DNA from: Pacificibacter maritimus
GTDB lineage: Bacteria > Pseudomonadota > Alphaproteobacteria > Rhodobacterales > Rhodobacteraceae
Reading direction: 5' to 3'
Assembly: GCF_003814915.1 (NCBI RefSeq)
Contig: NZ_RKQK01000001.1
Coordinates: 1,070,031 to 1,134,030, forward strand
Length of the DNA stretch: 64,000 nt
Made by a program: the position numbers and the translations under genes. Positions 1-64,000 of this stretch are shown one piece after another (the first letter of the stretch is position 1; each line of letters starts with the position of its first letter). The notes under the pieces were generated by a model that was given only the letters and a program-made list of their open reading frames with translations, was not told where the DNA came from and did no database searches.

Positions 1-435
1 TCCGTGAATGAAACCCAGTTGGGGATCGCAGGTCTTTTGCTATGCTTGGCCTTTGTCGCATCCATGCGCATCGCAGGTCTATTGGATCTTGTAGCCCTAG
101 GCCGCTCAACCGCCCTACCCCTTGGGCTAAATTACGACCGCGTGGTCTTTGCTGCGCTCGGTCTGGTGGCACTTTTGGTGGCTGTCTCGACAGCTCTTGT
201 AGGGCCTATCACATTCTTGGGGCTTTTGGCCGCAAGCCTTGCCCATTCGGTCATGCCAAGCTGGCGCCACGCCCATATTTTGCCCGCAGCCGCATTGATC
301 GGAGCGATCATCCTCGTGTTGGGCCAGTTTTTCTTTGAACGGATTTTGGCGCTTGAATCGACACTCTCTGTGATTATCGAATTCGCAGGCGGCATTCTTT
401 TCCTCTTTCTTGTGCTTCGGAGACCTCGGTCATGA
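1..435 (+). CDS. Iron-chelate ABC transporter permease, C-terminal part (FecCD family), truncated by window start
   Basis: The reading frame is open from base 1, so the N-terminal half lies outside the window. What remains is hydrophobic with about four membrane segments and shows the FecCD-type C-terminal pattern: LVALGRSTALPLGLNYDR (the coupling-loop region that docks on the ATPase) followed by LVGPITFLGLLAASLAH and a final helix ending in LVLRRPRS. FecCD permeases form the inner-membrane channel for ferric siderophores, haem or vitamin B12. The stop codon overlaps the start of the ATPase gene (ATGA), so the two are translationally coupled. A GTG at base 4 could be mistaken for a start but falls inside the domain. 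The substrate cannot be read from this fragment; a siderophore-iron role is inferred from the partner ATPase. Confidence 0.85.
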   Translation, partial: SVNETQLGIAGLLLCLAFVASMRIAGLLDLVALGRSTALPLGLNYDRVVFAALGLVALLVAVSTALVGPITFLGLLAASLAHSVMPSWRHAHILPAAALIGAIILVLGQFFFERILALESTLSVIIEFAGGILFLFLVLRRPRS

Positions 436-1193
436 TCAACATTCAAAACCTCAGCGTCGAGAAAGACAATGCTACGATCCTCAAAGACGTGTCTTTGCGA
501 TTTGGTCAAGGTGGGATCACCGCTTTGATCGGCCCCAACGGCGCTGGAAAATCAACTTTGCTGCACTCCATCGCAGGTTTGATCGAACCCACACATGGGA
601 CTGTGGCTGTTGAAGATATTAATATTACAACAGCACGCCCAGCCGAGCGGGCCGAACGCATTGCTTTACTTGCACAAAACGAACATGTGACAGCGCGCTT
701 GTCTGTGCGCGATTTGGTAAACTTTGGCCGCTGGCCCCATCACCGCGGTCGCCCCACAGCACTGGATCATCAAAAGGTGGACGAAGCGCTGGCGGCCTTT
801 GATCTGATGGACCTTTGTGAGCGCAGGCTGGAGTCCCTATCAGGCGGTCAACGCCAAAGATCATTCGTGGCGATGGCCTGGGCGCAAGAAACCCCATGGA
901 TGCTTTTAGACGAACCTTTGTCAGCACTCGACCCACGACATGTACGCGATATCATGGATCGCTTGTACAACCTGACACGTCCAGGCAAGGGGCAGCGCAG
1001 TGTTGTGCTTGTGGTGCACGACTTAGGCGTTGCAGCGCGCTACGCCGATCGGATCGTGGCGTTAAAAGATGGTCAGCTGGTGACATCCGGTCCCCGCATT
1101 CTGCAAATGACAGGCCCTATGCTGAGCAAGCTTTTTGGCACCAGCCTAAGTATCGACTACATCAACGGCAAAGCGGTTGTGGTGCCAAGTTAA
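432..1193 (+). CDS. Iron-siderophore type ABC transporter ATP-binding protein
   Basis: A 253-residue ABC ATPase that powers import through the FecCD permease encoded just upstream. Visible motifs in order are Walker A GPNGAGKST (about residues 35-43), signature LSGGQRQR (about 136-143), Walker B WMLLDEP followed by the D-loop SALD, and the switch histidine in VVHD. Length and the GPNGAGKSTLL start are typical of the FecE/YclP branch that serves siderophore uptake. The ATG start overlaps the permease stop by four bases. No substrate-binding protein or outer-membrane receptor gene is in view; these should lie upstream of the window. Assignment to siderophore rather than B12 or haem is by family resemblance only. 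Confidence 0.9.
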   Translation: MINIQNLSVEKDNATILKDVSLRFGQGGITALIGPNGAGKSTLLHSIAGLIEPTHGTVAVEDINITTARPAERAERIALLAQNEHVTARLSVRDLVNFGRWPHHRGRPTALDHQKVDEALAAFDLMDLCERRLESLSGGQRQRSFVAMAWAQETPWMLLDEPLSALDPRHVRDIMDRLYNLTRPGKGQRSVVLVVHDLGVAARYADRIVALKDGQLVTSGPRILQMTGPMLSKLFGTSLSIDYINGKAVVVPS

Positions 1194-1503
1194 ACCAATC
1201 GGGACATCTGCCCTTTGCACAGTGTCGGACAGTGTGCTCAACCTTGTCAGCCCAAGCTTTTGCATCAGAGCTCAGACAGAAACCTTTAGATTTACGGAGC
1301 CCACGACAACGGGCTTGTGCCTCGTGCTGGCCATTTATAGGTTTTTGAACGATGCCACAGCCCAAACTAAAACGAATGGCCACCTTAGGCATTTACCCAG
1401 AGCGGCGGATCAAATTAGAAAGAGACATCAAAGGAAACGGGCGGCGCGAAATTTGCGAAAAGCCCTTGTTTTCAAGAAAAATCGGAATTTACTGGAAAGT
1501 AAA
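1194..1503. other. Non-coding stretch between the ABC ATPase and tRNA-Leu
   Basis: About 310 bases with no convincing gene. Short frames on both strands have no ribosome binding site and no recognisable domain. A plus-strand frame from 1352 carries a fragment resembling the LGIYPE stretch seen in the N-terminal domain of some tyrosine integrases and runs into the tRNA, but the similarity covers only a few residues. Confidence 0.4.
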
Positions 1504-1590
1504 TGGTGCGGTCGAGAAGACTCGAACTTCCACGGGTGTTACCCCACAGCGACCTCAACGCTGCGCGTCTACCAATTCCGCCACGACCGC
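1504..1590 (-). tRNA. tRNA-Leu (anticodon GAG)
   Basis: Reading the minus strand gives a full class II tRNA of 87 nt. The acceptor stem is GCGGTCG/CGACCGC, followed by discriminator A and an encoded CCA end. The anticodon stem is CAGCG/CGCTG around loop TTGAGGT, giving anticodon GAG, which reads CUC and CUU leucine codons. A long variable arm (stem GTGGGGTAACACC region) and the T-loop TTCGAGTC are present. The D-arm contains AATTGGTAGA. Found from sequence alone; the fold is unambiguous. Confidence 0.95.
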
Positions 1591-1730
1591 ACTGTCTTGA
1601 CTTGGTGAGGGGTATCTAACGAAGGAGCCTTTGGATGGAAAGGGCAAAAATGATCTTTGGTCAAAAAAAATACACGCCAATGACAGCACTCTTTCCATGC
1701 CTTTTGCTTCATCTTCACGGCGGGATCGCA

Positions 1731-2255
1731 CTAGGCTTTGGTATCGCGCAATATGCCCCCGCGCGTGAAGCGCATGAGCTTTCCCACAACGCCCGAGCGC
1801 CAGAATAAAATCATAGCAATGATTGAAGCCGACAGACCAAGGCCCAGCATAGGATTGGCCGAAAAAAACGTGTCGGACAGTCTGCGATCAGGCAAAAAAT
1901 TCAAAACAGACGGAATGCCCAACCCGAAGGTAGACAAATTCTGTAACGCTTTTTTATGTGCACGGATATTGCCGTTGACGACGAACCAGATGGCCAAAGC
2001 CATTGTGACAAGGCTTAGAACAGCCAAAAGGTGCAAGGGGCTAAAATGGCCAAAGGTCTTGATTTCTGAAATCCAAAACGAAGACAGCGCCGTCACGACC
2101 ATCGCCGTGATCCAAACATAGCCTAATGTCTTATGCAGCCCATCGCGCCGCACACGCCACAACACTGGCGGGATCAAGATCAGCGACAGAGTAGCGCTCG
2201 CTACGTGAATTTGAATGGCGAAAGGAGCAGTTAAAAGGGGATCAAAGGAAATCAT
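1731..2255 (-). CDS. DUF2306-like membrane protein
   Basis: A protein of about 174 residues with four likely membrane helices: FAIQIHVASATLSLILIP, YVWITAMVVTALSSFWI, LLAVLSLVTMALAIWFV and a C-terminal LGLGLSASIIAMILFW. The histidines spread over helices 1-3 (HVASA, GHFSPLHLL, RAHKKALQ) and the IRAHKKALQ loop fit the DUF2306 family of small bacterial membrane proteins, whose function is not known to me. The ATG at 2255 is preferred over an upstream TTG at 2306, because it begins just before the first helix. It is divergent from a LytTR regulator; such proteins sometimes sit near LytTR regulators, but a link is inference. Confidence 0.7.
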   Translation of the reverse strand: MISFDPLLTAPFAIQIHVASATLSLILIPPVLWRVRRDGLHKTLGYVWITAMVVTALSSFWISEIKTFGHFSPLHLLAVLSLVTMALAIWFVVNGNIRAHKKALQNLSTFGLGIPSVLNFLPDRRLSDTFFSANPMLGLGLSASIIAMILFWRSGVVGKLMRFTRGGILRDTKA

Positions 2256-2422
2256 ATGACGTGCTTTCGTTTTTAGTGTTGGGCAATCTTGCCCAAAATC
2301 GATCAATGTGGTTTTGATGAATGGTTCGATGGGTTAGCTGTGAATGACATCCCGCCTTAAGACGATTGAGATTACGCAAAAGGGTCGAAAAATCCGTGAA
2401 ATACACTGGTTTGCATCTTGCG

Positions 2423-3205
2423 ATGCGTGAAATGCACAGGTTTATGCGCGGACAAAAAGCGCAAGCCGCTTTGATCGCCACGGGCATTTTGGTCGGATTG
2501 GCTGGGCCTTTTGGGACAGAAAGCGCAATGCGTCTTGCACCGCGTGTTTTGTATTGGCTGGTCGTGGTTCAGGTCACTTTCGCAAGTGGCACATTGGTTT
2601 CGGCCTATATCGCCAACACCCATATGGCGCGCCGCCTGCCAGGCTGGGCAAGTGCTGCTTTGGCAGGTCTGCTCATTGGTTTGGTGGTCTCCATCGAAAT
2701 CTTTGCCTTCAACTGGGCAATTTTCAACATATCGCCTTTTGAGCAAAGCTATTTCTTGCCGCTCTTTATCAACACGCTGGTGGTCTCAGTCGTGGTACGC
2801 ATGGCAATAGCGGTTGTTTTGAACGAGCAGCCTGCCCCGCATAAGACTTCAGCCCCCATCGCCCAACCAAATCCTGACTCAGGTCCCGCACCGCAAGACA
2901 CGCCCCTCTTGGCGCGCCTCCCCTTTGACAAACGCGGCGCGATCATATCCTTGTCGGTCAAAGATCATTACGTCGATGTCACCACCACGTCAGGGACAGA
3001 AATGATTTTGATCAGATTGGCAGATGCAATACGCGAAGCAGGCGATGGATTTCAGGTGCATCGTTCGCATTGGGTCGCCCGCGAACACGTTACAGCTGTG
3101 CGCCGTGATGGGGCAAAGGCAGTGATCAAAACCTCGGATGGGCGTGACATTCCTGTGTCACGCACTTATGTCCCTGTTTTAAAGGAGGCAGGGTTTCTGC
3201 CCTGA
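2423..3205 (+). CDS. Membrane-anchored LytTR-type DNA-binding regulator
   Basis: The N-terminal half holds about four membrane helices ([69 protein letters not shown]). After a proline-rich linker comes a C-terminal LytTR domain: [56 protein letters not shown]. LytTR domains bind DNA through beta strands. Membrane-anchored versions are probably signal-responsive transcription factors without a separate kinase. The start is uncertain: ATG 2423 gives 260 residues; GTG 2396 (after AAGGG) and TTG 2366 are in frame upstream. The gene is divergent from the DUF2306 protein, so that gene is a candidate target. No cognate signal can be read from the sequence. Confidence 0.8.
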
Positions 3206-3213
3206 TCGCATCA

Positions 3214-3870
3214 ATGGTTGAGTGGAAAATTTCAAGCGGTTTAACCGATTACGATACAGCCTTGGCTGAAATGGAAGCACGCGCCGATGCCATTGCACGC
3301 GGTGAGGCTGACGAATTGATCTGGCTGGTGGAACATCCGCCGCTGTATACAGCAGGCACATCGGCAAAGGTTGAGGACTTGGTCGAACCTGATCGCTTTC
3401 CTGTCTACAACACGCGCCGCGGTGGACAGTATACCTACCACGGTCCGGGCCAACGTGTGGCCTATGCCATGCTGGATTTGAACAAGCGTGGCAAAGATGT
3501 GCGCAAATTTGTGCAGACGATGGAAGAATGGGTGATCGCAGCCTTGGCAGAATTTAATGTCAAAGGTGAAATCCGCGAAGGCCGCGTGGGGGTTTGGGTT
3601 CTGCGTGACGACAAACCGCTCACCGCAACAGGCGCCCCCGCCGAAGATAAAGTGGCCGCGATCGGGCTGCGTATTCGCAAATGGGTGTCATTTCATGGGC
3701 TGTCGATCAATGTCGAACCTGACCTTAGCCACTTCGGTGGCATTGTTCCTTGTGGGATTACAGAACATGGCGTGACTTCATTGGTTGATCTTGGATTGCC
3801 TGTGACCATGGACGATGTGGATGTAGCGCTGCGCAATTCATTTTCGGATGTGTTTGAAAAAGAACAATAA
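3214..3870 (+). CDS. lipB: Octanoyl-[acyl-carrier-protein]:protein N-octanoyltransferase (lipoate biosynthesis)
   Basis: LipB moves the octanoyl group from ACP to the lipoyl domains of 2-oxoacid dehydrogenases and the glycine cleavage H protein; LipA then inserts sulfur. The 218-residue protein carries the family signature [12 protein letters not shown] at about 69-80, the catalytic lysine in [12 protein letters not shown] (K146) and the catalytic cysteine in GGIVPCGI (C180). Start at ATG 3214 lies nine bases after the LytTR gene stop, so the two may share a transcript, though no functional tie is evident. Length is normal for the family. Confidence 0.95.
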
Positions 3871-3978
3871 GATAGGCGTGGCTGCGACATCTGCGCCCTG
3901 CGACATTTAGGAACTCGCGCTCATTCCACTGCGGGCTTACCATAGTTGCACCACCACGAACCAAGGACAGGATAACCC

Positions 3979-4431
3979 ATGAAGCGTATTTTCGCCCTTA
4001 CAGCCGCAGCTCTTTTCGCCAGCTCAAACGCGTTTGCAGCCGATGTCGAGAAGGGTGAAAAAGAGTTCAAGAAATGCAAAGCTTGCCACACCATCGCCAG
4101 TGCGGATGAGGTTATTTTTAAAGGCGGCAAAACAGGCCCAAATCTTTACGGCATTGTTGGGCGCACAGCGGGGGCTGACCCCGAGTTTTCAAAATATGGC
4201 GACGATTTGGTCGCCCTTGGCGAAACGGGTTTGACTTGGACAGAAGATCTTTTGGTAGAGTACGTGCGTGACCCCAAAGGCTTTTTGAGTGCCCAGCTCG
4301 ATACTGCAGCGCGGTCTAAAATGTCATTCAAGCTGAAAGACGCCAGCAACATTGTCGCCTATCTTGCTGCAGTCGGCCCCCAACAAGAGGCCTCCGCGGC
4401 GGATGACACTGTTGGATCTGACGCCGAGTAA
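3979..4431 (+). CDS. cycA: Periplasmic class I c-type cytochrome (c550/c2 type)
   Basis: A 150-residue precursor with a clear Sec signal peptide (MKRIFALTAAALFASSNAFA, cleavage after residue 20). The single haem site is CKACH (C33, C36, H37) and the likely sixth ligand is Met115 in RSKMSFKL. Size, the KGGKTGPNLYGIVGR stretch and the acidic C-terminal tail match alphaproteobacterial cytochrome c550/c2, the soluble electron carrier between the bc1 complex and aa3 oxidase. It is followed by a strong terminator and then ctaD, which fits that role. The symbol follows Paracoccus and Rhodobacter usage and is the less certain part. Confidence 0.85.
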   Translation: MKRIFALTAAALFASSNAFAADVEKGEKEFKKCKACHTIASADEVIFKGGKTGPNLYGIVGRTAGADPEFSKYGDDLVALGETGLTWTEDLLVEYVRDPKGFLSAQLDTAARSKMSFKLKDASNIVAYLAAVGPQQEASAADDTVGSDAE

Positions 4432-4460
4432 TCAAAGCAGCTACCCTTTCATCAAGAGAA

Positions 4461-4491
4461 AACCGTCATGTCGCAACATGACGGTTTTTTT
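4461..4491 (+). terminator. Rho-independent terminator after the cytochrome c gene
   Basis: Perfect 11-bp stem AACCGTCATGT/ACATGACGGTT with loop CGCA, followed by a run of T. Confidence 0.9.
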
Positions 4492-4702
4492 ATGCGCAGC
4501 CCCACTTCGAACCACTTTTTACAATATTGAACGGTCAGGAATGACGATTTTCAATCCGGCTGCGGCATTTTTTCCCGTCGTGAGGCGCGTTGACACATTG
4601 CCCCAGCGAATTATTGCCTTTAAGACCATTGGTAATTCCGTGGGGCGACTCTCTGTTGCTGCGCGGCTTAACGCATAGAACACCATAACTCGGGAGGACC
4701 GC

Positions 4703-6394
4703 ATGGCAGACGCAGCCATTCACGGCCACGAACATGAAGACAACCGCGATTTCTTTACGCGCTGGTTCATGTCAACGAACCACAAGGATATCGGTATCCT
4801 TTATCTCATCACCGCAGCGCTGGTGGGATTCATTTCCGTTGCACTTACTGTTTACATGCGCCTTGAGCTCATGGAGCCAGGTGTACAATTCATGTGTCTT
4901 GACGAAGCAGGCAATGCAGCAGCGCGCCTGATTTCAGGTTTCGGCGCTGACGAATGTGCGCCAAACGGTCACCTTTGGAATGTTATGATCACCTACCACG
5001 GTGTTTTGATGATGTTCTTTGTGGTTATCCCAGCCCTCTTCGGCGGTTTCGGTAACTACTTTATGCCTTTGCAAATCGGCGCGCCAGACATGGCATTCCC
5101 ACGTTTGAACAACCTGTCTTACTGGATGTACGTCTGTGGTGTGGCTTTGGGTATCGCATCTTTGTTCGCACCAGGCGGTAACGGCCAAGCAGGTTCAGGT
5201 GTTGGTTGGGTACTTTACCCACCATTGTCGACATCTGAAGCAGGCTATTCCATGGATCTTGCGATCTTTGCGGTCCACGTTTCTGGTGCCTCTTCGATCC
5301 TTGGCGCGATCAACATGATCACGACATTCATGAACATGCGCACACCAGGTATGACATTGTTCAAAGTTCCATTGTTTGCATGGTCTATCTTTGTCACATC
5401 GTGGTTGATCCTTTTGTCTTTGCCCGTTTTGGCAGGCGCGATCACAATGTTGCTGACAGACCGCAACTTTGGCACATCCTTCTTCCAACCTGGCGGCGGC
5501 GGCGATCCGATTTTGTACCAACACATCTTGTGGTTCTTCGGACACCCTGAAGTGTACATCATCATCTTGCCTGGCTTTGGTATCATCTCGCACATCATCG
5601 CGACATTCTCACGCAAGCCAGTCTTTGGTTACCTGCCAATGGTTTGGGCTTTGATCGCGATTGGTGGCTTGGGCTTTGTTGTTTGGGCACACCACATGTA
5701 CACAGTCGGCATGTCGCTGAGCCAGCAAACCTACTTTATGATGGCAACCATGGTTATCGCGGTTCCAACAGGGGTGAAAATCTTCTCATGGATCGCGACA
5801 ATGTGGGGCGGTTCAGTTGAATTCAAAGCACCTATGGTTTGGGCTTTTGGTTTCTTGTTCCTCTTCACTGTAGGCGGCGTGACAGGCATCGTATTGTCAC
5901 AAGCTGGTGTTGACCGTGCTTACCACGACACATATTACGTTGTGGCGCACTTCCACTACGTTATGTCCTTGGGTGCGATCTTTGCGATCTTCGCTGGCAT
6001 CTACTTTTACTTCGGTAAAATGTCTGGTCGCCACTACCCTGAATGGGCAGCTCACCTGCACTTCTGGATGATGTTCATCGGCGCGAACTTGACCTTCTTC
6101 CCACAGCACTTCTTGGGTCGCCAAGGCATGCCACGTCGCTACATCGACTACCCAGAAGCCTTTGCTTTGTGGAACAAGGTGTCTTCATACGGTGCGTTCT
6201 TGTCATTCGCTTCCTTCATCTTCTTTATCGGTGTGATCGTTTACTCCCTCAAATGGGGCAAACGCGTTACCGAGAATAACTACTGGAACGAATACGCAGA
6301 CACACTCGAATGGACCCTGCCCTGCCCACCACCAGAGCACACATTCGAAATCTTGCCAAAGCAAGAAGACTGGGACAAGGGCAACGCGCACTAA
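4703..6394 (+). CDS. ctaD: aa3-type cytochrome c oxidase subunit I
   Basis: Catalytic subunit of the terminal oxidase: it reduces O2 with electrons from cytochrome c and pumps protons across the inner membrane. At 563 residues with twelve expected helices it has the usual length. All metal ligands are visible: H99 (low-spin haem a), H281, H330 and H331 (CuB), H416 (haem a3) and H418 (haem a), with Y285 of HPEVY positioned for the His-Tyr cross-link. [13 protein letters not shown] includes the glutamate of the D channel. Start ATG 4703 follows GGGAGGACCGC, a good ribosome site. The gene stands alone with its own terminator, as in many Rhodobacteraceae where subunits II and III are elsewhere. 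Confidence 0.97.
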
Positions 6395-6412
6395 GCCCAG
6401 ATTGAGTTAAAG

Positions 6413-6446
6413 AAAGGCCCCGCAGGTTTCTCTGCGGGGCCTTTTT
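6413..6446 (+). terminator. Rho-independent terminator after ctaD
   Basis: Perfect 13-bp stem AAAGGCCCCGCAG/CTGCGGGGCCTTT with a six-base loop; the stem runs into a T tract. Confidence 0.9.
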
Positions 6447-6611
6447 CATTGACACCTCTCACTTCAGTTCTGCCGATCAATACTGCGAAGTCTTGAGCCA
6501 TTTTGCAGGGGACACAGATCAAAATTTCCCCTTATGTAAACCCCTTACAAGGCTTTTCATTGGACTGAACTTTGTTAAGGTGTACGTCGATCTAGTGATG
6601 AGGTTTTCAAG

Positions 6612-7301
6612 ATGCTCACCCCTTTTGGCGATGGGATTTGGATAGCAAAAGGCCCTGTGCTGTGCTCTTACGGATTTTCATTTCCTACCCGTTGTGCTGT
6701 GATTAAACTCGTAAATGGCGGCGTTGTGATTTGGTCGCCTGTGGAGCTGACGGAAAGCATACAAGAAGCGATTGATGCCATCGGCCCCGTCGTGGCCTTG
6801 ATCGCCCCCAATTCTTTCCACCACCAGTTCTTCGCGCAATGGGTTGAAGCCTACCCTGACGCCAAATGTTTCGCCGCGCCGCGCTTGCGTGAAAAGCGCC
6901 GTGACATCGTATTCAATGAAGTTTTGGAAGACAGGCCAGATCAAATTTGGGCCCAAGACATGGCACAGGTCATTGTGCGCGGCAATTTACTGACCGATGA
7001 AGTGGTGTTCTTTCACAAGCCCAGCGGAACAATTTTATTTACGGACCTGTTGCAGCAATTCGATAAAGGCTGGTTCAAGGGATGGCGGGCTATCGTCGCC
7101 CGTTTGGATTTTATCGAAAGTGAGAAACCACAAGTGCCACGCAAATTTCGCTGGGCTTTTCGGGACCGCGATGCGGCGCGTGTGAGTGTCAAAACCATTC
7201 TAAGTTGGCCCGCGCAGCAAGTCTTGATGGCGCATGGCCGCCCTGTCACATCCGACGCGCGTGGTCTTTTAAAACGCGCGTTTTCATGGCTCACGGTTTA
7301 G
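6612..7301 (+). CDS. DUF4336 domain protein
   Basis: A 229-residue soluble protein of the DUF4336 family. The opening pattern FGDGIWIAKGPVLCSYGFSFPTRCAVIKL and the following VIWSPVELTESIQEAI, with FHHQFFAQWVEAYPDAKCFAAP later, are typical of this family, which resembles metallo-beta-lactamase fold proteins in layout but lacks the full HxHxDH motif. A conserved MAHG near the C terminus fits the same fold. Its biochemical activity is unknown to me. It begins 217 bases after ctaD, separated by a terminator, so it is likely expressed on its own. Confidence 0.75.
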   Translation: MLTPFGDGIWIAKGPVLCSYGFSFPTRCAVIKLVNGGVVIWSPVELTESIQEAIDAIGPVVALIAPNSFHHQFFAQWVEAYPDAKCFAAPRLREKRRDIVFNEVLEDRPDQIWAQDMAQVIVRGNLLTDEVVFFHKPSGTILFTDLLQQFDKGWFKGWRAIVARLDFIESEKPQVPRKFRWAFRDRDAARVSVKTILSWPAQQVLMAHGRPVTSDARGLLKRAFSWLTV

Positions 7302-7436
7302 GCCGCAGCGGCTCCCCAGCCCTCTCTTGCGATGTCACGCCATTCATTTATGGGCCAAAGACATGTGAGCACTTTGAAATACAGCGACTTACGCGCTATG
7401 TTGCAGCTGATCTGACCCAGCGAAATGTTATGCCAT

Positions 7437-7997
7437 ATGCCCTATCTTTGGACCCCTGATCATCACAGTCAGGCGCGCACTGCGGCTTCCTTGCCTGCCA
7501 CCCCACAGATACCAGAAATGCCGTTGCTAAAGCTCGATATTTGGCCCCATCGTTCCATGCCCAACCGTGGATTTAAGAATGCGATTTGGCTGATGTTTAT
7601 TGCTGGATGCCTGCCTGTCATTGCCTTTATTGGCACGCTCGCTTTTTGGATTTTGCTTGCTTGCGTTTTACTAACCTTAACCGCGCTTTGGACAGGTCTG
7701 CGCTTGTCCGACCGCGCACATCTGCGCGAAGAACTGACCCTGTGGTCCGATAGGTTGCTTTTGACCCATTGGACAACCAAAGGCGAAAAACTAACCTATG
7801 AGGCCAATCCCTATTGGGTGAAGCTGCATTTGCATGCGGCTGGCGGCCCTGTGGAGCACTATCTCACATTGACCAGCAGCGCGACGGATCAGGGGCGCAG
7901 CGTGGAATTGGCACGGTTTCTATCGCCAGAAGAACGCTGCCAACTCCATGATGATTTGGCCTTTGTACTGGGACAACTCAAAGACTTGCGCCGATAG
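7437..7997 (+). CDS. DUF2244 membrane protein
   Basis: About 186 residues. Two close membrane helices (AIWLMFIAGCLPVIAFIGTLAFW and ILLACVLLTLTALWTGL) are followed by a soluble domain with REELTLWSDRLLLTHW, PYWVKLHLH and RSVELARFLSPEERCQLHDDL, the pattern of the DUF2244 (integral membrane) family. Genes of this family are often found near cytochrome oxidase genes in alphaproteobacteria, consistent with ctaD nearby; a role in oxidase assembly would be speculation. The start at ATG 7437 (MPYLWTP) is chosen over ATG 7425 since MPY...W starts are usual for relatives. Confidence 0.75.
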   Translation: MPYLWTPDHHSQARTAASLPATPQIPEMPLLKLDIWPHRSMPNRGFKNAIWLMFIAGCLPVIAFIGTLAFWILLACVLLTLTALWTGLRLSDRAHLREELTLWSDRLLLTHWTTKGEKLTYEANPYWVKLHLHAAGGPVEHYLTLTSSATDQGRSVELARFLSPEERCQLHDDLAFVLGQLKDLRR

Positions 7998-8002
7998 AAA
8001 CG

Positions 8003-8188
8003 CTATGCAGCACTTTCCTGACGGGGCAAAAGCGCCATTTCAGCCAATTCCGCCAAGGTAAGATTTTCATACATTTGCAAAGCCGTTTCCGTAAGGGCGG
8101 CGGGACTTTGATCCGCATATTTTGCCCAATAGGCCAATTCCGCCGCTTGTCGTCCTGCTTGCGTTTCAACTGTCTCATCTGATGTCAT
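8003..8188 (-). CDS. Small hypothetical protein (61 aa)
   Basis: From ATG 8188, preceded by GGGGAAG at a good distance, the frame encodes 61 residues: an acidic, helix-prone protein with AAELAYWAKYADQSPAALTE and ENLTLAELAEMALLP, and no signal peptide or membrane segment. A longer version starting at 8272 is possible but has no ribosome site. It is convergent with the DUF2244 gene. I recognise no family; codon use looks like real coding sequence. Confidence 0.55.
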   Translation of the reverse strand: MTSDETVETQAGRQAAELAYWAKYADQSPAALTETALQMYENLTLAELAEMALLPRQESAA

Positions 8189-8321
8189 GCTGTCTTCCCC
8201 ATAAGAATTGGCGCGCCGCGCTGAACACGCCCGATGCCGTAACTGTGGCCGAGAGCTATTAACAAAAAGCAAAGCAGCTCAATTTACCTGCTCAGCCCAA
8301 GCATGTGGCGCTTTAGAATAC

Positions 8322-8354
8322 AAAAAGCCGCCCACGATATAGGGGCGGCTTTTT
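8322..8354 (-). terminator. Terminator after the yqeY-type gene
   Basis: Perfect 12-bp stem AAAAAGCCGCCC/GGGCGGCTTTTT with a nine-base loop. It can work in both directions but sits just downstream of the minus-strand yqeY-type gene. Confidence 0.8.
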
Positions 8355-8412
8355 GCTATGATGTTGAAATTGGCTTAGCGCGGTCTTTGATAAATCGCCG
8401 AGAAGTCAGCGT

Positions 8413-8871
8413 TTACGCCAGTTTTTCTTTCACGCGCGGCCCGACAGCGCCGAAATCAATCTGGCCTGTGAACTTGCTTTTCAATGCGCCCATGACTTTG
8501 CCCATGTCGCGGATCGACTCGGCACCTGATGTTGAAATCGCCTCTTCGATTGCTTTTGCGACTTCTTCGTCATTCAACTGGCGTGGCAAAAAATCTTCGA
8601 TAACCACGATTTCTGCGCGTTCTTTTTCAGCCATTTCAATACGGCCACCTTCGTCAAATGCACGCGCACTTTCTTTGCGCTGCTTGACCATTTTTTCAAG
8701 AATACCAAGAACTTCGGCATCTGAAACACCGGCATCATTGCCGTCGCCGCGTAGCGCAATATCGCGATCTTTGATAGCTGCGCTGATCAAACGTAAAGTT
8801 GACAGACGAGCTGCGTCTTTTTCTTTCATCGCCGTTTTTAATGCGGCAGTGATACGTGTTCGAATATCCAT
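8413..8871 (-). CDS. GatB/YqeY domain protein
   Basis: A 152-residue stand-alone YqeY domain, the helical domain related to the C-terminal tail of GatB. Typical features are the N-terminal ITAALKTAMKEKDAARLSTLRLI, a central EKMVKQRKESARAFDEGGR, and GKVMGALKSKFTGQIDFGAVG at the end. Genes of this type often lie close to rpsU, dnaG and rpoD in other bacteria; here the gene is divergent from carA. The cellular function is not settled. Start ATG 8871 is the only plausible one and the length is normal. Confidence 0.9.
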   Translation of the reverse strand: MDIRTRITAALKTAMKEKDAARLSTLRLISAAIKDRDIALRGDGNDAGVSDAEVLGILEKMVKQRKESARAFDEGGRIEMAEKERAEIVVIEDFLPRQLNDEEVAKAIEEAISTSGAESIRDMGKVMGALKSKFTGQIDFGAVGPRVKEKLA

Positions 8872-9070
8872 TCGGTCTCATCCCCTGAGCCATTGCAAGT
8901 TTCCACACTATCCAAAACAGCTGCAATTAACAACCAATTTACCACAGATGTAAGGCATTGATAAAAAACATTAAAATATTATTTCGTCAAATTCATAACA
9001 CGCGCTTGACGCCCCCCGTTGCTTTCCCTAGTTTCCCGACAATTTTGGGCCTTTTAAAGGGAGTCGAGTC

Positions 9071-10234
9071 ATGACCACTTCACAAGCGACTGCAAAACCG
9101 ACAGCTTGCCTTGTGCTGGCAGATGGTACTGTTTTCTACGGCAAAGGGTTTGGTGCAACAGGCACCACCACAGCTGAACTTTGCTTCAACACTGCGATGA
9201 CAGGCTACCAAGAAATCATGACAGACCCGTCCTATGCAGGTCAGGTTGTCACTTTTACCTTTCCTCACATCGGCAACACTGGCGTGAATGCGGAAGACGA
9301 CGAAACACAAGATCCTGTTGCTGCAGGCATGATCGTCAAATGGGATCCGACTGATCCATCCAATTGGCGCACGGAAACCGAATTGGGACCGTGGCTGGAA
9401 AAACGTGGGCGCATCGGCATGGGCGGCGTAGACACACGCCGTTTGACCCGCGCGATCCGTCAACACGGCGCACCACATGTGGCAATGGCCCATGACCCAG
9501 AGGGCAACTTCGACATCGAAGCTTTGGTCAAAATGGCACGTGACTTCCCTGGCCTTGAGGGCATGGATTTGGCCAAAGACGTCACCTGCGCACAGTCTTA
9601 CGTTTGGGATGAAATGCGTTGGGCGTGGCCTGATGGCTATCCAAAGCGTGACAGCAAGGGCTTTAAAGTCGTTGCTATCGATTTCGGTGCCAAACGCAAC
9701 ATTTTGCGCTGCTTGGCCTCTGCAGGATGTGACGTTACCGTATTGCCCGCGACGGCCACAGCCGAAGATGTTTTGGCCCACAATCCTGATGGCGTGTTCT
9801 TGTCAAACGGTCCTGGCGATCCTGCGGCAACGGGCACATATGCCGTGCCGATGATCAAAGGTGTATTGGCCGCTGACATGCCTGTGTTTGGTATTTGCTT
9901 GGGGCACCAAATGTTAGCTTTGGCCCTTGGGGCGAAGACCATAAAAATGAACCACGGTCACCACGGTGCCAACCACCCTGTGAAAGACAATGACACTGGT
10001 AAAGTAGAAATTACATCTATGAACCACGGCTTTGCAGTGGATGCGCAATCCCTGCCCTCAGGCGTCGTTGAGACCCATGTATCGCTTTTTGATGGGTCGA
10101 ACTGCGGTCTCAAAGTTACAGGAAAGCCTGTATTTTCGGTACAATACCACCCAGAAGCCTCTCCTGGCCCGATGGACAGCTATTACCTGTTTGAACGCTT
10201 CGCTGAGGCTCTGAAAGAACGCGCCAACGCTTAA
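9071..10234 (+). CDS. carA: Carbamoyl-phosphate synthase small (glutaminase) subunit
   Basis: CarA hydrolyses glutamine and channels ammonia to CarB to make carbamoyl phosphate for arginine and pyrimidine synthesis. The 387-residue protein has the N-terminal CPSase_sm domain (LVLADGTVFYGKGFGATG, FNTAMTGYQEIMTDPSYAGQ) and a C-terminal class I glutamine amidotransferase domain with the nucleophile C276 in GICLGHQ and the H360/E362 pair in YHPEASPGP. ATG 9071 follows AAAGGGAG. It is monocistronic here with its own terminator; carB is not in the window. Confidence 0.97.
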   Translation: MTTSQATAKPTACLVLADGTVFYGKGFGATGTTTAELCFNTAMTGYQEIMTDPSYAGQVVTFTFPHIGNTGVNAEDDETQDPVAAGMIVKWDPTDPSNWRTETELGPWLEKRGRIGMGGVDTRRLTRAIRQHGAPHVAMAHDPEGNFDIEALVKMARDFPGLEGMDLAKDVTCAQSYVWDEMRWAWPDGYPKRDSKGFKVVAIDFGAKRNILRCLASAGCDVTVLPATATAEDVLAHNPDGVFLSNGPGDPAATGTYAVPMIKGVLAADMPVFGICLGHQMLALALGAKTIKMNHGHHGANHPVKDNDTGKVEITSMNHGFAVDAQSLPSGVVETHVSLFDGSNCGLKVTGKPVFSVQYHPEASPGPMDSYYLFERFAEALKERANA

Positions 10235-10255
10235 AAGCGCTTGATATCACAGATG

Positions 10256-10291
10256 GAAAGCCAGCCCTTTTTAGGAGGTCTGGCTTTTTTT
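10256..10291 (+). terminator. Rho-independent terminator after carA
   Basis: Imperfect hairpin AAAGCCAG...CTGGCTTT closing directly onto a T run. Confidence 0.75.
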
Positions 10292-10362
10292 ATGCGCAAT
10301 TGTATCTAAACCAACAAAACCAATGACGTTTAGCTGGGAGTCTCCCCAATTCTGGTGAGTGG

Positions 10363-10377
10363 TTAACGCGCCATTAA
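10363..10377. promoter_or_regulatory. Full CtrA-type box (TTAA-N7-TTAA)
   Basis: Exact TTAA at 10363-10366, seven bases CGCGCCA, and exact TTAA at 10374-10377, 61 bases before the glycosyltransferase start. This is the full consensus for the alphaproteobacterial response regulator CtrA. Function is inferred from the match and its position in a promoter region. Confidence 0.5.
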
Positions 10378-10437
10378 CTAACTTGAGTCACAACACATAA
10401 GGGCAAATGACTGCCTGTGTAGGGGTCTCAAAATCAC

Positions 10438-12894
10438 ATGGTGCAACAGCGGCACGGTATCTTTCAGTCAAAAATGCATGGTCGCCGCGTAAAACATGCG
10501 CAATTCAGCACCATTGCAGGTCAGACAGGTCTGCGTGCTGACCTAGAGAAAGCACGCACTCCGATCGGGCAAATGTTGGTCGATATGGGTGCGCTGAGCC
10601 CAGAAAATCTGATTCGTGCCACAGCCATGCGGCAACGCCAAGACGCGCGCCTTGGAGACATCTTATTGGCGCATAATATGGTCGATGAAACGACACTGTA
10701 TAATGCGCTCGCCAAACAATACAGGTCCGAAGTCGCTGATTTCACGAAACAAAAGCCTGATGTTCGCCTCATTGATCTTTTGGGGGCGGATGAATGTTTG
10801 CGCAAAGGGCTTTTGCCTTGGGTGAGAGTTGGCTCTTGTGTGGTCATAGCCTCGTGCCGACCAGAGCAATTCGAAGAATTGCGCCCAAGGTTGACCGCAC
10901 TGTTCGGACAAGTCCGCATGGCCGTTGTTTCGGAAACAAACCTGCACGAAGCCTTGATGAAATCACGTCAACGCAAATTGGCCCAAGCCGCAGAAACACG
11001 CGTCGCAGCTCATGAAAGCTGCCGCGAATTGGATATCGCGCGCCTGCTACGCATACTCTCTGGCGTCTGTTTTGTTGCCATTGTCGCAACCATTGCAGCC
11101 CCTCGCATAATGTTTTTGGCGCTCGTGTGTTGGGCCATCGTCGTTTTGATCATAACCTCGGTACTCAAATTGGCCGCAGCCTTTGCGCAGGCACGCGTAT
11201 CTCGTCAACGCCAATCCACATTTGCAACAGGGCGCGGCGCATATAAATTGCCCACAGTGTCGATCATGGTGCCGTTGTTTCATGAAAATGAAATTGCAGG
11301 ACGCTTGATCACGCGCTTGTCACGCCTCACGTACCCGCGCGAACTTTTAGACATCTGTTTAGTTGTCGAAGAAGATGACGCGATAACCCAAGAAGCCGTT
11401 GCACGCACAGAATTACCGCGTTGGATGCGCACCATTATTGTCCCTCGCGGTGGCGTGAAAACCAAACCTCGAGCGTTGAATTTCGCATTGGATTTTTGTC
11501 GCGGCTCAATCATTGGTATCTATGATGCGGAAGATGCGCCAGAACCCGAACAGATACATAAAGTGGCACATCACTTTGCACATGCCGACCCTAAGGTCGC
11601 ATGCGTGCAGGGCATTCTAGATTTTTACAACGCGCGCACCAACTGGTTGGCGCGGTGTTTTACCGTTGAATATGCTTCGTGGTTTCGCATCATTTTACCA
11701 GGCTACGAACGCATCGGTCTTGTGGTGCCTTTGGGGGGCACCACTTTGTTTTTCCGCCGTGATGCCATTGAAAAACTCGGCGGTTGGGATGCACATAATG
11801 TCACCGAAGATGCCGATTTGGGCATTCGCTTGGCCCGCCACGGATACCGCACCGAATTGATCCGTACCGTCACGGATGAAGAAGCAAACTGCCGCCTTTG
11901 GCCGTGGATCAAACAAAGATCGCGCTGGCTTAAAGGCTACGCCATGACATGGGCGATGCATATGCGTAGTCCGCGCAAACTTCTTGCAGATTTGGGGTGG
12001 TGGAAATTTTTTGGAGTGCAAGTTTTATTCTTTGGAACGATTTCAAACTTTATCCTCGCCCCTTTGCTGTGGTCGTTTTGGGCCATGCCATTGGGCTTGC
12101 ACCACCCCTTGCAAGACGTTGTTCCCAACGATGCATTTCTAGCTCTGGGGGGGCTATTTTTGATGTCAGAAGTGGTCACCATCGCGATTGGCATGTTGGC
12201 CACATCAACGCCAAAACATCGCGGCATGTGGAAGTGGGTGCCTACCTTGCATTTTTATTATCCTTTGGGCACGCTTGCTGCGATCAAAGGCCTGTGGGAA
12301 GTGGTCACGCGGCCATACTACTGGGATAAAACAGCGCATGGTCTACATGATCTGCATGATCTGCATGATCTGTCCGACGACCTATCGATGCAAGACACGC
12401 CCGCGCCACTTGAAACAAAAGCAGCATTTTCCCATGTCGATGCGACATGCCAAAATGATGATCCACTGAGGGTAACGCCCCTTACGTCAGCGAAAAAATT
12501 ACCAGCCTCACCAGAGCCTTACCAAAAATCAGAACCATTGATTTTAGGGCGTCAACTTCAAGTGGTTGCAGGTAAAACAGCAAACGATACCGCCCCACCA
12601 ACAGTGCCCCCCAAAGTATTTTACACGCAAAGGGCACAACTCGCCGTCGGGTTTGCAGAACCCTCAATCAATTTCAGTCATGCGCCCGCAAAGCCGCATT
12701 GGCAGAGGCGCAAATTGACATTTGGCTTGGCCTTACCTGATCACCAGACACGCCAAGAGAGAGAAGATATGGAAAAGATAAGCACGCAAAGTCAACCCGA
12801 TTGGGGATCACAGCCAGCACATGCCAAGCCCGATGCGCTGAAAGCTGTGCTAAAACGGCTGAAAGCAACAGACAAAAAAGACCAACCAATTTAG
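10438..12894 (+). CDS. Membrane family 2 glycosyltransferase with N-terminal GspE_N-like domain and long C-terminal tail
   Basis: An 818-residue protein. Residues 40-175 resemble the N-terminal domain of type II secretion ATPases (TPIGQMLVDMGALSPENL, RLGDILLAHNMVDETTLYNALAKQY). Two membrane helices follow near 205-248. The GT2 catalytic domain at about 272-500 has DAED (363-366, donor and metal binding), TEDAD (456-460, catalytic base) and QRSRW (493-497), the QxxRW signature of processive, synthase-like GT2 enzymes. Further helices lie at about 525-620. The last 170 residues are low in hydrophobicity and look disordered. It probably makes or exports a surface polysaccharide; donor and acceptor are unknown. 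A CtrA-type box lies upstream. Confidence 0.85.
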   Translation: MVQQRHGIFQSKMHGRRVKHAQFSTIAGQTGLRADLEKARTPIGQMLVDMGALSPENLIRATAMRQRQDARLGDILLAHNMVDETTLYNALAKQYRSEVADFTKQKPDVRLIDLLGADECLRKGLLPWVRVGSCVVIASCRPEQFEELRPRLTALFGQVRMAVVSETNLHEALMKSRQRKLAQAAETRVAAHESCRELDIARLLRILSGVCFVAIVATIAAPRIMFLALVCWAIVVLIITSVLKLAAAFAQARVSRQRQSTFATGRGAYKLPTVSIMVPLFHENEIAGRLITRLSRLTYPRELLDICLVVEEDDAITQEAVARTELPRWMRTIIVPRGGVKTKPRALNFALDFCRGSIIGIYDAEDAPEPEQIHKVAHHFAHADPKVACVQGILDFYNARTNWLARCFTVEYASWFRIILPGYERIGLVVPLGGTTLFFRRDAIEKLGGWDAHNVTEDADLGIRLARHGYRTELIRTVTDEEANCRLWPWIKQRSRWLKGYAMTWAMHMRSPRKLLADLGWWKFFGVQVLFFGTISNFILAPLLWSFWAMPLGLHHPLQDVVPNDAFLALGGLFLMSEVVTIAIGMLATSTPKHRGMWKWVPTLHFYYPLGTLAAIKGLWEVVTRPYYWDKTAHGLHDLHDLHDLSDDLSMQDTPAPLETKAAFSHVDATCQNDDPLRVTPLTSAKKLPASPEPYQKSEPLILGRQLQVVAGKTANDTAPPTVPPKVFYTQRAQLAVGFAEPSINFSHAPAKPHWQRRKLTFGLALPDHQTRQEREDMEKISTQSQPDWGSQPAHAKPDALKAVLKRLKATDKKDQPI
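12346..12372 (+). repeat. Three tandem copies of a 9-base repeat inside the glycosyltransferase gene
   Basis: CATGATCTG occurs three times in a row, encoding HDL-HDL-HDL at residues 637-645, exactly where the membrane part ends and the tail begins. In-frame slippage would change length without a frameshift. Confidence 0.9.
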
Positions 12895-12895
12895 G

Positions 12896-13576
12896 CTAAC
12901 GATCGTTTTCTGCATCGATTTTAAGACGAGTCATAAAGGCTTTGGAAATATGGGTGCTCAGAGCGGCATGCGCTGCCGCGCCATCCCCTGTTTCAATGGC
13001 GTGAACAATAGTATCATGTTCCGCAATGGCTTCTTCGCCGCGCCCTTCCGCTGCCAAAGATGTGGTGGCCAGCAAAGCCATCGAGCGGTGCACCAAATCA
13101 AGCTGTTTCACCAAATACCGATTGTGCGACGCCAGATGGATTTGTTTGTGAAAGCGCCTGTTCGCGCGTGACAGTGCATCGGGGTCATCGACCAAGGCAC
13201 GGTCTTCTTCGACCATGCCGCGTAAGACAGCGATTTCTTCTGGTGTCGCATGGCGCGCTGCCAATCGTGCTGCCAACCCTTCCAATTCGGTACGCACCAC
13301 GTATAGATCCGCCATCTGATTATGATCCAACGAGGCCACGATCAAAGACCGCCCATCGCGGGTCAACATAGATTGCGTTTCCAGCCGTTGAAGCGCCTCG
13401 CGAATGGGGGTGCGCGACACACCAAACCGTTCGGCCAATTCACTTTCAACCAAGCGATCACCAGGACGATAGATACCAGTATCGATGGCATCCAAAATCA
13501 AACTATACGCATCTTTATGTGGTCCAGCAGACCCCGTTAAACTGCTTTTATTGAGCGCGTTGTTCGCAACTGGCAT
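12896..13576 (-). CDS. GntR family transcriptional regulator (FadR/FCD type)
   Basis: A 226-residue regulator with an N-terminal winged helix-turn-helix (RPGDRLVESELAERFGVSRTPIREALQRLE, about 37-66) and a C-terminal all-helical FCD ligand domain. FCD metal-site residues are visible as D..R (VVRTELE region), H in RRFHKQIH, and later H residues in AEHDTIVHAI and THISKAF. Such proteins usually repress catabolic genes and respond to small carboxylates. It is divergent from the HAD nucleotidase gene and convergent, almost touching, with the glycosyltransferase. The effector and targets cannot be told from the sequence. Confidence 0.9.
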   Translation of the reverse strand: MPVANNALNKSSLTGSAGPHKDAYSLILDAIDTGIYRPGDRLVESELAERFGVSRTPIREALQRLETQSMLTRDGRSLIVASLDHNQMADLYVVRTELEGLAARLAARHATPEEIAVLRGMVEEDRALVDDPDALSRANRRFHKQIHLASHNRYLVKQLDLVHRSMALLATTSLAAEGRGEEAIAEHDTIVHAIETGDGAAAHAALSTHISKAFMTRLKIDAENDR

Positions 13577-13680
13577 CCGTTTTCCTTTGGCTGTGCGGTT
13601 TGACCATAAACGCCTGAAGGATCAAGCTTCAACCCTTAGTTACGCTTGCGCGTCTTAGGCGAGCAGAGTAGCAAAGACCT

Positions 13681-14352
13681 ATGGTTCAAAAACAGTTTTC
13701 TCATGTCCGCGGATGGATCTTTGATCTGGACAATACACTCTATCCCCCAGAGACATCCCTATTTCCGCAGATCGAAGTGCGGATGACAGATTGGGTGGCC
13801 AAAGAATTGGGCGTCACCCCCGATCATGCCTCGCGATTGCGTACGCAATACTGGCGCGATTTTGGTACAACACTGTCGGGCATGATGCATCTGCATGACA
13901 CTGACCCTTTGCCCTATCTGACCTATGTGCATGATATTGATTTTACGGTGTTATCGCCTGATCTTTCCCTGCGCTCCGCGATTGATCAGTTGCACGGACG
14001 CAAGATTGTCTACACCAACGGATCTGCGCCCTATGCTGAAAAAGTGTTACAAGCGCGCGGCCTGTCAGGACTTTTCGATGCAGTCTATGGCATTGAACAT
14101 GCAGGGTTTCATCCTAAACCCAATGCCCAAGCCTATGCGCAAATTTTACAACTGGATGGCATGCACGCTCCAGAAGCAGCCATGTTTGAAGATGATCCGC
14201 GCAATCTAAAAGTACCGCATGATCTGGGGATGAAAACCGTGCATGTGGCGCCTGAAAAAGACATGCATATCGCACCTTTTATTCAGCATCACACGGCGGA
14301 TTTAACGGCTTTCTTGCGTAAAATTCTGGGGCATCCGCCTGAGACAGCGTGA
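13681..14352 (+). CDS. HAD-superfamily pyrimidine 5'-nucleotidase
   Basis: A 223-residue HAD hydrolase of the pyrimidine 5'-nucleotidase (Sdt1-like) group. Motif I is FDLDNTLYP (nucleophile aspartate at residue 15, DLD...T), motif II is IVYTNGS, and motif III/IV is HPKPNAQAY with FEDDPRN. The DNTLYPP form and the helical cap after it are characteristic of this subgroup, which removes phosphate from nucleotides. The stop overlaps an in-frame GTG of the next gene, but that gene more likely starts 72 bases downstream. No regulation can be inferred. Confidence 0.85.
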   Translation: MVQKQFSHVRGWIFDLDNTLYPPETSLFPQIEVRMTDWVAKELGVTPDHASRLRTQYWRDFGTTLSGMMHLHDTDPLPYLTYVHDIDFTVLSPDLSLRSAIDQLHGRKIVYTNGSAPYAEKVLQARGLSGLFDAVYGIEHAGFHPKPNAQAYAQILQLDGMHAPEAAMFEDDPRNLKVPHDLGMKTVHVAPEKDMHIAPFIQHHTADLTAFLRKILGHPPETA

Positions 14353-14423
14353 CGCTTGGACATCTGACGCAGAACGCCCTAGATGAAGCATCAAGACGTC
14401 TGAGACAGCGAAACGGAGCCACT

Positions 14424-15650
14424 ATGAGCACATCATCCCCAAAAGCACAGCGCGAACAGGTGGATATCCTTGTGGTCGGCGGTGGCATTGCAGGCCTCAC
14501 CGCGGCCGCGGCTTTTGGCGCAAGCGGCTTCAAAACGCTGATCGTAGATCCGCAAAGACCTGTGACCGTCAGCGATGCTGACAACACGGACCTCCGCTCG
14601 ACTGCCTTTTTACGCCCCGCCCGTGATCTGTTTGAAAAGATTGGGATTTGGGATGATCTTGCCCCCTATGCCACACCGCTTGAAGGGTTGCGCATTGTGG
14701 ACACCCTTGTCGAGAACGGCCAGCCTCAGGTTCGCTCAGAACGCCAATTTGAAGGGCGCGAAACGGCCGATGCGCCTTTTGGTTGGAATTTTCTAAACTG
14801 GCGGATGCGCGAAGCATTGGTACAGATTTTACCAAAAATTTCAAATACGACCGCCAGATTTGGTGTGGGTTTCAAATCCATTTTAACCCGCACAGGCAGT
14901 GCGATTGTCACCTTGACCGATGGATCAACAGTAAATGCAAAGCTGGTGATCGCAGCAGATGGCAGGCACTCTGCCGTACGCGATGCTTGCGGTATCGGCG
15001 CCTCCATCACGCGCTATGGGCAAAAATCTTTGGCCTTCACCGCCTTTCACGATGCCCCGCATGGCAATGTATCGACCGAAATTTACCGCGACGGCGGCCC
15101 GTTCACCATGGTGCCTTTGGCAGATATTAACGGGCGGCATGCCTCTGCAATTGTTTGGATGAACAAAGGCCCCAAAGCCAACGCCCTTTTGACACTCGAG
15201 GCCAAGGATTTTAACGCGCAGATGACTGATCGCGCAGCAGGTCTTTTGGGGCAGATGGAGCTGGCCTCTCAAAGAGGCATATTTCCGATCGTGACCCAAG
15301 TGGCAGATCGTCTATCGGCGCAACGTGTTGCCATCGTGGCAGAAGCCGCCCATGTTCTGCCGCCCATTGGCGCACAGGGCTTGAACACCTCCCTGAATGA
15401 TATCGCAGAACTTTTAACCTTATGCGAAGACGCGCCCGATCGTTTGGGGGATGATGTTATGCTGAATACCTATGCACAGGCCCGTCACCGCGATATCAAA
15501 GCCCGTGCAAAGGTCGTCGATCTGTTCAACCGTGTGGTGCGTTCTGATGCTCCGTTGTTGCAATCGGTGCGCTTGCTAGGTTTGAAAACAGTCCACGATA
15601 TTAAGCCCTTACGATTGGGCGTTATGCGCGCGGGTCTTGGGCCATTGTAA
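14424..15650 (+). CDS. UbiH/UbiF/COQ6-type FAD-dependent hydroxylase
   Basis: A flavoprotein monooxygenase of about 408 residues, probably hydroxylating the ubiquinone ring precursor. It has the Rossmann GxGxxG (VVGGGIAGLTAAAA) at the start, the DG motif in AADGRHSAVRDACG, and the C-terminal FAD ribityl-binding motif in AEAAHVLPPIGAQGLN. The more common GDAAH is AEAAH here, a form I associate with this family in related bacteria rather than a defect. ATG 14424 is chosen since GGAGCC precedes it; a GTG at 14349 overlaps the upstream gene. Which ring carbon it hydroxylates cannot be decided from sequence alone. Confidence 0.85.
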   Translation: MSTSSPKAQREQVDILVVGGGIAGLTAAAAFGASGFKTLIVDPQRPVTVSDADNTDLRSTAFLRPARDLFEKIGIWDDLAPYATPLEGLRIVDTLVENGQPQVRSERQFEGRETADAPFGWNFLNWRMREALVQILPKISNTTARFGVGFKSILTRTGSAIVTLTDGSTVNAKLVIAADGRHSAVRDACGIGASITRYGQKSLAFTAFHDAPHGNVSTEIYRDGGPFTMVPLADINGRHASAIVWMNKGPKANALLTLEAKDFNAQMTDRAAGLLGQMELASQRGIFPIVTQVADRLSAQRVAIVAEAAHVLPPIGAQGLNTSLNDIAELLTLCEDAPDRLGDDVMLNTYAQARHRDIKARAKVVDLFNRVVRSDAPLLQSVRLLGLKTVHDIKPLRLGVMRAGLGPL

Positions 15651-15918
15651 CCACGGGTCATCTGTTGACGCTTTGCGCGCCGTCGCGCGGGGCGCCTGAA
15701 ACAGGCCCTAGGGCGGCCTGTGCATAAACGACACGCTTAAGTGATTACATTGAAAGTGACGCGCAAGCCTCTGGACAAATTAATACTTTTAGCTCTAGCC
15801 TTACTCAATAGACGTGAAACCATAGCAATAAAGGTCTCTTTAGAAGACTTGCTGGTTTTGAAAAAACGTCATTTGAGGCAGCGGACGGATACGTCCAACA
15901 ACATACGAGGCAGAGCAT

Positions 15919-17058
15919 ATGCCCACCGAAGATATCATTGTGATGGGCTCGTCCATCATCAATAACCCTATTGGATATGCCTACGACAACCGTGGTGACT
16001 CCAATGATTATGTAGATGTGCGTGGCGGCGAAAATGTATTTGCGCCCGATGCAGTCGTCGTTTTTACGGCGGATAACATTTCGAACAATGGCGAATTTAG
16101 CAGCAACAGTCAGATCACTGACATCGTGGTTTATGCCTCGGCTGCTGATTATGTAAACGGCATCCCGCTTTACACCTATGACATCGCGCCCTCGCAAAAC
16201 CCGTGGTGGTGGGGCAACAACGATGACACAGGTGAATTGGTCAGCGGATCGGTGCGCGCCATGGGCGACACTTATATCAACGTCGCAGCCGATGGATTTC
16301 GGTCCAATGATCCAGGCGCACCAGACCTAGACCAACTTTTCATCGCACCAGGTGTGGATCTGTCTGATCCGGGCACCGATATCATCATGCAAGACACCGA
16401 TGTGGATTATGACGGCGATGGCGTTATTTCTGGCAACGAAAACGGCAATGATACCTTTTCGATTGAAAATAATGTTTTTGCCGAAGCAGCGATTGCAGCC
16501 GCGATTTGTTTGACCCGCGGCACTTTGATTGACACCCCTAAAGGCCCGATGTTCATCGAAGCTTTGCAAGAAGGCGATCAGGTCAACACGCTGGACAACG
16601 GCCCTCAGACCATTCGCTGGATCGGCGCACGCAAAATGCGAGCCGAGGGCACAATGGCCCCAGTGTTGATCAAAGCAGGCGCTTTGGGCAATGTGCGCGA
16701 CCTGAAAGTCTCACAAAACCACCGCATGTTGCTGCGCGGACCTCAGGCGCAAGTACTATTCGGTGAACGCGATGTTTTGGTCGCCGCCAAGCATTTGGTC
16801 AATGACGACAAAATTCGCCTGCAATCTGGTGGTGTGGTCGAATATTTCCACATGCTGTTTGACGACCATCAAATTATCTTTGCTGAAAGTTGCCCAACAG
16901 AAAGCCTGTATCCTGGCAAAGAAGCGCTAGAAGCGGTTTCCGTCGAAGCACGCGACGAAATTTTGGCGATTTTCCCTGAGCTAGAACAAAACATAGGCCA
17001 ACTTTCGCGCTATGAGTTGAAAGCATGGGAAGCAAAAGCCCTAAAACACGCCGTTTAA
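15919..17058 (+). CDS. Hint-domain protein with calcium-loop-like N-terminal region
   Basis: A 379-residue protein with no signal peptide. Residues 1-190 are very acidic and rich in D, N and G, with a DxDxDG calcium-type loop, DYDGDG (163-168). The C-terminal half is a Hint (Hint_2) domain starting at C197 in AAICLTRGTLIDTPKGPM, with DQVNTLDNGPQTIRWIG, the B-block LKVSQNHRMLLRG and FHMLFDDHQIIFAE. Hint domains are the self-splicing or autoprocessing fold of inteins and hedgehog proteins. Stand-alone versions with acidic, calcium-binding N-termini are frequent in Rhodobacteraceae, often on RTX-like exported proteins. The export route and any cleavage event are not known. Confidence 0.8.
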   Translation: MPTEDIIVMGSSIINNPIGYAYDNRGDSNDYVDVRGGENVFAPDAVVVFTADNISNNGEFSSNSQITDIVVYASAADYVNGIPLYTYDIAPSQNPWWWGNNDDTGELVSGSVRAMGDTYINVAADGFRSNDPGAPDLDQLFIAPGVDLSDPGTDIIMQDTDVDYDGDGVISGNENGNDTFSIENNVFAEAAIAAAICLTRGTLIDTPKGPMFIEALQEGDQVNTLDNGPQTIRWIGARKMRAEGTMAPVLIKAGALGNVRDLKVSQNHRMLLRGPQAQVLFGERDVLVAAKHLVNDDKIRLQSGGVVEYFHMLFDDHQIIFAESCPTESLYPGKEALEAVSVEARDEILAIFPELEQNIGQLSRYELKAWEAKALKHAV

Positions 17059-17155
17059 ATGAACGTCGAAAGACCCTGCGGGCGGCATAACACTTGCCCC
17101 CCGCGCCATGCTCACTTAGAACGCGGATAAACCTGATTTAGCTGGAGCCCGCGTC

Positions 17156-18670
17156 ATGCTTGACACCATCGAATACACAAGCCCAAAGCCCAAAGTCATC
17201 GCAGGCGCGAAGCACGACTGGGAATTGGTCATCGGTCTTGAAATTCACGCACAGGTGCAAAGCCAAGCCAAGCTGTTTTCTGGCGCCTCCACCCTCTTCG
17301 GCAATGAGCCAAATTCAAACGTGGCTTTCGTTGATAGCGCCATGCCTGGCATGCTGCCTGTCATCAACGAGTTTTGCGTCGAACAAGCTGTGCGCACAGG
17401 ACTGGGCCTGAAAGCTGAAATCAATCTGTTTTCTGCCTTTGATCGCAAAAACTATTTCTATCCTGACTTGCCGCAGGGCTACCAAATCTCACAACTCTAC
17501 CATCCCATCGTGGGCAATGGCGAAGTCTTGGTTGATATGGAACCCGGCGTGGCGCGCAAAGTGCGCATCGAGCGCATTCACTTGGAACAAGACGCGGGTA
17601 AATCCATCCACGATATGGACCCGACCATGTCTTTCGTTGATTTGAACCGCACAGGCGTGGCCCTGATGGAAATCGTGTCTTTCCCTGACATTCGCGGCCC
17701 CGAAGAAGCCGCCGCTTATGTGCTGAAACTGCGCCAAATCCTGCGCTACTTGGGCACCTGTGATGGCAATATGCAAAACGGATCAATGCGCGCAGACGTC
17801 AACGTCTCTGTCTGCCGCGTGGGTCAATACGAAAAATTCGCGGAAACAGGCGATTTCAGTCACTTAGGCACCCGTTGCGAGTTGAAAAACATGAACTCCA
17901 CACGCTTTATTCAAGCCGCAATTGACTATGAGGCACGCCGCCAAATCGCCATCATCGAAGACGGTGGAGAAATCAAACAGGAAACACGCCTGTATGATGC
18001 CGATAAAAACGAAACACGCTCTATGCGGTCCAAAGAAGAAGCGCATGATTACCGCTACTTCCCTGACCCTGATCTATTGCCTTTGGAAATTGAACAGGCT
18101 TGGGTCGATGACATTGCGGCATCTTTGCCTGAACTGCCTGACGAGAAAAAAGCGCGTTTTGTCACTGCCTTTGGCCTGTCCGAATATGACGCAAGCGTTT
18201 TGACCGCAGACACCGCCAATGCCGCCTATTTCGAACGTGTTGCCGAGGGCACAGACGGCAAACTGGCCGCAAACTGGGTGATCAATGAATTGTTTGGCCG
18301 TCTGAAAAAAGACGACAAAGATATTTCTGACAGCCCTGTATCGGCTGAACAATTGGGCGGTGTGGTTAAGCTGATCAAAGCAGGTGATATTTCTGGCAAG
18401 ATCGCCAAAGACCTGTTCGAAATCGTCTACACCGAGGGCGGCGATCCTGCAAAAATCGTGGAAGACCGTGGCATGAAACAGGTTACAGACATGGGCGCTA
18501 TCGAAGCGGCTGTTGACGAAGTGATCGCCGCCAACCCTGCGCAAGTGGAAAAAGCCAAACAAAACCCGAAACTTGTCGGGTTCTTCGTGGGCCAAGTGAT
18601 GAAAGCATCGGGCGGCAAAGCCAACCCAGCGGCGGTCAACGAATTGGTCACCAAAAAGCTGGGTCTGTAA
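17156..18670 (+). CDS. gatB: Asp-tRNA(Asn)/Glu-tRNA(Gln) amidotransferase subunit B
   Basis: GatB is the kinase and tRNA-binding subunit of GatCAB, which turns Glu-tRNA(Gln) or Asp-tRNA(Asn) into the correct amide form. The 504-residue protein shows the N-terminal catalytic cradle ([54 protein letters not shown]) and the C-terminal YqeY tail domain ending in [19 protein letters not shown] 20-residue extension precedes the usual start of homology, so a downstream start is conceivable, but ATG 17156 after GGAG is good. gatA and gatC are not adjacent. Confidence 0.97.
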
Positions 18671-18693
18671 CGCTTTTACATTTACATGAAATC

Positions 18694-18719
18694 GGGCGGT
18701 CAAATGGCCGCCCTTTTTT
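18694..18719 (+). terminator. Terminator after gatB
   Basis: Stem GGGCGGT/GGCCGCCC (one wobble pair) followed by TTTTTT. Confidence 0.8.
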
Positions 18720-18823
18720 GTAGCGCAGCTGGCTTGTGAAAATCATCTCATTTGCGCAAAGCTTTTTATGCGATAGATGAACAGATAGAATCCAACGCAG
18801 CCAACAAAGATTGGAGCCCAAGA

Positions 18824-19285
18824 ATGTCGAACTATGAGTACCGCGTTATCCCTGCCCCGCGCAAAGGCGAAAAGGCCAAAGGCATCAAAACGTCTGAGGC
18901 GCGCATCGCCCAAGCCATGCAAACACGCTTAAACGCCCTTGGTGAAGAGGGATGGGAATATCTGCGCTCTGACGTTGTTCCCATGGAAGAACGCGCTGGT
19001 TTGACATCTAAAAATATCACTTACCACACGGTCTTGGTGTTCAGACGTTCGGCTGATTTTGGTATTTTCCAAGATGAAACTTCTGGCTTTGGCACCTTTG
19101 CCCAAGAAGATGCGCTGGCTGCGGCAAATGATCAAGAACAGACGCAAAAGGATGCTGAGGCCAGCGAAGCTCCTGAGGGTACGAAAACCAACGCAGAAAC
19201 GCCAACGCCCGCGCCAGCAATTGACCCAGCCGCAACCCCACCGACCGCGTCACGCGCCGCACCAAAGGTCAGCCGCGACAGCTGA
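18824..19285 (+). CDS. DUF4177 domain protein with disordered tail
   Basis: From ATG 18824 (GGAG ten bases upstream) the protein has 153 residues. The first 85 hold the DUF4177 pattern: NYEYRVIPAP at the start, LNALGEEGWEYL in the middle and TYHTVLVFRR at the end, a small alpha/beta domain of unknown function. The remaining 70 residues are rich in A, E, P and T and are likely disordered. A longer version from TTG 18752 has no supporting signal. It converges on bolA with only two bases between the stops. Confidence 0.75.
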   Translation: MSNYEYRVIPAPRKGEKAKGIKTSEARIAQAMQTRLNALGEEGWEYLRSDVVPMEERAGLTSKNITYHTVLVFRRSADFGIFQDETSGFGTFAQEDALAAANDQEQTQKDAEASEAPEGTKTNAETPTPAPAIDPAATPPTASRAAPKVSRDS

Positions 19286-19287
19286 GG

Positions 19288-19545
19288 CTAGACATCAATG
19301 TCCAAGGCCAAGGCATGGATGCGCGGAACAATGTCACCAAGCGCCGTGTGAACGGCGCGGTGACGGGCCACCCGCGACATCCCTGCAAAAGCCTGAGCGC
19401 GGATCATCACGTTAAAATGGGTTTCCCCGTCACCGCCCGGATTGCCCGAATGGCCCGCATGTGATGCAGAGTCATCAATCACTTCCAGTTGAGTTGGCGA
19501 AAAAGCTGTGGATAAACACGCTTTCATTTCATCTGTGATCGACAT
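19288..19545 (-). CDS. bolA: BolA family protein
   Basis: An 85-residue BolA-like protein. The fold is shown by LEVIDDSASHAGHSG, THFNVMIRAQAFAGMSRVARHRAVHTALG and a final HALALDI. BolA proteins partner with monothiol glutaredoxins in Fe-S cluster handling and can act as transcription factors. The conserved invariant His (HAGHSG) likely helps bind the cluster. ATG 19545 is chosen; ATG 19554 is three codons upstream. Its neighbour on the other strand is the J-domain gene, an arrangement familiar in Rhodobacteraceae. The symbol denotes the family and is not proof of orthology with E. coli bolA. Confidence 0.85.
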   Translation of the reverse strand: MSITDEMKACLSTAFSPTQLEVIDDSASHAGHSGNPGGDGETHFNVMIRAQAFAGMSRVARHRAVHTALGDIVPRIHALALDIDV

Positions 19546-19619
19546 TTTAGGCAATCCCCTCTTTCCAAATTCTCTATATGCTCTAAAGTCTTTTGCCTGA
19601 GTCTAAAAGGTAAAGAGAC

Positions 19620-20255
19620 ATGCAAAAAGACGATCCCTTTGGTTTCGATATATCCGCAGCGAAGGACAAGCAGAAACGTCGTGGCGGTCGCCGCGGCATG
19701 TCAGGTGCGTTTGAAACATCTCAAAGAGAATGTGAACATGAAGGCTGTACCGAGCAGGGTCAGTACCGTGCGCCAAGGTCTCCCGATCATTTGGATGAAT
19801 TCAAATGGTTCTGCAAAGAGCATGTGCGCGCCTATAATTTGAAATGGAATTTCTTCGACAATGCAACGCCCGAAGAAATGGAAGAACAACTCAAAGCGGC
19901 TGAAACGGGTGAACGCCCTACCAAGCCCTTTGGCAAAAAATCCAGCGAAGAGCGTGCTTGGGCACGTTTGGGCGTGGATGATCCGCATCAAGTGCTGGGC
20001 GAAAACGCAACGCAAAACCCCGGCAAAAGTGATCCGGGTGCATCGTCGCGTAAACTGCCTGCGCCAGAACGCCAAGCCATCGAGATTTTGGAAGCGCGCG
20101 ATTACTGGACCAAAGCAGAGATCAAAAAGCAGTACCGCAGCTTGATCAAGATCCTGCACCCAGATGTGAACGGCGGCGATCGCTCACAAGAGGAACAGCT
20201 GCAACAAGTTGTTTGGGCATGGGATCAGGTCAAAGACAGCCGTTTCTTTAAATAA
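19620..20255 (+). CDS. J-domain protein with N-terminal CxxxxC...CxxH region
   Basis: A 211-residue co-chaperone-like protein. The J domain is at the C terminus (about 155-211) with the HPD motif at 180-182 (ILHPDVNGGD), which stimulates DnaK ATPase. The N-terminal part carries C38-x4-C43 and C65-x2-H68, spaced like a metal site, although no known zinc family is assigned. A basic stretch KQKRRGGRRG precedes it. This C-terminal J-domain layout next to bolA and cobS is common in Rhodobacteraceae. The client is unknown. Confidence 0.85.
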   Translation: MQKDDPFGFDISAAKDKQKRRGGRRGMSGAFETSQRECEHEGCTEQGQYRAPRSPDHLDEFKWFCKEHVRAYNLKWNFFDNATPEEMEEQLKAAETGERPTKPFGKKSSEERAWARLGVDDPHQVLGENATQNPGKSDPGASSRKLPAPERQAIEILEARDYWTKAEIKKQYRSLIKILHPDVNGGDRSQEEQLQQVVWAWDQVKDSRFFK

Positions 20256-20299
20256 ACGGGCTGTCGCGCCTCATGCGCATAAGATCACGACGAAGACTT

Positions 20300-20332
20300 A
20301 AAAAGGCCGCTCATTTCTGAGCGGCCTTTTTC
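20300..20332. terminator. Bidirectional terminator between the J-domain and DUF808 genes
   Basis: Perfect 14-bp stem AAAAAGGCCGCTCA/TGAGCGGCCTTTTT with loop TTTC; T runs on both strands suit the two convergent genes. Confidence 0.9.
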
Positions 20333-20354
20333 ATAGTCAAATTTTAGATCGGGC

Positions 20355-21332
20355 CTAGTGCTGTGCCGCGCTCTTTGCACCCGTGACACGATTGATCAAA
20401 GGATTGATCACCTTGGTCACAATCGGGATCAGGATCAGCCCCCAGATGAGGCCCAAAATACCGTCACAGAGCGCTGTCATGAACCATGCAGCAAAGCCTG
20501 CCGCTTTGGGCATAGCTGCGGCTGCAATTTCAGACAGGTGATGAATTTCCACATAAGGATGATGCAGGCCAAGTTCATGCATACCGTGAATGATGATGGA
20601 TCCGCCGACCCAAATCATTGCAGCGGTGCCGATAATCATCAAAGCCTTCATCAAAACGGGCATAAATTTCACGATACCACGCCCCAAAGCACGCGTTACA
20701 GACAAACGCCCCACACGCGCAAGCCATAGGCCCACATCATCTGCCTTTACGATCAAGGCAACGGATCCGTAGACAGCAACAGTGATAATCACCCCAGCCA
20801 AGGCCAAGGCGGCGGCTTTGAACCAAAATGATCCTGATGGATCAAGCCCCGCCAAGATGATGGTCATGATTTCCGCAGATAGAATAAAATCCGTTTTAAC
20901 CGCGCCTGCAATCTTTGCCTCTTCCAGATGTGTTGGATCGCCTTCAGCATCCAGATGCCCGTCTGCATGTGGCGCATGGGGTTTGAACAGGTGATAGACC
21001 TTTTCAGCCCCTTCAAAGCACAAGTAACACCCACCGATCATCAGCAAGGGCATGATCAACCAAGGAGCAAAAGCCGACAGCAGCAAAGCCGCAGGCAAAA
21101 GAACGATCAATTTGTTTTTAATGGACCCCAGCGCAATTTTGCCAACGATCGGCAATTCGCGTGCGGGCTGAAACCCTTGAACATATTTCGGCGTCACGGC
21201 GGCATCATCAATCACTGCCCCTGCCGCTTTGCTTGACGCTTTTAGCGCCTGTGTCGCGATGTCATCCACATTGGCAGCCGCAACTTTTGCGATCCCTGCC
21301 ACATCATCTAATAAAGCCAGTAAGCCGCTCAT
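20355..21332 (-). CDS. DUF808 family inner-membrane protein
   Basis: A 325-residue membrane protein like E. coli YedI. The start MSGLLALLDDVAGIAKVAA is the family's usual opening, so ATG 21332, preceded by AAAGGG, is preferred to an upstream start at 21461. The amphipathic N-terminal region includes DDVAGIAKVAAANVDDIA and ELPIVGKIALGSIKNKLIVL. About six membrane helices follow, with a conserved LCFEGAEKVYHLF loop and LLLIPI-like C-terminal helix (ILGLIWGLILIPIVTKVI). Function is unknown. The final TM region is separated by a histidine-rich stretch (HGMHELGLHHPYVEIHH). Confidence 0.85.
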   Translation of the reverse strand: MSGLLALLDDVAGIAKVAAANVDDIATQALKASSKAAGAVIDDAAVTPKYVQGFQPARELPIVGKIALGSIKNKLIVLLPAALLLSAFAPWLIMPLLMIGGCYLCFEGAEKVYHLFKPHAPHADGHLDAEGDPTHLEEAKIAGAVKTDFILSAEIMTIILAGLDPSGSFWFKAAALALAGVIITVAVYGSVALIVKADDVGLWLARVGRLSVTRALGRGIVKFMPVLMKALMIIGTAAMIWVGGSIIIHGMHELGLHHPYVEIHHLSEIAAAAMPKAAGFAAWFMTALCDGILGLIWGLILIPIVTKVINPLINRVTGAKSAAQH

Positions 21333-21413
21333 CTGTTTACCCTTTAAACCCGTGTTAAACTGATATGTAGAGGGGCTGGGCGCCTTAGGCAAATGCCATG
21401 ATGTGTTGAAACG

Positions 21414-21438
21414 AAAAAGGGCGCCCCGAAGGACGCCC
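21414..21438 (-). terminator. Terminator after the fasciclin gene
   Basis: On the minus strand GGGCGTCC, UUCG tetraloop, GGGCGCCC, then TTTTT (one U-G pair). Confidence 0.85.
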
Positions 21439-21491
21439 AATCGTGCGAAAAACAGCCACACTCACTCGTAATAAGTCAAAGTAGGCAAGAC

Positions 21492-22055
21492 TTACATTGC
21501 AGCAGGCAACATCACTGTGTCGATCACGTGGATCACACCGTTGGATTGTTTCACATCTGCAATTGTCACTGTTGCTACGTTACCGTTTTCGTCTTCCAGC
21601 ATCATCATGCCGTCAGCGTAAGATGCTTGCAAAGTACAGCCGCCCAAAGTTGGAACAGGGTGTTTGCCGCCGTCAGCTTCGATCATGCCTTTCAAAGCCT
21701 CGGCCATCACTGCATCGCCGACAACGTGGCAGGTCAGAATTGTTGTCAGCTGATCTTTGTTTTCTGGTTTCAGCAATGTTTCGACTGTGCCCTCAGGCAA
21801 AGCTGCGAAGGCGTCATTCACTGGTGCAAATACTGTGAATGGACCTTCTGAGGCCAATGTATCAACAAGGCCAGCCGCAGTCACAGCCGCAACAAGCGTT
21901 GTGTGATCTGCAGAGTTCACCGCGTTTTCTACAATATTTTTCTCAGCAAACATTTCTGCGCCGCCCACCATTGGGTTTTCGCCGTGGTCATCTGCAAAAG
22001 CTGCACCAGCGATTACAGTGGCACCGATTGTAGAAAGAATAAGGGAACGCATCAT
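21492..22055 (-). CDS. Exported fasciclin (FAS1) domain protein
   Basis: About 187 residues from ATG 22055 (GGAGAAACAAC before it). A signal peptide, RSLILSTIGATVIAGAAFA, is followed by a single FAS1 domain: NIVENAVNSADHTTLVAAVTAAGLVDTL, EGPFTVFAPVNDAFAALPEGTVETLL, ILTCHVVGDAV and GVIHVIDTVMLP. FAS1 domains mediate adhesion and are often found in secreted or surface proteins. The gene has its own terminator and a long upstream region. A frame open to 22322 would add 89 unrelated residues and is not accepted. Confidence 0.9.
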   Translation of the reverse strand: MMRSLILSTIGATVIAGAAFADDHGENPMVGGAEMFAEKNIVENAVNSADHTTLVAAVTAAGLVDTLASEGPFTVFAPVNDAFAALPEGTVETLLKPENKDQLTTILTCHVVGDAVMAEALKGMIEADGGKHPVPTLGGCTLQASYADGMMMLEDENGNVATVTIADVKQSNGVIHVIDTVMLPAAM

Positions 22056-22364
22056 GTTGTTTCTCCATTTGTTTTCGTCCTCATCCATCATGGCGAGGTT
22101 ACAAGGGATACGGAGCCCATCAGCGCGTGGATCACAAAAAGTGACATAAAATCTCATAGATACCATAACAAACTTGTGACGACCGAAAGTGATCCAGATC
22201 CGAGTGAAGCATGTAAGCCCGCTGTGAATTCTAAATGCCCTCTCTAAAAGCCTTCGCGTTTTCCACCTTGGCACTGCGCAGCTTTCCCGCCCCCCCTTGC
22301 ACCTCAAGCCCGAAACAGGCATGAAGTGACCAACAAGACATTAGGTATCAGAACGGGCTTTTCC
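22056..22364. other. Divergent intergenic region between fasciclin and cobS
   Basis: About 310 bases including the promoters of both genes. No tRNA, hairpin or family-specific motif was recognised. A GTG at 22326 is in frame with cobS and could extend it by thirteen codons. Confidence 0.4.
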
Positions 22365-23333
22365 ATGGACGCAAATGCAAAACCGACCGAAACAATCTCA
22401 GTGCGCGAAGTCTTTGGCATCGACACAGATATGACCGTAAAAGGGTTTGCCGCACCGTCTGAGCGCGTGCCTGAAATCGACCCGACCTACAAATTTGATC
22501 GCGATACCACCATGGCGATCTTGGCGGGATTTTCCCACAATCGCCGCGTGATGATCCAAGGGTATCACGGCACAGGCAAATCCACACATATCGAACAAGT
22601 CGCAGCCCGTTTGAACTGGCCATCCGTACGTGTGAATTTGGATAGCCACATTTCACGTATCGACCTGATCGGCAAAGACGCCATCAAACTGAAAGACGGC
22701 AAACAAGTCACTGAATTCCACGAAGGCATCTTGCCTTGGGCGCTGCGCAACCCTGTTGCGATTGTGTTCGACGAATATGATGCAGGGCGCGCTGACGTGA
22801 TGTTTGTGATCCAGCGCGTGTTGGAACATGACGGCAAGCTGACGCTTTTGGACCAAAACGAAATCATCACGCCGAACCCGAATTTCCGTTTGTTCGCAAC
22901 AGCGAATACAGTGGGCTTGGGCGACACAACGGGTCTGTACCACGGCACGCAACAAATCAACCAAGCGCAGATGGACCGCTGGTCCTTGGTCGCCACGTTG
23001 AACTATCTCAGCCATGATGCAGAGACCAACATCGTTTTGTCGAAAAACCCACATTACAACACAGAAAAAGGTCGCAAGCAGATCAGCCAAATGGTGACAA
23101 CAGCCGATCTGACGCGTACAGCCTTTATGAACGGCGATCTATCGACAGTCATGTCGCCGCGCACTGTGATCACTTGGGCGCAGAACGCTTCGATCTTCCA
23201 AGACATCGGTTATGCCTTCCGTCTTACATTCCTCAATAAATGTGACGAATTGGAGCGCAAAACGGTGGCGGAAATTTACCAACGCTGTTTCGGTGAAGAA
23301 CTGCCTGAAAGTGCTGCATCCATCGTTGCATAA
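22365..23333 (+). CDS. cobS: Aerobic cobaltochelatase subunit CobS (AAA+ ATPase)
   Basis: CobS forms, with CobN and CobT, the ATP-dependent chelatase that inserts cobalt into hydrogenobyrinic acid a,c-diamide during aerobic B12 synthesis. The 322-residue protein has the AAA+ Walker [10 protein letters not shown] (about 66-74) and Walker [14 protein letters not shown], with [10 protein letters not shown] as sensor region. ATG 22365 (MDANAKP) matches the usual start of the family, though GTG 22326 is also in frame. cobT follows after 81 bases, so they are probably one operon. cobN is not present in the window. Confidence 0.95.
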
Positions 23334-23414
23334 AGTGCTGCGCGCCCTCTTTGCGGCGCGCACCCCTGCCCTTTTCCCCATGCCCTTCGTGGTTATATCC
23401 AGGGATTAAACCCA

Positions 23415-25292
23415 ATGAGTAAGCCAAGCGACAACCCTGCTGATCCGTTTAAAAAAGCACTGGCTGAAGCCACCAAAGTGCTTGCGGGTGACAGCGACTT
23501 GACGGTGACATATTCGATGGACCCGTCTGGGCTCACGCCTGATACGGTGCGTTTGCCACAAGTGTCGCGCCGCATGACCCGCGAAGAAGTTCTGATTGCG
23601 CGCGGCACTGCGGATTCATTGGCCCTGCGCCACAAATATCACGACGGATCCACATTTAATCGTTACGCCCCCCAAGGCCAAATGGCCTATGATATTTACG
23701 ATGCTCTGGAAACCGCGCGGGTCGAGGCCGTGGGCGCACGTCACATGCCTGGCACCAGTCAAAACATCGGCGCGAAAATTGGCAATGACGCGCTGCGTCG
23801 TGGCTATGATGGGGTCACATCCACCGAAGACGCCCCTTTGGCGCAGGCCATGGGCTATTACATGCGGCACCTGACCACAGAGCAAGACCTGCCGAGCGGT
23901 GCGCAAAATGTCATGGAAATCTGGCGCAGCTTTATCGAACAGCAAACCGCGGGCACCTTTGATGACTTGGACTCTTTTCTAGAGGACCAGTCTGCATTCG
24001 CACGTTTGGCACGCCGTTTGATCGAAGATCTTGGATACGGCGATCAACTGGGCGATGACCCTGATGAATTGGACAGCGACGAAGATCAAAACGCTGAAAC
24101 CGACGAAGAAGAAGAACAAGACTTAGAGTCCGATAACCAAGACGACGAACAAGAAGACGAAGCCGAGGCCTCAGCCGAAAACGCGCAAGAAGAACAACAA
24201 GATGCCTCTCAGGCCAGCATGTCGTCAGACGATATGGCCGATGAAGAATATTCCGAAGAAATGGAACTGCCAGACGAAGAATCTGAAGTCGAGGCTCCAC
24301 AACCCGCGCCCGTTTCAGATGCAGATCCCAACTATCAGGTATTTTCAAACAAATACGACGAAGAAATCGCAGCAGAAGATTTGGCGGACCCCGCCGAATT
24401 GGAACGCCTGCGTGCCTATCTGGACCAACAACTTGAACCGCTCAAAGGCGCTGTGTCGCGTTTGGCCAACAAGTTGCAGCGCCGCTTACAGGCGCAACAA
24501 AATCGGTCATGGGAATTTGACTTAGAAGAAGGCACGCTGGATGCAGGCCGCCTTGCGCGGGTTGTGGCCAATCCCACAACGCCTTTGTCGTTCAAGCATG
24601 AAAAAGATACCGAGTTTCGCGATACCGTTGTAACGATCTTGCTCGACAACTCAGGTTCGATGCGCGGTCGCCCCATTTCGATTGCCGCTATATGTGCGGA
24701 TGTTTTGTCACGCACATTGGAACGCTGCTCTGTTAAAGTTGAAGTGCTCGGCTTTACCACCCGTGCGTGGAAAGGTGGGCAAAGCCGCGAAGAATGGCTG
24801 GCCCAAGGCCGCCCTCAAATGCCAGGTCGTTTGAACGATCTGCGTCACATCATCTATAAAAACGCCGATGCCCCGATGCGCCGCACGCGGTCCAATTTGG
24901 GCTTGATGATGAAAGAGGGCCTTCTGAAAGAAAACATAGATGGCGAGGCTTTGGAATGGGCGCATAAACGGATGATCGCCCGCTCTGAGGCGCGCAAAGT
25001 CTTGATGGTGATCTCAGATGGTGCGCCTGTTGATGACAGCACCCTATCTGTAAATCCCGCCAATTATCTGGAAAAACATCTACGCGATGTGATTGAAATG
25101 GTTGAGAAACGCAAACAAGTTGAATTGATTGCTGTTGGCATCGGTCATGACGTGACCCGCTATTACGAACGCGCTGTAACCATCACCGATGTTGAACAAC
25201 TTGCAGGGGCAATGACCGAACAATTGGCCGCACTTTTTGACACAGACCCAAGGGCGCGCGCCCGCTTTGCAGGTATCCGCAAAGCGATGTAA
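23415..25292 (+). CDS. cobT: Aerobic cobaltochelatase subunit CobT
   Basis: The partner of CobS in cobalt chelation. The 625-residue protein has an N-terminal CobT domain, a very acidic linker (about residues 213-300, mostly D, E, Q and N), and a C-terminal von Willebrand A-type domain with MIDAS motif DNSGSM (about 410). The domain order is that of magnesium-chelatase BchD-like proteins. ATG 23415 is adopted. The acidic linker is normal for CobT. It is followed by an unrelated peptidase gene after 33 bases. Confidence 0.95.
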
Positions 25293-25325
25293 CCCCAGAT
25301 CACAGACAGATAAAAGGCGACAGAC

Positions 25326-27113
25326 ATGTTTCAATCTTACGATGTCACAAGCAGTCCAGACCAAGCAGCCCCCCGCATGACCGCCCTGAGGGTGGCTATG
25401 AAAGAGGCTGGACTAGATGCCTATATCGTGCCACGCGCTGATGCCCATCAAGGCGAATATGTGGCCCCTTGCGACGAACGACTGTCTTGGCTCACGGGGT
25501 TCACGGGGTCTGCGGGGTTTTGTGCCGTCACAAGCAATGCAGCCGCGATGTTTACGGATGGGCGTTATACCGTTCAGGTACGCGCCCAATGTGATGCTGA
25601 TCTGTTTGAATATGTGGACTGGCCCGAGACTTCGCTTGGGGACTGGCTGTTGAGCTGTGATGCAAACATCATCGGGTTTGACCCTTGGCTTCATACCGAA
25701 CAAGAAATCGAAGCCCTGCGCAAAACATTGCAGCCCAGTGGTAAGAAACTTCAGGCCGTGGCCAATCAGGTTGACAAAATTTGGCCAGATCGCCCCCCGC
25801 GCCCCAATGCGCCAGCAATCGTACAGCCCATCGAACTTACGGGAAAATCAAGCAGTGAAAAGTTTGCCTTGGTTTTGGATACTATGGCAAAAACGGGGGC
25901 GCAAACTGTTGTGTTCACCCTGCCTGATAGCCTGTCTTGGCTGTTGAATATTCGCGGCGCAGACATCGCCCACAATCCCGTGGTTCAGGCTTTTGCGACC
26001 CTGAATGCCGAGGGCAAGATGCACCTGTTTGCACAGCCATCAAAGTTTGACAATCTTGGCCCAGACCCGCGTATTTCCATTGCCGAGCGCGCTGATTTTA
26101 ATGCCCATCTGTCGTCGCTAAAGGGGCGGGTTTTGATTGATCCCGCCTCGGCCCCCTATGCGTTGCGCAGTTTGATCGAAACCGCGGGAGCGGAAATTGT
26201 CACTGGCGAAGACCCCTGCATCATGCCAAAGGCTTGCAAAACACCCGAAGAAATCGCAGGCGCGCGCAGCGCACATATCCGCGATGGTGCGGCTGTGGTG
26301 GAATTTCTTGCATGGCTATCAGCACAAGACCCTGAAACACAAAGCGAAATGTCAGCAGCACAAAAGCTTGAAGCCTGTCGTGCAGCCACAGGCGCCTTGA
26401 AAGACATCTCTTTTGACACAATAAGCGGCTCGGGCCCCAACGGCGCGATTGTGCATTACCGTGTGAGCACAGACACAGACCGCAGCCTGTCTGAAAACGA
26501 ACTCTTATTGATCGACAGCGGCGGTCAATATGAAGATGGCACAACGGATATCACCCGCACATTGGCCTTGGGCATTCCCACATCGCAAGAACGCGCCGCT
26601 TTTACAGCCGTATTGCAAGGCATGATCGCGATTTCGGCTGCGCGTTTTCCCAAAGGCGTGTCTGGCGCGCATTTAGATGCTTTGGCGCGCGCGCCCTTAT
26701 GGCGGATGGGCTGCGATTACGATCACGGCACGGGGCACGGCGTGGGCTCATATCTGTCCGTGCACGAAGGCCCACAGCGCATTTCACGCGCCTCTACCTT
26801 GCCCTTGCAGGCAGGTATGATTTTATCCAATGAGCCTGGCTACTATAAAGCAGGGGCTTTTGGCATTCGTATCGAAAACCTGATTGTGGTACGCGATGCA
26901 GCCCCCCTTGAGGGTGGCGATCCGCGGGAAATGCTAGATTTCGAAACTTTGACTTTCGTGCCAATTGAGCGTGATTTGATCAACACTGATGAATTGGCCC
27001 CATGGGAGCGCGATTGGTTGGATGATTATCATGCACAGGTCTGGGATTTGATTTCCCCACATGTAAGTGAAACGGCGCAAAGCTGGCTGCGCAAAGCAAC
27101 TCAACCGCTCTAG
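25326..27113 (+). CDS. Xaa-Pro aminopeptidase (aminopeptidase P family)
   Basis: A 595-residue M24 metallopeptidase with two N-terminal creatinase-type domains and a C-terminal pita-bread domain. Metal ligands are visible: D in LLIDSGGQYEDG, D in TTDITRT, H in HGTGHGVG, E in NEPGYY and E in RIENLI. It cleaves N-terminal residues next to proline. The length and three-domain layout match the long, eukaryote-like APP group rather than E. coli PepP (about 440 residues). It is 33 bases after cobT, and could be in the same transcript, with no clear functional link. Confidence 0.9.
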   Translation: MFQSYDVTSSPDQAAPRMTALRVAMKEAGLDAYIVPRADAHQGEYVAPCDERLSWLTGFTGSAGFCAVTSNAAAMFTDGRYTVQVRAQCDADLFEYVDWPETSLGDWLLSCDANIIGFDPWLHTEQEIEALRKTLQPSGKKLQAVANQVDKIWPDRPPRPNAPAIVQPIELTGKSSSEKFALVLDTMAKTGAQTVVFTLPDSLSWLLNIRGADIAHNPVVQAFATLNAEGKMHLFAQPSKFDNLGPDPRISIAERADFNAHLSSLKGRVLIDPASAPYALRSLIETAGAEIVTGEDPCIMPKACKTPEEIAGARSAHIRDGAAVVEFLAWLSAQDPETQSEMSAAQKLEACRAATGALKDISFDTISGSGPNGAIVHYRVSTDTDRSLSENELLLIDSGGQYEDGTTDITRTLALGIPTSQERAAFTAVLQGMIAISAARFPKGVSGAHLDALARAPLWRMGCDYDHGTGHGVGSYLSVHEGPQRISRASTLPLQAGMILSNEPGYYKAGAFGIRIENLIVVRDAAPLEGGDPREMLDFETLTFVPIERDLINTDELAPWERDWLDDYHAQVWDLISPHVSETAQSWLRKATQPL

Positions 27114-27175
27114 CATATACCTGTTACACATTGCCTGCTATGCTATGCAAAATTGATATTAAGGGAGACCTGTTC

Positions 27176-27517
27176 ATGACAGATCTTATCAAAATTCGCC
27201 CCGCATCTGGAACTTACGTTGTGCGCGCTGGCGGTGCCGTTATCGGAGAATCCGATCAGGCATTGGAATTGATCGAAGGCGATGCAGCCCCCGTAATCTA
27301 TTTTCCGCGCGCGTCTCTAGCGATGGCGTTTTTGGATACATCCGACACCAAAACAACCTGCCCGCACAAAGGCGTTGCATCCTATTATTCGATCCAAACC
27401 AAATCGGTTTTGCTAAAAGATGCAGCTTGGTCTTATGAAAATCCAAAATCTGGGTTGGAACAAATCGCAGGCCATTTGGCATTTTACCCGAATCAAGTGG
27501 CGGTGGAATTGCTGTAA
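27176..27517 (+). CDS. DUF427 domain protein
   Basis: A 113-residue protein of the DUF427 family, small beta-rich proteins often found near nucleotide or redox genes; function unknown. Recognised by VVRAGGAVIGESDQALEL, APVIYFPRASLAMAFLD, TTCPHKGVASYYS and WSYENPKSGLEQIAGHLAFYP. ATG 27176 follows AAGGGAG, so the upstream frame from 27131 is not used. A terminator stands directly after the gene. Distinct from neighbours in function. Confidence 0.9.
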   Translation: MTDLIKIRPASGTYVVRAGGAVIGESDQALELIEGDAAPVIYFPRASLAMAFLDTSDTKTTCPHKGVASYYSIQTKSVLLKDAAWSYENPKSGLEQIAGHLAFYPNQVAVELL

Positions 27518-27547
27518 AGCAGCCCGCTCACCAAACCAAAGCAAAGG

Positions 27548-27575
27548 CGCGCAGATCATTCTGCGCGTTTTTTTT
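27548..27575 (+). terminator. Terminator after the DUF427 gene
   Basis: Perfect stem CGCGCAG/CTGCGCG, loop ATCATT, followed by eight T. Confidence 0.9.
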
Positions 27576-27594
27576 CTGGGAACACTGGCGTGGA

Positions 27595-29280
27595 TTAACT
27601 GTGCTCTTCGGCTGCGGTTGCTGCCAGTGCCTTGTTAAACACCCGCAAAGCATCCACCTGAAACAAAGCCCCATGCAGGTCTGGTCCTGTTTCCTCATGC
27701 AAGGTGACCACAGGAATAAATACGAGATTCTGCGCCTCAAACAGCGGCATGGCGGTTTCTAATGTGGCATTGGGCGATATGTATATGCCCTTTGAAATCA
27801 ATTCCTTACATTCGGATTCTCTGGCCGCACGCGGCGCATCTGGGGCGCGGTAGCATTGATGAACCCGCATTGTCGCCAGCAAATAAGCCTGAGGCCCCGC
27901 TGCCAAATGCACATCACGGCGTTCTAAAAGTGTCAAAAAGAATGATCGATCCACCAATCGCGATGCAATCGCAGTCGATAAAGACACCGCGACCATAACA
28001 GCCAATCCCGTTTGCCAATCGCCCGTCAGTTCGAACACGATCAAAGTGGTCGAAATAGGCGCGCCCAATACGGCCGCGGCCACCGCGCCCATGCCCGCCA
28101 AAGCATAAAGCGTCACCGTGCCCGACACGTCTGGAAACACAGCCGTGGCGATCAAACCAAAGGCCAAGCCACTCATCGCACCGATCATCAAAGCGGGTGA
28201 AAAGACACCGCCGCCCATGCGCCCCGCCATGGTGATGGCCACAGCTGCAACCTTAACGACAGTAAACACGATCGCCTGCCACAGCAGCAATTGCCCTGTT
28301 AAAGCAGCCGAGGTCGTCTCGTAACCGACCCCAATCACATGCGGAAACACAACGGCCAAGAGTCCCAACAAAAGCCCTGCCAAAGCAGGGCGAAAAACGG
28401 GTGGCAGATGAATACGTTCGACCACCCATGATCCGAAATCATCAGCCATAAAGATGGATCGCATCATCGCGACTGCGATGAAACCGCACACACATCCCAA
28501 AAGTACGAAAGCAGGCAGTTCGACGTAGAAAGACAAAGCACCCTCTGCGGCAAGCGTAAATTCGGTGACATCGCCGTATTCGATGCGGTTGATAACAGTG
28601 CCTGCCACAGCCGCGATGGCGATCGGGGCAAAAGCATGCACGGCGAAATGACGCAAGATGACCTCCAATGCGAACAATGCCCCCGCAATAGGCGCGTTGA
28701 ACGAGGCCGATACAGCCCCTGCCACAGCACAGCCCAAAAGGTCACGCCCTGTTAATCCACTGGCATGAAGCCGCTGCGAGACCCAGCTTGAAATCACTGC
28801 CGCCAAGTGCACGACTGGACCTTCGCGCCCCGTCGAGCCGCCTGTAGAAAGCGTGATCAATGACGCCGCCGCTGAAGCAAGCCCCGCGCGTTTTTCCACA
28901 CGCCCTTCGTTGAGCGCGGCACCTTCGATAACATCCGCAACAGAGCGCACCCGCCCATCTGGTGTGAACCAATTCAGGATCACCCCAACGGCCAGACCGC
29001 CGATCACGGGGATCGACAGCACCCAAAACCAAGGCAGCTCACTGGCCGCACTGTGAAGACGACTGACATCTTCGACGCCATATAAAAAGGATTGCAAAGC
29101 CGTGATCGACTTGCGAAAGAACAAAGCCGCAAAACCAGACGCAACGCCGATGAGCAAGGCGATGAACCAAAACTGAACTTGGGATGGGCCACGCATTCGA
29201 ATCAGGTGCAGCACGCCGCTGAGGCCCGAACAGATGTCCGCCCAAACTTTTTGCGGTGAGGACGGTTTTGCTTTCGGCAT
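27595..29280 (-). CDS. ClC-type chloride channel/transporter with C-terminal CBS region
   Basis: A 561-residue ClC family protein. Family signatures are GGSTGREGPVVHLAA (helix D-F region with the gating glutamate), SASFNAPIAGALFALEV and GRMGGGVFSPALMIGAM. About ten or more membrane helices are evident, and the C-terminal 100 residues contain a CBS-like stretch (KGIYISPNATLETAMPLFEAQNLVFIPVV). Bacterial ClC proteins move chloride and often exchange it for protons. The gating glutamate in GREGP is present. It converges with the DUF427 gene. Confidence 0.92.
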   Translation of the reverse strand: MPKAKPSSPQKVWADICSGLSGVLHLIRMRGPSQVQFWFIALLIGVASGFAALFFRKSITALQSFLYGVEDVSRLHSAASELPWFWVLSIPVIGGLAVGVILNWFTPDGRVRSVADVIEGAALNEGRVEKRAGLASAAASLITLSTGGSTGREGPVVHLAAVISSWVSQRLHASGLTGRDLLGCAVAGAVSASFNAPIAGALFALEVILRHFAVHAFAPIAIAAVAGTVINRIEYGDVTEFTLAAEGALSFYVELPAFVLLGCVCGFIAVAMMRSIFMADDFGSWVVERIHLPPVFRPALAGLLLGLLAVVFPHVIGVGYETTSAALTGQLLLWQAIVFTVVKVAAVAITMAGRMGGGVFSPALMIGAMSGLAFGLIATAVFPDVSGTVTLYALAGMGAVAAAVLGAPISTTLIVFELTGDWQTGLAVMVAVSLSTAIASRLVDRSFFLTLLERRDVHLAAGPQAYLLATMRVHQCYRAPDAPRAARESECKELISKGIYISPNATLETAMPLFEAQNLVFIPVVTLHEETGPDLHGALFQVDALRVFNKALAATAAEEHS

Positions 29281-29383
29281 ATGGCAGCAATCCTGACTTT
29301 AACAACGCATTCGGACTTGCGCTTTTACTGAGGGCACGGCAATTTAGGGGCCGCATTTAGTTTCCAAACAATAGGGCCAAGAC

Positions 29384-30754
29384 ATGATTCCTGACACCGT
29401 ATTTGCAGATTTAGCCCTAGTTTTAGACAAGCGTGTCACACGTTCCAAGTCTGATCTTGAACAACATGGTCGGTCCGAAGCTTGGCACCCTGACACACCT
29501 CCAGATGCGGTCGCCTACCCCAAGACGACACAAGAGGTTTCAGCCATCGTGAAAATCTGTCACGCCAATGACATTCCTATCATCGGCTGGGGCACAGGTA
29601 CATCACTTGAGGGGCAAACCTCGGCCATTCATGGGGGGTTGATTGTTGATTTCACCCAGATGAACAAAATTTTGCAGGTCAATGATTCAGATATGGATGC
29701 CATCGTGCAGCCTGGTGTGACACGTGAACAATTGAATATCGAATTGCGCACCTCTGGCCTGATGTTTCCCGTTGATCCAGGTGCAAACGCATCTCTGGGC
29801 GGTATGGCTATGACGCGTGCCTCTGGTACCACCGCAGTGAAATACGGCACAATGGCTGACAATGTCATAGGGCTTGAAGTGGTTTTGGCCGATGGCACCG
29901 TTATAAAAACAGGTACGCGGGCGCGCAAATCTTCAGCAGGTTACGATTTGACCAAATTGTTCGTCGGCTCTGAGGGCACATTGGGTTTGGTCACGGAATT
30001 GACCATGCGCTTGCACGGGCAGCCCGAAAAAATCCTTGCGGGCGTATGTTCCTTTGACGATATCGACAGCGCTGTAAACACGGTGATGCTCGCCATCCAA
30101 ATGGGCATTCCCATGGCACGGATCGAGTTTTTGGATGTCTCTGCTGTTCAGGCGGTCAATTCCTATGCGGGCAGTGAATTCCCGCTTAAGCCGCATCTGT
30201 TTGTGGAATGCCACGGGTCTGATACAGGCGTCGAAAGCCAGATCGAAACCTTGAGCGAATTGATTGACGACTTCGGGGGATCTCCCTTGGAATGGGCCAG
30301 CAAACCCGAGGATCGCAATGCGCTTTGGACCATGCGTCACAACGCCTATTACGCCTGTTTGGCACTGAAAAAGGGCTGTGTGTCAGTCATCACAGATATC
30401 TGTGTGCCGATTTCCAACTTGGCCGAAGCTGTGGTGGAAACCGCTGAAGACATCGAAAAATCTTTCCTAGATGGTCCAATTTTGGGCCATGTTGGTGACG
30501 GAAATTTCCATGCCGTCTTGCTGATTGAGCCTGATAATGCCGAGGATCTCGCCGAAGCAAAACGGCTCGCCGATTTAATGGCCAAACGCGCCTTGCGATT
30601 TGGCGGCACAGTGACTGGCGAACATGGTATTGGTATCGGCAAAAAGCATTTTATGGCGCAAGAACATGGCGATGCAGCTTGGGATACAATGGGCGCATTG
30701 AAAACAGCGCTTGATCCGAAAAACATCATGAATCCAGGCAAGTTGGTACGCTAA
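29384..30754 (+). CDS. FAD-linked oxidase (D-lactate dehydrogenase / glycolate oxidase GlcD type)
   Basis: A 456-residue flavoprotein with an N-terminal PCMH FAD-binding domain (VKICHANDIPIIGWGTGTSLEG, VDPGANASLGGMAMTRASGT, YGTMADNVIGLEVVLADG) and the C-terminal FAD-oxidase C domain (GHVGDGNFHAVLL, GTVTGEHGIGIGKKHFM). Such enzymes oxidise D-2-hydroxy acids and pass electrons to quinone or cytochrome c. Length and the single-polypeptide arrangement suggest D-lactate dehydrogenase rather than GlcD of a GlcDEF complex, since no glcE or glcF is adjacent. It converges with recN. Confidence 0.88.
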   Translation: MIPDTVFADLALVLDKRVTRSKSDLEQHGRSEAWHPDTPPDAVAYPKTTQEVSAIVKICHANDIPIIGWGTGTSLEGQTSAIHGGLIVDFTQMNKILQVNDSDMDAIVQPGVTREQLNIELRTSGLMFPVDPGANASLGGMAMTRASGTTAVKYGTMADNVIGLEVVLADGTVIKTGTRARKSSAGYDLTKLFVGSEGTLGLVTELTMRLHGQPEKILAGVCSFDDIDSAVNTVMLAIQMGIPMARIEFLDVSAVQAVNSYAGSEFPLKPHLFVECHGSDTGVESQIETLSELIDDFGGSPLEWASKPEDRNALWTMRHNAYYACLALKKGCVSVITDICVPISNLAEAVVETAEDIEKSFLDGPILGHVGDGNFHAVLLIEPDNAEDLAEAKRLADLMAKRALRFGGTVTGEHGIGIGKKHFMAQEHGDAAWDTMGALKTALDPKNIMNPGKLVR

Positions 30755-30779
30755 GACGCGGCCCGAACACAGCATCGCG

Positions 30780-32432
30780 TCAGCCGTTTAGCAATTCTTG
30801 AGCGGCGGCGCGGGCTGGATCTGTGATACTATCACCTGACAACATGCGGGCGATTTCATCAATGCGTTCTTGAGTTTCGAGCGATGTGACCTCTGACAAG
30901 GTCATGCCGTCTTCCACACGTTTTGCCACACGCCAATGATGCGCGCCCAAGGCGGCAACTTGCGGCGAATGGGTGACAACCAACACTTGGCCATCCTCCG
31001 CCAAAGCTTTCAAACGACGCCCGACGGCATCAGCGGTTGCACCACCAACACCACGGTCAATTTCGTCAAAAATCATCGTAACGCCCGTTTGATCACGGGT
31101 CAGACAGACTTTCAGCGCCAGTAAAAAACGCGACAATTCCCCGCCTGATGCGATTTTATTCAACGGCCCTGCAGGGGCACCTGGATTGGTGGCCACAGTG
31201 AATGACACTTGATCACTGCCCTCTGGACCATCTTCGCCCGCCTCGACTTCGGTGACAAAGACTGCGCGCTCCATTTTGAGCGGCGCGAGTTCGGCGCCCA
31301 TCAGTGCATCCAGTTCCGCAGCCGCCGATTTACGCGCTTGGCTTAAGGCATCGGCCTTGGTGGTGTAATCCTTTTGGGCCTTTTTCAGATCGTCTTCCAA
31401 GCGAAGCAAATCATCAGCACCGCCATCCAGCGCTTTTAACTTAACCCGCAAGGTTTCAGCGAAATCGCCCAAGTCGTCAGCCAGCACATTATGTTTGCGT
31501 GCAAGGCCACGAATGGCAAACAGGCGTTCTTCGATGTTTTCCAATTCATGGGGGTTAAACTGCAAAGCTTGCATACAATCTTCGACGCCTGATTGCGCTT
31601 CGGCCAATTCATTTAGCGTGCGGTTCAGCCCCTCGATGGCGCTATCCAACCGCCCGTCCGCTTTGTCTGCGGCCCCTTCGAGCCAGCGCAAAGCGTCTGT
31701 CAAAGCGCCCTCGGCGGCATCATAAGACATAGCTTGATGGGCTTTTGAAATGTCTTTGGAAATCTTTTCGGCCGATTGCATCAAGCGGCGTTCTGCATCC
31801 AACTTGGCTTCTTCACCCGCCTCAGGATTGATCTTATCCAATTCGCCAACAGCATGGCGCAGGAAGTCTTCTTCGGCTTTTAGGGCGGCTTGTTGATCTT
31901 TGGCAGCGGCCAAAGCTTTGCGCGTGACGGCGAGTGTTTTCCACGCGCCTCGCACATCATCCAATAAGCTATCGAGTGCCCCGAATGTATCTAACAGCAC
32001 ACGGTGGCCGCGGGGATTTAGCAGGCCGCGATCATCATGCTGGCCGTGAAGTTCAATCAAAAGCTCAGACAAGCGGCGCAAAACATCACCAGACACGCGG
32101 CGGTCATTGACCCATGCGGTTTTACGACCATCTGCTGTATTGACGCGGCGCAAAATCAATTCGCCATCATCAGTTTCAATGCCAGCATCCGCCAAAAGCG
32201 TTGCCGCAGCAGGACCTTGTGGCACATCAAAAACGGCGATGACTTCGCCTTGCTTGGCCCCCGCACGCACCAGCTCAGCGCGTCCGCGCCACCCCAAGAC
32301 AAAGCCGAGACTGTCGAGCAAAATCGATTTGCCCGCCCCTGTTTCCCCTGTCAAAACATTCAAGCCGGGTTGAAACGCAAGTTCCAACCGGTCAATGATA
32401 AGCATGTCGCGGATATCAAGATGTCTTAGCAT
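30780..32432 (-). CDS. recN: DNA repair protein RecN
   Basis: RecN is an SMC-like ATPase for double-strand break repair. The 550-residue protein starts at MLRHLDIRDMLIIDRLELAF with Walker A GETGAGKSILLDS near residue 30 and the C-terminal lobe with GGELSRFLLALK signature and IFDEIDRGVGG Walker B. A long coiled-coil middle (about 155-380) separates them. ATG 32432 is chosen, since the earlier frame from 32531 runs into bamD. It is the last gene of the dcw-derived operon, 19 bases after bamD. Confidence 0.95.
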   Translation of the reverse strand: MLRHLDIRDMLIIDRLELAFQPGLNVLTGETGAGKSILLDSLGFVLGWRGRAELVRAGAKQGEVIAVFDVPQGPAAATLLADAGIETDDGELILRRVNTADGRKTAWVNDRRVSGDVLRRLSELLIELHGQHDDRGLLNPRGHRVLLDTFGALDSLLDDVRGAWKTLAVTRKALAAAKDQQAALKAEEDFLRHAVGELDKINPEAGEEAKLDAERRLMQSAEKISKDISKAHQAMSYDAAEGALTDALRWLEGAADKADGRLDSAIEGLNRTLNELAEAQSGVEDCMQALQFNPHELENIEERLFAIRGLARKHNVLADDLGDFAETLRVKLKALDGGADDLLRLEDDLKKAQKDYTTKADALSQARKSAAAELDALMGAELAPLKMERAVFVTEVEAGEDGPEGSDQVSFTVATNPGAPAGPLNKIASGGELSRFLLALKVCLTRDQTGVTMIFDEIDRGVGGATADAVGRRLKALAEDGQVLVVTHSPQVAALGAHHWRVAKRVEDGMTLSEVTSLETQERIDEIARMLSGDSITDPARAAAQELLNG

Positions 32433-32451
32433 AAAAGGTCCATGACCAAGC

Positions 32452-33288
32452 TTAGAGCCATTCGCCACGCACCATCTGGCGGTAGACTGCGCTAAGCCAA
32501 TTATCACCCAAAGATTTGGCTTCAAGCCCACGTCCTGTCAGCAAAGCATAGCTGTCTTTATACCATTCGGTTGACTGGTAGTTGTGGCCCAAAATGGCGC
32601 CAGCAGACTGGGCTTCTTCGGTCAAACCAAGGGCCAGATAACTTTCGACCAAACGGTGCAAGGCTTCTGCTGTGTGCTGTGTGGTTTGGAACTGTTCGAC
32701 CACCACGCGGAACCGATTAACGGCTGCGGAATAATGTTTACGTTTTAGGTAATACCGCCCGATTTCCATTTCTTTGGCAGCCAGATGATCAAAGGCCAAA
32801 TCGAATTTTAACACAGACGAGCGCGCATATTCGGTGTCTGGGAATTGTTCAATCACCACACGCAAAGCTTGCAAGGCTTGGAAGGTCAGCCCCTGATCGC
32901 GACCAACATCATCAATTTGATCGTAATATGACAAGGCAAGCAAGTAATGCGCATAGGCTGTATCATCATCTGCGGGGTAAAAATCAATAAAGCGCTGCGC
33001 GGCCAAACGCGCTTGTTCATAGTCGCTTCCCCGATGATAGGCAAAGGCTTCCATAATCAGCGCGCGTTTAGACCATGACGAATAAGGGTAGAGTCGACCT
33101 ATTTCAGCAAAATATTGCGCCGCAGAATCGAAATCTTTTGTGGTGATTTCATATTCGGCTCGTTTGTAAATCTCTTCGGCTGTGTAGCCTTCCAGATCAC
33201 GCTCTGGGGCGTATTCCGAACAGGCAGCCAAAACAGTCAGTGAAAACACTGCCGAGACCTTAAGGCCGCGATACAATCCTGCGCGCAT
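32452..33288 (-). CDS. bamD: Outer-membrane assembly lipoprotein BamD
   Basis: BamD is the TPR lipoprotein that works with BamA in inserting outer-membrane beta-barrel proteins. ATG 33288 gives 278 residues with a lipoprotein signal (GLKVSAVFSLTVLAAC; lipobox LAAC with cysteine at about residue 23) and about five TPR-like repeats (DFDSAAQYFAEIGRLYP, YEQARLAAQRFIDFYP, ALQALRVVIEQFPDTEYA, HYSAAVNRFRVVVEQF, HTAEALHRLVESYLALG). A start at 33321 would put twelve residues before the signal. It lies between lpxC and recN, the normal place in Rhodobacteraceae. Confidence 0.93.
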   Translation of the reverse strand: MRAGLYRGLKVSAVFSLTVLAACSEYAPERDLEGYTAEEIYKRAEYEITTKDFDSAAQYFAEIGRLYPYSSWSKRALIMEAFAYHRGSDYEQARLAAQRFIDFYPADDDTAYAHYLLALSYYDQIDDVGRDQGLTFQALQALRVVIEQFPDTEYARSSVLKFDLAFDHLAAKEMEIGRYYLKRKHYSAAVNRFRVVVEQFQTTQHTAEALHRLVESYLALGLTEEAQSAGAILGHNYQSTEWYKDSYALLTGRGLEAKSLGDNWLSAVYRQMVRGEWL

Positions 33289-33423
33289 GAAAGTTCCACC
33301 TTCGTCAAATTCTGTACCCACATCTGTGAGTGTCGCCCCACTCCTAGCACAGAAATTTTCGGTGCAAAACGCCTTTGGGGACGAAAACTAATATGTGATG
33401 ATTTGAAAGCGAAAAACAGCGAA

Positions 33424-34359
33424 TTATGCGCAGTATGCCAAATCTGATGCGCTGACCCCTGCACCAGGCAATGTTTTTGCTGTTGCGTCATCCACAGCCA
33501 CGAAAGCCCAAGCGCCAGGTGTCGCGAATACTTCGCGCAAAAGCGCATTCGTCATCGCATGACCAGAACGCACACCAACGTAACGCCCAAGAATCGGCGC
33601 ACCAGCAAGGGCTAAATCGCCCAAAGCATCCAGCATTTTGTGGCGTACAGGTTCATCAGAATGGCGCAAACCGCCTGGCGACAAGACATCATCGCCATCG
33701 ACAACAACAGCATTTTCAAATGTACCGCCCAAAGCCAAGCCGTTGGATTGCATCATATCCACATCGGATTTTCGGCAAAACGTGCGACAGTTTGACAATT
33801 CACGAATGAAAGCGCCATTGGCCATTTTCAAAGATTTATCTTGCACACCGATGGCTGCATCTTCGAAATCAATGTGAAAATCAATTTCCAAGGTCGCTGC
33901 CGGTTCCAAACGGGCTGTCGCAGATCCAACCTCAATCGACACAGGTTTCAAAATTTTCAAAGCGCGTGCAGGCCCAGCCTGTGCAACCAAGCCAGTTTGC
34001 AAAAATGCCGTCACGAATTGCGCCGATGACCCGTCTTCGATCGGAATTTCTGGTCCGTTCACATCAACGATCGCATTGGTCACGCCACAGCCAGCAAGGG
34101 CTGCCATGATGTGTTCGATGGTGGAAATCTCAACGCCATCCGAGTTGCGGATCAAAGTGCAAAGCTTGGAGGGCACGACCGCATCCCAACGCGCAGCAAT
34201 ACGTGCATCGCGGGTATCGTTGATATCAGCGTCGATGTCCGACCGGCGAAACACGATGCCTGAATTGGCTTTTGCAGGAGACACAACCATGCGCACAGGT
34301 TTGCCTGAGTGCAGGCCTACCCCATCAAATGTAATCGCTTTTGCTACAGTTTTTTGCAC
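33424..34359 (-). CDS. lpxC: UDP-3-O-acyl-N-acetylglucosamine deacetylase LpxC
   Basis: LpxC catalyses the committed step of lipid A synthesis. The 311-residue zinc enzyme shows TVAKAITFDGVGLHSGKPV at the start, the zinc ligands H in STIEHIMAAL (near residue 80), H in RHSDEPVRHKMLDALGDLAL (HKxxD motif, near residue 240) and the catalytic region SNCRTFCRKSDVD. The gene is 294 bases after ftsZ, separated by a terminator, so it probably has its own promoter. Start ATG 34359 is firm. Confidence 0.96.
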   Translation of the reverse strand: MQKTVAKAITFDGVGLHSGKPVRMVVSPAKANSGIVFRRSDIDADINDTRDARIAARWDAVVPSKLCTLIRNSDGVEISTIEHIMAALAGCGVTNAIVDVNGPEIPIEDGSSAQFVTAFLQTGLVAQAGPARALKILKPVSIEVGSATARLEPAATLEIDFHIDFEDAAIGVQDKSLKMANGAFIRELSNCRTFCRKSDVDMMQSNGLALGGTFENAVVVDGDDVLSPGGLRHSDEPVRHKMLDALGDLALAGAPILGRYVGVRSGHAMTNALLREVFATPGAWAFVAVDDATAKTLPGAGVSASDLAYCA

Positions 34360-34561
34360 GACGGCCTCAACTTTCGAATTCTATCCGCATCGCCTGTTCT
34401 GTGAAGTGTCCACAGATTGGGGGCGGTGTTGATGATTAGTTAATGGTGGTGAGGGCCATTCACAATTCAATCTTTGTAACGGTTTGTAACACAAGACGAC
34501 GTAGACTTGCCTATTCAAACAGGGGGTCGCGCCGCACCGCAGCAAGATGTTGAAAAACAAC

Positions 34562-34591
34562 AAAAAAGGCCGGATAAATCCGACCTTTTTT
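34562..34591 (-). terminator. Terminator after ftsZ
   Basis: Near-perfect stem with arms AAAAAAGGTCGGAT and ATCCGGCCTTTTTT on the minus strand, ending in a T run. Confidence 0.85.
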
Positions 34592-34653
34592 AATTATATG
34601 TAAACTAACGGACGTCTAAAACGTTACAAAACGCGCCGAAAGAATCTGCGAAA

Positions 34654-36321
34654 TCAGTTCGCTTGACGACGCAAGAACGCTGGAATTTCGATCTTTTCAT
34701 TCTCAGGATTTGGATCCTGATCTTCGTCGTAAGACTGGTGCACCTGAGGTTGACGGCTCGGTTGCGCCGCATGACGTGGAGCAGGTGCCGCTTGACGTGC
34801 ATGCGGTTGAGACGCCTCATCACCGCCATTGCCAGTCATCCGACCGATCAATGAATTGATGCCAAAACGCCCTTGCTTTGGCTCAGGTGCAGCTTGGCGG
34901 TGCTGTTGCGTCGCAGGCTGCTGTTGGTACTGAGGCGCTTCAGGTCGCTTGGAAACAGCAGTTTGTAAACGCTGCAAAGCTTCAGGAGATGGCGTTCCTG
35001 CAGCAGGGGCGCGCGGGGCAACATATGCATCCGCTTCTGGTTCATTCATAGCAGGCTGATAACTTTGCTCTGGACGCGGCTGATATGCGGGTGCTGGAAT
35101 ATCATCGTGACCGTCATCAAAATGATCCTGCGCAGATGCGGCATGGGCGTCAAACACATCCAAAGAAGGTTGACGTGGCGCTTCGAATTGCGGCGCTGGC
35201 TCTTGGGCGCGCGCTGCGGGCTGTTGTTGAGGCGCAGCTGGTGCGGCCTGCTGAACAGGGGCAGCTTGTGGCGCTGGAGTTTCTGCTGCTTCAGGAGCAG
35301 CTGGTGCCAAAGGTTCAGCCAAACGACGACGCGGCGCTGGCGCTTCGGTCGCAGCAGAAGCATCAATACCCGTTGCCACAACTGACACACGCATTTTGCC
35401 ACCCAAAGATGGATCCATTGTGGAACCAACGATGATATTTGCTTCTGGGTCGACTTCTTCGCGAATGCGGTTTGCTGCTTCGTCGAGTTCGAACAATGTC
35501 AAATCGTCGCCACCCGTGATGTTGATCAACACGCCTTTTGCGCCCATCAATGACATCTCGTCGAGCAATGGGTTTGCGATGGCTTTTTCTGCAGCTTGGA
35601 TCGCGCGATCTTCGCCCTCGGCCTCGCCTGTGCCCATCATCGCTTTGCCCATTTCATCCATGACAGCGCGAACATCCGCAAAGTCGAGGTTGATAAGACC
35701 AGGGCGCACCATCAAATCGGTGACGCCTTTCACACCTTGGTACAACACGTCATCCGCCATGGAGAACGCATCGGTGAAGGTTGTTTTTTCATTGGCAAGA
35801 CGGAACAGGTTTTGGTTCGGAATGATGATCAATGTGTCGACCATCTTTTGCAAAGCTTCCACACCTTCGTCAGCCTGACGCATGCGCTTGAGGCCCTCGA
35901 ACTGGAACGGCTTGGTCACAACACCAACGGTCAAAACGCCCAATTCACGCGCAGCTTGCGCGATGATTGGTGCGGCGCCTGTGCCTGTGCCGCCGCCCAT
36001 ACCTGCGGTGATAAAGCACATATGTGCGCCCGCAAGTTGGTCGACAATAGCTTCGATACTTTCTTCGGCTGCGGCCGCGCCCACTGTTGGACGTGCGCCT
36101 GCACCCAGACCTTCGGTCGCTTTGATGCCGATTTGGATTTTCGAAACTGCTTTGGAGTGTTGCAAAGCCTGCGCATCTGTATTCGCCACAACGAATTCGA
36201 CACCCTCAAGCTGTTTCTCGATCATGTTATTGACCGCGTTACCACCAGCACCACCAACGCCAAAAACTGTGATACGAGGTTTCAAATCTTCTTGCTCGGG
36301 CATTGTGAGGTTCAAAGCCAT
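34654..36321 (-). CDS. ftsZ: Cell division protein FtsZ
   Basis: The tubulin-like GTPase that forms the division ring. The 555-residue protein has the GTP-binding core to about residue 320 ([15 protein letters not shown], tubulin signature GGGTGTG at 109-115, synergy loop with [11 protein letters not shown]), then a long low-complexity linker rich in A, P and Q (about 325-540) and the conserved C-terminal peptide [14 protein letters not shown] that binds FtsA. The long linker is characteristic of alphaproteobacteria. A 477-base gap to ftsA suggests its own promoter(s). Confidence 0.98.
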
Positions 36322-36798
36322 GATCTACCGCCTGTTTTTGTTACGGGGCACGCCGCGTTGTCCCACACGTCGGCCCGTTCCTGTCCCAGTCTGACGCTCT
36401 GCCAGACATTTCTTACCTATTCCCGTCCATACTATGGGTTTTTCGGATCGGCGTCACCCAAAAAACACAATATGCACACAAAATATGGGGGATTACCGCG
36501 CTTTTGTCGGCGGCATCTTGCGCAAACCGCTATATTTAGCGTGTTGCCGCAAAAAAACTGCTAGCGACAAATGAAATTTGCGCCAAACAACAGGGATGCC
36601 CTGCAAAAGTTAACGATTTCGTCAAACACTGCTCAGTGCCTGAAGGCGAAACTCAGCGTCGATCCTTGGGATTCTTATGCTGGGCAGCCGTGCTGCGCGG
36701 TTTCTATCACTATATTTAGGGTCTCAAGGGGGCTTGATCAATAGAGTATCGTTGCTCTGGCAAAAATACGCCCCCTTTTGATGCTTGCGCCCGAGGGC
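36322..36798. other. ftsA-ftsZ intergenic region with nested inverted repeat
   Basis: A 477-base gap inside the cluster, the likely home of the ftsZ promoter. Just after the ftsA stop are arms AAGGGGGC (36726-36733) and GCCCCCTT (36770-36777) enclosing a smaller AGAG/CTCT hairpin. There is no T run on the ftsA-to-ftsZ strand. A TTAA-N7-GTCA sequence near 36610 is only a partial CtrA box. Confidence 0.5.
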
Positions 36799-38130
36799 CT
36801 ACCAGTTGTCTTTAAACCAGCGCACTGCGCGCTTAAGTGACCGCGCAGGGTAACGGTCGGCAGGGATTTCGAAATCCCACCATTCATCTTGTGGGTTGGC
36901 CGCGAATAGGCACAGACCGACAGCAGAGGCAAAGGCCGCGCCAGTTGCCGCTTGCGGCAGACCTTGAACGCGCAAAGGACGGCCGATGCGCACCTGTTGT
37001 CCTAGAATTTTAGGCGCAAGCCCATCAAGGCCCGGAATTTGGCTGGCCCCGCCTGTCAAAACAATTTGCTGACTTGGCAGATACTCAAACCCAGCCGCAT
37101 CCAGACAATCGCGCACGCCTTCAAGGATTTCTTCAACACGCGGGCGAATAATACCGATCAGTTCAGCACGCGAGACAGTGCGGCGGTCACGTTCCCAATC
37201 GCCGCTGTCGCCGCCGATTTCGATCATCTCGCGGTCATCCATGCCCGTGGCGACAACGCCGCCATAGAATGTTTTGATCCGCTCAGCCGTGGCGTTTGGA
37301 ATTTGCAGCCCCATCGCGATATCCGCGGTCACTTGATCGCCGCCCATACGCACAGAGTCAGCAAAGATCATGTGTTTCTTCATAAAGATAGAGACATCAG
37401 AAGCCCCACCCCCAAGGTCGACACAAGCAGCGCCAAGTTCTTGTTCGTCTTCCACCAAGGCAGAAATACCCGCCATATAAGCAGAAGATGCAATACCAGC
37501 CACCTCCAGATCACAGCGTTTGATACAGTACAAAAGGTTCTGGATCGTCGCAGCATCCACAGTGAGCATATGCATATCGCAAGCCAAGCTGTTTCCGATC
37601 TGGCCACGCGGATCAGCCAGACCAGAGCGGTGATCGAGCGCAAAGTTCACTGGCTGCGCATGGATGACCTCGCGGTGCGCGCCATAATCAGGCACATCGC
37701 TTGCGGCCAAAACCCGAGCAACATCTTGTTCTGATACGGCCTCGCCCTCAAGATCAACCTGCCCTGCAAGACCATATGATCGTGGCGTGCCACCAGAGAA
37801 ACAGGCAATCACGTGATCCACACGGGTCTGCGCCATTTTCTGTGCAGCTTGAACTGCGGTACGAATAGCACGTTCGGTTTCGCCCATGGCATCAATTTCA
37901 CCAAAACGCACACCGCGTGAGCGCGTGGTCGCAGCCCCGATCACACGGAAAGCCGATTGCCCCGCCAAAGCGCCAACACCATCACCGCCTGCAAAGCGTT
38001 CGCCATCAAAGCGTAACACCAGACAGGCAATTTTTGATGTGCCGACATCCAAGATCGCCACCACACCCCGTTGAAGAGCTGCGTTGCGCATATTGCGCAT
38101 AGCGCGTTGTGCTGCATAAAGATCGGTCAT
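36799..38130 (-). CDS. ftsA: Cell division protein FtsA
   Basis: An actin-like ATPase that anchors FtsZ to the membrane. ATG 38130 (after GGAG) gives 443 residues. Visible motifs: phosphate 1 in VVAILDVGTSKIACLVL, connect and phosphate 2 in GAACVDLGGGASDVSIF, adenosine motif in IVLTGGASQIPGL. The C-terminal end holds a probable amphipathic membrane helix around ARSLKRAVRWFKDNW. It is 16 bases after ftsQ, probably in the same transcript. The frame extends upstream to 38241 but this lies inside ftsQ. Confidence 0.96.
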   Translation of the reverse strand: MTDLYAAQRAMRNMRNAALQRGVVAILDVGTSKIACLVLRFDGERFAGGDGVGALAGQSAFRVIGAATTRSRGVRFGEIDAMGETERAIRTAVQAAQKMAQTRVDHVIACFSGGTPRSYGLAGQVDLEGEAVSEQDVARVLAASDVPDYGAHREVIHAQPVNFALDHRSGLADPRGQIGNSLACDMHMLTVDAATIQNLLYCIKRCDLEVAGIASSAYMAGISALVEDEQELGAACVDLGGGASDVSIFMKKHMIFADSVRMGGDQVTADIAMGLQIPNATAERIKTFYGGVVATGMDDREMIEIGGDSGDWERDRRTVSRAELIGIIRPRVEEILEGVRDCLDAAGFEYLPSQQIVLTGGASQIPGLDGLAPKILGQQVRIGRPLRVQGLPQAATGAAFASAVGLCLFAANPQDEWWDFEIPADRYPARSLKRAVRWFKDNW

Positions 38131-38146
38131 CGTAAAGACACTCCAG

Positions 38147-39109
38147 TTATAGTCCCTGTTGGCGGCGCAGTTCATCACGGGCCGCTTCGGACACGCGCAG
38201 GGTCGGCCGATTGGGATTGCGCATATCGACGATACGCACATCGCGTACCAGTAAATCTTGGGCTTGATGCAAGGTAATCACCTGCGCCAAGGCACCGAAT
38301 GGGTTTGTTTCAGGCAATTGAATAGTTTGGTCACGGTCGAGCACCAGATCCCAGCGGCGTTCGCCAATGCGCACAATGCCGCGCACCCGTTCCATCAAAG
38401 GCTGTGCTGCCTTGAGCAAAGCCAAAGCTTCACCCACTTCGCGATCGGCCCCTTCGCCAGCAATCAAAGGCAGGTCATTGCGGTTTTGGCGGGCAGCCAG
38501 TGCTTCGACGCGGTGCCCTTCTGCATCAAGCAATTCCAACCCTTGCGGACCACGCCACACAACGGCTGGCACACGCTCTGTAATATCGATTTGCAAAATT
38601 CCGCCAGCACGCACGCGCACGCCTGCTTGCGCCACAGCATCAAGACTTTCGATTTGTTGCAACATGCCTTTGAGATCAAGATCGAAGGACGACAGCGGGA
38701 AATCAATTGGCGCGACTTCGCGAATATCGGTTGCCAGATCTTCTGACGCGCCATCAATCGCCATCATTTTAACAATAAACTCAGGGCGGTTTTGCAGCTC
38801 TGTCTTCATGTTCATATAGTGATCGGCAACGAATTGACGGTTGTCTTCATTACTTGCCCAAAGGGCGACCACAGCCAAAACTGCCCCGATAGGCGCAAGG
38901 CGGCGCATGGCAAACCGAAAGGACGGGGTCAGCCAGAGGCGACTCATCTTATAGGCAGTTCGCGAGGGCGCTGGATCGCGCGGACGCGCGGGTGCTGACG
39001 ATTGACCGCCACTGCGCGCACGCATCACACGCGCGACCGCTTCTGACACGCGGGCAGATCCCCCCACTGAGGCAGGTTTTGCAAAATCCATAGGATCTAG
39101 CGGTCGCAT
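38147..39109 (-). CDS. ftsQ: Cell division protein FtsQ
   Basis: FtsQ is a bitopic divisome protein that links FtsA/FtsZ with later proteins. ATG 39109 gives 320 residues: a long cytoplasmic N-terminal part (about 65 residues), a membrane helix (LAPIGAVLAVVALWAS), a POTRA domain (KMMAIDGASEDLATDIREVAP...) and a beta domain with DITERVPAVVWRG. The gene overlaps the end of ddl by 13 bases. The start at 39109 is chosen over 39130, seven codons upstream. Normal position in the cluster. Confidence 0.92.
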   Translation of the reverse strand: MRPLDPMDFAKPASVGGSARVSEAVARVMRARSGGQSSAPARPRDPAPSRTAYKMSRLWLTPSFRFAMRRLAPIGAVLAVVALWASNEDNRQFVADHYMNMKTELQNRPEFIVKMMAIDGASEDLATDIREVAPIDFPLSSFDLDLKGMLQQIESLDAVAQAGVRVRAGGILQIDITERVPAVVWRGPQGLELLDAEGHRVEALAARQNRNDLPLIAGEGADREVGEALALLKAAQPLMERVRGIVRIGERRWDLVLDRDQTIQLPETNPFGALAQVITLHQAQDLLVRDVRIVDMRNPNRPTLRVSEAARDELRRQQGL

Positions 39110-40014
39110 GAGGCATCCTCCACCATCCAAGCGACAAATTCACCGTAAGTCATACCCTCTGCTTGCGCTTGTTCAGGGCTAAGCGATGTTGGCGTCATGC
39201 CGGGTTGGGTGTTGGTTTCGAGCAAGATCAGGCCGTCTTTGCCTTTGGTCTCGTCCCAGCGAAAATCAGTGCGAGAGACCCCGCGGCACCCCAATGCGGT
39301 ATGAGCACGCAAAGCCATCTCTTGGCACAGGGCTGTCATCTCATCGGAAAGTTCGGCAGGGCAAACATGGCGTGACCCGCCCGCTGAATATTTTGCGTCA
39401 TAATCATACCAGCCATCGGTGATAATATCGGTCACACATAGGGCGCGGTCGCCCATCACTGTGCAGGTCAATTCACGGCCAGGCGCAAAGGCTTCAACCA
39501 TAACAACAGCAGGCATTTCGGCGGAGAGCTTGGGCGGGGCGTCGCCCTCATGGACGATATAGACGCCAACAGACGACCCTTCGTTATAAGGTTTCACCAC
39601 ATAGGGCGGTGGCATCACATGGCTGGCTTCGACTTCGGCTTTGCGTGCTAAACGGCTCGGTGCAATCGGCAAACCCGCCGCAACGTAGATGTCTTTGCTG
39701 CGGATTTTATCCATAGCTGAAGCAGAGGCCAAAACGCCAGAATGGGTATAGGGCAAGCCCATCCATTCCAAGATGCCTTGGACACAGCCATCTTCACCGT
39801 AGCGACCATGCAATGCGTTGAATACAACATCGGGCGCACAATCGGTCAGCTTTTGACACAGATCTTCGCCAGCGTCGATTTCGACAACTTCATATCCTTC
39901 GCCCCTAAGCGCGGCAGCGCATTCACGCCCCGATGACAAAGACACTTCGCGTTCAACCGAAGGTCCGCCCATCAATACCGCCACTTTTCGGGGTGTCCTG
40001 CTCGACAATCCCAC
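39097..40014 (-). CDS. ddl: D-alanine--D-alanine ligase
   Basis: Joins two D-alanines for the peptidoglycan stem peptide. The 305-residue ATP-grasp enzyme starts with KVAVLMGGPSVEREVSLSSG, contains YVVKPYNEGSSVGVYIV and ends with RTDFRWDETKGKDGLILLETNTQPGMTPTSLSPEQAQAEGM, the metal- and ATP-binding part. The start at 40014 is GTG; the next ATG lies within the conserved MGGPS motif, so GTG is likely right. It overlaps ftsQ by 13 bases. Confidence 0.95.
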   Translation of the reverse strand: MGLSSRTPRKVAVLMGGPSVEREVSLSSGRECAAALRGEGYEVVEIDAGEDLCQKLTDCAPDVVFNALHGRYGEDGCVQGILEWMGLPYTHSGVLASASAMDKIRSKDIYVAAGLPIAPSRLARKAEVEASHVMPPPYVVKPYNEGSSVGVYIVHEGDAPPKLSAEMPAVVMVEAFAPGRELTCTVMGDRALCVTDIITDGWYDYDAKYSAGGSRHVCPAELSDEMTALCQEMALRAHTALGCRGVSRTDFRWDETKGKDGLILLETNTQPGMTPTSLSPEQAQAEGMTYGEFVAWMVEDASCDR

Positions 40015-40030
40015 AAGTGCCTCATTATCT

Positions 40031-40048
40031 GGGGTCGTTTTTGACCCC
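40031..40048. other. Short hairpin between murB and ddl
   Basis: Perfect 6-bp arms GGGGTC/GACCCC around a six-base loop, 17 bases ahead of the ddl GTG start. No T run follows on the ddl strand, so it is not an obvious terminator. Confidence 0.4.
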
Positions 40049-40169
40049 TTATCGGGACCTTTGCGGCCCCTGTCGTTTTTGTTTTTGGACCTTTTGCGGC
40101 CCGAATTGCCCTTAAGTTTAAGAGCTGCCCACCTTGGGGCCCTTGCTTGTGCAAGGTCTTATGATTCGT

Positions 40170-41120
40170 TTAACCAGTCGGGAGTCCGCTGGCAACTGGT
40201 TTGCCAGAAAATTCTCCAACGCGTCGTATTTCCCACTCTAGCGCAAGGCCTGAATTTTGAAATACTTTTTTTCGCACCTCTTCGCCTAAAGTTTCAAGAT
40301 CATGGGCGGTGGCATCGCCTGTGTTGATCATAAAGTTGGAATGCATCGGGCTCATTTGCGCCCCGCCGATGGAAAAGCCGCGCAGGCCCGCATCATCAAT
40401 CACTTTCCATGCCTTTAAATCATGCACATCATCGGCCTGCCCTGTTGAGGAAAACCCAGCTGGATTTCGAAATGTGGACCCCGCAGACCTGTCTTTGGTT
40501 GGCTGTGTTTCGTCACGCTTTTTCAGTTGCGCTTCCATGCGCGCCTCAAGTTCTGCGGCATCTCCGCGTGCGGCTTTGAACGTGGCTTCGATCAGCACCC
40601 AACCTTCGGGCAAATATGACCCGCGATATTCAAATTGCATGTCCTCGGGCGTGAGGGTCACGATTTCACCCAAGCGTGTCACGGCCTTGGCGCTGACCAA
40701 ATGATCCGCAACATAAGACCCGTAACAGCCCGCATTCATCCGCAAAGCACCGCCAATTGCGCCAGGGATCGTGCGCAAGAATGTCAAATCAAGACCCGCA
40801 GCGGCTGATTTACGCGCCACATGCGCATCCAAAGCCGCAACGCCAGCAGTCACAAGATCGCCCTCAAACGAAATACCATTAAAGCCGCGTCCCATGCGAA
40901 TAACGACGGCGCGGATGCCACCATCGCGCACGATCAAATTTGACCCGACCCCCATCGGAAACACGGCGACGCTGGGATCAAGGGCTTTGAGAAAGGCTTG
41001 GAGATCTTCAACATCAGCAGGTTGAAACAAAGCATCCGCAGGTCCACCGACGCGCAACCATGTCAAATCAGCAAGAGGGCGGTTTTCGGTGAGGGTTCCG
41101 CGAACAGAGGGAAAAATCAT
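40170..41120 (-). CDS. murB: UDP-N-acetylenolpyruvoylglucosamine reductase MurB
   Basis: A FAD and NADPH dependent enzyme that makes UDP-MurNAc from the enolpyruvyl derivative. The 316-residue protein shows [53 protein letters not shown], the catalytic serine in SAGSTFRNP and the final [20 protein letters not shown] 41120 (MIFPSVRG) or 41126 is the start. It follows DUF2484 by 44 bases. The type I layout with Y-loop is normal. Confidence 0.95.
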
Positions 41121-41164
41121 ACGCATGCCTTTTGGTGCAGCCCAAAATTCGGACCGTTATTTAG

Positions 41165-41416
41165 TTAGGATTTATAGAGTTTATTTTTGGCCCAACGGCC
41201 CAAATACAGCAAGGGCCACCGCAAAATTGAGGCGCCTGCTGCAAAGGCGATCAAGCCAATCCACGGGCCGTTTTCATAGGTGATATAACCCAAAAGCGGC
41301 ACACCAATTGCGGTCAGCACATAGGCGGCAGGCCAATGGGATTTATGTGCGGGCAACATCGCAATGACATTTGCCACGACGACCCAGAAGCAAGCTAAGA
41401 TTAAAGAAAGCGTCAT
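41165..41416 (-). CDS. DUF2484 membrane protein
   Basis: An 83-residue protein with three membrane helices (LSLILACFWVVVANVIAML, AAYVLTAIGVPLLGYITY, IGLIAFAAGASILRW) and a basic tail. It corresponds to DUF2484, a small family found next to murB in Rhodobacteraceae. ATG 41416 follows AGAGG. Function unknown; position in the cluster suggests a role linked to envelope synthesis. It overlaps the preceding small frame by 74 bases. Confidence 0.8.
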   Translation of the reverse strand: MTLSLILACFWVVVANVIAMLPAHKSHWPAAYVLTAIGVPLLGYITYENGPWIGLIAFAAGASILRWPLLYLGRWAKNKLYKS

Positions 41417-41591
41417 AAGTACCTCTGATCAGGTCCGAGAAATCCAACGCGATACGCCTGAAAAACGCGCAAAGCGGTTTGCGAAACAAAGACACAGCAG
41501 CACAAATACTGATAACGACGGCCAAGTCGCGATACGCAGGCCCCAGCCAAATTAAAATCGCGGGAAGAACGAGCAAAAGTTCCAAGCCCAT
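41343..41591 (-). CDS. Small membrane protein between murC and DUF2484 (uncertain)
   Basis: An 82-residue frame with one or two hydrophobic segments (LELLLVLPAILIWLGPA and VVISICAAVSLF). The hydrophobic profile and start suggest a real small membrane protein of the type seen between murC and murB in relatives. However, its last 24 codons read through the start of DUF2484 in another frame, which is unusual, and the ribosome site GAGG is twelve bases away. A lost stop or frameshift could explain the overlap. No family recognised. Confidence 0.5.
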   Translation of the reverse strand: MGLELLLVLPAILIWLGPAYRDLAVVISICAAVSLFRKPLCAFFRRIALDFSDLIRGTYDAFFNLSLLLGRRGKCHCDVART

Positions 41592-41694
41592 CGGTTTTTA
41601 ATGCCTCAAGAATAACGGAGCAAGCCCCATTGTGGCAAGCGCCCAAATGCATATAGCCATCAAAGATGTCGCGGCTTCGTCTGAGCTGTGCGGT

Positions 41695-43098
41695 TTACGC
41701 GGATTTCAAACGATCCGCCAAACCATAAGCCCAAGTCGAAATCGTCCCTGCCCCAAGGCAAACCACCATATCCCCCGCGCGGGCTTGTTCGCGCACAAGG
41801 CGTTCCAAATCCTCTTCGGATGTGACTGCGCGCGCGTGACGGTGACCGTGACGAATAAGACCTGCGACCAAATCGTCGCGCCCCGCGCCCTCAATAGGGT
41901 CTTCGCCTGCGGCGAAAATATCCGAAATGCCGACCACATCTGCTTCGTTAAAACAGGTACAGAAATCTTCGAACAGGCTGGCCAAGCGACTGAAACGGTG
42001 CGGTTGGTGCACAGCAATCACGCGGCCTTCGGTGGCTTGACGCGCGGCTTTGAGCACAGCTGCGATTTCAACGGGGTGGTGGCCGTAGTCGTCAATAATG
42101 GTCACACCACCAACTTCGGCCACGCGGGTAAAGCGGCGGTTCACCCCGCCGAAGCTGGCCAAGCCTTCGCGGATTTCATCGGGCGTCATGCCCAAGTGAC
42201 GCGAGACAGCCACAGCCGCCAAAGCATTGGACACGTTGTGATCGCCGGGCATCGGCAGGCTGCAATCTTTAATCACGATATCGTCTTGTTGCAGCGCGAT
42301 ATCAAAATGTGCCACGCCGTTTTTATAGGTCAGATTGATCGCGCGCACATCTGCTTGGGTGTTAAACCCAAAGGTCACAACACGGCGGTCGGTGATTTTG
42401 CCCACAAGCGTTTGCACTTCGGGGTGATCGGTGCAGCACACCGCCAAGCCGTAAAAGGGAATGTTCGACACAAAATCGTAAAACCCTTTGCGCAGCGTGT
42501 CGAAATCTCCCCAATGTTCCATATGTTCTGGATCTATATTGGTGACAATCGCGATGGTCGCAGGCAGGCGGTTAAACGTACCGTCACTTTCATCAGCCTC
42601 GACCACCATCCAGTCGCCAGTGCCGACACGGGCGTTAGACCCATAGGCATGAATAATGCCGCCGTTGATCACAGTCGGATCAATGCCACCTTGGTCCAAC
42701 AGGGCTGACACCATTGTGGTTGTGGTGGTTTTCCCGTGCGTGCCTGCCACCGCGATATTTGATTTCAAACGCATCAATTCAGCTAGCATTTCAGCGCGGC
42801 GCACCACAGGCAGGCCTGTTAAACGCGCGGCATCCAATTCTGGATTGCCCGTTTTGATGGCGCTGGAAATCACCACAACTTCAGCGCCAGCCAAGTTCTC
42901 AGCCTTTTGGCCAATGAAAATCTGCGCGCCAAGTTTTTCCAAACGATCGGTAATTTTGGAGGATTTCAGGTCAGAGCCTTGCACCGCATATCCGTGGTTC
43001 AACAAAACTTCAGCAATCCCTGACATGCCGATGCCACCGATCCCAACAAAGTGAATCGGACCCATTTCTGTGGGCAGTTTTGTTGCGGATACGATCAT
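41695..43098 (-). CDS. murC: UDP-N-acetylmuramate--L-alanine ligase
   Basis: Adds L-alanine, the first residue of the stem peptide. About 467 residues: N-terminal Rossmann [21 protein letters not shown] loop [26 protein letters not shown], the [11 protein letters not shown] segment and [18 protein letters not shown], all MurC signatures. ATG 43098 is accepted; the frame open to 43209 would enter murG. It is preceded by murG with a 49-base gap. Length is normal. Confidence 0.96.
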
Positions 43099-43147
43099 AT
43101 CTTGGGTCTTTCTTATACGAGATAGATGCCTGTTCAACATCGACTGA

Positions 43148-44242
43148 TTATAGGTTTGCGAGCGCCTCAACGAGGGCTGCCAATTCATTTGCGGCATCAG
43201 GTTTACCAACCGATAAAGCCGCGAGGCTCATTTCATTTGCGCCCGCGCTATTGTCCAAAACCAAGGCAATTTGCGCCGCCAAAGTTTCAACGGTCAATTG
43301 GCTTTCGGGGATCATAATCGCAGCCCCTGCATCAACCAAACCACGCGCATTGGCCGTTTGGTGATCGCCCGTTGCTGCGGCAAAGGGGATCAAAATACTA
43401 GGCCGTCCGATGACTGAGACATCCGCCACAGTCGAGGCACCAGATCGCGCAATAACCAATTGCGCTTCGGACATACGGCTGGGCACATCATCGAAAAAAG
43501 TCTTGATTTCGGCGCTTATACCGTGATCCGCGTAATGCTGCTCAACCCGCGCCACGTCTTCTTCGCGCGCTTGCTGACTGATACGGATATTGCGTTTAAG
43601 ATGCTCTGGCAGGGCCGTGATCGCAGCAGGCACCACATCAGATGTGATCCGCGCGCCTTGGCTGCCGCCGAGAACCAAAATTTCCATCGGGTAGTCGCCG
43701 GGCGCAATATAGGGCGCGCCTGCGCGTTCCAAAACAGCACCGCGCACGGGGTTGCCCACATGCACGCCCACTGCTCCGTCGGGCAATTGTGTTGGCCAAA
43801 CGCCACAAGCCACCTGCGCCACTTTCGGGGCAAAGATAGAATTCACGCGGCCCAACACGCCATTTTGTTCGTGGATCATGCGCGGCAATTTCATCAAAGT
43901 CGCCGCCGCAACAGAGGGAATAGCGGGATAACCGCCAAAGCCGATCACCACATTGGGGCGATCACGGCGAAACTTGCGCATGGCCGAAAGAACACCACCT
44001 GCGATTTTAAACGGCACGCTGAGTTTTGCTTTCAAGCCACCGCGTGCAAATGTGCCAGAGGTCAGAACTTCGATGTCAACGGCTTGGGGAAACCCACCCG
44101 CATAACGCGCACCACGTGGATCGGTTGTCAGTTTGACCCGCCAACCACGCGCCAAAAGCACTTCAGCCAAGGCCTGTGCAGGAAACATGTGACCGCCAGT
44201 TCCGCCAGCAGCGATAACGACCAAAGGAGAGAGAGCAGACAT
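43148..44242 (-). CDS. murG: UDP-GlcNAc transferase MurG (lipid II synthesis)
   Basis: Transfers GlcNAc from UDP-GlcNAc to lipid I. The 364-residue protein is a GT28 enzyme with the N-terminal G loop [66 protein letters not shown] and the C-terminal [28 protein letters not shown]. Start ATG 44242. It is 26 bases after ftsW, in keeping with the canonical order. Membrane association via N-terminal hydrophobic patch. Confidence 0.97.
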
Positions 44243-44268
44243 TTAAATACCTTTCACGACAGGCGACA

Positions 44269-45435
44269 CTAGCGCCCGCGACGGATCAAAAGGTCACCGA
44301 TCTCACCTTGCGGACGGGTGCGGGTAAACGCCAAAAGCGCGCCAAGGGCAATACCTGATGCGATCACAGAAGACCCACCATAAGACACGAAAGGGAGTGT
44401 CATGCCTTTGGCTGGCAAAAGCCGCACAGCCACACCCATATTGATGAAAGCTTGCACACCAAATGCGCAGGCCAATCCAGTGCCTGCCAAGCGGATAAAC
44501 GGGTCACGTTCACGCAGCAAACGCCACAAAGATCGCACAGTGATGGTCGCGTAAAGTGCTATGATGCTAAACACCAAAATCATACCGTATTCTTCGGCAG
44601 CCACCGCGATGATAAAATCTGTATGGGCATCTGGAAGTGACCACTTCACAGTCCCCTCTCCGACCCCAACGCCAAAGAAACCGCCTTCGCGGATCGCGTT
44701 TGTGGCATACCCGATTTGCGTTGTTGGATCGATATCAGGGTTCAAAAAGCCATCGATACGGCGCGCAAAGTGTTCAGAACCATTGTAGGCCAAAGTGCCA
44801 CCGATCACGACCAGCCCCGCCAACCCGACCAACAAAAACAGCGGCGCACCGCCGACAAAATACATCACCCCCCAGCTAAACAAGACCAAGGCAGCTTGCC
44901 CAAAATCAGGCTGCAACGCCAACATAATAACAATTACGGAGGTCAGCATAAAAGAATACAAACGCCCGGGAGGGCCACCAACTTCCAAAGCGGCGGCGAT
45001 CAACCAAGCGGCGGTTATCACAAAAGCGGGCTTTAGAAATTCAGACGGCTGCACCGAGGCAAAGCCGAAAGAAAACCACCGCATCGCGCCTTTGCCAAAA
45101 TCAGTGCCAAAAAAGGGCAGCAAGGCCAGCGCTATAAACGCGCCAACAAAGCCCACAACGGCAAGCCTGCGCACTTTATGCGGGTCCATCATGGTGATAA
45201 AAATCATGGTCATCAGACCGATAGAGCCAAAGAACACTTGGCGCTGCACGAAATAGAAATAAGGTAAGTTATTCTTTTCAGCCAAGGGCGGCGATGCAGC
45301 AAGGCCCAGCAAAATGCCAATACCAAACAACATAAAGACGCAAGACAGCGTCCATTTGTCAATTGTGCGCCACCAGCGCGGAAGAACGGGTTCGCCTTCG
45401 GATACCGAAATAGAACCATAAACCATTTCTGTCAT
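44269..45435 (-). CDS. ftsW: SEDS glycosyltransferase FtsW
   Basis: The septal peptidoglycan glycosyltransferase that pairs with FtsI. The 388-residue protein has about ten membrane helices and family signatures KGAMRWFSFGFASVQPSEFLKPAF, LQPDFGQAALVLF and ATTQIGYATNAIREGGFFGVG with SLPDAHTDFIIAVAAEEYG, PFVSYGGSSVIASGIALG. Start ATG 45435. The gap to murD is 129 bases. Nothing unusual. Confidence 0.96.
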   Translation of the reverse strand: MTEMVYGSISVSEGEPVLPRWWRTIDKWTLSCVFMLFGIGILLGLAASPPLAEKNNLPYFYFVQRQVFFGSIGLMTMIFITMMDPHKVRRLAVVGFVGAFIALALLPFFGTDFGKGAMRWFSFGFASVQPSEFLKPAFVITAAWLIAAALEVGGPPGRLYSFMLTSVIVIMLALQPDFGQAALVLFSWGVMYFVGGAPLFLLVGLAGLVVIGGTLAYNGSEHFARRIDGFLNPDIDPTTQIGYATNAIREGGFFGVGVGEGTVKWSLPDAHTDFIIAVAAEEYGMILVFSIIALYATITVRSLWRLLRERDPFIRLAGTGLACAFGVQAFINMGVAVRLLPAKGMTLPFVSYGGSSVIASGIALGALLAFTRTRPQGEIGDLLIRRGR

Positions 45436-45564
45436 GGGACCGCCTATGCCTCTGCTCTGTCCGCTTTTTGCGGATCTATGGCAGGTATATAGCGTATCTA
45501 GCGCCCTCGCGCTACAATAGATTGCGAGAGCGCATGTTATATCAGCAAAGCATTGCCTGTCTGA

Positions 45565-46968
45565 TCAGGCTAAATACGCTTCAACCTCGGCGATGAAATC
45601 GTCACCGCGTCGTTCAAAGTTTGGGTATTGATCAAAAGATGCCGCAGCGGGCGCCAATAGAACCGTGTCCCCCGCCTCAGCTTCCGCGGCAGCTTTGGCC
45701 ACGGCCACGGCCATAGTTTCGCAAAGTTCATAGGGCGTTTGCCCCAGTTGCAAAGCAAAATCTTTGGCCGAAAACCCGATCAAATAGGCTTTTGCCACAG
45801 CGCCAAGATGATCTGATAGATCCGCGATACCGCCCTCTTTGCCCATGCCGCCTGCAATCCAGCGAATGGATTTAAACGCTTGTAGCGCTTTTGCTGCCGC
45901 ATCCACATTCGTCGCCTTACTGTCGTTAACAAAGCGCACGCCGTCTTTTTCGCCGACAACTTGGCTGCGGTGCGGCAGGCCTGCAAAACTGTTCAATGCT
46001 GCGCCGATCAATTTGGGTGCTGTGCCAATCGCACGACAGGCCGCATAGGCGGCACAGGCGTTTTGATGATTGTGCGCGCCAGGTAAACCTGCGATCTCGC
46101 GCAAATCAATGGACCCCGCTTGGCGACCTTTGCGCCATTCGGATAAAAACCCCTTTTGCGCATAGATATTCCATCCAGCGCCTTTTAGTTTTTGCCCACT
46201 CGAAATGCGGATCAAACGGTCATCGGCAAAACCTTCAACCAATTGGTTGGCCATATATTGCCCTTCGACTTCATCGACACCAATGATGGCGCGATCTGGT
46301 CCGCCTTCTGCAAAGAGGCGACGCTTGGCGGCGAAATACCCGCCTATGCCCGCGTGACGGTCCAAGTGATCAGGGGACAGATTGGTGAAAACAGCGATAT
46401 CGGGCGTCAAGGCGCGGGCCAGTTCCGTTTGATAGCTGGACAGTTCCAACACCACCACTTCGCCATCTTGAGGAGGATCGATATCCAACACGCCGCGGCC
46501 TATGTTGCCTGCAAGTTGCGATGGCGTACCTGTTTCAGTTAAAATGTGATGGATCAGCGCCGATGTGGTGGATTTTCCATTGGACCCTGTGACCGTGATG
46601 ACGCGTGGCGGCGTGTCGTGATCCATCCAGTCCCCTTGGCCGAACGATCTGAAAAACAGACCTATGTCGTTGTCTACGGGCACGCCTGCGGTCCATGCGG
46701 CTTGGATGATTTTGTTCGGCTCTGGGTATAAATGCGGAATACCAGGCGACACGATTAGGGCTGCGATGTCATCGAAGGCCTCGTGCTTGGACAAATCGCG
46801 TAGGGTGTACCCCTCGCTTTCGGCGGCTGCGCGCGCTTCTACGCTGTCGTCCCACAAAATAGGTTCTGCGCCCCCTGCGACCAAAGCCTTTGCCGTGGCC
46901 ATACCTGACCGCCCAAGCCCCAAGACCGCTACATTTTGACCCTCATAGCCATATACTGGAATCATCAT
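45565..46968 (-). CDS. murD: UDP-N-acetylmuramoylalanine--D-glutamate ligase
   Basis: Adds D-glutamate to UDP-MurNAc-L-Ala. The 467-residue Mur ligase has [21 protein letters not shown] loop [64 protein letters not shown] and [22 protein letters not shown] near the end. [14 protein letters not shown] begins the protein, with MM as start codons (46968 or 46965). It follows mraY after a hairpin that looks like a terminator. Confidence 0.96.
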
Positions 46969-47035
46969 CTCACCCGCAAATTCAGTTGCCGTATCATCGG
47001 CGGTCTAGGGGCAAATGGAAAGGGGATAGGCATAG

Positions 47036-47066
47036 AAAAAGCCTTCACCCGATGGGCAAAGGCTTT
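47036..47066 (-). terminator. Terminator-like hairpin between mraY and murD
   Basis: On the minus strand AAAGCCTT and AAGGCTTT arms (8 bp) separated by 13 bases and followed by TTTC, 30 bases after mraY and about 70 before murD. May allow partial readthrough. Confidence 0.55.
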
Positions 47067-47095
47067 CTGATGTTTTCCTGTGGCGCGAGGTCGGA

Positions 47096-48178
47096 TCAGC
47101 GCAGTTTCAGCGTCGCGAGGCCAATCAAAGCCAACACCAGTGAGATGATCCAAAAACGGATGACGATGGTGGATTCGGCCCAGCCTTTTTTCTCGTAGTG
47201 GTGGTGAATAGGCGCCATCAAAAACACGCGTTTGCCTGTGCGTTTGAAATAGAGCACTTGGATAATCACAGACAGGGCTTCGACCACGAACAAGCCGCCG
47301 ACGATGGCCAAAACGATTTCGTGCTTGGTCGCCACAGCAATCGCGCCCAATGCGCCGCCAAGCGCCAGCGATCCTGTATCGCCCATAAACACGGCAGCGG
47401 GGGGGGCGTTATACCACAAGAATCCAAGTCCACCGCCGATCAAAGCAGCGGTAAAGATCAAGATTTCACCCGTACCAGGCACGTAATGCAGCCCCAGATA
47501 ATCAGTGTAATCCACACGGCCGACCACATAGGCAATCACGCCTAAGGTGCCAGCGGCGATCATCACAGGCATGATGGCCAGACCATCCAAACCGTCGGTC
47601 AGGTTCACGGCATTGGCAGACCCCACGATAACAATCACAGCGAAAGGCACGAAGGCAAAGGATAGGTTGATCAAGACATCTTTGAAAATCGGCAAAGCCA
47701 GTTGATTGGTCAGCGCTTCAGGGTGCAAAATCGTTGCCCAGATGCCTGCAATTACAGCGATACAAAGCCCCAAAGCTAGGCGCAGCCTTGATGAAACGCC
47801 TTTGGTATTGGCTTTCGACACTTTCGCGTAATCATCAGCAAAACCAATCGCTCCGTAAGCGAAAGTGACAAACAAAACCAACCAAACATAGCCATTATCA
47901 AGGCGCGCCCATAGCAAAGTCGATGTCAAAAGCGCCGTCAAAATCAGCAAGCCGCCCATAGTTGGCGTGCCCGCCTTGGCAAAATGGCCCTCAGGACCGT
48001 CATCGCGAATGGGTTGCCCCTTGCCTTGACGACGGCGCAGCATGTTGATCAGCGGCTGACCAAAGATAAATCCAAAGATCAGAGCCGTAAAAAAGGCCCC
48101 GCCTGCGCGCATGGTGATATAGCGAAATAAATTGAAAAAATCACCGCCATCCGACAGTTCGGCCAACCAATATAACAT
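47096..48178 (-). CDS. mraY: Phospho-N-acetylmuramoyl-pentapeptide transferase
   Basis: MraY moves phospho-MurNAc-pentapeptide onto undecaprenyl phosphate to make lipid I. The 360-residue protein has ten membrane helices and the key acid motifs [17 protein letters not shown] (catalytic DD), [13 protein letters not shown] and [23 protein letters not shown] near residue 265, plus [14 protein letters not shown] (HHH motif). Start ATG 48178 is good. It follows murF by 52 bases. Confidence 0.97.
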
Positions 48179-48230
48179 GTGTTCTTATACCCCGTAAGTT
48201 TGACGCGCAGGCCTGCCCGCGCGCCGCTTA

Positions 48231-49652
48231 TTATCTGTGCAGCGGATGCCCCAACTTGCGAATGCCGTCAACCAGCTGGCTGACCTTTGATCCTTTTGAC
48301 CCTTTGACCAAAACAACATCGCCTGCATCAACTAAGTGGCGCAGATCTGGTAAAATTTCGGTGGGACTCTGCGCGTAACTGCCGCGTTTTTGCAATGGAA
48401 GCGCATCGTAAAGTGATTTCATCAAGGGACCGATGCAATGCACAACGTCGATGGCATTGATCCATGGCGCGGTTGCAATGCCAGCGTGATCCGCGTGCTC
48501 ACTTGGGCCAAGCTCCAACATATCGCCCAAAAAGGCCACCCGCCGCCCCAAGCGCACGCGCCCAATACCATCCGTGACACGTGATGCCGCCAAGACTTCA
48601 AGACTGGCCAGCATGGACGTGGGATTAGCGTTAAAAGCGTCATCCAACAGTTCAAGCGTTTGGTCAGTTTCGACAGGATCAAGCAAGATTGTTTCGCGTG
48701 CACCGCGCCCCGCAGGCGGAGACCAAAGGGTCAGATCGCGGGCGGCCAAAGTCACATCACCGCCCAAAGCCTGCACAACGGCCAAACAGCCCACAGCATT
48801 TGTGGCAAAGTGGCGCCCAGCAGAGCTCAGGCGGAACAGATGTTGAATCCCCTCGACATCCGCTTGGGCCACGGTTGCATCGCCCGTCAAAGATACAGAG
48901 TGCAAAGTGGCGTCATTGTGATGCGCTTCACCAAAGGTCAATGTGGTCCCCTGCCAAGCGCTGCGCAAAATGGGCGTCACATCAAGGTCGCCATTTATAA
49001 TAGCGGCACCATCTGCCACAAGCCCTTCGAAAATAGCGGCTTTTTCATGGGCGATGCCTTGGATATTCTCAAAGGCTTCCAAATGCGCAGCGGCGACTGT
49101 CGTGATCATCGCCACATCTGGACGCGCCATTTTAGACAAAGGCGCAATTTCGCCAGGATGGTTCATGCCGATTTCGATTACGGCAAAATCCGTATCCGCA
49201 GGCATGCGCGCCAAGGTCAAAGGCACGCCCCAATGATTGTTGTAACTGGCTTCGGCGGCGTGGACTTTGCCTTGCCCCGCCAAGATGGCGCGAAGCATTT
49301 CTTTGGTCGATGTCTTTCCGACTGACCCCGTGACGCCGATCACTTTGCCTGACACCCGCGCGCGCGCTGCACGTCCCAGATTTTCTAGGGCTGTCAAAAC
49401 GTCATCGACAATCAATAAAGGCGCATCAGCGCTCACGCCCTCAGGCACATGGCTGACCAAAGCGGCCCCCGCCCCTTTTTCCAAAGCCATGGCAACAAAA
49501 TCATGCCCATCACGTGCGGCTTTGAGAGCGACAAAAAGATCGCCCTTTTCAATCGTGCGCGTATCAATGGAAACGCCTGTTATGTCAAAATCACACGTCG
49601 CGCGACCGCCAGTGGCGCTGACCGCATCCGCGCAAGTCCACAGCGCGCTCAC
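48231..49652 (-). CDS. murF: UDP-MurNAc-tripeptide--D-alanyl-D-alanine ligase
   Basis: Adds D-Ala-D-Ala to complete the pentapeptide. The 473-residue ligase has GVSIDTRTIEKGDLFVALKAARDGHDF, ATP loop VIGVTGSVGKTSTKEML, ASYNNHWGVPLTLARMP, AVIEIGMNHPGEIAPLSKMARPDVAMIT and DDAFNANPTSMLASLEVL. ATG 49652 overlaps the murE stop by four bases, so translation is coupled. Normal length. Confidence 0.96.
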   Translation of the reverse strand: MSALWTCADAVSATGGRATCDFDITGVSIDTRTIEKGDLFVALKAARDGHDFVAMALEKGAGAALVSHVPEGVSADAPLLIVDDVLTALENLGRAARARVSGKVIGVTGSVGKTSTKEMLRAILAGQGKVHAAEASYNNHWGVPLTLARMPADTDFAVIEIGMNHPGEIAPLSKMARPDVAMITTVAAAHLEAFENIQGIAHEKAAIFEGLVADGAAIINGDLDVTPILRSAWQGTTLTFGEAHHNDATLHSVSLTGDATVAQADVEGIQHLFRLSSAGRHFATNAVGCLAVVQALGGDVTLAARDLTLWSPPAGRGARETILLDPVETDQTLELLDDAFNANPTSMLASLEVLAASRVTDGIGRVRLGRRVAFLGDMLELGPSEHADHAGIATAPWINAIDVVHCIGPLMKSLYDALPLQKRGSYAQSPTEILPDLRHLVDAGDVVLVKGSKGSKVSQLVDGIRKLGHPLHR

Positions 49653-51121
49653 AGCGCACCATCCAAAGCAGCAACACTGATGGAAGCCTGCTCCACATCA
49701 TCAAACGGATAGGTCACATCGCCGATAATCTGACTGGTTTCATGACCCTTGCCGCAGACAATCAGCGCATCGCCAGCCTGTAAAGCATCCACTGCGCGCA
49801 AAATGGCTTCAGATCTATCAGCCACTTCAATGGCATTCGGCGCGCCTTCCATGATCGCCGCACGGATTTGCGCAGGATCTTCAGAGCGCGGGTTATCATC
49901 GGTGACAAAAACCACATCTGCATGTTCTGCCGCCGCCTGCCCCATCAAAATACGTTTGCCCGCATCGCGGTCACCGCCTGCGCCGATCACAGCAACCACG
50001 CGCCCCATCACATGAGGACGCAACGCTTTGATCGCCGTGGAAACAGCATCGGGTGTATGGGCGTAATCCACGAATACAGCGGCGCCATTGCCGCGCGTTG
50101 CGGCATGCTCCATGCGTCCCCGCACACCAGTCAGTTCGGTCAAACAGGAAAAGACTTCTTCTGGATCACCGCCGCTGGCCATGACCAGCCCCGCGGCAGC
50201 CATGACATTATCGGCTTGGAAGCCGCCAATCAAATTGAGACGCAATTGATAAATATTGCCGACAAAATCCACTCGGATGTCTTGGCCTGTTGCATCAAAC
50301 CTTTGACCTAAAATACGTAAATCCGCAGCATCAGAGCGCCCAACCCGCATGACATCAATGCCGCGTTCGGCGCAGAGCGTTTCCACTTCAATGCCCTTCG
50401 CGTCATCAATATTGACAACCGCGACACCGTCTTCACTTAAAATGCGGGTAAACAAACCTGCTTTGGCGGCAAAGTAATCTTCGAATGTGGCGTGATAATC
50501 CAAATGATCTTGGGTAAAATTGGTAAAGCCTGCCGCGACCAAACGCACCCCATCCATTCGGCGCTGCGCTAGCCCGTGGCTTGAGGCCTCCATCGCGCAA
50601 TGTGTGATGCCTGCGGCAGCCGCATCGCCCAACATTTTGTGCAAGGTAATCGGTTCGGGTGTGGTGTTGGGGCTGGGGCATTCCCAATCGCCTTCAACGC
50701 CTGTGGTGCCCAAATTGATCGCGTCATAGCCCATGAGCTGCCAAATCTGGCGGGTAAAGCTGGTGACCGAGGTTTTGCCATTGGTGCCCGTAACGGCGAC
50801 AGTCGCCTGCGGCTGTTGACCAAACCAGAGCGCTGCGGCATAGGCTAAAGCTTGCCGTGGGTCTTCTGCGATCACAACGGCAGGGTCATATTCCGCGATA
50901 CAGTCGGCTGCGATAGCCGCGCCCTGCCGATCTGTCAGAATCGCAGTCGCCCCCATGCGTAAGGCATATTGAATAAATTCACCGCCATGCACATTCACGC
51001 CAGGCAATGCGGCAAACAGCATGTTTTCTTGGACTTTACGGCTATCAACCGCCAAACCACTGATGGGCAAATCGCGCCCTGCTTTGACAGTTAAACCAAG
51101 TTCGGAAAGCGTTTTTGCCAT
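49649..51121 (-). CDS. murE: UDP-MurNAc-L-Ala-D-Glu--meso-diaminopimelate ligase
   Basis: Adds the third residue of the stem peptide. The 490-residue protein has GLAVDSRKVQENMLFAALPG, ATP loop VAVTGTNGKTSVTSFTRQ, TTGVEGDWECPSPNTTPE, MEASSHGLAQRRMDGV and VDYAHTPDAVSTAIKALRPH. The specificity motif DNPRSEDP is the form used for meso-diaminopimelate rather than lysine. Start ATG 51121; 45 bases after ftsI. Overlap with murF start by four bases. Confidence 0.96.
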   Translation of the reverse strand: MAKTLSELGLTVKAGRDLPISGLAVDSRKVQENMLFAALPGVNVHGGEFIQYALRMGATAILTDRQGAAIAADCIAEYDPAVVIAEDPRQALAYAAALWFGQQPQATVAVTGTNGKTSVTSFTRQIWQLMGYDAINLGTTGVEGDWECPSPNTTPEPITLHKMLGDAAAAGITHCAMEASSHGLAQRRMDGVRLVAAGFTNFTQDHLDYHATFEDYFAAKAGLFTRILSEDGVAVVNIDDAKGIEVETLCAERGIDVMRVGRSDAADLRILGQRFDATGQDIRVDFVGNIYQLRLNLIGGFQADNVMAAAGLVMASGGDPEEVFSCLTELTGVRGRMEHAATRGNGAAVFVDYAHTPDAVSTAIKALRPHVMGRVVAVIGAGGDRDAGKRILMGQAAAEHADVVFVTDDNPRSEDPAQIRAAIMEGAPNAIEVADRSEAILRAVDALQAGDALIVCGKGHETSQIIGDVTYPFDDVEQASISVAALDGAL

Positions 51122-51166
51122 GCCTGCGCGTGCCTTTGACTATAATCGTTTTGCTACGCGTAGAGT

Positions 51167-52942
51167 TTACTGCGCCAGCGCGAGGGTTTCAATATCGGGT
51201 CTGATCCCCAAAACAGGCGCGACACGACGGATGATTTCACCCGCAACAGGCACAGCCGTCCAACCCGCCGTGCGGCGGGGCTTTGGACCAGAGGTTTCCA
51301 CCGCCTCATCCAAAGTGACGATCAAGACATATTTCGGCGCATCGGCAGGAAAGACTGACGCAAATGTGGTGATGGTTTTGTCATCGTAATACCCGCGTCC
51401 ATTTTCACGCGGCTTATCGGCTGTCCCTGTTTTGCCGCCCACTTTATAGCCGCGCACGTCACCAAAAGATGCCGTACCTTCGGCCACAACAGCGCGCAAC
51501 ATATCACGCGATGCTTTTGACACTTCTGGGCGCACCACGCGGGGGCCTTTTGGCATCGGTCCTTGGTGTTTGATCAATGTGGGCGTGACCCGTGTACCAC
51601 CGTTGAGCAATGACGAATAAGCAGCCGCCAAATGCAAAGGCGATACAGAAATACCGTGGCCGTAACCGATGGTTAAAGTGGACAATTCGGACCAATGCGG
51701 CGGCAACAATGGCTTTGCGCCTGCCGCTTCGGTCAATTCCACAGGTGTGGGGTCGAAAAATCCGAGAGATTTCAGAAATTCTTTTTGACGCGTCACACCG
51801 ATTTGTTGCGCTACATGAGCTGTTGCAACGTTGGATGATTTTACGATCATATTGGTCAGACTGAGGTTTGGCCCATAGTTATGACCTTCGAATTCACCAA
51901 TGCGGTGTTTGCCCCACCGAAAGGGTGGCGTGGCGGGGATCAAAGTGTTGGGCGTCATAATACCAAGTTCCATCGCCTGCGCTGCGGCAAATATTTTGAA
52001 CGTGGACCCAAGTTCATAAACCCCTTGCACCGCGCGGTTAAAGCGTGGGTTGTCAGACGCATTTTGTCCAGCAAAGGTCGGGCGACCGTTTGGATCAAAG
52101 TCAGGCAAGGACACCATAGAAACGATTTCGCCTGTATTCACATCCATCAAAACTGCCGCAGCCCCTTTGGCATCAAGCAAGTGCATGCCGCCAAACAGAA
52201 CTTCGCGCATGGTCGATTGCACCGACAAATCGATAGACAGTTGCAACGGCTTATCGCCATTCGCAGGATCGCGCAGATAGTCGTCGCGGTATCGTTCGAT
52301 GCCCGATTGCCCAATGATTTCCGCGCTCATTACGCCTTCGCGACCAAATTTTGTACCGCCCAAAATATGCGCCGCCAATTTACCGTTTGGGTACAAGCGC
52401 GACTCGCGTGGGCCAAACAGCAAGCCAGGATCGCCGATGTCATGCACGGCTTGTTGTTGCTCAGGTGCGATTTGCTTTTTGATCCATAGAAATTTGCGCG
52501 ATCCTGTAAAATCACGGATCAAGCGCTCTTTGTTCAGATCAGGAAAGATTTTGACCAGCTCGTTTGCCGCGTAAAGCGGATCGATCATTTCTTGTGGTTG
52601 GGCGTAAAGGCTATGCGTGGTGCGATTGGTGGCCAAGATGCGACCATTGCGATCCAGAATATCTGCACGCGCGGCCAAAATCGACGTGCCTGTCGTGACG
52701 GCGCGTGGTTCTTCTGGGGTGGTTGCAGCCACCTGCCCCATGCGCAACCCCACGACAACAAAGGCAGATACAAAGCACAGCCCCAAAACCAACAAGCGCC
52801 CTTCAGCGCGCAAACGCGTGCTATCGCGCATTTCTTCGTGACGCAGCCGCAGGTTCTCGCGCTCGATCGCATCAGGGTTTTCACCTGATGATCGGGCTTT
52901 TAAGATACGCGCCAAAGGGCGCAGCGGCGTGCGCATACTCAT
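51167..52942 (-). CDS. ftsI: Septal peptidoglycan transpeptidase (PBP3), FtsI
   Basis: Class B penicillin-binding protein that cross-links septal wall. The 591-residue protein has a single N-terminal membrane helix (LLVLGLCFVSAFVVVGLRM, about 50-68), a dimerisation domain starting GTSILAARADILDRNGRILA and a transpeptidase domain with S313-T-F-K316, S369-S-N371 and K504-T-G506. The start ATG 52942 overlaps the ftsL stop by four bases. All catalytic residues are intact. Confidence 0.96.
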   Translation of the reverse strand: MSMRTPLRPLARILKARSSGENPDAIERENLRLRHEEMRDSTRLRAEGRLLVLGLCFVSAFVVVGLRMGQVAATTPEEPRAVTTGTSILAARADILDRNGRILATNRTTHSLYAQPQEMIDPLYAANELVKIFPDLNKERLIRDFTGSRKFLWIKKQIAPEQQQAVHDIGDPGLLFGPRESRLYPNGKLAAHILGGTKFGREGVMSAEIIGQSGIERYRDDYLRDPANGDKPLQLSIDLSVQSTMREVLFGGMHLLDAKGAAAVLMDVNTGEIVSMVSLPDFDPNGRPTFAGQNASDNPRFNRAVQGVYELGSTFKIFAAAQAMELGIMTPNTLIPATPPFRWGKHRIGEFEGHNYGPNLSLTNMIVKSSNVATAHVAQQIGVTRQKEFLKSLGFFDPTPVELTEAAGAKPLLPPHWSELSTLTIGYGHGISVSPLHLAAAYSSLLNGGTRVTPTLIKHQGPMPKGPRVVRPEVSKASRDMLRAVVAEGTASFGDVRGYKVGGKTGTADKPRENGRGYYDDKTITTFASVFPADAPKYVLIVTLDEAVETSGPKPRRTAGWTAVPVAGEIIRRVAPVLGIRPDIETLALAQ

Positions 52943-53295
52943 GGGTCGATTGCCTCCAAGCTGCCAACAACACTGACAGGGTTTTCGAGTTCGGATAGGA
53001 TATCTTCTTCGATTGGAAAGTTCACTTGCTCAACAGTACCGAATTGTTCAGGCATCAGCGGCAAAAGCCCCAAACGATCAAAATTCAATTCCGCCAAATC
53101 GCGCAAACGACTGGGGCGGTTCAAATAGGCCCATTCAGCGCGCAACACGGCCAGCTCTTCGCCTTGATGGCCGATTTCACGCTGGACTTGGCTGACATTG
53201 CGCAACACCTCTTGGGTGGCGTAATTTTCTTTATAGGCCCAGACTGCGAGCCCCATGACAAACAGTGCGGATAGAACAATATAAACAGAACGCAT
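52939..53295 (-). CDS. ftsL: Cell division protein FtsL
   Basis: A short bitopic protein of the FtsQLB complex. The 118 residues comprise an N-terminal membrane helix (SVYIVLSALFVMGLAVWAYK), then a coiled coil (TQEVLRNVSQVQREIGHQGEELAVLRAEWAYL in the sequence at about 27-58) and a C-terminal region with LAELNFDRLGLLP. Assignment is based mostly on position between rsmH and ftsI, as FtsL is poorly conserved. Its ATG overlaps the rsmH stop by one base. Confidence 0.88.
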   Translation of the reverse strand: MRSVYIVLSALFVMGLAVWAYKENYATQEVLRNVSQVQREIGHQGEELAVLRAEWAYLNRPSRLRDLAELNFDRLGLLPLMPEQFGTVEQVNFPIEEDILSELENPVSVVGSLEAIDP

Positions 53296-54302
53296 TAGCG
53301 AGCACCTCGTGACAAAACAGGTTTCGGCAAACCAAGACCTTCACGTTCAACATGAACGAAAGGGGCAGACGTCCGTTGAGCAACGCGCAAACGTGCAGAG
53401 CGTGCGCGTGGGTTATGTTCAAGCTCGTCCTCATCAGGACCAATGGCTTTTGACAGTTTTTCAAAAGCAGGGGTTTTCTCAGCCATCACCGGCGCATAGC
53501 GCGATCCACCGCCCCCTGTTGATGACCGTTCTTGCAAAAAGCGCTTCACCACGCGGTCTTCCAAGGAATGGAATGTAACAACAGCCAGCTTTCCGCCAGG
53601 CTTTAGCGCACGTTCTGCCGCTTCAAGCCCTTCGATCAGCTGACCGAATTCGTCGTTGATCGCGATACGGATCGCTTGGAAGGTGCGGGTCGCAGGGTGA
53701 CTTTGTCCTGGCTTTTTGCGTGGCAAAATACGTTCGATCAGACCTGCCAATTGCAATGTCGTCGTAAAAGGCTCTTTTTGCGCACGGTCCATCACGATGG
53801 CTTTGGCGATCTTGCGCGACTGTTTTTCTTCGCCGTAGTGAAACAAAACTGATGCGATTTCTTCTTCATCGGCGGAATTGACAAAATCAGCAGCAGATTG
53901 GCCATCTTGCGACATGCGCATGTCGAGAGGACCATCTTTCATAAACGAAAAACCGCGTTCAGCCAGATCAAGCTGCATGGAAGACACGCCCAAATCCAAG
54001 ACAACCCCGTCCAGATCCTGCGCGTATTCGTCCATTTTCCCAAAGGTGCCCAAGACCAATTTGATCTTGCCGTTGTAGTCGTCAATCCAGTGAGACGCCA
54101 AATCATGCGCCAAAGGATCACGGTCTACACCATAGACGAGCTCTGCGCCCTCTTCGATCAGCCCTTTGGTGTAACCGCCTGCCCCGAAAGTGCCGTCCAA
54201 CCAACGGCCAGACACAGGCGCGCAGTGACGCAACAAAGGGCGCAATAACACAGGGACATGTGGAGCATCAGGGTTTTCTGTTTCAATAGGATCAGTCATC
54301 AC
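53295..54302 (-). CDS. rsmH: 16S rRNA (cytosine(1402)-N(4))-methyltransferase RsmH
   Basis: Methylates N4 of C1402 in the ribosomal P site. The 335-residue SAM-dependent enzyme has [34 protein letters not shown] (SAM motif I), [22 protein letters not shown] and [16 protein letters not shown], all family hallmarks. Start ATG 54302 lies six bases after the mraZ stop. Also known as mraW. A few residues of an acidic N-terminal extension precede the domain. Confidence 0.97.
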
Positions 54303-54308
54303 TATCCC

Positions 54309-54803
54309 CTATGCATCGTTCAAAAGGCTCAGCGGGTCGAAATCTTCGCCCTGCTCAGCAATCAAAGCAGAAGCGACAGAGGCGTTCTTGGCCTCAAACA
54401 CTTCAGGCTTCCAAATTTCAAACGTCTCGCCCATGCCACCAAAATAAGCCATACCTTCGAGGCCAATTTTATCGCGCAAGGCTTGCGGCAAAACCAAACG
54501 CCCATCAGCATCTACTTCTGTCGGGCGGGCTTTGTTTAAGATCAGGCTTTGCATGATTTTGCGCTTGTCAGACCCGCGCGGCAGGCTGGCAATCTCAGCG
54601 GCCAAAGCGCGGTAGTCATTATATGTATAGACCTGAAGCTGTTTTTGCGCGTCATGCCCGTAGACGATGACCATACGCGGGCGTCCAGTTTCAGCGGCTT
54701 GAGGATCACCCTCTTCAAGTTCACGACGAAAATCGGCAGGGATCGATACACGTCCCTTTCCGTCCACCTTAAAGGTGTGTTCGCCAATGAACATGCCGGC
54801 CAA
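54309..54803 (-). CDS. mraZ: Transcriptional regulator MraZ (TTG start proposed)
   Basis: MraZ is a ring-forming SpoVT/AbrB-like DNA-binding protein that represses its own dcw operon in other bacteria. The duplicated domain is seen as KVDGKGRVSIPADFRRELE and VDADGRLVLPQALRDKIGLEG. I place the start at TTG 54803, not ATG 54794 or the open frame to 54830: AAGGAG is seven bases upstream of TTG, and the resulting MAGMFIGEHTFKVDGKG aligns in length with the family's usual MARxFRGEHxxKVDGKG. ATG 54794 would be 16 bases from that site and shorten the N terminus by three. First gene of the dcw cluster. Confidence 0.9.
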   Translation of the reverse strand: MAGMFIGEHTFKVDGKGRVSIPADFRRELEEGDPQAAETGRPRMVIVYGHDAQKQLQVYTYNDYRALAAEIASLPRGSDKRKIMQSLILNKARPTEVDADGRLVLPQALRDKIGLEGMAYFGGMGETFEIWKPEVFEAKNASVASALIAEQGEDFDPLSLLNDA

Positions 54804-54810
54804 AGCGGCG

Positions 54811-54816
54811 CTCCTT
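54811..54816 (-). promoter_or_regulatory. Ribosome binding site deciding the mraZ start
   Basis: AAGGAG on the minus strand, seven bases before TTG 54803. It is too far (16 bases) from the next ATG at 54794. Confidence 0.65.
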
Positions 54817-54877
54817 ATTCTTGTGCCCAACTGATTTGGGCGGGTTCAACTGCGCCCCTTACCTGCGGGACATTTAC

Positions 54878-54919
54878 GGAAAACGGCGAATTGAGCTGCT
54901 GCCACTGCTCAATTCGCCG
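54878..54919 (-). terminator. Terminator hairpin inside the dcw leader
   Basis: Perfect 13-bp stem CGGCGAATTGAGC/GCTCAATTCGCCG with loop AGTGGCAGCA, then TTTTCC. The short T run suggests partial termination, letting some transcripts reach mraZ. Confidence 0.85.
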
Positions 54920-55055
54920 CTCTATCCCGTTACCGGGGACCCCATGTTTGGGGCTATGTCCAGCTGCGCGCGCCATCTGGGGGGATGTCTGCTCGCTCGC
55001 GCGCCGGATCTCTTGATCTTGATGAAAGCGGGCGCCTGTATGAAGCCTGACTTAA
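54878..55055 (-). ncRNA. upsM: UpsM-like sRNA in the mraZ 5' leader (5' end approximate)
   Basis: The leader of mraZ is GC-rich and strongly structured in a region without a gene: CCCC/GGGG arms with a six-base loop, TCCC/GGGA arms, and a final 13-bp hairpin ending in TTTT. In Rhodobacter sphaeroides the dcw cluster has an unusually long leader from which the abundant sRNA UpsM is made by termination and RNase E processing. The distance from this terminator to the mraZ start (75 bases) is close to that case. A CATAAT at 55061-55066 is a weak -10 candidate, so the 5' end shown is a guess. Confidence 0.6.
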
Positions 55056-55451
55056 TTTTTATTATGTTCGCGGTTCTTGATGTGCCGCTCATTTCCCGTC
55101 TCATCCGATGACTTATTCATGCCACGGGAATTCATGGTAATCAATGGTTTTATTTGGGCAAAGCTGTTTCAAAATTGTGACGCGACAACGCAAACAGGCG
55201 GACAAAAACAGAACATCACATTTTTGTTACTACAAATTGATGCAGCACGAAAAATTAACACCACATATAGACCGGTGCGAATGGTGATTTTTTCTGAAAA
55301 AACTGCGCAGAATCGATTTCTACTGCTTAAAATCCGAACATAGACCCAAAATTGAAGCAAAAACCATGGCAGTACCATCATTTCCCAGCCGACATAGCGC
55401 TGAATTTCTCAATTTCCATAAAATCCCATCACGGGCCTTCACAGACCTCAC
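55056..55451. other. AT-rich region upstream of the dcw leader
   Basis: About 400 bases with no gene supported, richer in A and T than the flanks; likely holds the dcw promoter(s). Frames in it lack ribosome sites and domains. Confidence 0.4.
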
Positions 55452-55482
55452 AAAAAACGCGCGAAACTGATGTTCCGCGCGT
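55452..55482 (-). terminator. Terminator after apbC
   Basis: Stem ACGCGCG/CGCGCGT with a 12-base loop, followed by TTTTTT on the minus strand. Confidence 0.75.
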
Positions 55483-55513
55483 GAAAATTGCCAGCGTCCC
55501 TACAGGGCGAAAC

Positions 55514-56602
55514 CTAAGCGATACCGCCTTTGATCAAGCGATCTGCAAGGCGCATGTATGGCTCAGCCAAGGCTTCATCCTGTGCCACCACAGGCGTACC
55601 ACTATCCCCCGCCAAACGCGTTTGCAGCGACAAAGGCAAGGCTGCCAAGAAAGGCACGCCGATTTTCTCAGCCTCTTTCGCCACACCGCCATGACCAAAG
55701 ATATGCGCCTCATGCCCACACTCAGGACATATATATGTAGACATATTTTCGATGAGGCCCAAAACAGGCACACCGAGCTTTTCAAACATCGAAATACCAC
55801 GGCGCGCATCGAGCAAGGCCACATCTTGCGGCGTCGAAACCACGAGAGCTCCTGTCAGTTCGGTTTTCTGGCTCAGCGTCAGCTGCACATCGCCAGTGCC
55901 TGGCGGTAAATCAATCAGCAAGACATCCAACTCGCCCCATTGCACCTGACCTAACATTTGCTGCATGGCCCCCATCAACATAGGACCACGCCAGACGATC
56001 GCCTCACCTTCTTCCACCATCAAGCCGATCGACATCATCGTAACACCATGCGCATGGAGCGGCTCGATCGAGGTGCCATCTGGGCTTGCAGGTTTTTTCG
56101 ACACACCCATCATGCGCGGCTGAGACGGACCATAAATATCCGCATCAAGCAAACCGACCTTGCGACCCAGCTTTGCCAAGGCGACAGCCAAGTTTGACGA
56201 GACCGTGGATTTACCAACCCCACCCTTGCCTGACGCGATGGCGATAATGCTTTTCACGCCTGGCACACCCTGCTTGCCTTGCTGTGGCGTTGGGTGACGA
56301 CCGATCTTTAGGCTGGGCGCAGCATCTGGCTTTGCGGCCGGTGCGGCAGGCGCTCCGCTATGCGCTGTCATGACAATAGAGACCGAAGTGACCTCTGAAA
56401 GCGCTTTGAGCGCAGCCTCTGCACGCGCACGTGCTGATTCCCATGATCGCGCCGCTGTGGCATCAGGGGCCTCAAGCACAAAAGAAACAGCGCCCTGTGA
56501 AACAGTCAGCGCCTTGACCACGTCATTTTGCGCCAAAGTTGACCCGTCGGGCAAAGCAATGTCGGCCAGAGCCTTCATAATAGTGTCATGGTTTAATGGC
56601 AT
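55514..56602 (-). CDS. apbC: Iron-sulfur cluster carrier protein ApbC/Mrp
   Basis: A P-loop NTPase that carries Fe-S clusters to target proteins. The 362-residue protein has an N-terminal DUF59 (MIP18-like) domain ([31 protein letters not shown]), a linker, and the deviant Walker [17 protein letters not shown], with [16 protein letters not shown] and the CPEC motif ([12 protein letters not shown]) that binds the cluster. ATG 56602 begins [12 protein letters not shown]; the frame open to 56671 is not supported. Downstream lies a terminator, then the dcw leader region. Confidence 0.93.
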
Positions 56603-56897
56603 ATTGGTGTCCCTTTTTGCGCAGTTACGGCTGAAATACGGGCAATTGCCGCGCGATACCACCATATCCACCCAAAATTCGCAAAGAAGTTTTCAAAGCG
56701 CTTAGAATTTAGCCCGACTGCACGAAAATAGGTCAGCAATTGGTATGCATTTTCTGCATGGCGGCAATGATCATTGTATGGATTGTGCAAACGCAGCAAT
56801 GCTCTAAATTCAGTATCAAGCAAGGCAACGAAGACATACGGTCTTCCAGCCACAGACGCACCACGGGCCGAAGCCCACACAGTTAAGGTTTAAGATT

Positions 56898-57113
56898 ATG
56901 GCATATGTAAACACAGCAGCACCAGCCAGCCTTGGTTTCGCAGCACGTTTGACTGCAGTTAAAGCATCTTTGGCACAGCGCATCGCCGACTACCGCGTTT
57001 ACCGCGAAACTATGGTTGAGCTTGAAGCCCTGTCAGATCGCGATTTGAACGACCTAGGTATCGGTCGCTCAGGCATCCGTAGCATCGCTCTTGAAGCAGC
57101 ATACGGCAAATAA
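56898..57113 (+). CDS. DUF1127 small protein, probable CcaF1-type companion of the hairpin RNAs
   Basis: A 71-residue protein, MAYVNTAAPASLGFAARL at the start and the DUF1127 core ETMVELEALSDRDLNDLGIGR at 39-59, rich in arginine and predicted to bind RNA. In R. sphaeroides a DUF1127 gene (RSP_6037) is cotranscribed with the CcsR1-4 sRNAs, and its product is implicated in their processing. Here the first hairpin starts ten bases after the stop, the same arrangement. AAGG is ten bases upstream of the start. Stress control is likely in relatives (RpoH-type sigma factors) but no promoter was firmly identified. Confidence 0.85.
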   Translation: MAYVNTAAPASLGFAARLTAVKASLAQRIADYRVYRETMVELEALSDRDLNDLGIGRSGIRSIALEAAYGK

Positions 57114-57122
57114 GTTTCTAAT

Positions 57123-57154
57123 ATCAGGCCCCTCCTCCTCCCTTGGGTCTTGAT
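57123..57154 (+). ncRNA. CcsR-like hairpin 1
   Basis: Arms ATCAGG+CCC and GGG+CTTGAT (one bulged T) around CTCCTCCTCCCTT. Confidence 0.75.
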
Positions 57155-57160
57155 GAAGAC

Positions 57161-57190
57161 GGCGGCGTTTTCCTCCTCCCTAACGCCGCC
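57161..57190 (+). ncRNA. CcsR-like hairpin 2
   Basis: Perfect 9-bp stem GGCGGCGTT/AACGCCGCC around TTCCTCCTCCCT. Confidence 0.85.
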
Positions 57191-57207
57191 GAAAAATAGG
57201 AATTCAC

Positions 57208-57231
57208 GGCTTCCTCCTCCTCCCTGAAGCC
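57208..57231 (+). ncRNA. CcsR-like hairpin 3
   Basis: Perfect 6-bp stem GGCTTC/GAAGCC around CTCCTCCTCCCT; the shortest stem of the array. Confidence 0.75.
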
Positions 57232-57242
57232 CTGAAGACCAC

Positions 57243-57274
57243 GCGGTGAAGCTTCCTCCTCCCTGCTTCACCGC
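57243..57274 (+). ncRNA. CcsR-like hairpin 4
   Basis: Perfect 10-bp stem GCGGTGAAGC/GCTTCACCGC around TTCCTCCTCCCT. Confidence 0.85.
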
Positions 57275-57275
57275 A

Positions 57276-57299
57276 AAAATTCGGGCTAAACGCCCACAC
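57276..57299 (+). repeat. 24-base spacer repeat, copy 1
   Basis: Identical 24-base sequence, starting AAAATTCGGGCTAAACG, also at 57379-57402. It contains its own small GGGC/GCCC hairpin and separates hairpins 4 and 5. Confidence 0.9.
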
Positions 57300-57304
57300 G
57301 GTCT

Positions 57305-57336
57305 TGGATCTCTCCTCCTCCTCCCTGAGGGATCTA
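57305..57336 (+). ncRNA. CcsR-like hairpin 5
   Basis: Core stem GATCTC/GGGATC with a T-G pair, extended by two more pairs, around TCCTCCTCCTCCCTGA. Confidence 0.75.
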
Positions 57337-57343
57337 AAGCAAG

Positions 57344-57376
57344 GCGGTGATGTCTCCTCCTCCCTGACATCACCGC
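57344..57376 (+). ncRNA. CcsR-like hairpin 6
   Basis: Perfect 11-bp stem GCGGTGATGTC/GACATCACCGC around TCCTCCTCCCT; similar to hairpin 4 but with compensatory changes. Confidence 0.85.
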
Positions 57377-57378
57377 AC

Positions 57379-57402
57379 AAAATTCGGGCTAAACGCCCAC
57401 AC
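57379..57402 (+). repeat. 24-base spacer repeat, copy 2
   Basis: Second exact copy, 103 bases after the first, between hairpins 6 and 7. Confidence 0.9.
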
Positions 57403-57409
57403 CTTCTTC

Positions 57410-57436
57410 GGTCTCTCTCCTCCTCCCTGAGGGACC
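57410..57436 (+). ncRNA. CcsR-like hairpin 7
   Basis: Stem GGTCTC/GGGACC (one wobble) around TCTCCTCCTCCCTGA; counterpart of hairpin 5. Confidence 0.75.
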
Positions 57437-57444
57437 CTAGGCCA

Positions 57445-57480
57445 AGTGTTCGCATCTCCTCCTCCCTTGATGTGGACACT
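57445..57480 (+). ncRNA. CcsR-like hairpin 8
   Basis: 12-bp stem AGTGTTCGCATC/GATGTGGACACT with two wobble pairs around TCCTCCTCCCTT. Confidence 0.85.
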
Positions 57481-57491
57481 GTGAAAAATAT

Positions 57492-57517
57492 CGGACCCGA
57501 TCCTCCCTCGTGGTTCG
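57492..57517 (+). ncRNA. CcsR-like hairpin 9 (variant loop)
   Basis: Stem CGGACCCGA/TCG-T-GGTTCG with a bulged T and a shortened loop TCCTCCC. Confidence 0.65.
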
Positions 57518-57526
57518 ACATATCAG

Positions 57527-57557
57527 CACCCACGCCTCTCCTCCCTTGGCGTGGGTG
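57527..57557 (+). ncRNA. CcsR-like hairpin 10, also the terminator stem
   Basis: Perfect 10-bp stem CACCCACGCC/GGCGTGGGTG around TCTCCTCCCTT, followed by TTTT. Confidence 0.8.
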
Positions 57558-57561
57558 TTTT
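57527..57561 (+). terminator. Terminator of the DUF1127-hairpin operon
   Basis: Hairpin 10 followed by TTTTC. Confidence 0.8.
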
Positions 57562-57614
57562 CATATCCAGCTTTTCGTTTTTGGGCCGCGCCCTAGGTGC
57601 TGGCTCTCCATATG

Positions 57615-57642
57615 AAAAAAGCCCCAAAGCAAAGCTTTGGGA
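57615..57642 (-). terminator. Terminator after the UvrD-type helicase
   Basis: On the minus strand CCCAAAGC/GCTTTGGG stem with a three-base loop, then GGC and TTTTTT. Confidence 0.8.
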
Positions 57643-57690
57643 CTGTCAAATCTTGTAAACTGTAAAATCGACCGATCCGCTGCTTGTAGC

Positions 57691-60126
57691 CTAGAAAGGC
57701 GCATCATCCGCTTGAGCGGCGGGTTTGACGAAACTTGCCACCAGCTTTTTCGACCCAGCGTGATCGAACTCGATGGTCAACTTATCCCCATCGACACTCA
57801 TCACCTCGCCGTAACCAAACTTGATATGAAAGACACGATCGCCAATGGTGAAAGACGACACCGCGGCCATATTCAAAGTCACAGGTTTGGCGGCAGGTGC
57901 GCGATTGGCGCGGTCTTGCAAACGCCGCCATCCGGGTGAATTATAAACATCCGCATCGGCCATGCGGGACTCGAAAGAGCTAAAGCCATCATCAAATCCA
58001 CCGCGTTGACCGCCATAGCGCCCCCCCACGGCTTGCGGCGTTAGCACGTCTATATGGTCACTGGGGATTTCATCGACAAAGCGCGACGGCATTTGCGTTT
58101 GCCATTGGCCAAACACAGGGCGATTTGAGGCAAATGAAATGGTGCAAAGCTCTTCGGCGCGCGTGATTCCCACATAAGCCAAGCGCCGTTCTTCTTCCAA
58201 ACCGCTTAACCCGCTTTCATCCATAGAACGCTGTGAGGGAAACAGGCCTTCTTCCCAACCGGGTAAAAACACGACAGGAAATTCCAAGCCTTTGGCCCCA
58301 TGCAGTGTCATAATCGTCACTTTGGGGTCGGCTTCATTGGCATCATTATCAAGGCTCAGCGACACATTTTCCAAGAACCCGTGTAGGTTGTCATGTTCAT
58401 CCAAGCCCTTGACCAGTTCTTTCAGGTTTTCCAAACGGCCTGGCGCTTCGGGGGTTTTGTCGTTTTGCCACATGGTGGTGTAGCCGCTTTCATCCAAAAT
58501 GCGTTCAGCCAGTTCCACATGGGTGATTTCAGCAGGCACGCAATCAACAGATTCGACCACCGCTTCGTCATCATCAAGGCCCGGATAGCGGATTTGCTGT
58601 TCGGCCAAATTGCCCCATGCATCAAGCTGGGCAACCAATTCCGCGACAGCGCCCTTGGCTTTGCCTTTCAAAAGCCCCTCTTGCACAGCCAAACGCGCAC
58701 CTTCTTTCAAAGACACGCCATTGGTGCGGGCCATCGTTTGGATATCGAGCAAAGCCTTAGGTCCAACGCCGCGCTTTGGTGTGTTGATAATACGTTCAAA
58801 CGCCAAATCATCTTCGGGCTGCATCACCACTCTGAAATATGCGATGGCGTCACGACATTCCAAACGCTCATAAAACTTCGGCCCGCCAATCACGCGGTAG
58901 GCCAAGCCAATCTTTAAAAAGCGGTCTTCAAAGGCGCGCATTTGGTGCGAAGCGCGAACAAGAATGGCCATATCTTCCAGTGAAAATTTGCGCAAACGCG
59001 CCCTTGCGCCACCTGCCATGGCTTCGATTTCTTCACCGATCCAACGTGCTTCGTCTTCGTAATCGTGATGACCGATCAGGCGGACCAATTCGCCCTCGGG
59101 TTCGGCTGTCCACAGGTCTTTGCCAAGACGGTTGGAATTGCCCGCGATCACCCCAGAGGCTGCGGCCAAAATATGTGGCGTCGAGCGGTAATTTTGCTCA
59201 AGCCGTACAACTTTGGCGCCAGGAAAATCCTTTTCAAACCGCAAAATATTGCCAACTTCAGCCCCGCGCCAACCGTAGATAGATTGGTCATCATCCCCCA
59301 CACAACAGACATTTTTATGTGCGGCCCCAAGCAAACGCAGCCACATATATTGCGCCACATTGGTATCTTGGTATTCGTCCACCAGTATGTATTTGTACCA
59401 GCGCTGGTATTGCTCCAGCAGGTCAGGATGGTTTTGAAAAATCGTCACCATATGCAGCAACAAGTCACCAAAATCGCAAGCATTTAAAGCCTTTAGGCGA
59501 TTTTGATATTGCGCATAAAGTTTAACGCCATAGCCGTTAAACGCCTCGTCATCAGTCACTTTTGCAGGCGTCAAGGCACGGTTTTTCCATGCATCAATCA
59601 CCCCAGCGAGTTGGCGCGCAGGCCAACGCTTTTCATCGATACCTTCGGCTTTGATCAACTGTTTAAGCAAGCGAATGACATCATCTGTATCCAGAATGGT
59701 AAAGTTGGATTTCAGCCCAACCAAATCACCGTGGCGACGCAACTGTTTGACACAGACTGAATGGAATGTGCCGAGCCACGGCATGCCCGCGACAGATGTG
59801 CCCATCAGATCGCCCACACGTTCCTTCATTTCGCGTGCCGCTTTATTGGTAAAGGTCACCGCTAGAATTTCATTGGGGCGGGCGCGCCCTGTGTTCAGCA
59901 AATGCGCGATTCGGCATGTCAAAGCTTTGGTTTTGCCTGTGCCAGCGCCTGCCAGCATCAAAACAGGGCCATCCATGGTTTCCACGGCTTCGCGCTGCGC
60001 GTCGTTTAATTGATCCAAATAGGGCGTGGGCCTCGCAGCCATCGCGCGCTGGGAATTGGAAAGCCCCTGCGGGGCTTGTGGGGCTACGGCTGCCTCGAAG
60101 GCGTCTTCTTCATCAAATCTGCTCAT
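57691..60126 (-). CDS. uvrD: ATP-dependent DNA helicase UvrD/PcrA type
   Basis: Superfamily I 3'-5' helicase for excision and mismatch repair. ATG 60126 gives 811 residues. Motif I is LAGAGTGKTKALTCRIA, motif Ia VTFTNKAAREMKER, motif II ILVDEYQDTN, motif III VGDDDQSIYGWRGAE, motif IV EQNYRSTPHIL, motif V MTLHGAKGLEFPVVFLPGWEEGLFP and motif VI EERRLAYVGITRAEELC. A C-terminal Tudor-like region (FTIGDRVFHIKFGYGEVMSVDGDKL) is typical of PcrA/UvrD in Gram-positive and alphaproteobacteria. TTG 60132 is two codons upstream. No LexA site was seen. Confidence 0.95.
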   Translation of the reverse strand: MSRFDEEDAFEAAVAPQAPQGLSNSQRAMAARPTPYLDQLNDAQREAVETMDGPVLMLAGAGTGKTKALTCRIAHLLNTGRARPNEILAVTFTNKAAREMKERVGDLMGTSVAGMPWLGTFHSVCVKQLRRHGDLVGLKSNFTILDTDDVIRLLKQLIKAEGIDEKRWPARQLAGVIDAWKNRALTPAKVTDDEAFNGYGVKLYAQYQNRLKALNACDFGDLLLHMVTIFQNHPDLLEQYQRWYKYILVDEYQDTNVAQYMWLRLLGAAHKNVCCVGDDDQSIYGWRGAEVGNILRFEKDFPGAKVVRLEQNYRSTPHILAAASGVIAGNSNRLGKDLWTAEPEGELVRLIGHHDYEDEARWIGEEIEAMAGGARARLRKFSLEDMAILVRASHQMRAFEDRFLKIGLAYRVIGGPKFYERLECRDAIAYFRVVMQPEDDLAFERIINTPKRGVGPKALLDIQTMARTNGVSLKEGARLAVQEGLLKGKAKGAVAELVAQLDAWGNLAEQQIRYPGLDDDEAVVESVDCVPAEITHVELAERILDESGYTTMWQNDKTPEAPGRLENLKELVKGLDEHDNLHGFLENVSLSLDNDANEADPKVTIMTLHGAKGLEFPVVFLPGWEEGLFPSQRSMDESGLSGLEEERRLAYVGITRAEELCTISFASNRPVFGQWQTQMPSRFVDEIPSDHIDVLTPQAVGGRYGGQRGGFDDGFSSFESRMADADVYNSPGWRRLQDRANRAPAAKPVTLNMAAVSSFTIGDRVFHIKFGYGEVMSVDGDKLTIEFDHAGSKKLVASFVKPAAQADDAPF

Positions 60127-60227
60127 GAGCAACAGGTTACTGCAGGTCGCCGTCTAGGAAAAGCATGTTCTGCAATTGTTCACACAAGAATGGGTAAAAA
60201 ACTGCGCACAGACTGATGGTCACAGCG

Positions 60228-60848
60228 CTAGGGCGCATCGCGTTGCGCCGCATCATCGCGCACAATGGTTTCCAAGGACTGCACAAAGCGCTGAAATAGA
60301 GTTGAAAAGCTTTCGATATCTTCTGGCGCCCAGCCATCAAAGACCTGTACCATCAACATCCACTTAGATCGGGTGAACTCACGTAAAAACCCATATCCTT
60401 TGGGTGTGACCTGCAAGACCGATTTGCGCGCATCCTCTTGATCGACAGCCCGCATCACATAGCCGCGCGACACAAGGTCTGCCACGATCCGCGAGGCGCG
60501 CGAAGGATCAACCTGCATCAATTCAGCCACCACACCGACGGTGGGTGATGCGGGCTCTGCTCGCCCCACTCCGTTTTCGATATGGCTGACACAGACAAGC
60601 CCCTGCAACAACGCAGGTTCTAAACTATCGCTGAGCCCTGTTAAAACCTTACCGCGAAATTCTTCGCGTTCCCACATGCGCCGCCACCGAAAATTGGCAA
60701 CATCAAAGTCCAACAGCGCTTGGGACGCTTGAGGAGAAAAGCCCTTTTCGGCCAAGAGATCAGGCACACCACTTTTAATGCGCGGGTCGCGCGCTGCATT
60801 TTTGAGTGCGAAATCTGTAACGGTTGGGTTTTCGATCTTTTGTGTCAT
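60228..60848 (-). CDS. MarR family transcriptional regulator
   Basis: A 206-residue winged-helix regulator; ATG 60848 (MTQKIENP) is chosen over an upstream frame to 60935 that enters the operator region. MarR features: TVGVVAELMQVDPSRASRIVADLVSRGYV (recognition helix about 118-146) and the wing DQEDARKSVLQVTPKG. It has about 50 extra N-terminal residues relative to short MarR proteins. It is divergent from a DHA2 efflux pump gene, the usual arrangement for a repressor that responds to the pump's substrate. Confidence 0.9.
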   Translation of the reverse strand: MTQKIENPTVTDFALKNAARDPRIKSGVPDLLAEKGFSPQASQALLDFDVANFRWRRMWEREEFRGKVLTGLSDSLEPALLQGLVCVSHIENGVGRAEPASPTVGVVAELMQVDPSRASRIVADLVSRGYVMRAVDQEDARKSVLQVTPKGYGFLREFTRSKWMLMVQVFDGWAPEDIESFSTLFQRFVQSLETIVRDDAAQRDAP

Positions 60849-60887
60849 GCGGACTAGGTGACATAAGTTACATGCTATCGTCAAGTG

Positions 60888-60919
60888 TGTGTCAAAAGCA
60901 CATATATGCCATTGACACA
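60888..60919. promoter_or_regulatory. Inverted repeat between MarR and efflux genes, probable operator
   Basis: Perfect 8-bp arms TGTGTCAA (60888-60895) and TTGACACA (60912-60919) with a 16-base spacer. A related TGTGTCA occurs at 60841-60847 and TGACATA at about 60859, so the MarR protein may bind several half-sites here. Confidence 0.5.
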
Positions 60920-60986
60920 TAAATCGCAAAGCCATAAATCTTGCCCAAGGCTGCCTTTATTTTTCTGGTGGCACATGGAGTTTGAA

Positions 60987-62498
60987 ATGACAGATACGCA
61001 TCCGCAATCCGCGCCGCATGAGGCCGACACACCGCCGCAAAACGTAAAACTGATCATCGCATCAGTTGCAGTTTTGTTGCTTTTAGCAGCCCTTGATCAA
61101 ACCATCGTTTCAACAGCTCTGCCGACGATCGTTGCCGACCTTGGCGGGTTAGAACATCTGTCTTGGGTTGTGACTTCATATATTCTAGCAACAACCATTG
61201 TTGCACCTTTGTATGGAAAATTCGGTGACGTCTTTGGGCGGCGCAATATGGTATTTACCTCGGTGACAATCTTTTTGTTGGGATCTGTGTTTTGCGGTCT
61301 ATCGCAAACTATGGGACAGCTCATCGCAGCGCGTGCGATCCAAGGGTTGGGCGGCGGCGGCCTTTTTGTCTTGGCCTTATCAATTATCGCGGATGTCTTG
61401 CCCCCAAAGGATCGCGGCAAAATCCAAGGTGTGTTTGCGGGCGTTTTCGGGCTGTCTTCTGTGATTGGTCCTCTGTTAGGCGGCTGGTTCGTGGATGCGT
61501 TAAGCTGGCATTGGATTTTCTTTATCAATCTCCCCATTGGCGCCATCGCGCTGCTTGGTTTTTTGTTGAACTTTAAACCTTTGGGTCTGCGCAAAAAGCC
61601 ATCCATCGATTTCTTGGGAGCTGCGACTTTGACGGTGGCTTTGTCATCTTTGGTGTTGGTCACGGCTCTGGGCGGGCGCGATATCGCTTGGGATAGCTTT
61701 ACAGCCATTGGTCTGATCCTTTTGGCGATCGTGGCAACCTTGGGATTCTTATGGGCAGAAACGCGGGCTGTTGAACCGATCTTGCCGTTGAAATTGTTCA
61801 AGATTAACGTCTTCACAGTCACGAGCATCATGCAGCTGTGCACGGGCGCGATGATGCTGGGGGGGCTGACGTTTTTGCCAGTGTTCTTGCAAATGGCAAA
61901 TGGCGCGACGGCCACGCAATCAGGACTGCAAATGGTACCTTTGACCGCAGGCATTTTGATTGGATCAACCTCATCTGGACGATTTATGAGCAGAACAGGC
62001 CGCTACCGTATTTTGCCGATTGCAGGCACCACGGTGTCCATTCTCGGGGCTTTGATCCTGACACAGATCGCGCCTGACATGAATATGACAGTGTTTTACT
62101 TAAGCCTTGTGCTGTTTGGCCTTGGTCTTGGTCTGAGTTTTCCTGTCTTCACCACAGCCGTGCAAAACACTGTACCGCGTGGTGATTTGGGGGCTGCAAC
62201 AGCTGCGGGCGTATTGTTTCGCCAAATCGGTGGCGCTGTGGCCGTCGCCCTGTTTGGTGCGATTTTCGCCTCTGGCATGGCGCGCGCAATGGGCGGACAA
62301 CAAATCGAAGGCATGGCATCCGTGTCAGAACTTGGACCACAGATTTTGGCTGAGCTTTCTCCCGAGATGCAAAACCAAATTGGTCAGTCTGTCGCGCAGG
62401 CGGTTCAGCCTATTTACTGGGTCGTTGCTGTGCTTGCAGTGCTTGCCTTGATCGTTGCGCTTTTCTTGAAAGAACAAGAATTACAAGGCCGCGACTGA
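60987..62498 (+). CDS. DHA2-type (14-helix) MFS multidrug efflux transporter
   Basis: A proton-driven efflux pump like EmrB/QacA. ATG 60987, seven bases after GGAG, gives 503 residues. About 14 hydrophobic segments are seen; signatures include LAALDQTIVSTALPTIVADLG (motif D1 region), GKFGDVFGRRNMVF (motif A), RAIQGLGGGGLFVLALSIIADVLPPKDRG (motif B region) and GVFGLSSVIGPLLGGWFVD (motif C of exporters). It is the divergent partner of the MarR gene. Substrate unknown. A long upstream in-frame extension to 60885 is not used. Confidence 0.93.
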   Translation: MTDTHPQSAPHEADTPPQNVKLIIASVAVLLLLAALDQTIVSTALPTIVADLGGLEHLSWVVTSYILATTIVAPLYGKFGDVFGRRNMVFTSVTIFLLGSVFCGLSQTMGQLIAARAIQGLGGGGLFVLALSIIADVLPPKDRGKIQGVFAGVFGLSSVIGPLLGGWFVDALSWHWIFFINLPIGAIALLGFLLNFKPLGLRKKPSIDFLGAATLTVALSSLVLVTALGGRDIAWDSFTAIGLILLAIVATLGFLWAETRAVEPILPLKLFKINVFTVTSIMQLCTGAMMLGGLTFLPVFLQMANGATATQSGLQMVPLTAGILIGSTSSGRFMSRTGRYRILPIAGTTVSILGALILTQIAPDMNMTVFYLSLVLFGLGLGLSFPVFTTAVQNTVPRGDLGAATAAGVLFRQIGGAVAVALFGAIFASGMARAMGGQQIEGMASVSELGPQILAELSPEMQNQIGQSVAQAVQPIYWVVAVLAVLALIVALFLKEQELQGRD

Positions 62499-62527
62499 CC
62501 TATCGTCAAGACACAAGCTTTTTTGAA

Positions 62528-62571
62528 TGGGTGTTTGTTGTGCGATCCCGCCAGCAAGCACCCATTTTTTT
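62528..62571 (+). terminator. Terminator after the efflux gene
   Basis: Stem TGGGTG...CACCCA continued by wobble pairs, followed by seven T. Confidence 0.8.
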
Positions 62572-62698
62572 GCAAAATTAATATTCTGTTTGCGCTAACA
62601 TTAGCTCTAGACAAAATATGAAACATTGTGTTTGCTGCATCGCAGAATTCACATTAGCTTCAAAATGTCGCAGACGAACTGCAAAGGACTAAAAAATC

Positions 62699-64000
62699 AT
62701 GACCGAGTTTAAAAAGATTCTCATCGCAAACCGTGGCGAAATTGCAATCCGAGTGATGCGCGCTGCAAACGAGATGGGCAAACGAACGGTCGCGATCTAC
62801 GCAGAAGAAGACAAACTATCCCTACACCGATTCAAAGCTGACGAAGCCTATAAAATTGGCGAAGGCATGGGCCCTGTTGCGGCGTATCTGTCGATTGAAG
62901 AAATCATTCGCGTGGCCAAACTGTCGGGCGCAGACGCCATTCACCCAGGCTACGGGCTTTTGTCCGAGAACCCGGAATTTGTCGACGCCTGTTCTGAGGC
63001 AGGCATCACGTTCATCGGCCCCAAAGCGGAAACCATGCGCAAACTGGGCGACAAAGCATCCGCGCGCAAAGTGGCGATGGAAGCAGGCGTGCCAGTTATT
63101 CCCGCCACAGAAGTCTTGGGCGATGATTTTGATGCGATCCGCGCTGAGGCCACTAAAGTTGGTTTTCCGTTGATGTTGAAAGCCTCTTGGGGCGGCGGCG
63201 GTCGTGGTATGCGCCCCGTGAACAACGCAGAAGAATTGGAAGAAAAGGTCAAAGAAGGCCGCCGCGAAGCCGAAGCAGCCTTTGGGAATGGCGAAGGCTA
63301 CCTTGAAAAAATGATCGTGCGCGCACGCCACGTCGAGGTGCAAATCTTGGGCGACAGCCACGGCAATATCTATCACCTATATGAACGCGATTGTTCCGTG
63401 CAGCGCCGCAACCAAAAAGTGGTTGAACGCGCCCCTGCCCCCTATCTGTCGGAAACCCAACGCGAAGAAATCTGTGCTTTGGGCAAAAAGATCTGTGAAC
63501 ACGTCAATTACGAATGTGCTGGCACGGTCGAATTCTTGATGGATATGGAAACGGGCAAATTCTACTTCATCGAAGTGAACCCACGCGTGCAGGTCGAACA
63601 TACTGTGACAGAAGAAGTCACAGGCATCGACATCGTGCGCGCGCAGATTTTGATCGCAGAAGGCAAATCTTTGACAGCCGCGACGGGTGTGGCCAGCCAA
63701 TATGACGTGAAACTCGACGGGCATGCGCTGCAATGTCGTGTGACCACAGAAGATCCCGCAAATAACTTTATCCCTGATTACGGTCGCATCAGCACCTATC
63801 GTTCGGCCACGGGGATGGGCATTCGTCTAGACGGCGGCACCGCCTATTCTGGCGCTGTGATCACACGCTACTACGACAGTCTTTTGACCAAAGTAACGGC
63901 TTGGGCGCGCACGCCAGAGGCGGCGATTGCACGCATGGATCGGGCTTTGCGCGAATTCCGTATTCGTGGTGTGTCGACAAACATTGCTTTCGTAGAAAAC
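62699..64000 (+). CDS. pyc: Pyruvate carboxylase, N-terminal part, truncated by window end
   Basis: The frame from ATG 62699 stays open to the last base (434 codons), so the gene continues outside. The visible part is the biotin carboxylase domain: KKILIANRGEIAIRVMRAA, HPGYGLLSENPEF, ATP-grasp loop LMLKASWGGGGRGMR, ERDCSVQRRNQKVVE and FIEVNPRVQVEHTVTEE. The AEEDKLSLHRFKADEAYKIG stretch is characteristic of pyruvate carboxylase rather than acetyl- or propionyl-CoA carboxylase subunits. If so, the rest (carboxyltransferase and biotin domains, about 700 residues) lies beyond 64000. It feeds oxaloacetate to the TCA cycle. Confidence 0.9.
   Translation, partial: MTEFKKILIANRGEIAIRVMRAANEMGKRTVAIYAEEDKLSLHRFKADEAYKIGEGMGPVAAYLSIEEIIRVAKLSGADAIHPGYGLLSENPEFVDACSEAGITFIGPKAETMRKLGDKASARKVAMEAGVPVIPATEVLGDDFDAIRAEATKVGFPLMLKASWGGGGRGMRPVNNAEELEEKVKEGRREAEAAFGNGEGYLEKMIVRARHVEVQILGDSHGNIYHLYERDCSVQRRNQKVVERAPAPYLSETQREEICALGKKICEHVNYECAGTVEFLMDMETGKFYFIEVNPRVQVEHTVTEEVTGIDIVRAQILIAEGKSLTAATGVASQYDVKLDGHALQCRVTTEDPANNFIPDYGRISTYRSATGMGIRLDGGTAYSGAVITRYYDSLLTKVTAWARTPEAAIARMDRALREFRIRGVSTNIAFVEN

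Follow-up and report, generated by a model that had tools for sequence, protein, structure and literature searches.

Tandem CcsR-like two-hairpin units behind a DUF1127 gene in Pacificibacter maritimus, and a conserved control region upstream of such arrays in the Rhodobacteraceae

The cuckoo RNA family and the CIN1 locus were reportedly described by Reinkensmeier and Giegerich in 2015. In the passages available on Rhodobacter sphaeroides, RS0680a (now CcsR1) has two stem-loops with an anti-Shine-Dalgarno (anti-SD) motif in each (PMC3927594), and the RNAs CcsR1-4 are cut by RNase E from one ccaF1 transcript, with CcaF1 involved (PMC8625941, PMC7866481, PMC10253847), and are removed by PNPase (PMC8625941, PMC7866481, PMC10253847, PMC8307010). 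According to further excerpts, RNase E, that of R. sphaeroides included, favours A/U-rich single strands (PMC6238624), ccaF1 depends on RpoHI/RpoHII (PMC10253847), and TTG, A at -12 and, for RpoHI, T at -9 matter in R. sphaeroides RpoH promoters (PMC3441632). As far as the excerpts go, the published accounts of CcaF1 disagree, since one has it promote CcsR maturation (PMC10253847), while in the other it binds RNA and raised amounts interfere with that maturation (PMC8307010).

The window analyzed here, a 64 kb stretch of the Pacificibacter maritimus genome, carries a locus of the CIN1/cuckoo/CcsR type on its plus strand. A gene for a 71-aa, CcaF1-like DUF1127 protein (56898..57113; PF06568 E 3.1e-9) lies directly upstream of an array of ten stem-loops (57122-57559) on the same strand, and the first hairpin begins 9 nt past its stop. 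The protein shares 49% identity, over 70 residues, with the 71-aa protein that precedes the array of another locus (L045). The upstream neighbor is a divergent Mrp/NUBPL-type ATPase gene (PF10609), and the downstream neighbor is a convergent UvrD-type helicase gene on the opposite strand. The window also contains mraW and mraZ, the start of the division cluster, on its minus strand (53295-55513); in the R. sphaeroides passages available, the sRNA UpsM derives from the 5' UTR of the mraZ/mraW division cluster (PMC8625941, PMC7866481).

Each of the ten stem-loops has a predicted fold when the center of the loop motif is forced to be unpaired (hairpins 1-5 at 57122-57155, 57160-57191, 57203-57236, 57243-57274 and 57301-57340; hairpins 6-10 at 57344-57376, 57410-57436, 57443-57483, 57488-57521 and 57525-57559), with folding energies of -9.9 to -22.4 kcal/mol. 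An unconstrained fold of the whole stretch recovers nine of the ten, hairpin 1 pairing otherwise. Loops 1-8 contain exact CCTCCTCCC, loop 9 reads TCCTCCC and loop 10 reads TCTCCTCCCTT, the last two loops being shortened. TCCTCCC occurs 11 times in the 64 kb window, with ten copies within 57136-57545 on one strand; the mean in shuffled windows is 4.4, and none of 100 shuffles reaches 11. The stems have diverged in sequence, each keeping its own pairing: with arms delimited from the predicted folds, the two arms of a hairpin have a mean pairing energy of -16.5 kcal/mol, compared to -5.0 kcal/mol for swapped arms, and none of 100000 permutations was as good as the observed mean. A sequence-only reading of this DNA had described ten consecutive stem-loops behind a DUF1127 gene, eight with an exact loop and two with variants, whose stems vary yet keep their pairing. 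The domain match and gene order, the folds, the motif count and the arm-swap test, together with compensatory changes in the second-hairpin stem (see below), bear this description out. Two open frames with repeated Arg/Gly/Glu runs run antisense to the array on the minus strand (124 aa at 56999-57373 and 109 aa at 57204-57533) and are probably by-products of the repeated loop.

The unit of the array is a hairpin pair, the first weak and the second strong, and five such units are present (unit 1, 57122..57191; unit 2, 57203..57274; unit 3, 57301..57376; unit 4, 57410..57483; unit 5, with shortened loops, 57488..57559). In addition to the folds, a covariance model trained on 45 units taken from other loci, with no window sequence, gives exactly five matches in the window, which tile the array at 65.8, 64.3, 54.0, 45.3 and 29.6 bits, while the best score outside the array is 9.6 bits. 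The Rfam CcsR1 model (RF02791) likewise consists of two hairpins with one loop motif in each. A covariance search with a CcsR model had been suggested as a check on the array: scores far above background were obtained with the relatives' model, whereas the five tandem RF02791 matches that tile the array (44.6 bits for unit 1, then 36.5, 31.3, 20.7 and 19.3 bits) all lie below the gathering score of 65.3 bits. The best match to ar14 (RF02344), 53.4 bits, also lies below its gathering score of 58.8 bits. The locus is therefore labeled CcsR-like and is not a formal member of RF02791 or RF02344; its assignment to the CcsR/cuckoo kind, as originally proposed, is supported by the DUF1127 gene, the loops, the paired but variable stems and the two-hairpin unit.

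The pairing of hairpins was followed up in a wider set of 61 distinct arrays, obtained from 57 of 70 scanned sources (39 + 30 loci and the window). Either DUF1127 similarity or the RF02791 score served to pick the loci, which include close kin (three Nioella, four Roseobacter), so that they are not a random sample. Among the 30 arrays with an even hairpin number of at least four, paired in strict order with no spacing filter, the median motif spacing was 39 nt within pairs (quartiles 38-41, n=125) and 66 nt between pairs (quartiles 54-74.5, n=95). Between-pair spacing exceeded within-pair spacing in all 30, and the second hairpin was the stronger in 116 of 125 pairs. Earlier statistics had been taken under a 33-46 nt pairing rule (182 units, spacing 39.3 +/- 2.4 nt, second hairpin stronger in 168). 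Of the 45 arrays with four or more hairpins, 15 were given an odd number by the automatic call, and three loci (L002, L004, L013) fit poorly, the pairing rule leaving most of their hairpins single. Nine of ten base pairs of the second-hairpin stem show compensatory changes (45 sequences) in an alignment (A1) that supports the second hairpin only, MAFFT having misaligned the first-hairpin stems; for the first hairpin, pairing was assessed from counts anchored on the loop, a method biased towards pairing by construction. Across units, the loop is much more constant than the stems. Pacificibacter marinus (L001) has the same array plus one unit, six in total. The five window units find their best counterparts there in units 1 (82%), 2 (90%), 4 or 3 (90 and 88%), 5 (73%) and 6 (80%), units 3 and 4 of P. 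marinus both matching window unit 3 (88 and 90%), which indicates that whole pairs are gained or lost. The earlier suggestion of a much larger reservoir, ten against the four of R. sphaeroides, compared hairpins with two-hairpin RNAs and thus mixed units; the comparison is really five units against four (eight loops). The counting of the array is thereby corrected to pairs, and its anatomy becomes that of a pair unit, candidate A/U-rich cut sites and a candidate terminator.

For the family, an array of this size is ordinary, and the P. maritimus locus adds one more instance. A CcsR1-like (RF02791) match at E <= 0.01 was found in 126 of 149 Rhodobacteraceae genomes, one per genus, and eight of the 149 passed the gathering score; among 14 control genomes, one had a match and none scored above the gathering score. 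Matches per genome ranged from 0 to 10 between genera, with at least five in 27 of 149, counts that are too low given that P. maritimus registers three of its five units in them. Six of the 45 arrays with four or more hairpins have ten, and 11 have more than ten; array size as a surprise was rejected, ten hairpins being within the range of these arrays. In two loci (L023, 5.2 kb; L065, 3.1 kb), three separate anti-SD arrays were called in each, and a crude finder placed a DUF1127-like ORF upstream of each of the three arrays of L023.

The linkers between units also follow a pattern. In P. maritimus, unit 1 is followed by an A/U-rich linker (57192..57202), a candidate RNase E site by composition, units 2 and 3 by an A/U-rich stretch and then a GGGC/GCCC mini-hairpin (57275..57300 and, likewise, 57377..57409), and unit 4 by AAAA (57484..57487, from the array call). 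In the 109 linkers that are 20 nt or longer, A+T makes up 60% of nucleotides 4-9 counted from the strong hairpin but 28% of nucleotides 10-20, within which the start of a small GC-rich hairpin is often seen; the Wilcoxon p value for this difference is too small, because an array contributes several linkers that are not independent of each other. The A/U-rich nucleotides 4-9 would suit RNase E. At the end of the array, the second hairpin of unit 5 (57525-57559) and a T run ending at 57561 form a candidate terminator, which a simple terminator scan did not report, the loop being longer than the scan allows. A TTTT tail follows 23 of 45 last hairpins versus 9 of 177 other second hairpins. The two linker mini-hairpins (57282-57296 and 57385-57399) are terminator-like on the minus strand, and the region contains three terminator-like sites, compared to 1.4 +/- 1.1 in shuffles. 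Antisense termination by the mini-hairpins was rejected as a general feature, the linkers of relatives being T-rich as well as A-rich. The terminator-like last hairpin and the minus-strand mini-hairpins would also be expected if the stretch were a string of attenuators or a set of DNA-level repeats rather than a CcsR-like array. That reading is very improbable, given that T tails cluster at last hairpins, that the loop motif is confined to one strand, and that the UvrD-type helicase gene lies on the opposite strand, so that there is no downstream gene to be read through the array.

We consider it likely that the locus is a CIN1-type operon, in which a stress promoter yields one transcript encoding a CcaF1-like DUF1127 protein and five two-hairpin CcsR-type RNAs that act on mRNAs through their anti-SD loops. 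By analogy with the work on R. sphaeroides, a stress-controlled promoter would produce a single transcript with the DUF1127 ORF and the five RNA units, and RNase E, modulated by the DUF1127 protein, would most likely cleave it at the A/U-rich linkers. Cleavage would free RNAs that each display two CCUCCUCCC loops, and these loops could pair with the G-rich SD sites (GGGAGGA type) of many mRNAs, resulting in reduced translation or stability. The last strong hairpin would also terminate transcription. Two further roles are conjectural: the stronger second hairpin of a unit may shield the new 3' end, and the copy number of units may set the dose.

The CCUCCUCCC loop resembles the 16S tail, and it would therefore be expected to pair with SD sites of mRNAs and compete with the 30S subunit. 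The titration of "30S-like targets" that had been entertained for these loops is accordingly not favored. A search for the 16S tail pattern found no match in the P. maritimus genome assembly. In the P. maritimus genome, the loop complement GGGAGGA precedes an ATG by 4-10 nt in 59 places, one of them the antisense strand of the array itself, versus 4 places for the reversed pattern; GGGAGGA is a strong SD anyway, so that this excess does not speak for regulation by the array. A plain anti-SD block would hit many mRNAs and thus leaves target specificity unexplained. Across the 149 family genomes, the number of RF02791 matches was not correlated with the share of GGGAGGA (Spearman -0.008, p 0.92), and no claim is made that array size shapes SD usage. 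Median GGGAGGA/AGGAGGA ratios were 1.37 in genomes with an RF02791 match and 1.24 in those without (Mann-Whitney p 0.034, uncorrected for phylogeny). Counts of TCCTCCTCCC in the 149 genomes were left out, the reversed control pattern being equally frequent in many of them. P. maritimus has the highest GGGAGGA:AGGAGGA ratio before ATG of the 149 genomes (3.47, 59 to 17), despite a G+C content of only 53% in the window.

The proposed dose role is the one part of the operon model with which a neutral view of copy number conflicts. If units simply come and go by unequal crossing-over, and one or two of them suffice, then arrays one unit apart in the two Pacificibacter species, match numbers between 0 and 10 in different genera, and the lack of a link between match count and SD usage would all be expected. 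Diverged stems that keep their own pairing, and an exact loop in eight of ten hairpins, instead suggest that copies are selected one by one; the last unit is nevertheless without exact loops. Neutral copy number is thus a serious possibility, but on balance we regard it as somewhat doubtful.

The conserved control region upstream is less expected than the array and is the part worth following. A conserved block, first seen in an alignment of 15 upstream regions, is represented in the window by TTGTGCAAACGCAGCA (56783..56798, plus strand), whose TTG is a candidate RpoH-type -35, followed by CTAAATT (56804..56810), a candidate -10 region. With the TTG taken as positions -36 to -34, the window carries A at -12 and T at -9, in the published RpoH register as judged from sequence. 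TTGTGCANNNGCAG occurs within 650 nt upstream of 46 of the 61 arrays and in none of the 61 downstream or on the reverse strand; these zero counts serve as the controls, since its constancy in the 46 aligned rows results from selection. With the TTG in the same position, A at -12 is present in 33, T at -9 in 37 and A at +1 in 36 of the 46 loci, while CCCATNTT proper is found in 15 and CATNTT in 26.

A second conserved feature, the box TGCATRGCNGCAWTG, begins 27-28 bp before this element in the 46 loci, with 0 mismatches in 31, 1 in 12, 2 in 2 and 3 in 1. The window copy, TGCATGGCGGCAATG (56755..56769, plus strand), resembles the reverse complement of the VtlR-binding motif (PMC12595884), with 2 of 15 positions mismatched. 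VtlR is a LysR-type activator whose targets in Brucella are three DUF1127 genes and AbcR2 (PMC12595884), and according to the passages available VtlR of Agrobacterium is a direct activator of abcR1, vrsA and atu1667, a small-protein gene (PMC7486931). Compared to the reverse complement of the printed motif over its 15 positions, the boxes have 1 mismatch in 13 loci, 2 in 24, 3 in 8 and 5 in 1, so that 45 of 46 lie within 1-3 mismatches. Since TGCATRGCNGCAWTG was derived from 15 of these upstream regions, the exact-match count leans towards agreement, which the comparison to the printed motif does not. The window box is the only exact match in the P. maritimus genome to this pattern, itself drawn from these loci; allowing at most two mismatches, the pattern is not rare, with 141 matches versus 25 for a reversed control, and what speaks for VtlR is therefore that the box keeps its position in different genera, close kin among them, rather than that it is scarce. 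Of 49 DUF1127-preceded arrays, 38 have a box with three mismatches or fewer; that count depends on a crude ORF start finder, which the mismatch counts for the 46 loci do not. Among the three other DUF1127 genes of P. maritimus, two are preceded by only weak sites resembling the box, with 3 and 4 mismatches, and the third by none. An Rfam scan of these three loci and of four of the eight listed one-mismatch box sites in the genome (L081, L082, L085, L086) gave no hit.

Taken together, it is possible, and we suggest it tentatively, that Rhodobacteraceae arrays are doubly controlled, by an RpoH stress promoter and by a LysR activator of the VtlR/LsrB kind acting on the box that starts 27-28 bp before the -35, arrays without a DUF1127 gene included. 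If so, a circuit that in Rhizobiales controls DUF1127 proteins and AbcR/VrsA RNAs would here drive anti-SD arrays. In the portions of the literature available, the gene order in Agrobacterium is trxB-vtlR, whereas P. maritimus trxB is without a LysR-type neighbor in the stretches read: the one trxB that scored above the cut-off has no LysR-type frame within about 1.5 kb either side, and its neighbors, by reading of their translations, are Lrp-like and Hsp20-like genes. A one-mismatch box near trxB lies inside the Hsp20-like frame and was taken as chance. No published link between RpoH/CcsR and VtlR/LsrB was found in the passages covered, which is weak evidence of absence given that the main cuckoo, CcsR and CcaF1 papers lie outside the literature covered.

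The association with DUF1127 genes allows a different function for the loops, namely that they mainly bind and buffer the DUF1127 protein of their own transcript, or another RNA-binding protein, with mRNA pairing secondary. A DUF1127-like ORF lies upstream of 49 of the 61 arrays, according to a crude finder and with a bias, many loci having been fetched for that gene; in an available excerpt CcaF1 binds RNA and in excess interferes with CcsR maturation (PMC8307010); and the loop varies far less than the stems do. A protein site, however, does not require the complement of an SD sequence, and in four loci (L054, L059, L066, L067) 62-77 nt separate the conserved element from the array, too little to hold a DUF1127 gene, so that the element would drive the RNAs alone there. 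We therefore consider a main role in protein binding unlikely and prefer the operon model with anti-SD action on mRNAs.

Among the known systems, the P. maritimus locus is close to R. sphaeroides CcsR1-4/ccaF1 (RSP_6037), in which a 71-aa DUF1127 gene likewise directly precedes two-hairpin units that carry CCUCCUCCC loops and end in a terminator; the published RpoHI/RpoHII promoter of ccaF1 has a possible counterpart in the RpoH-like element of the window. In contrast to CcsR1-4, the window has five units, not four, and its stems have diverged. As judged from citing passages (PMC10253847, PMC10746234, PMC3927594), the locus also resembles the CIN1 locus and cuckoo family in combining a short DUF1127 protein with CcsR-like RNAs whose loop is fixed and whose stems vary, with no defining difference found. 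It shares tandem hairpins with an identical loop with ar14/NfeR1/SmelA075 of the Rhizobiales (RF02344), which differ, in the passages available, in having three hairpins and an RpoD-type promoter signature (PMC10746234). Finally, a 15-bp box before DUF1127-type genes and sRNAs recalls the VtlR regulon of Brucella and Agrobacterium (AbcR, VrsA; PMC12595884, PMC7486931), a likeness judged on the Brucella motif in the excerpts available. If the box is what it resembles, it would join the RpoH/CcsR circuit of Rhodobacter and the VtlR/LsrB circuit of the Rhizobiales.
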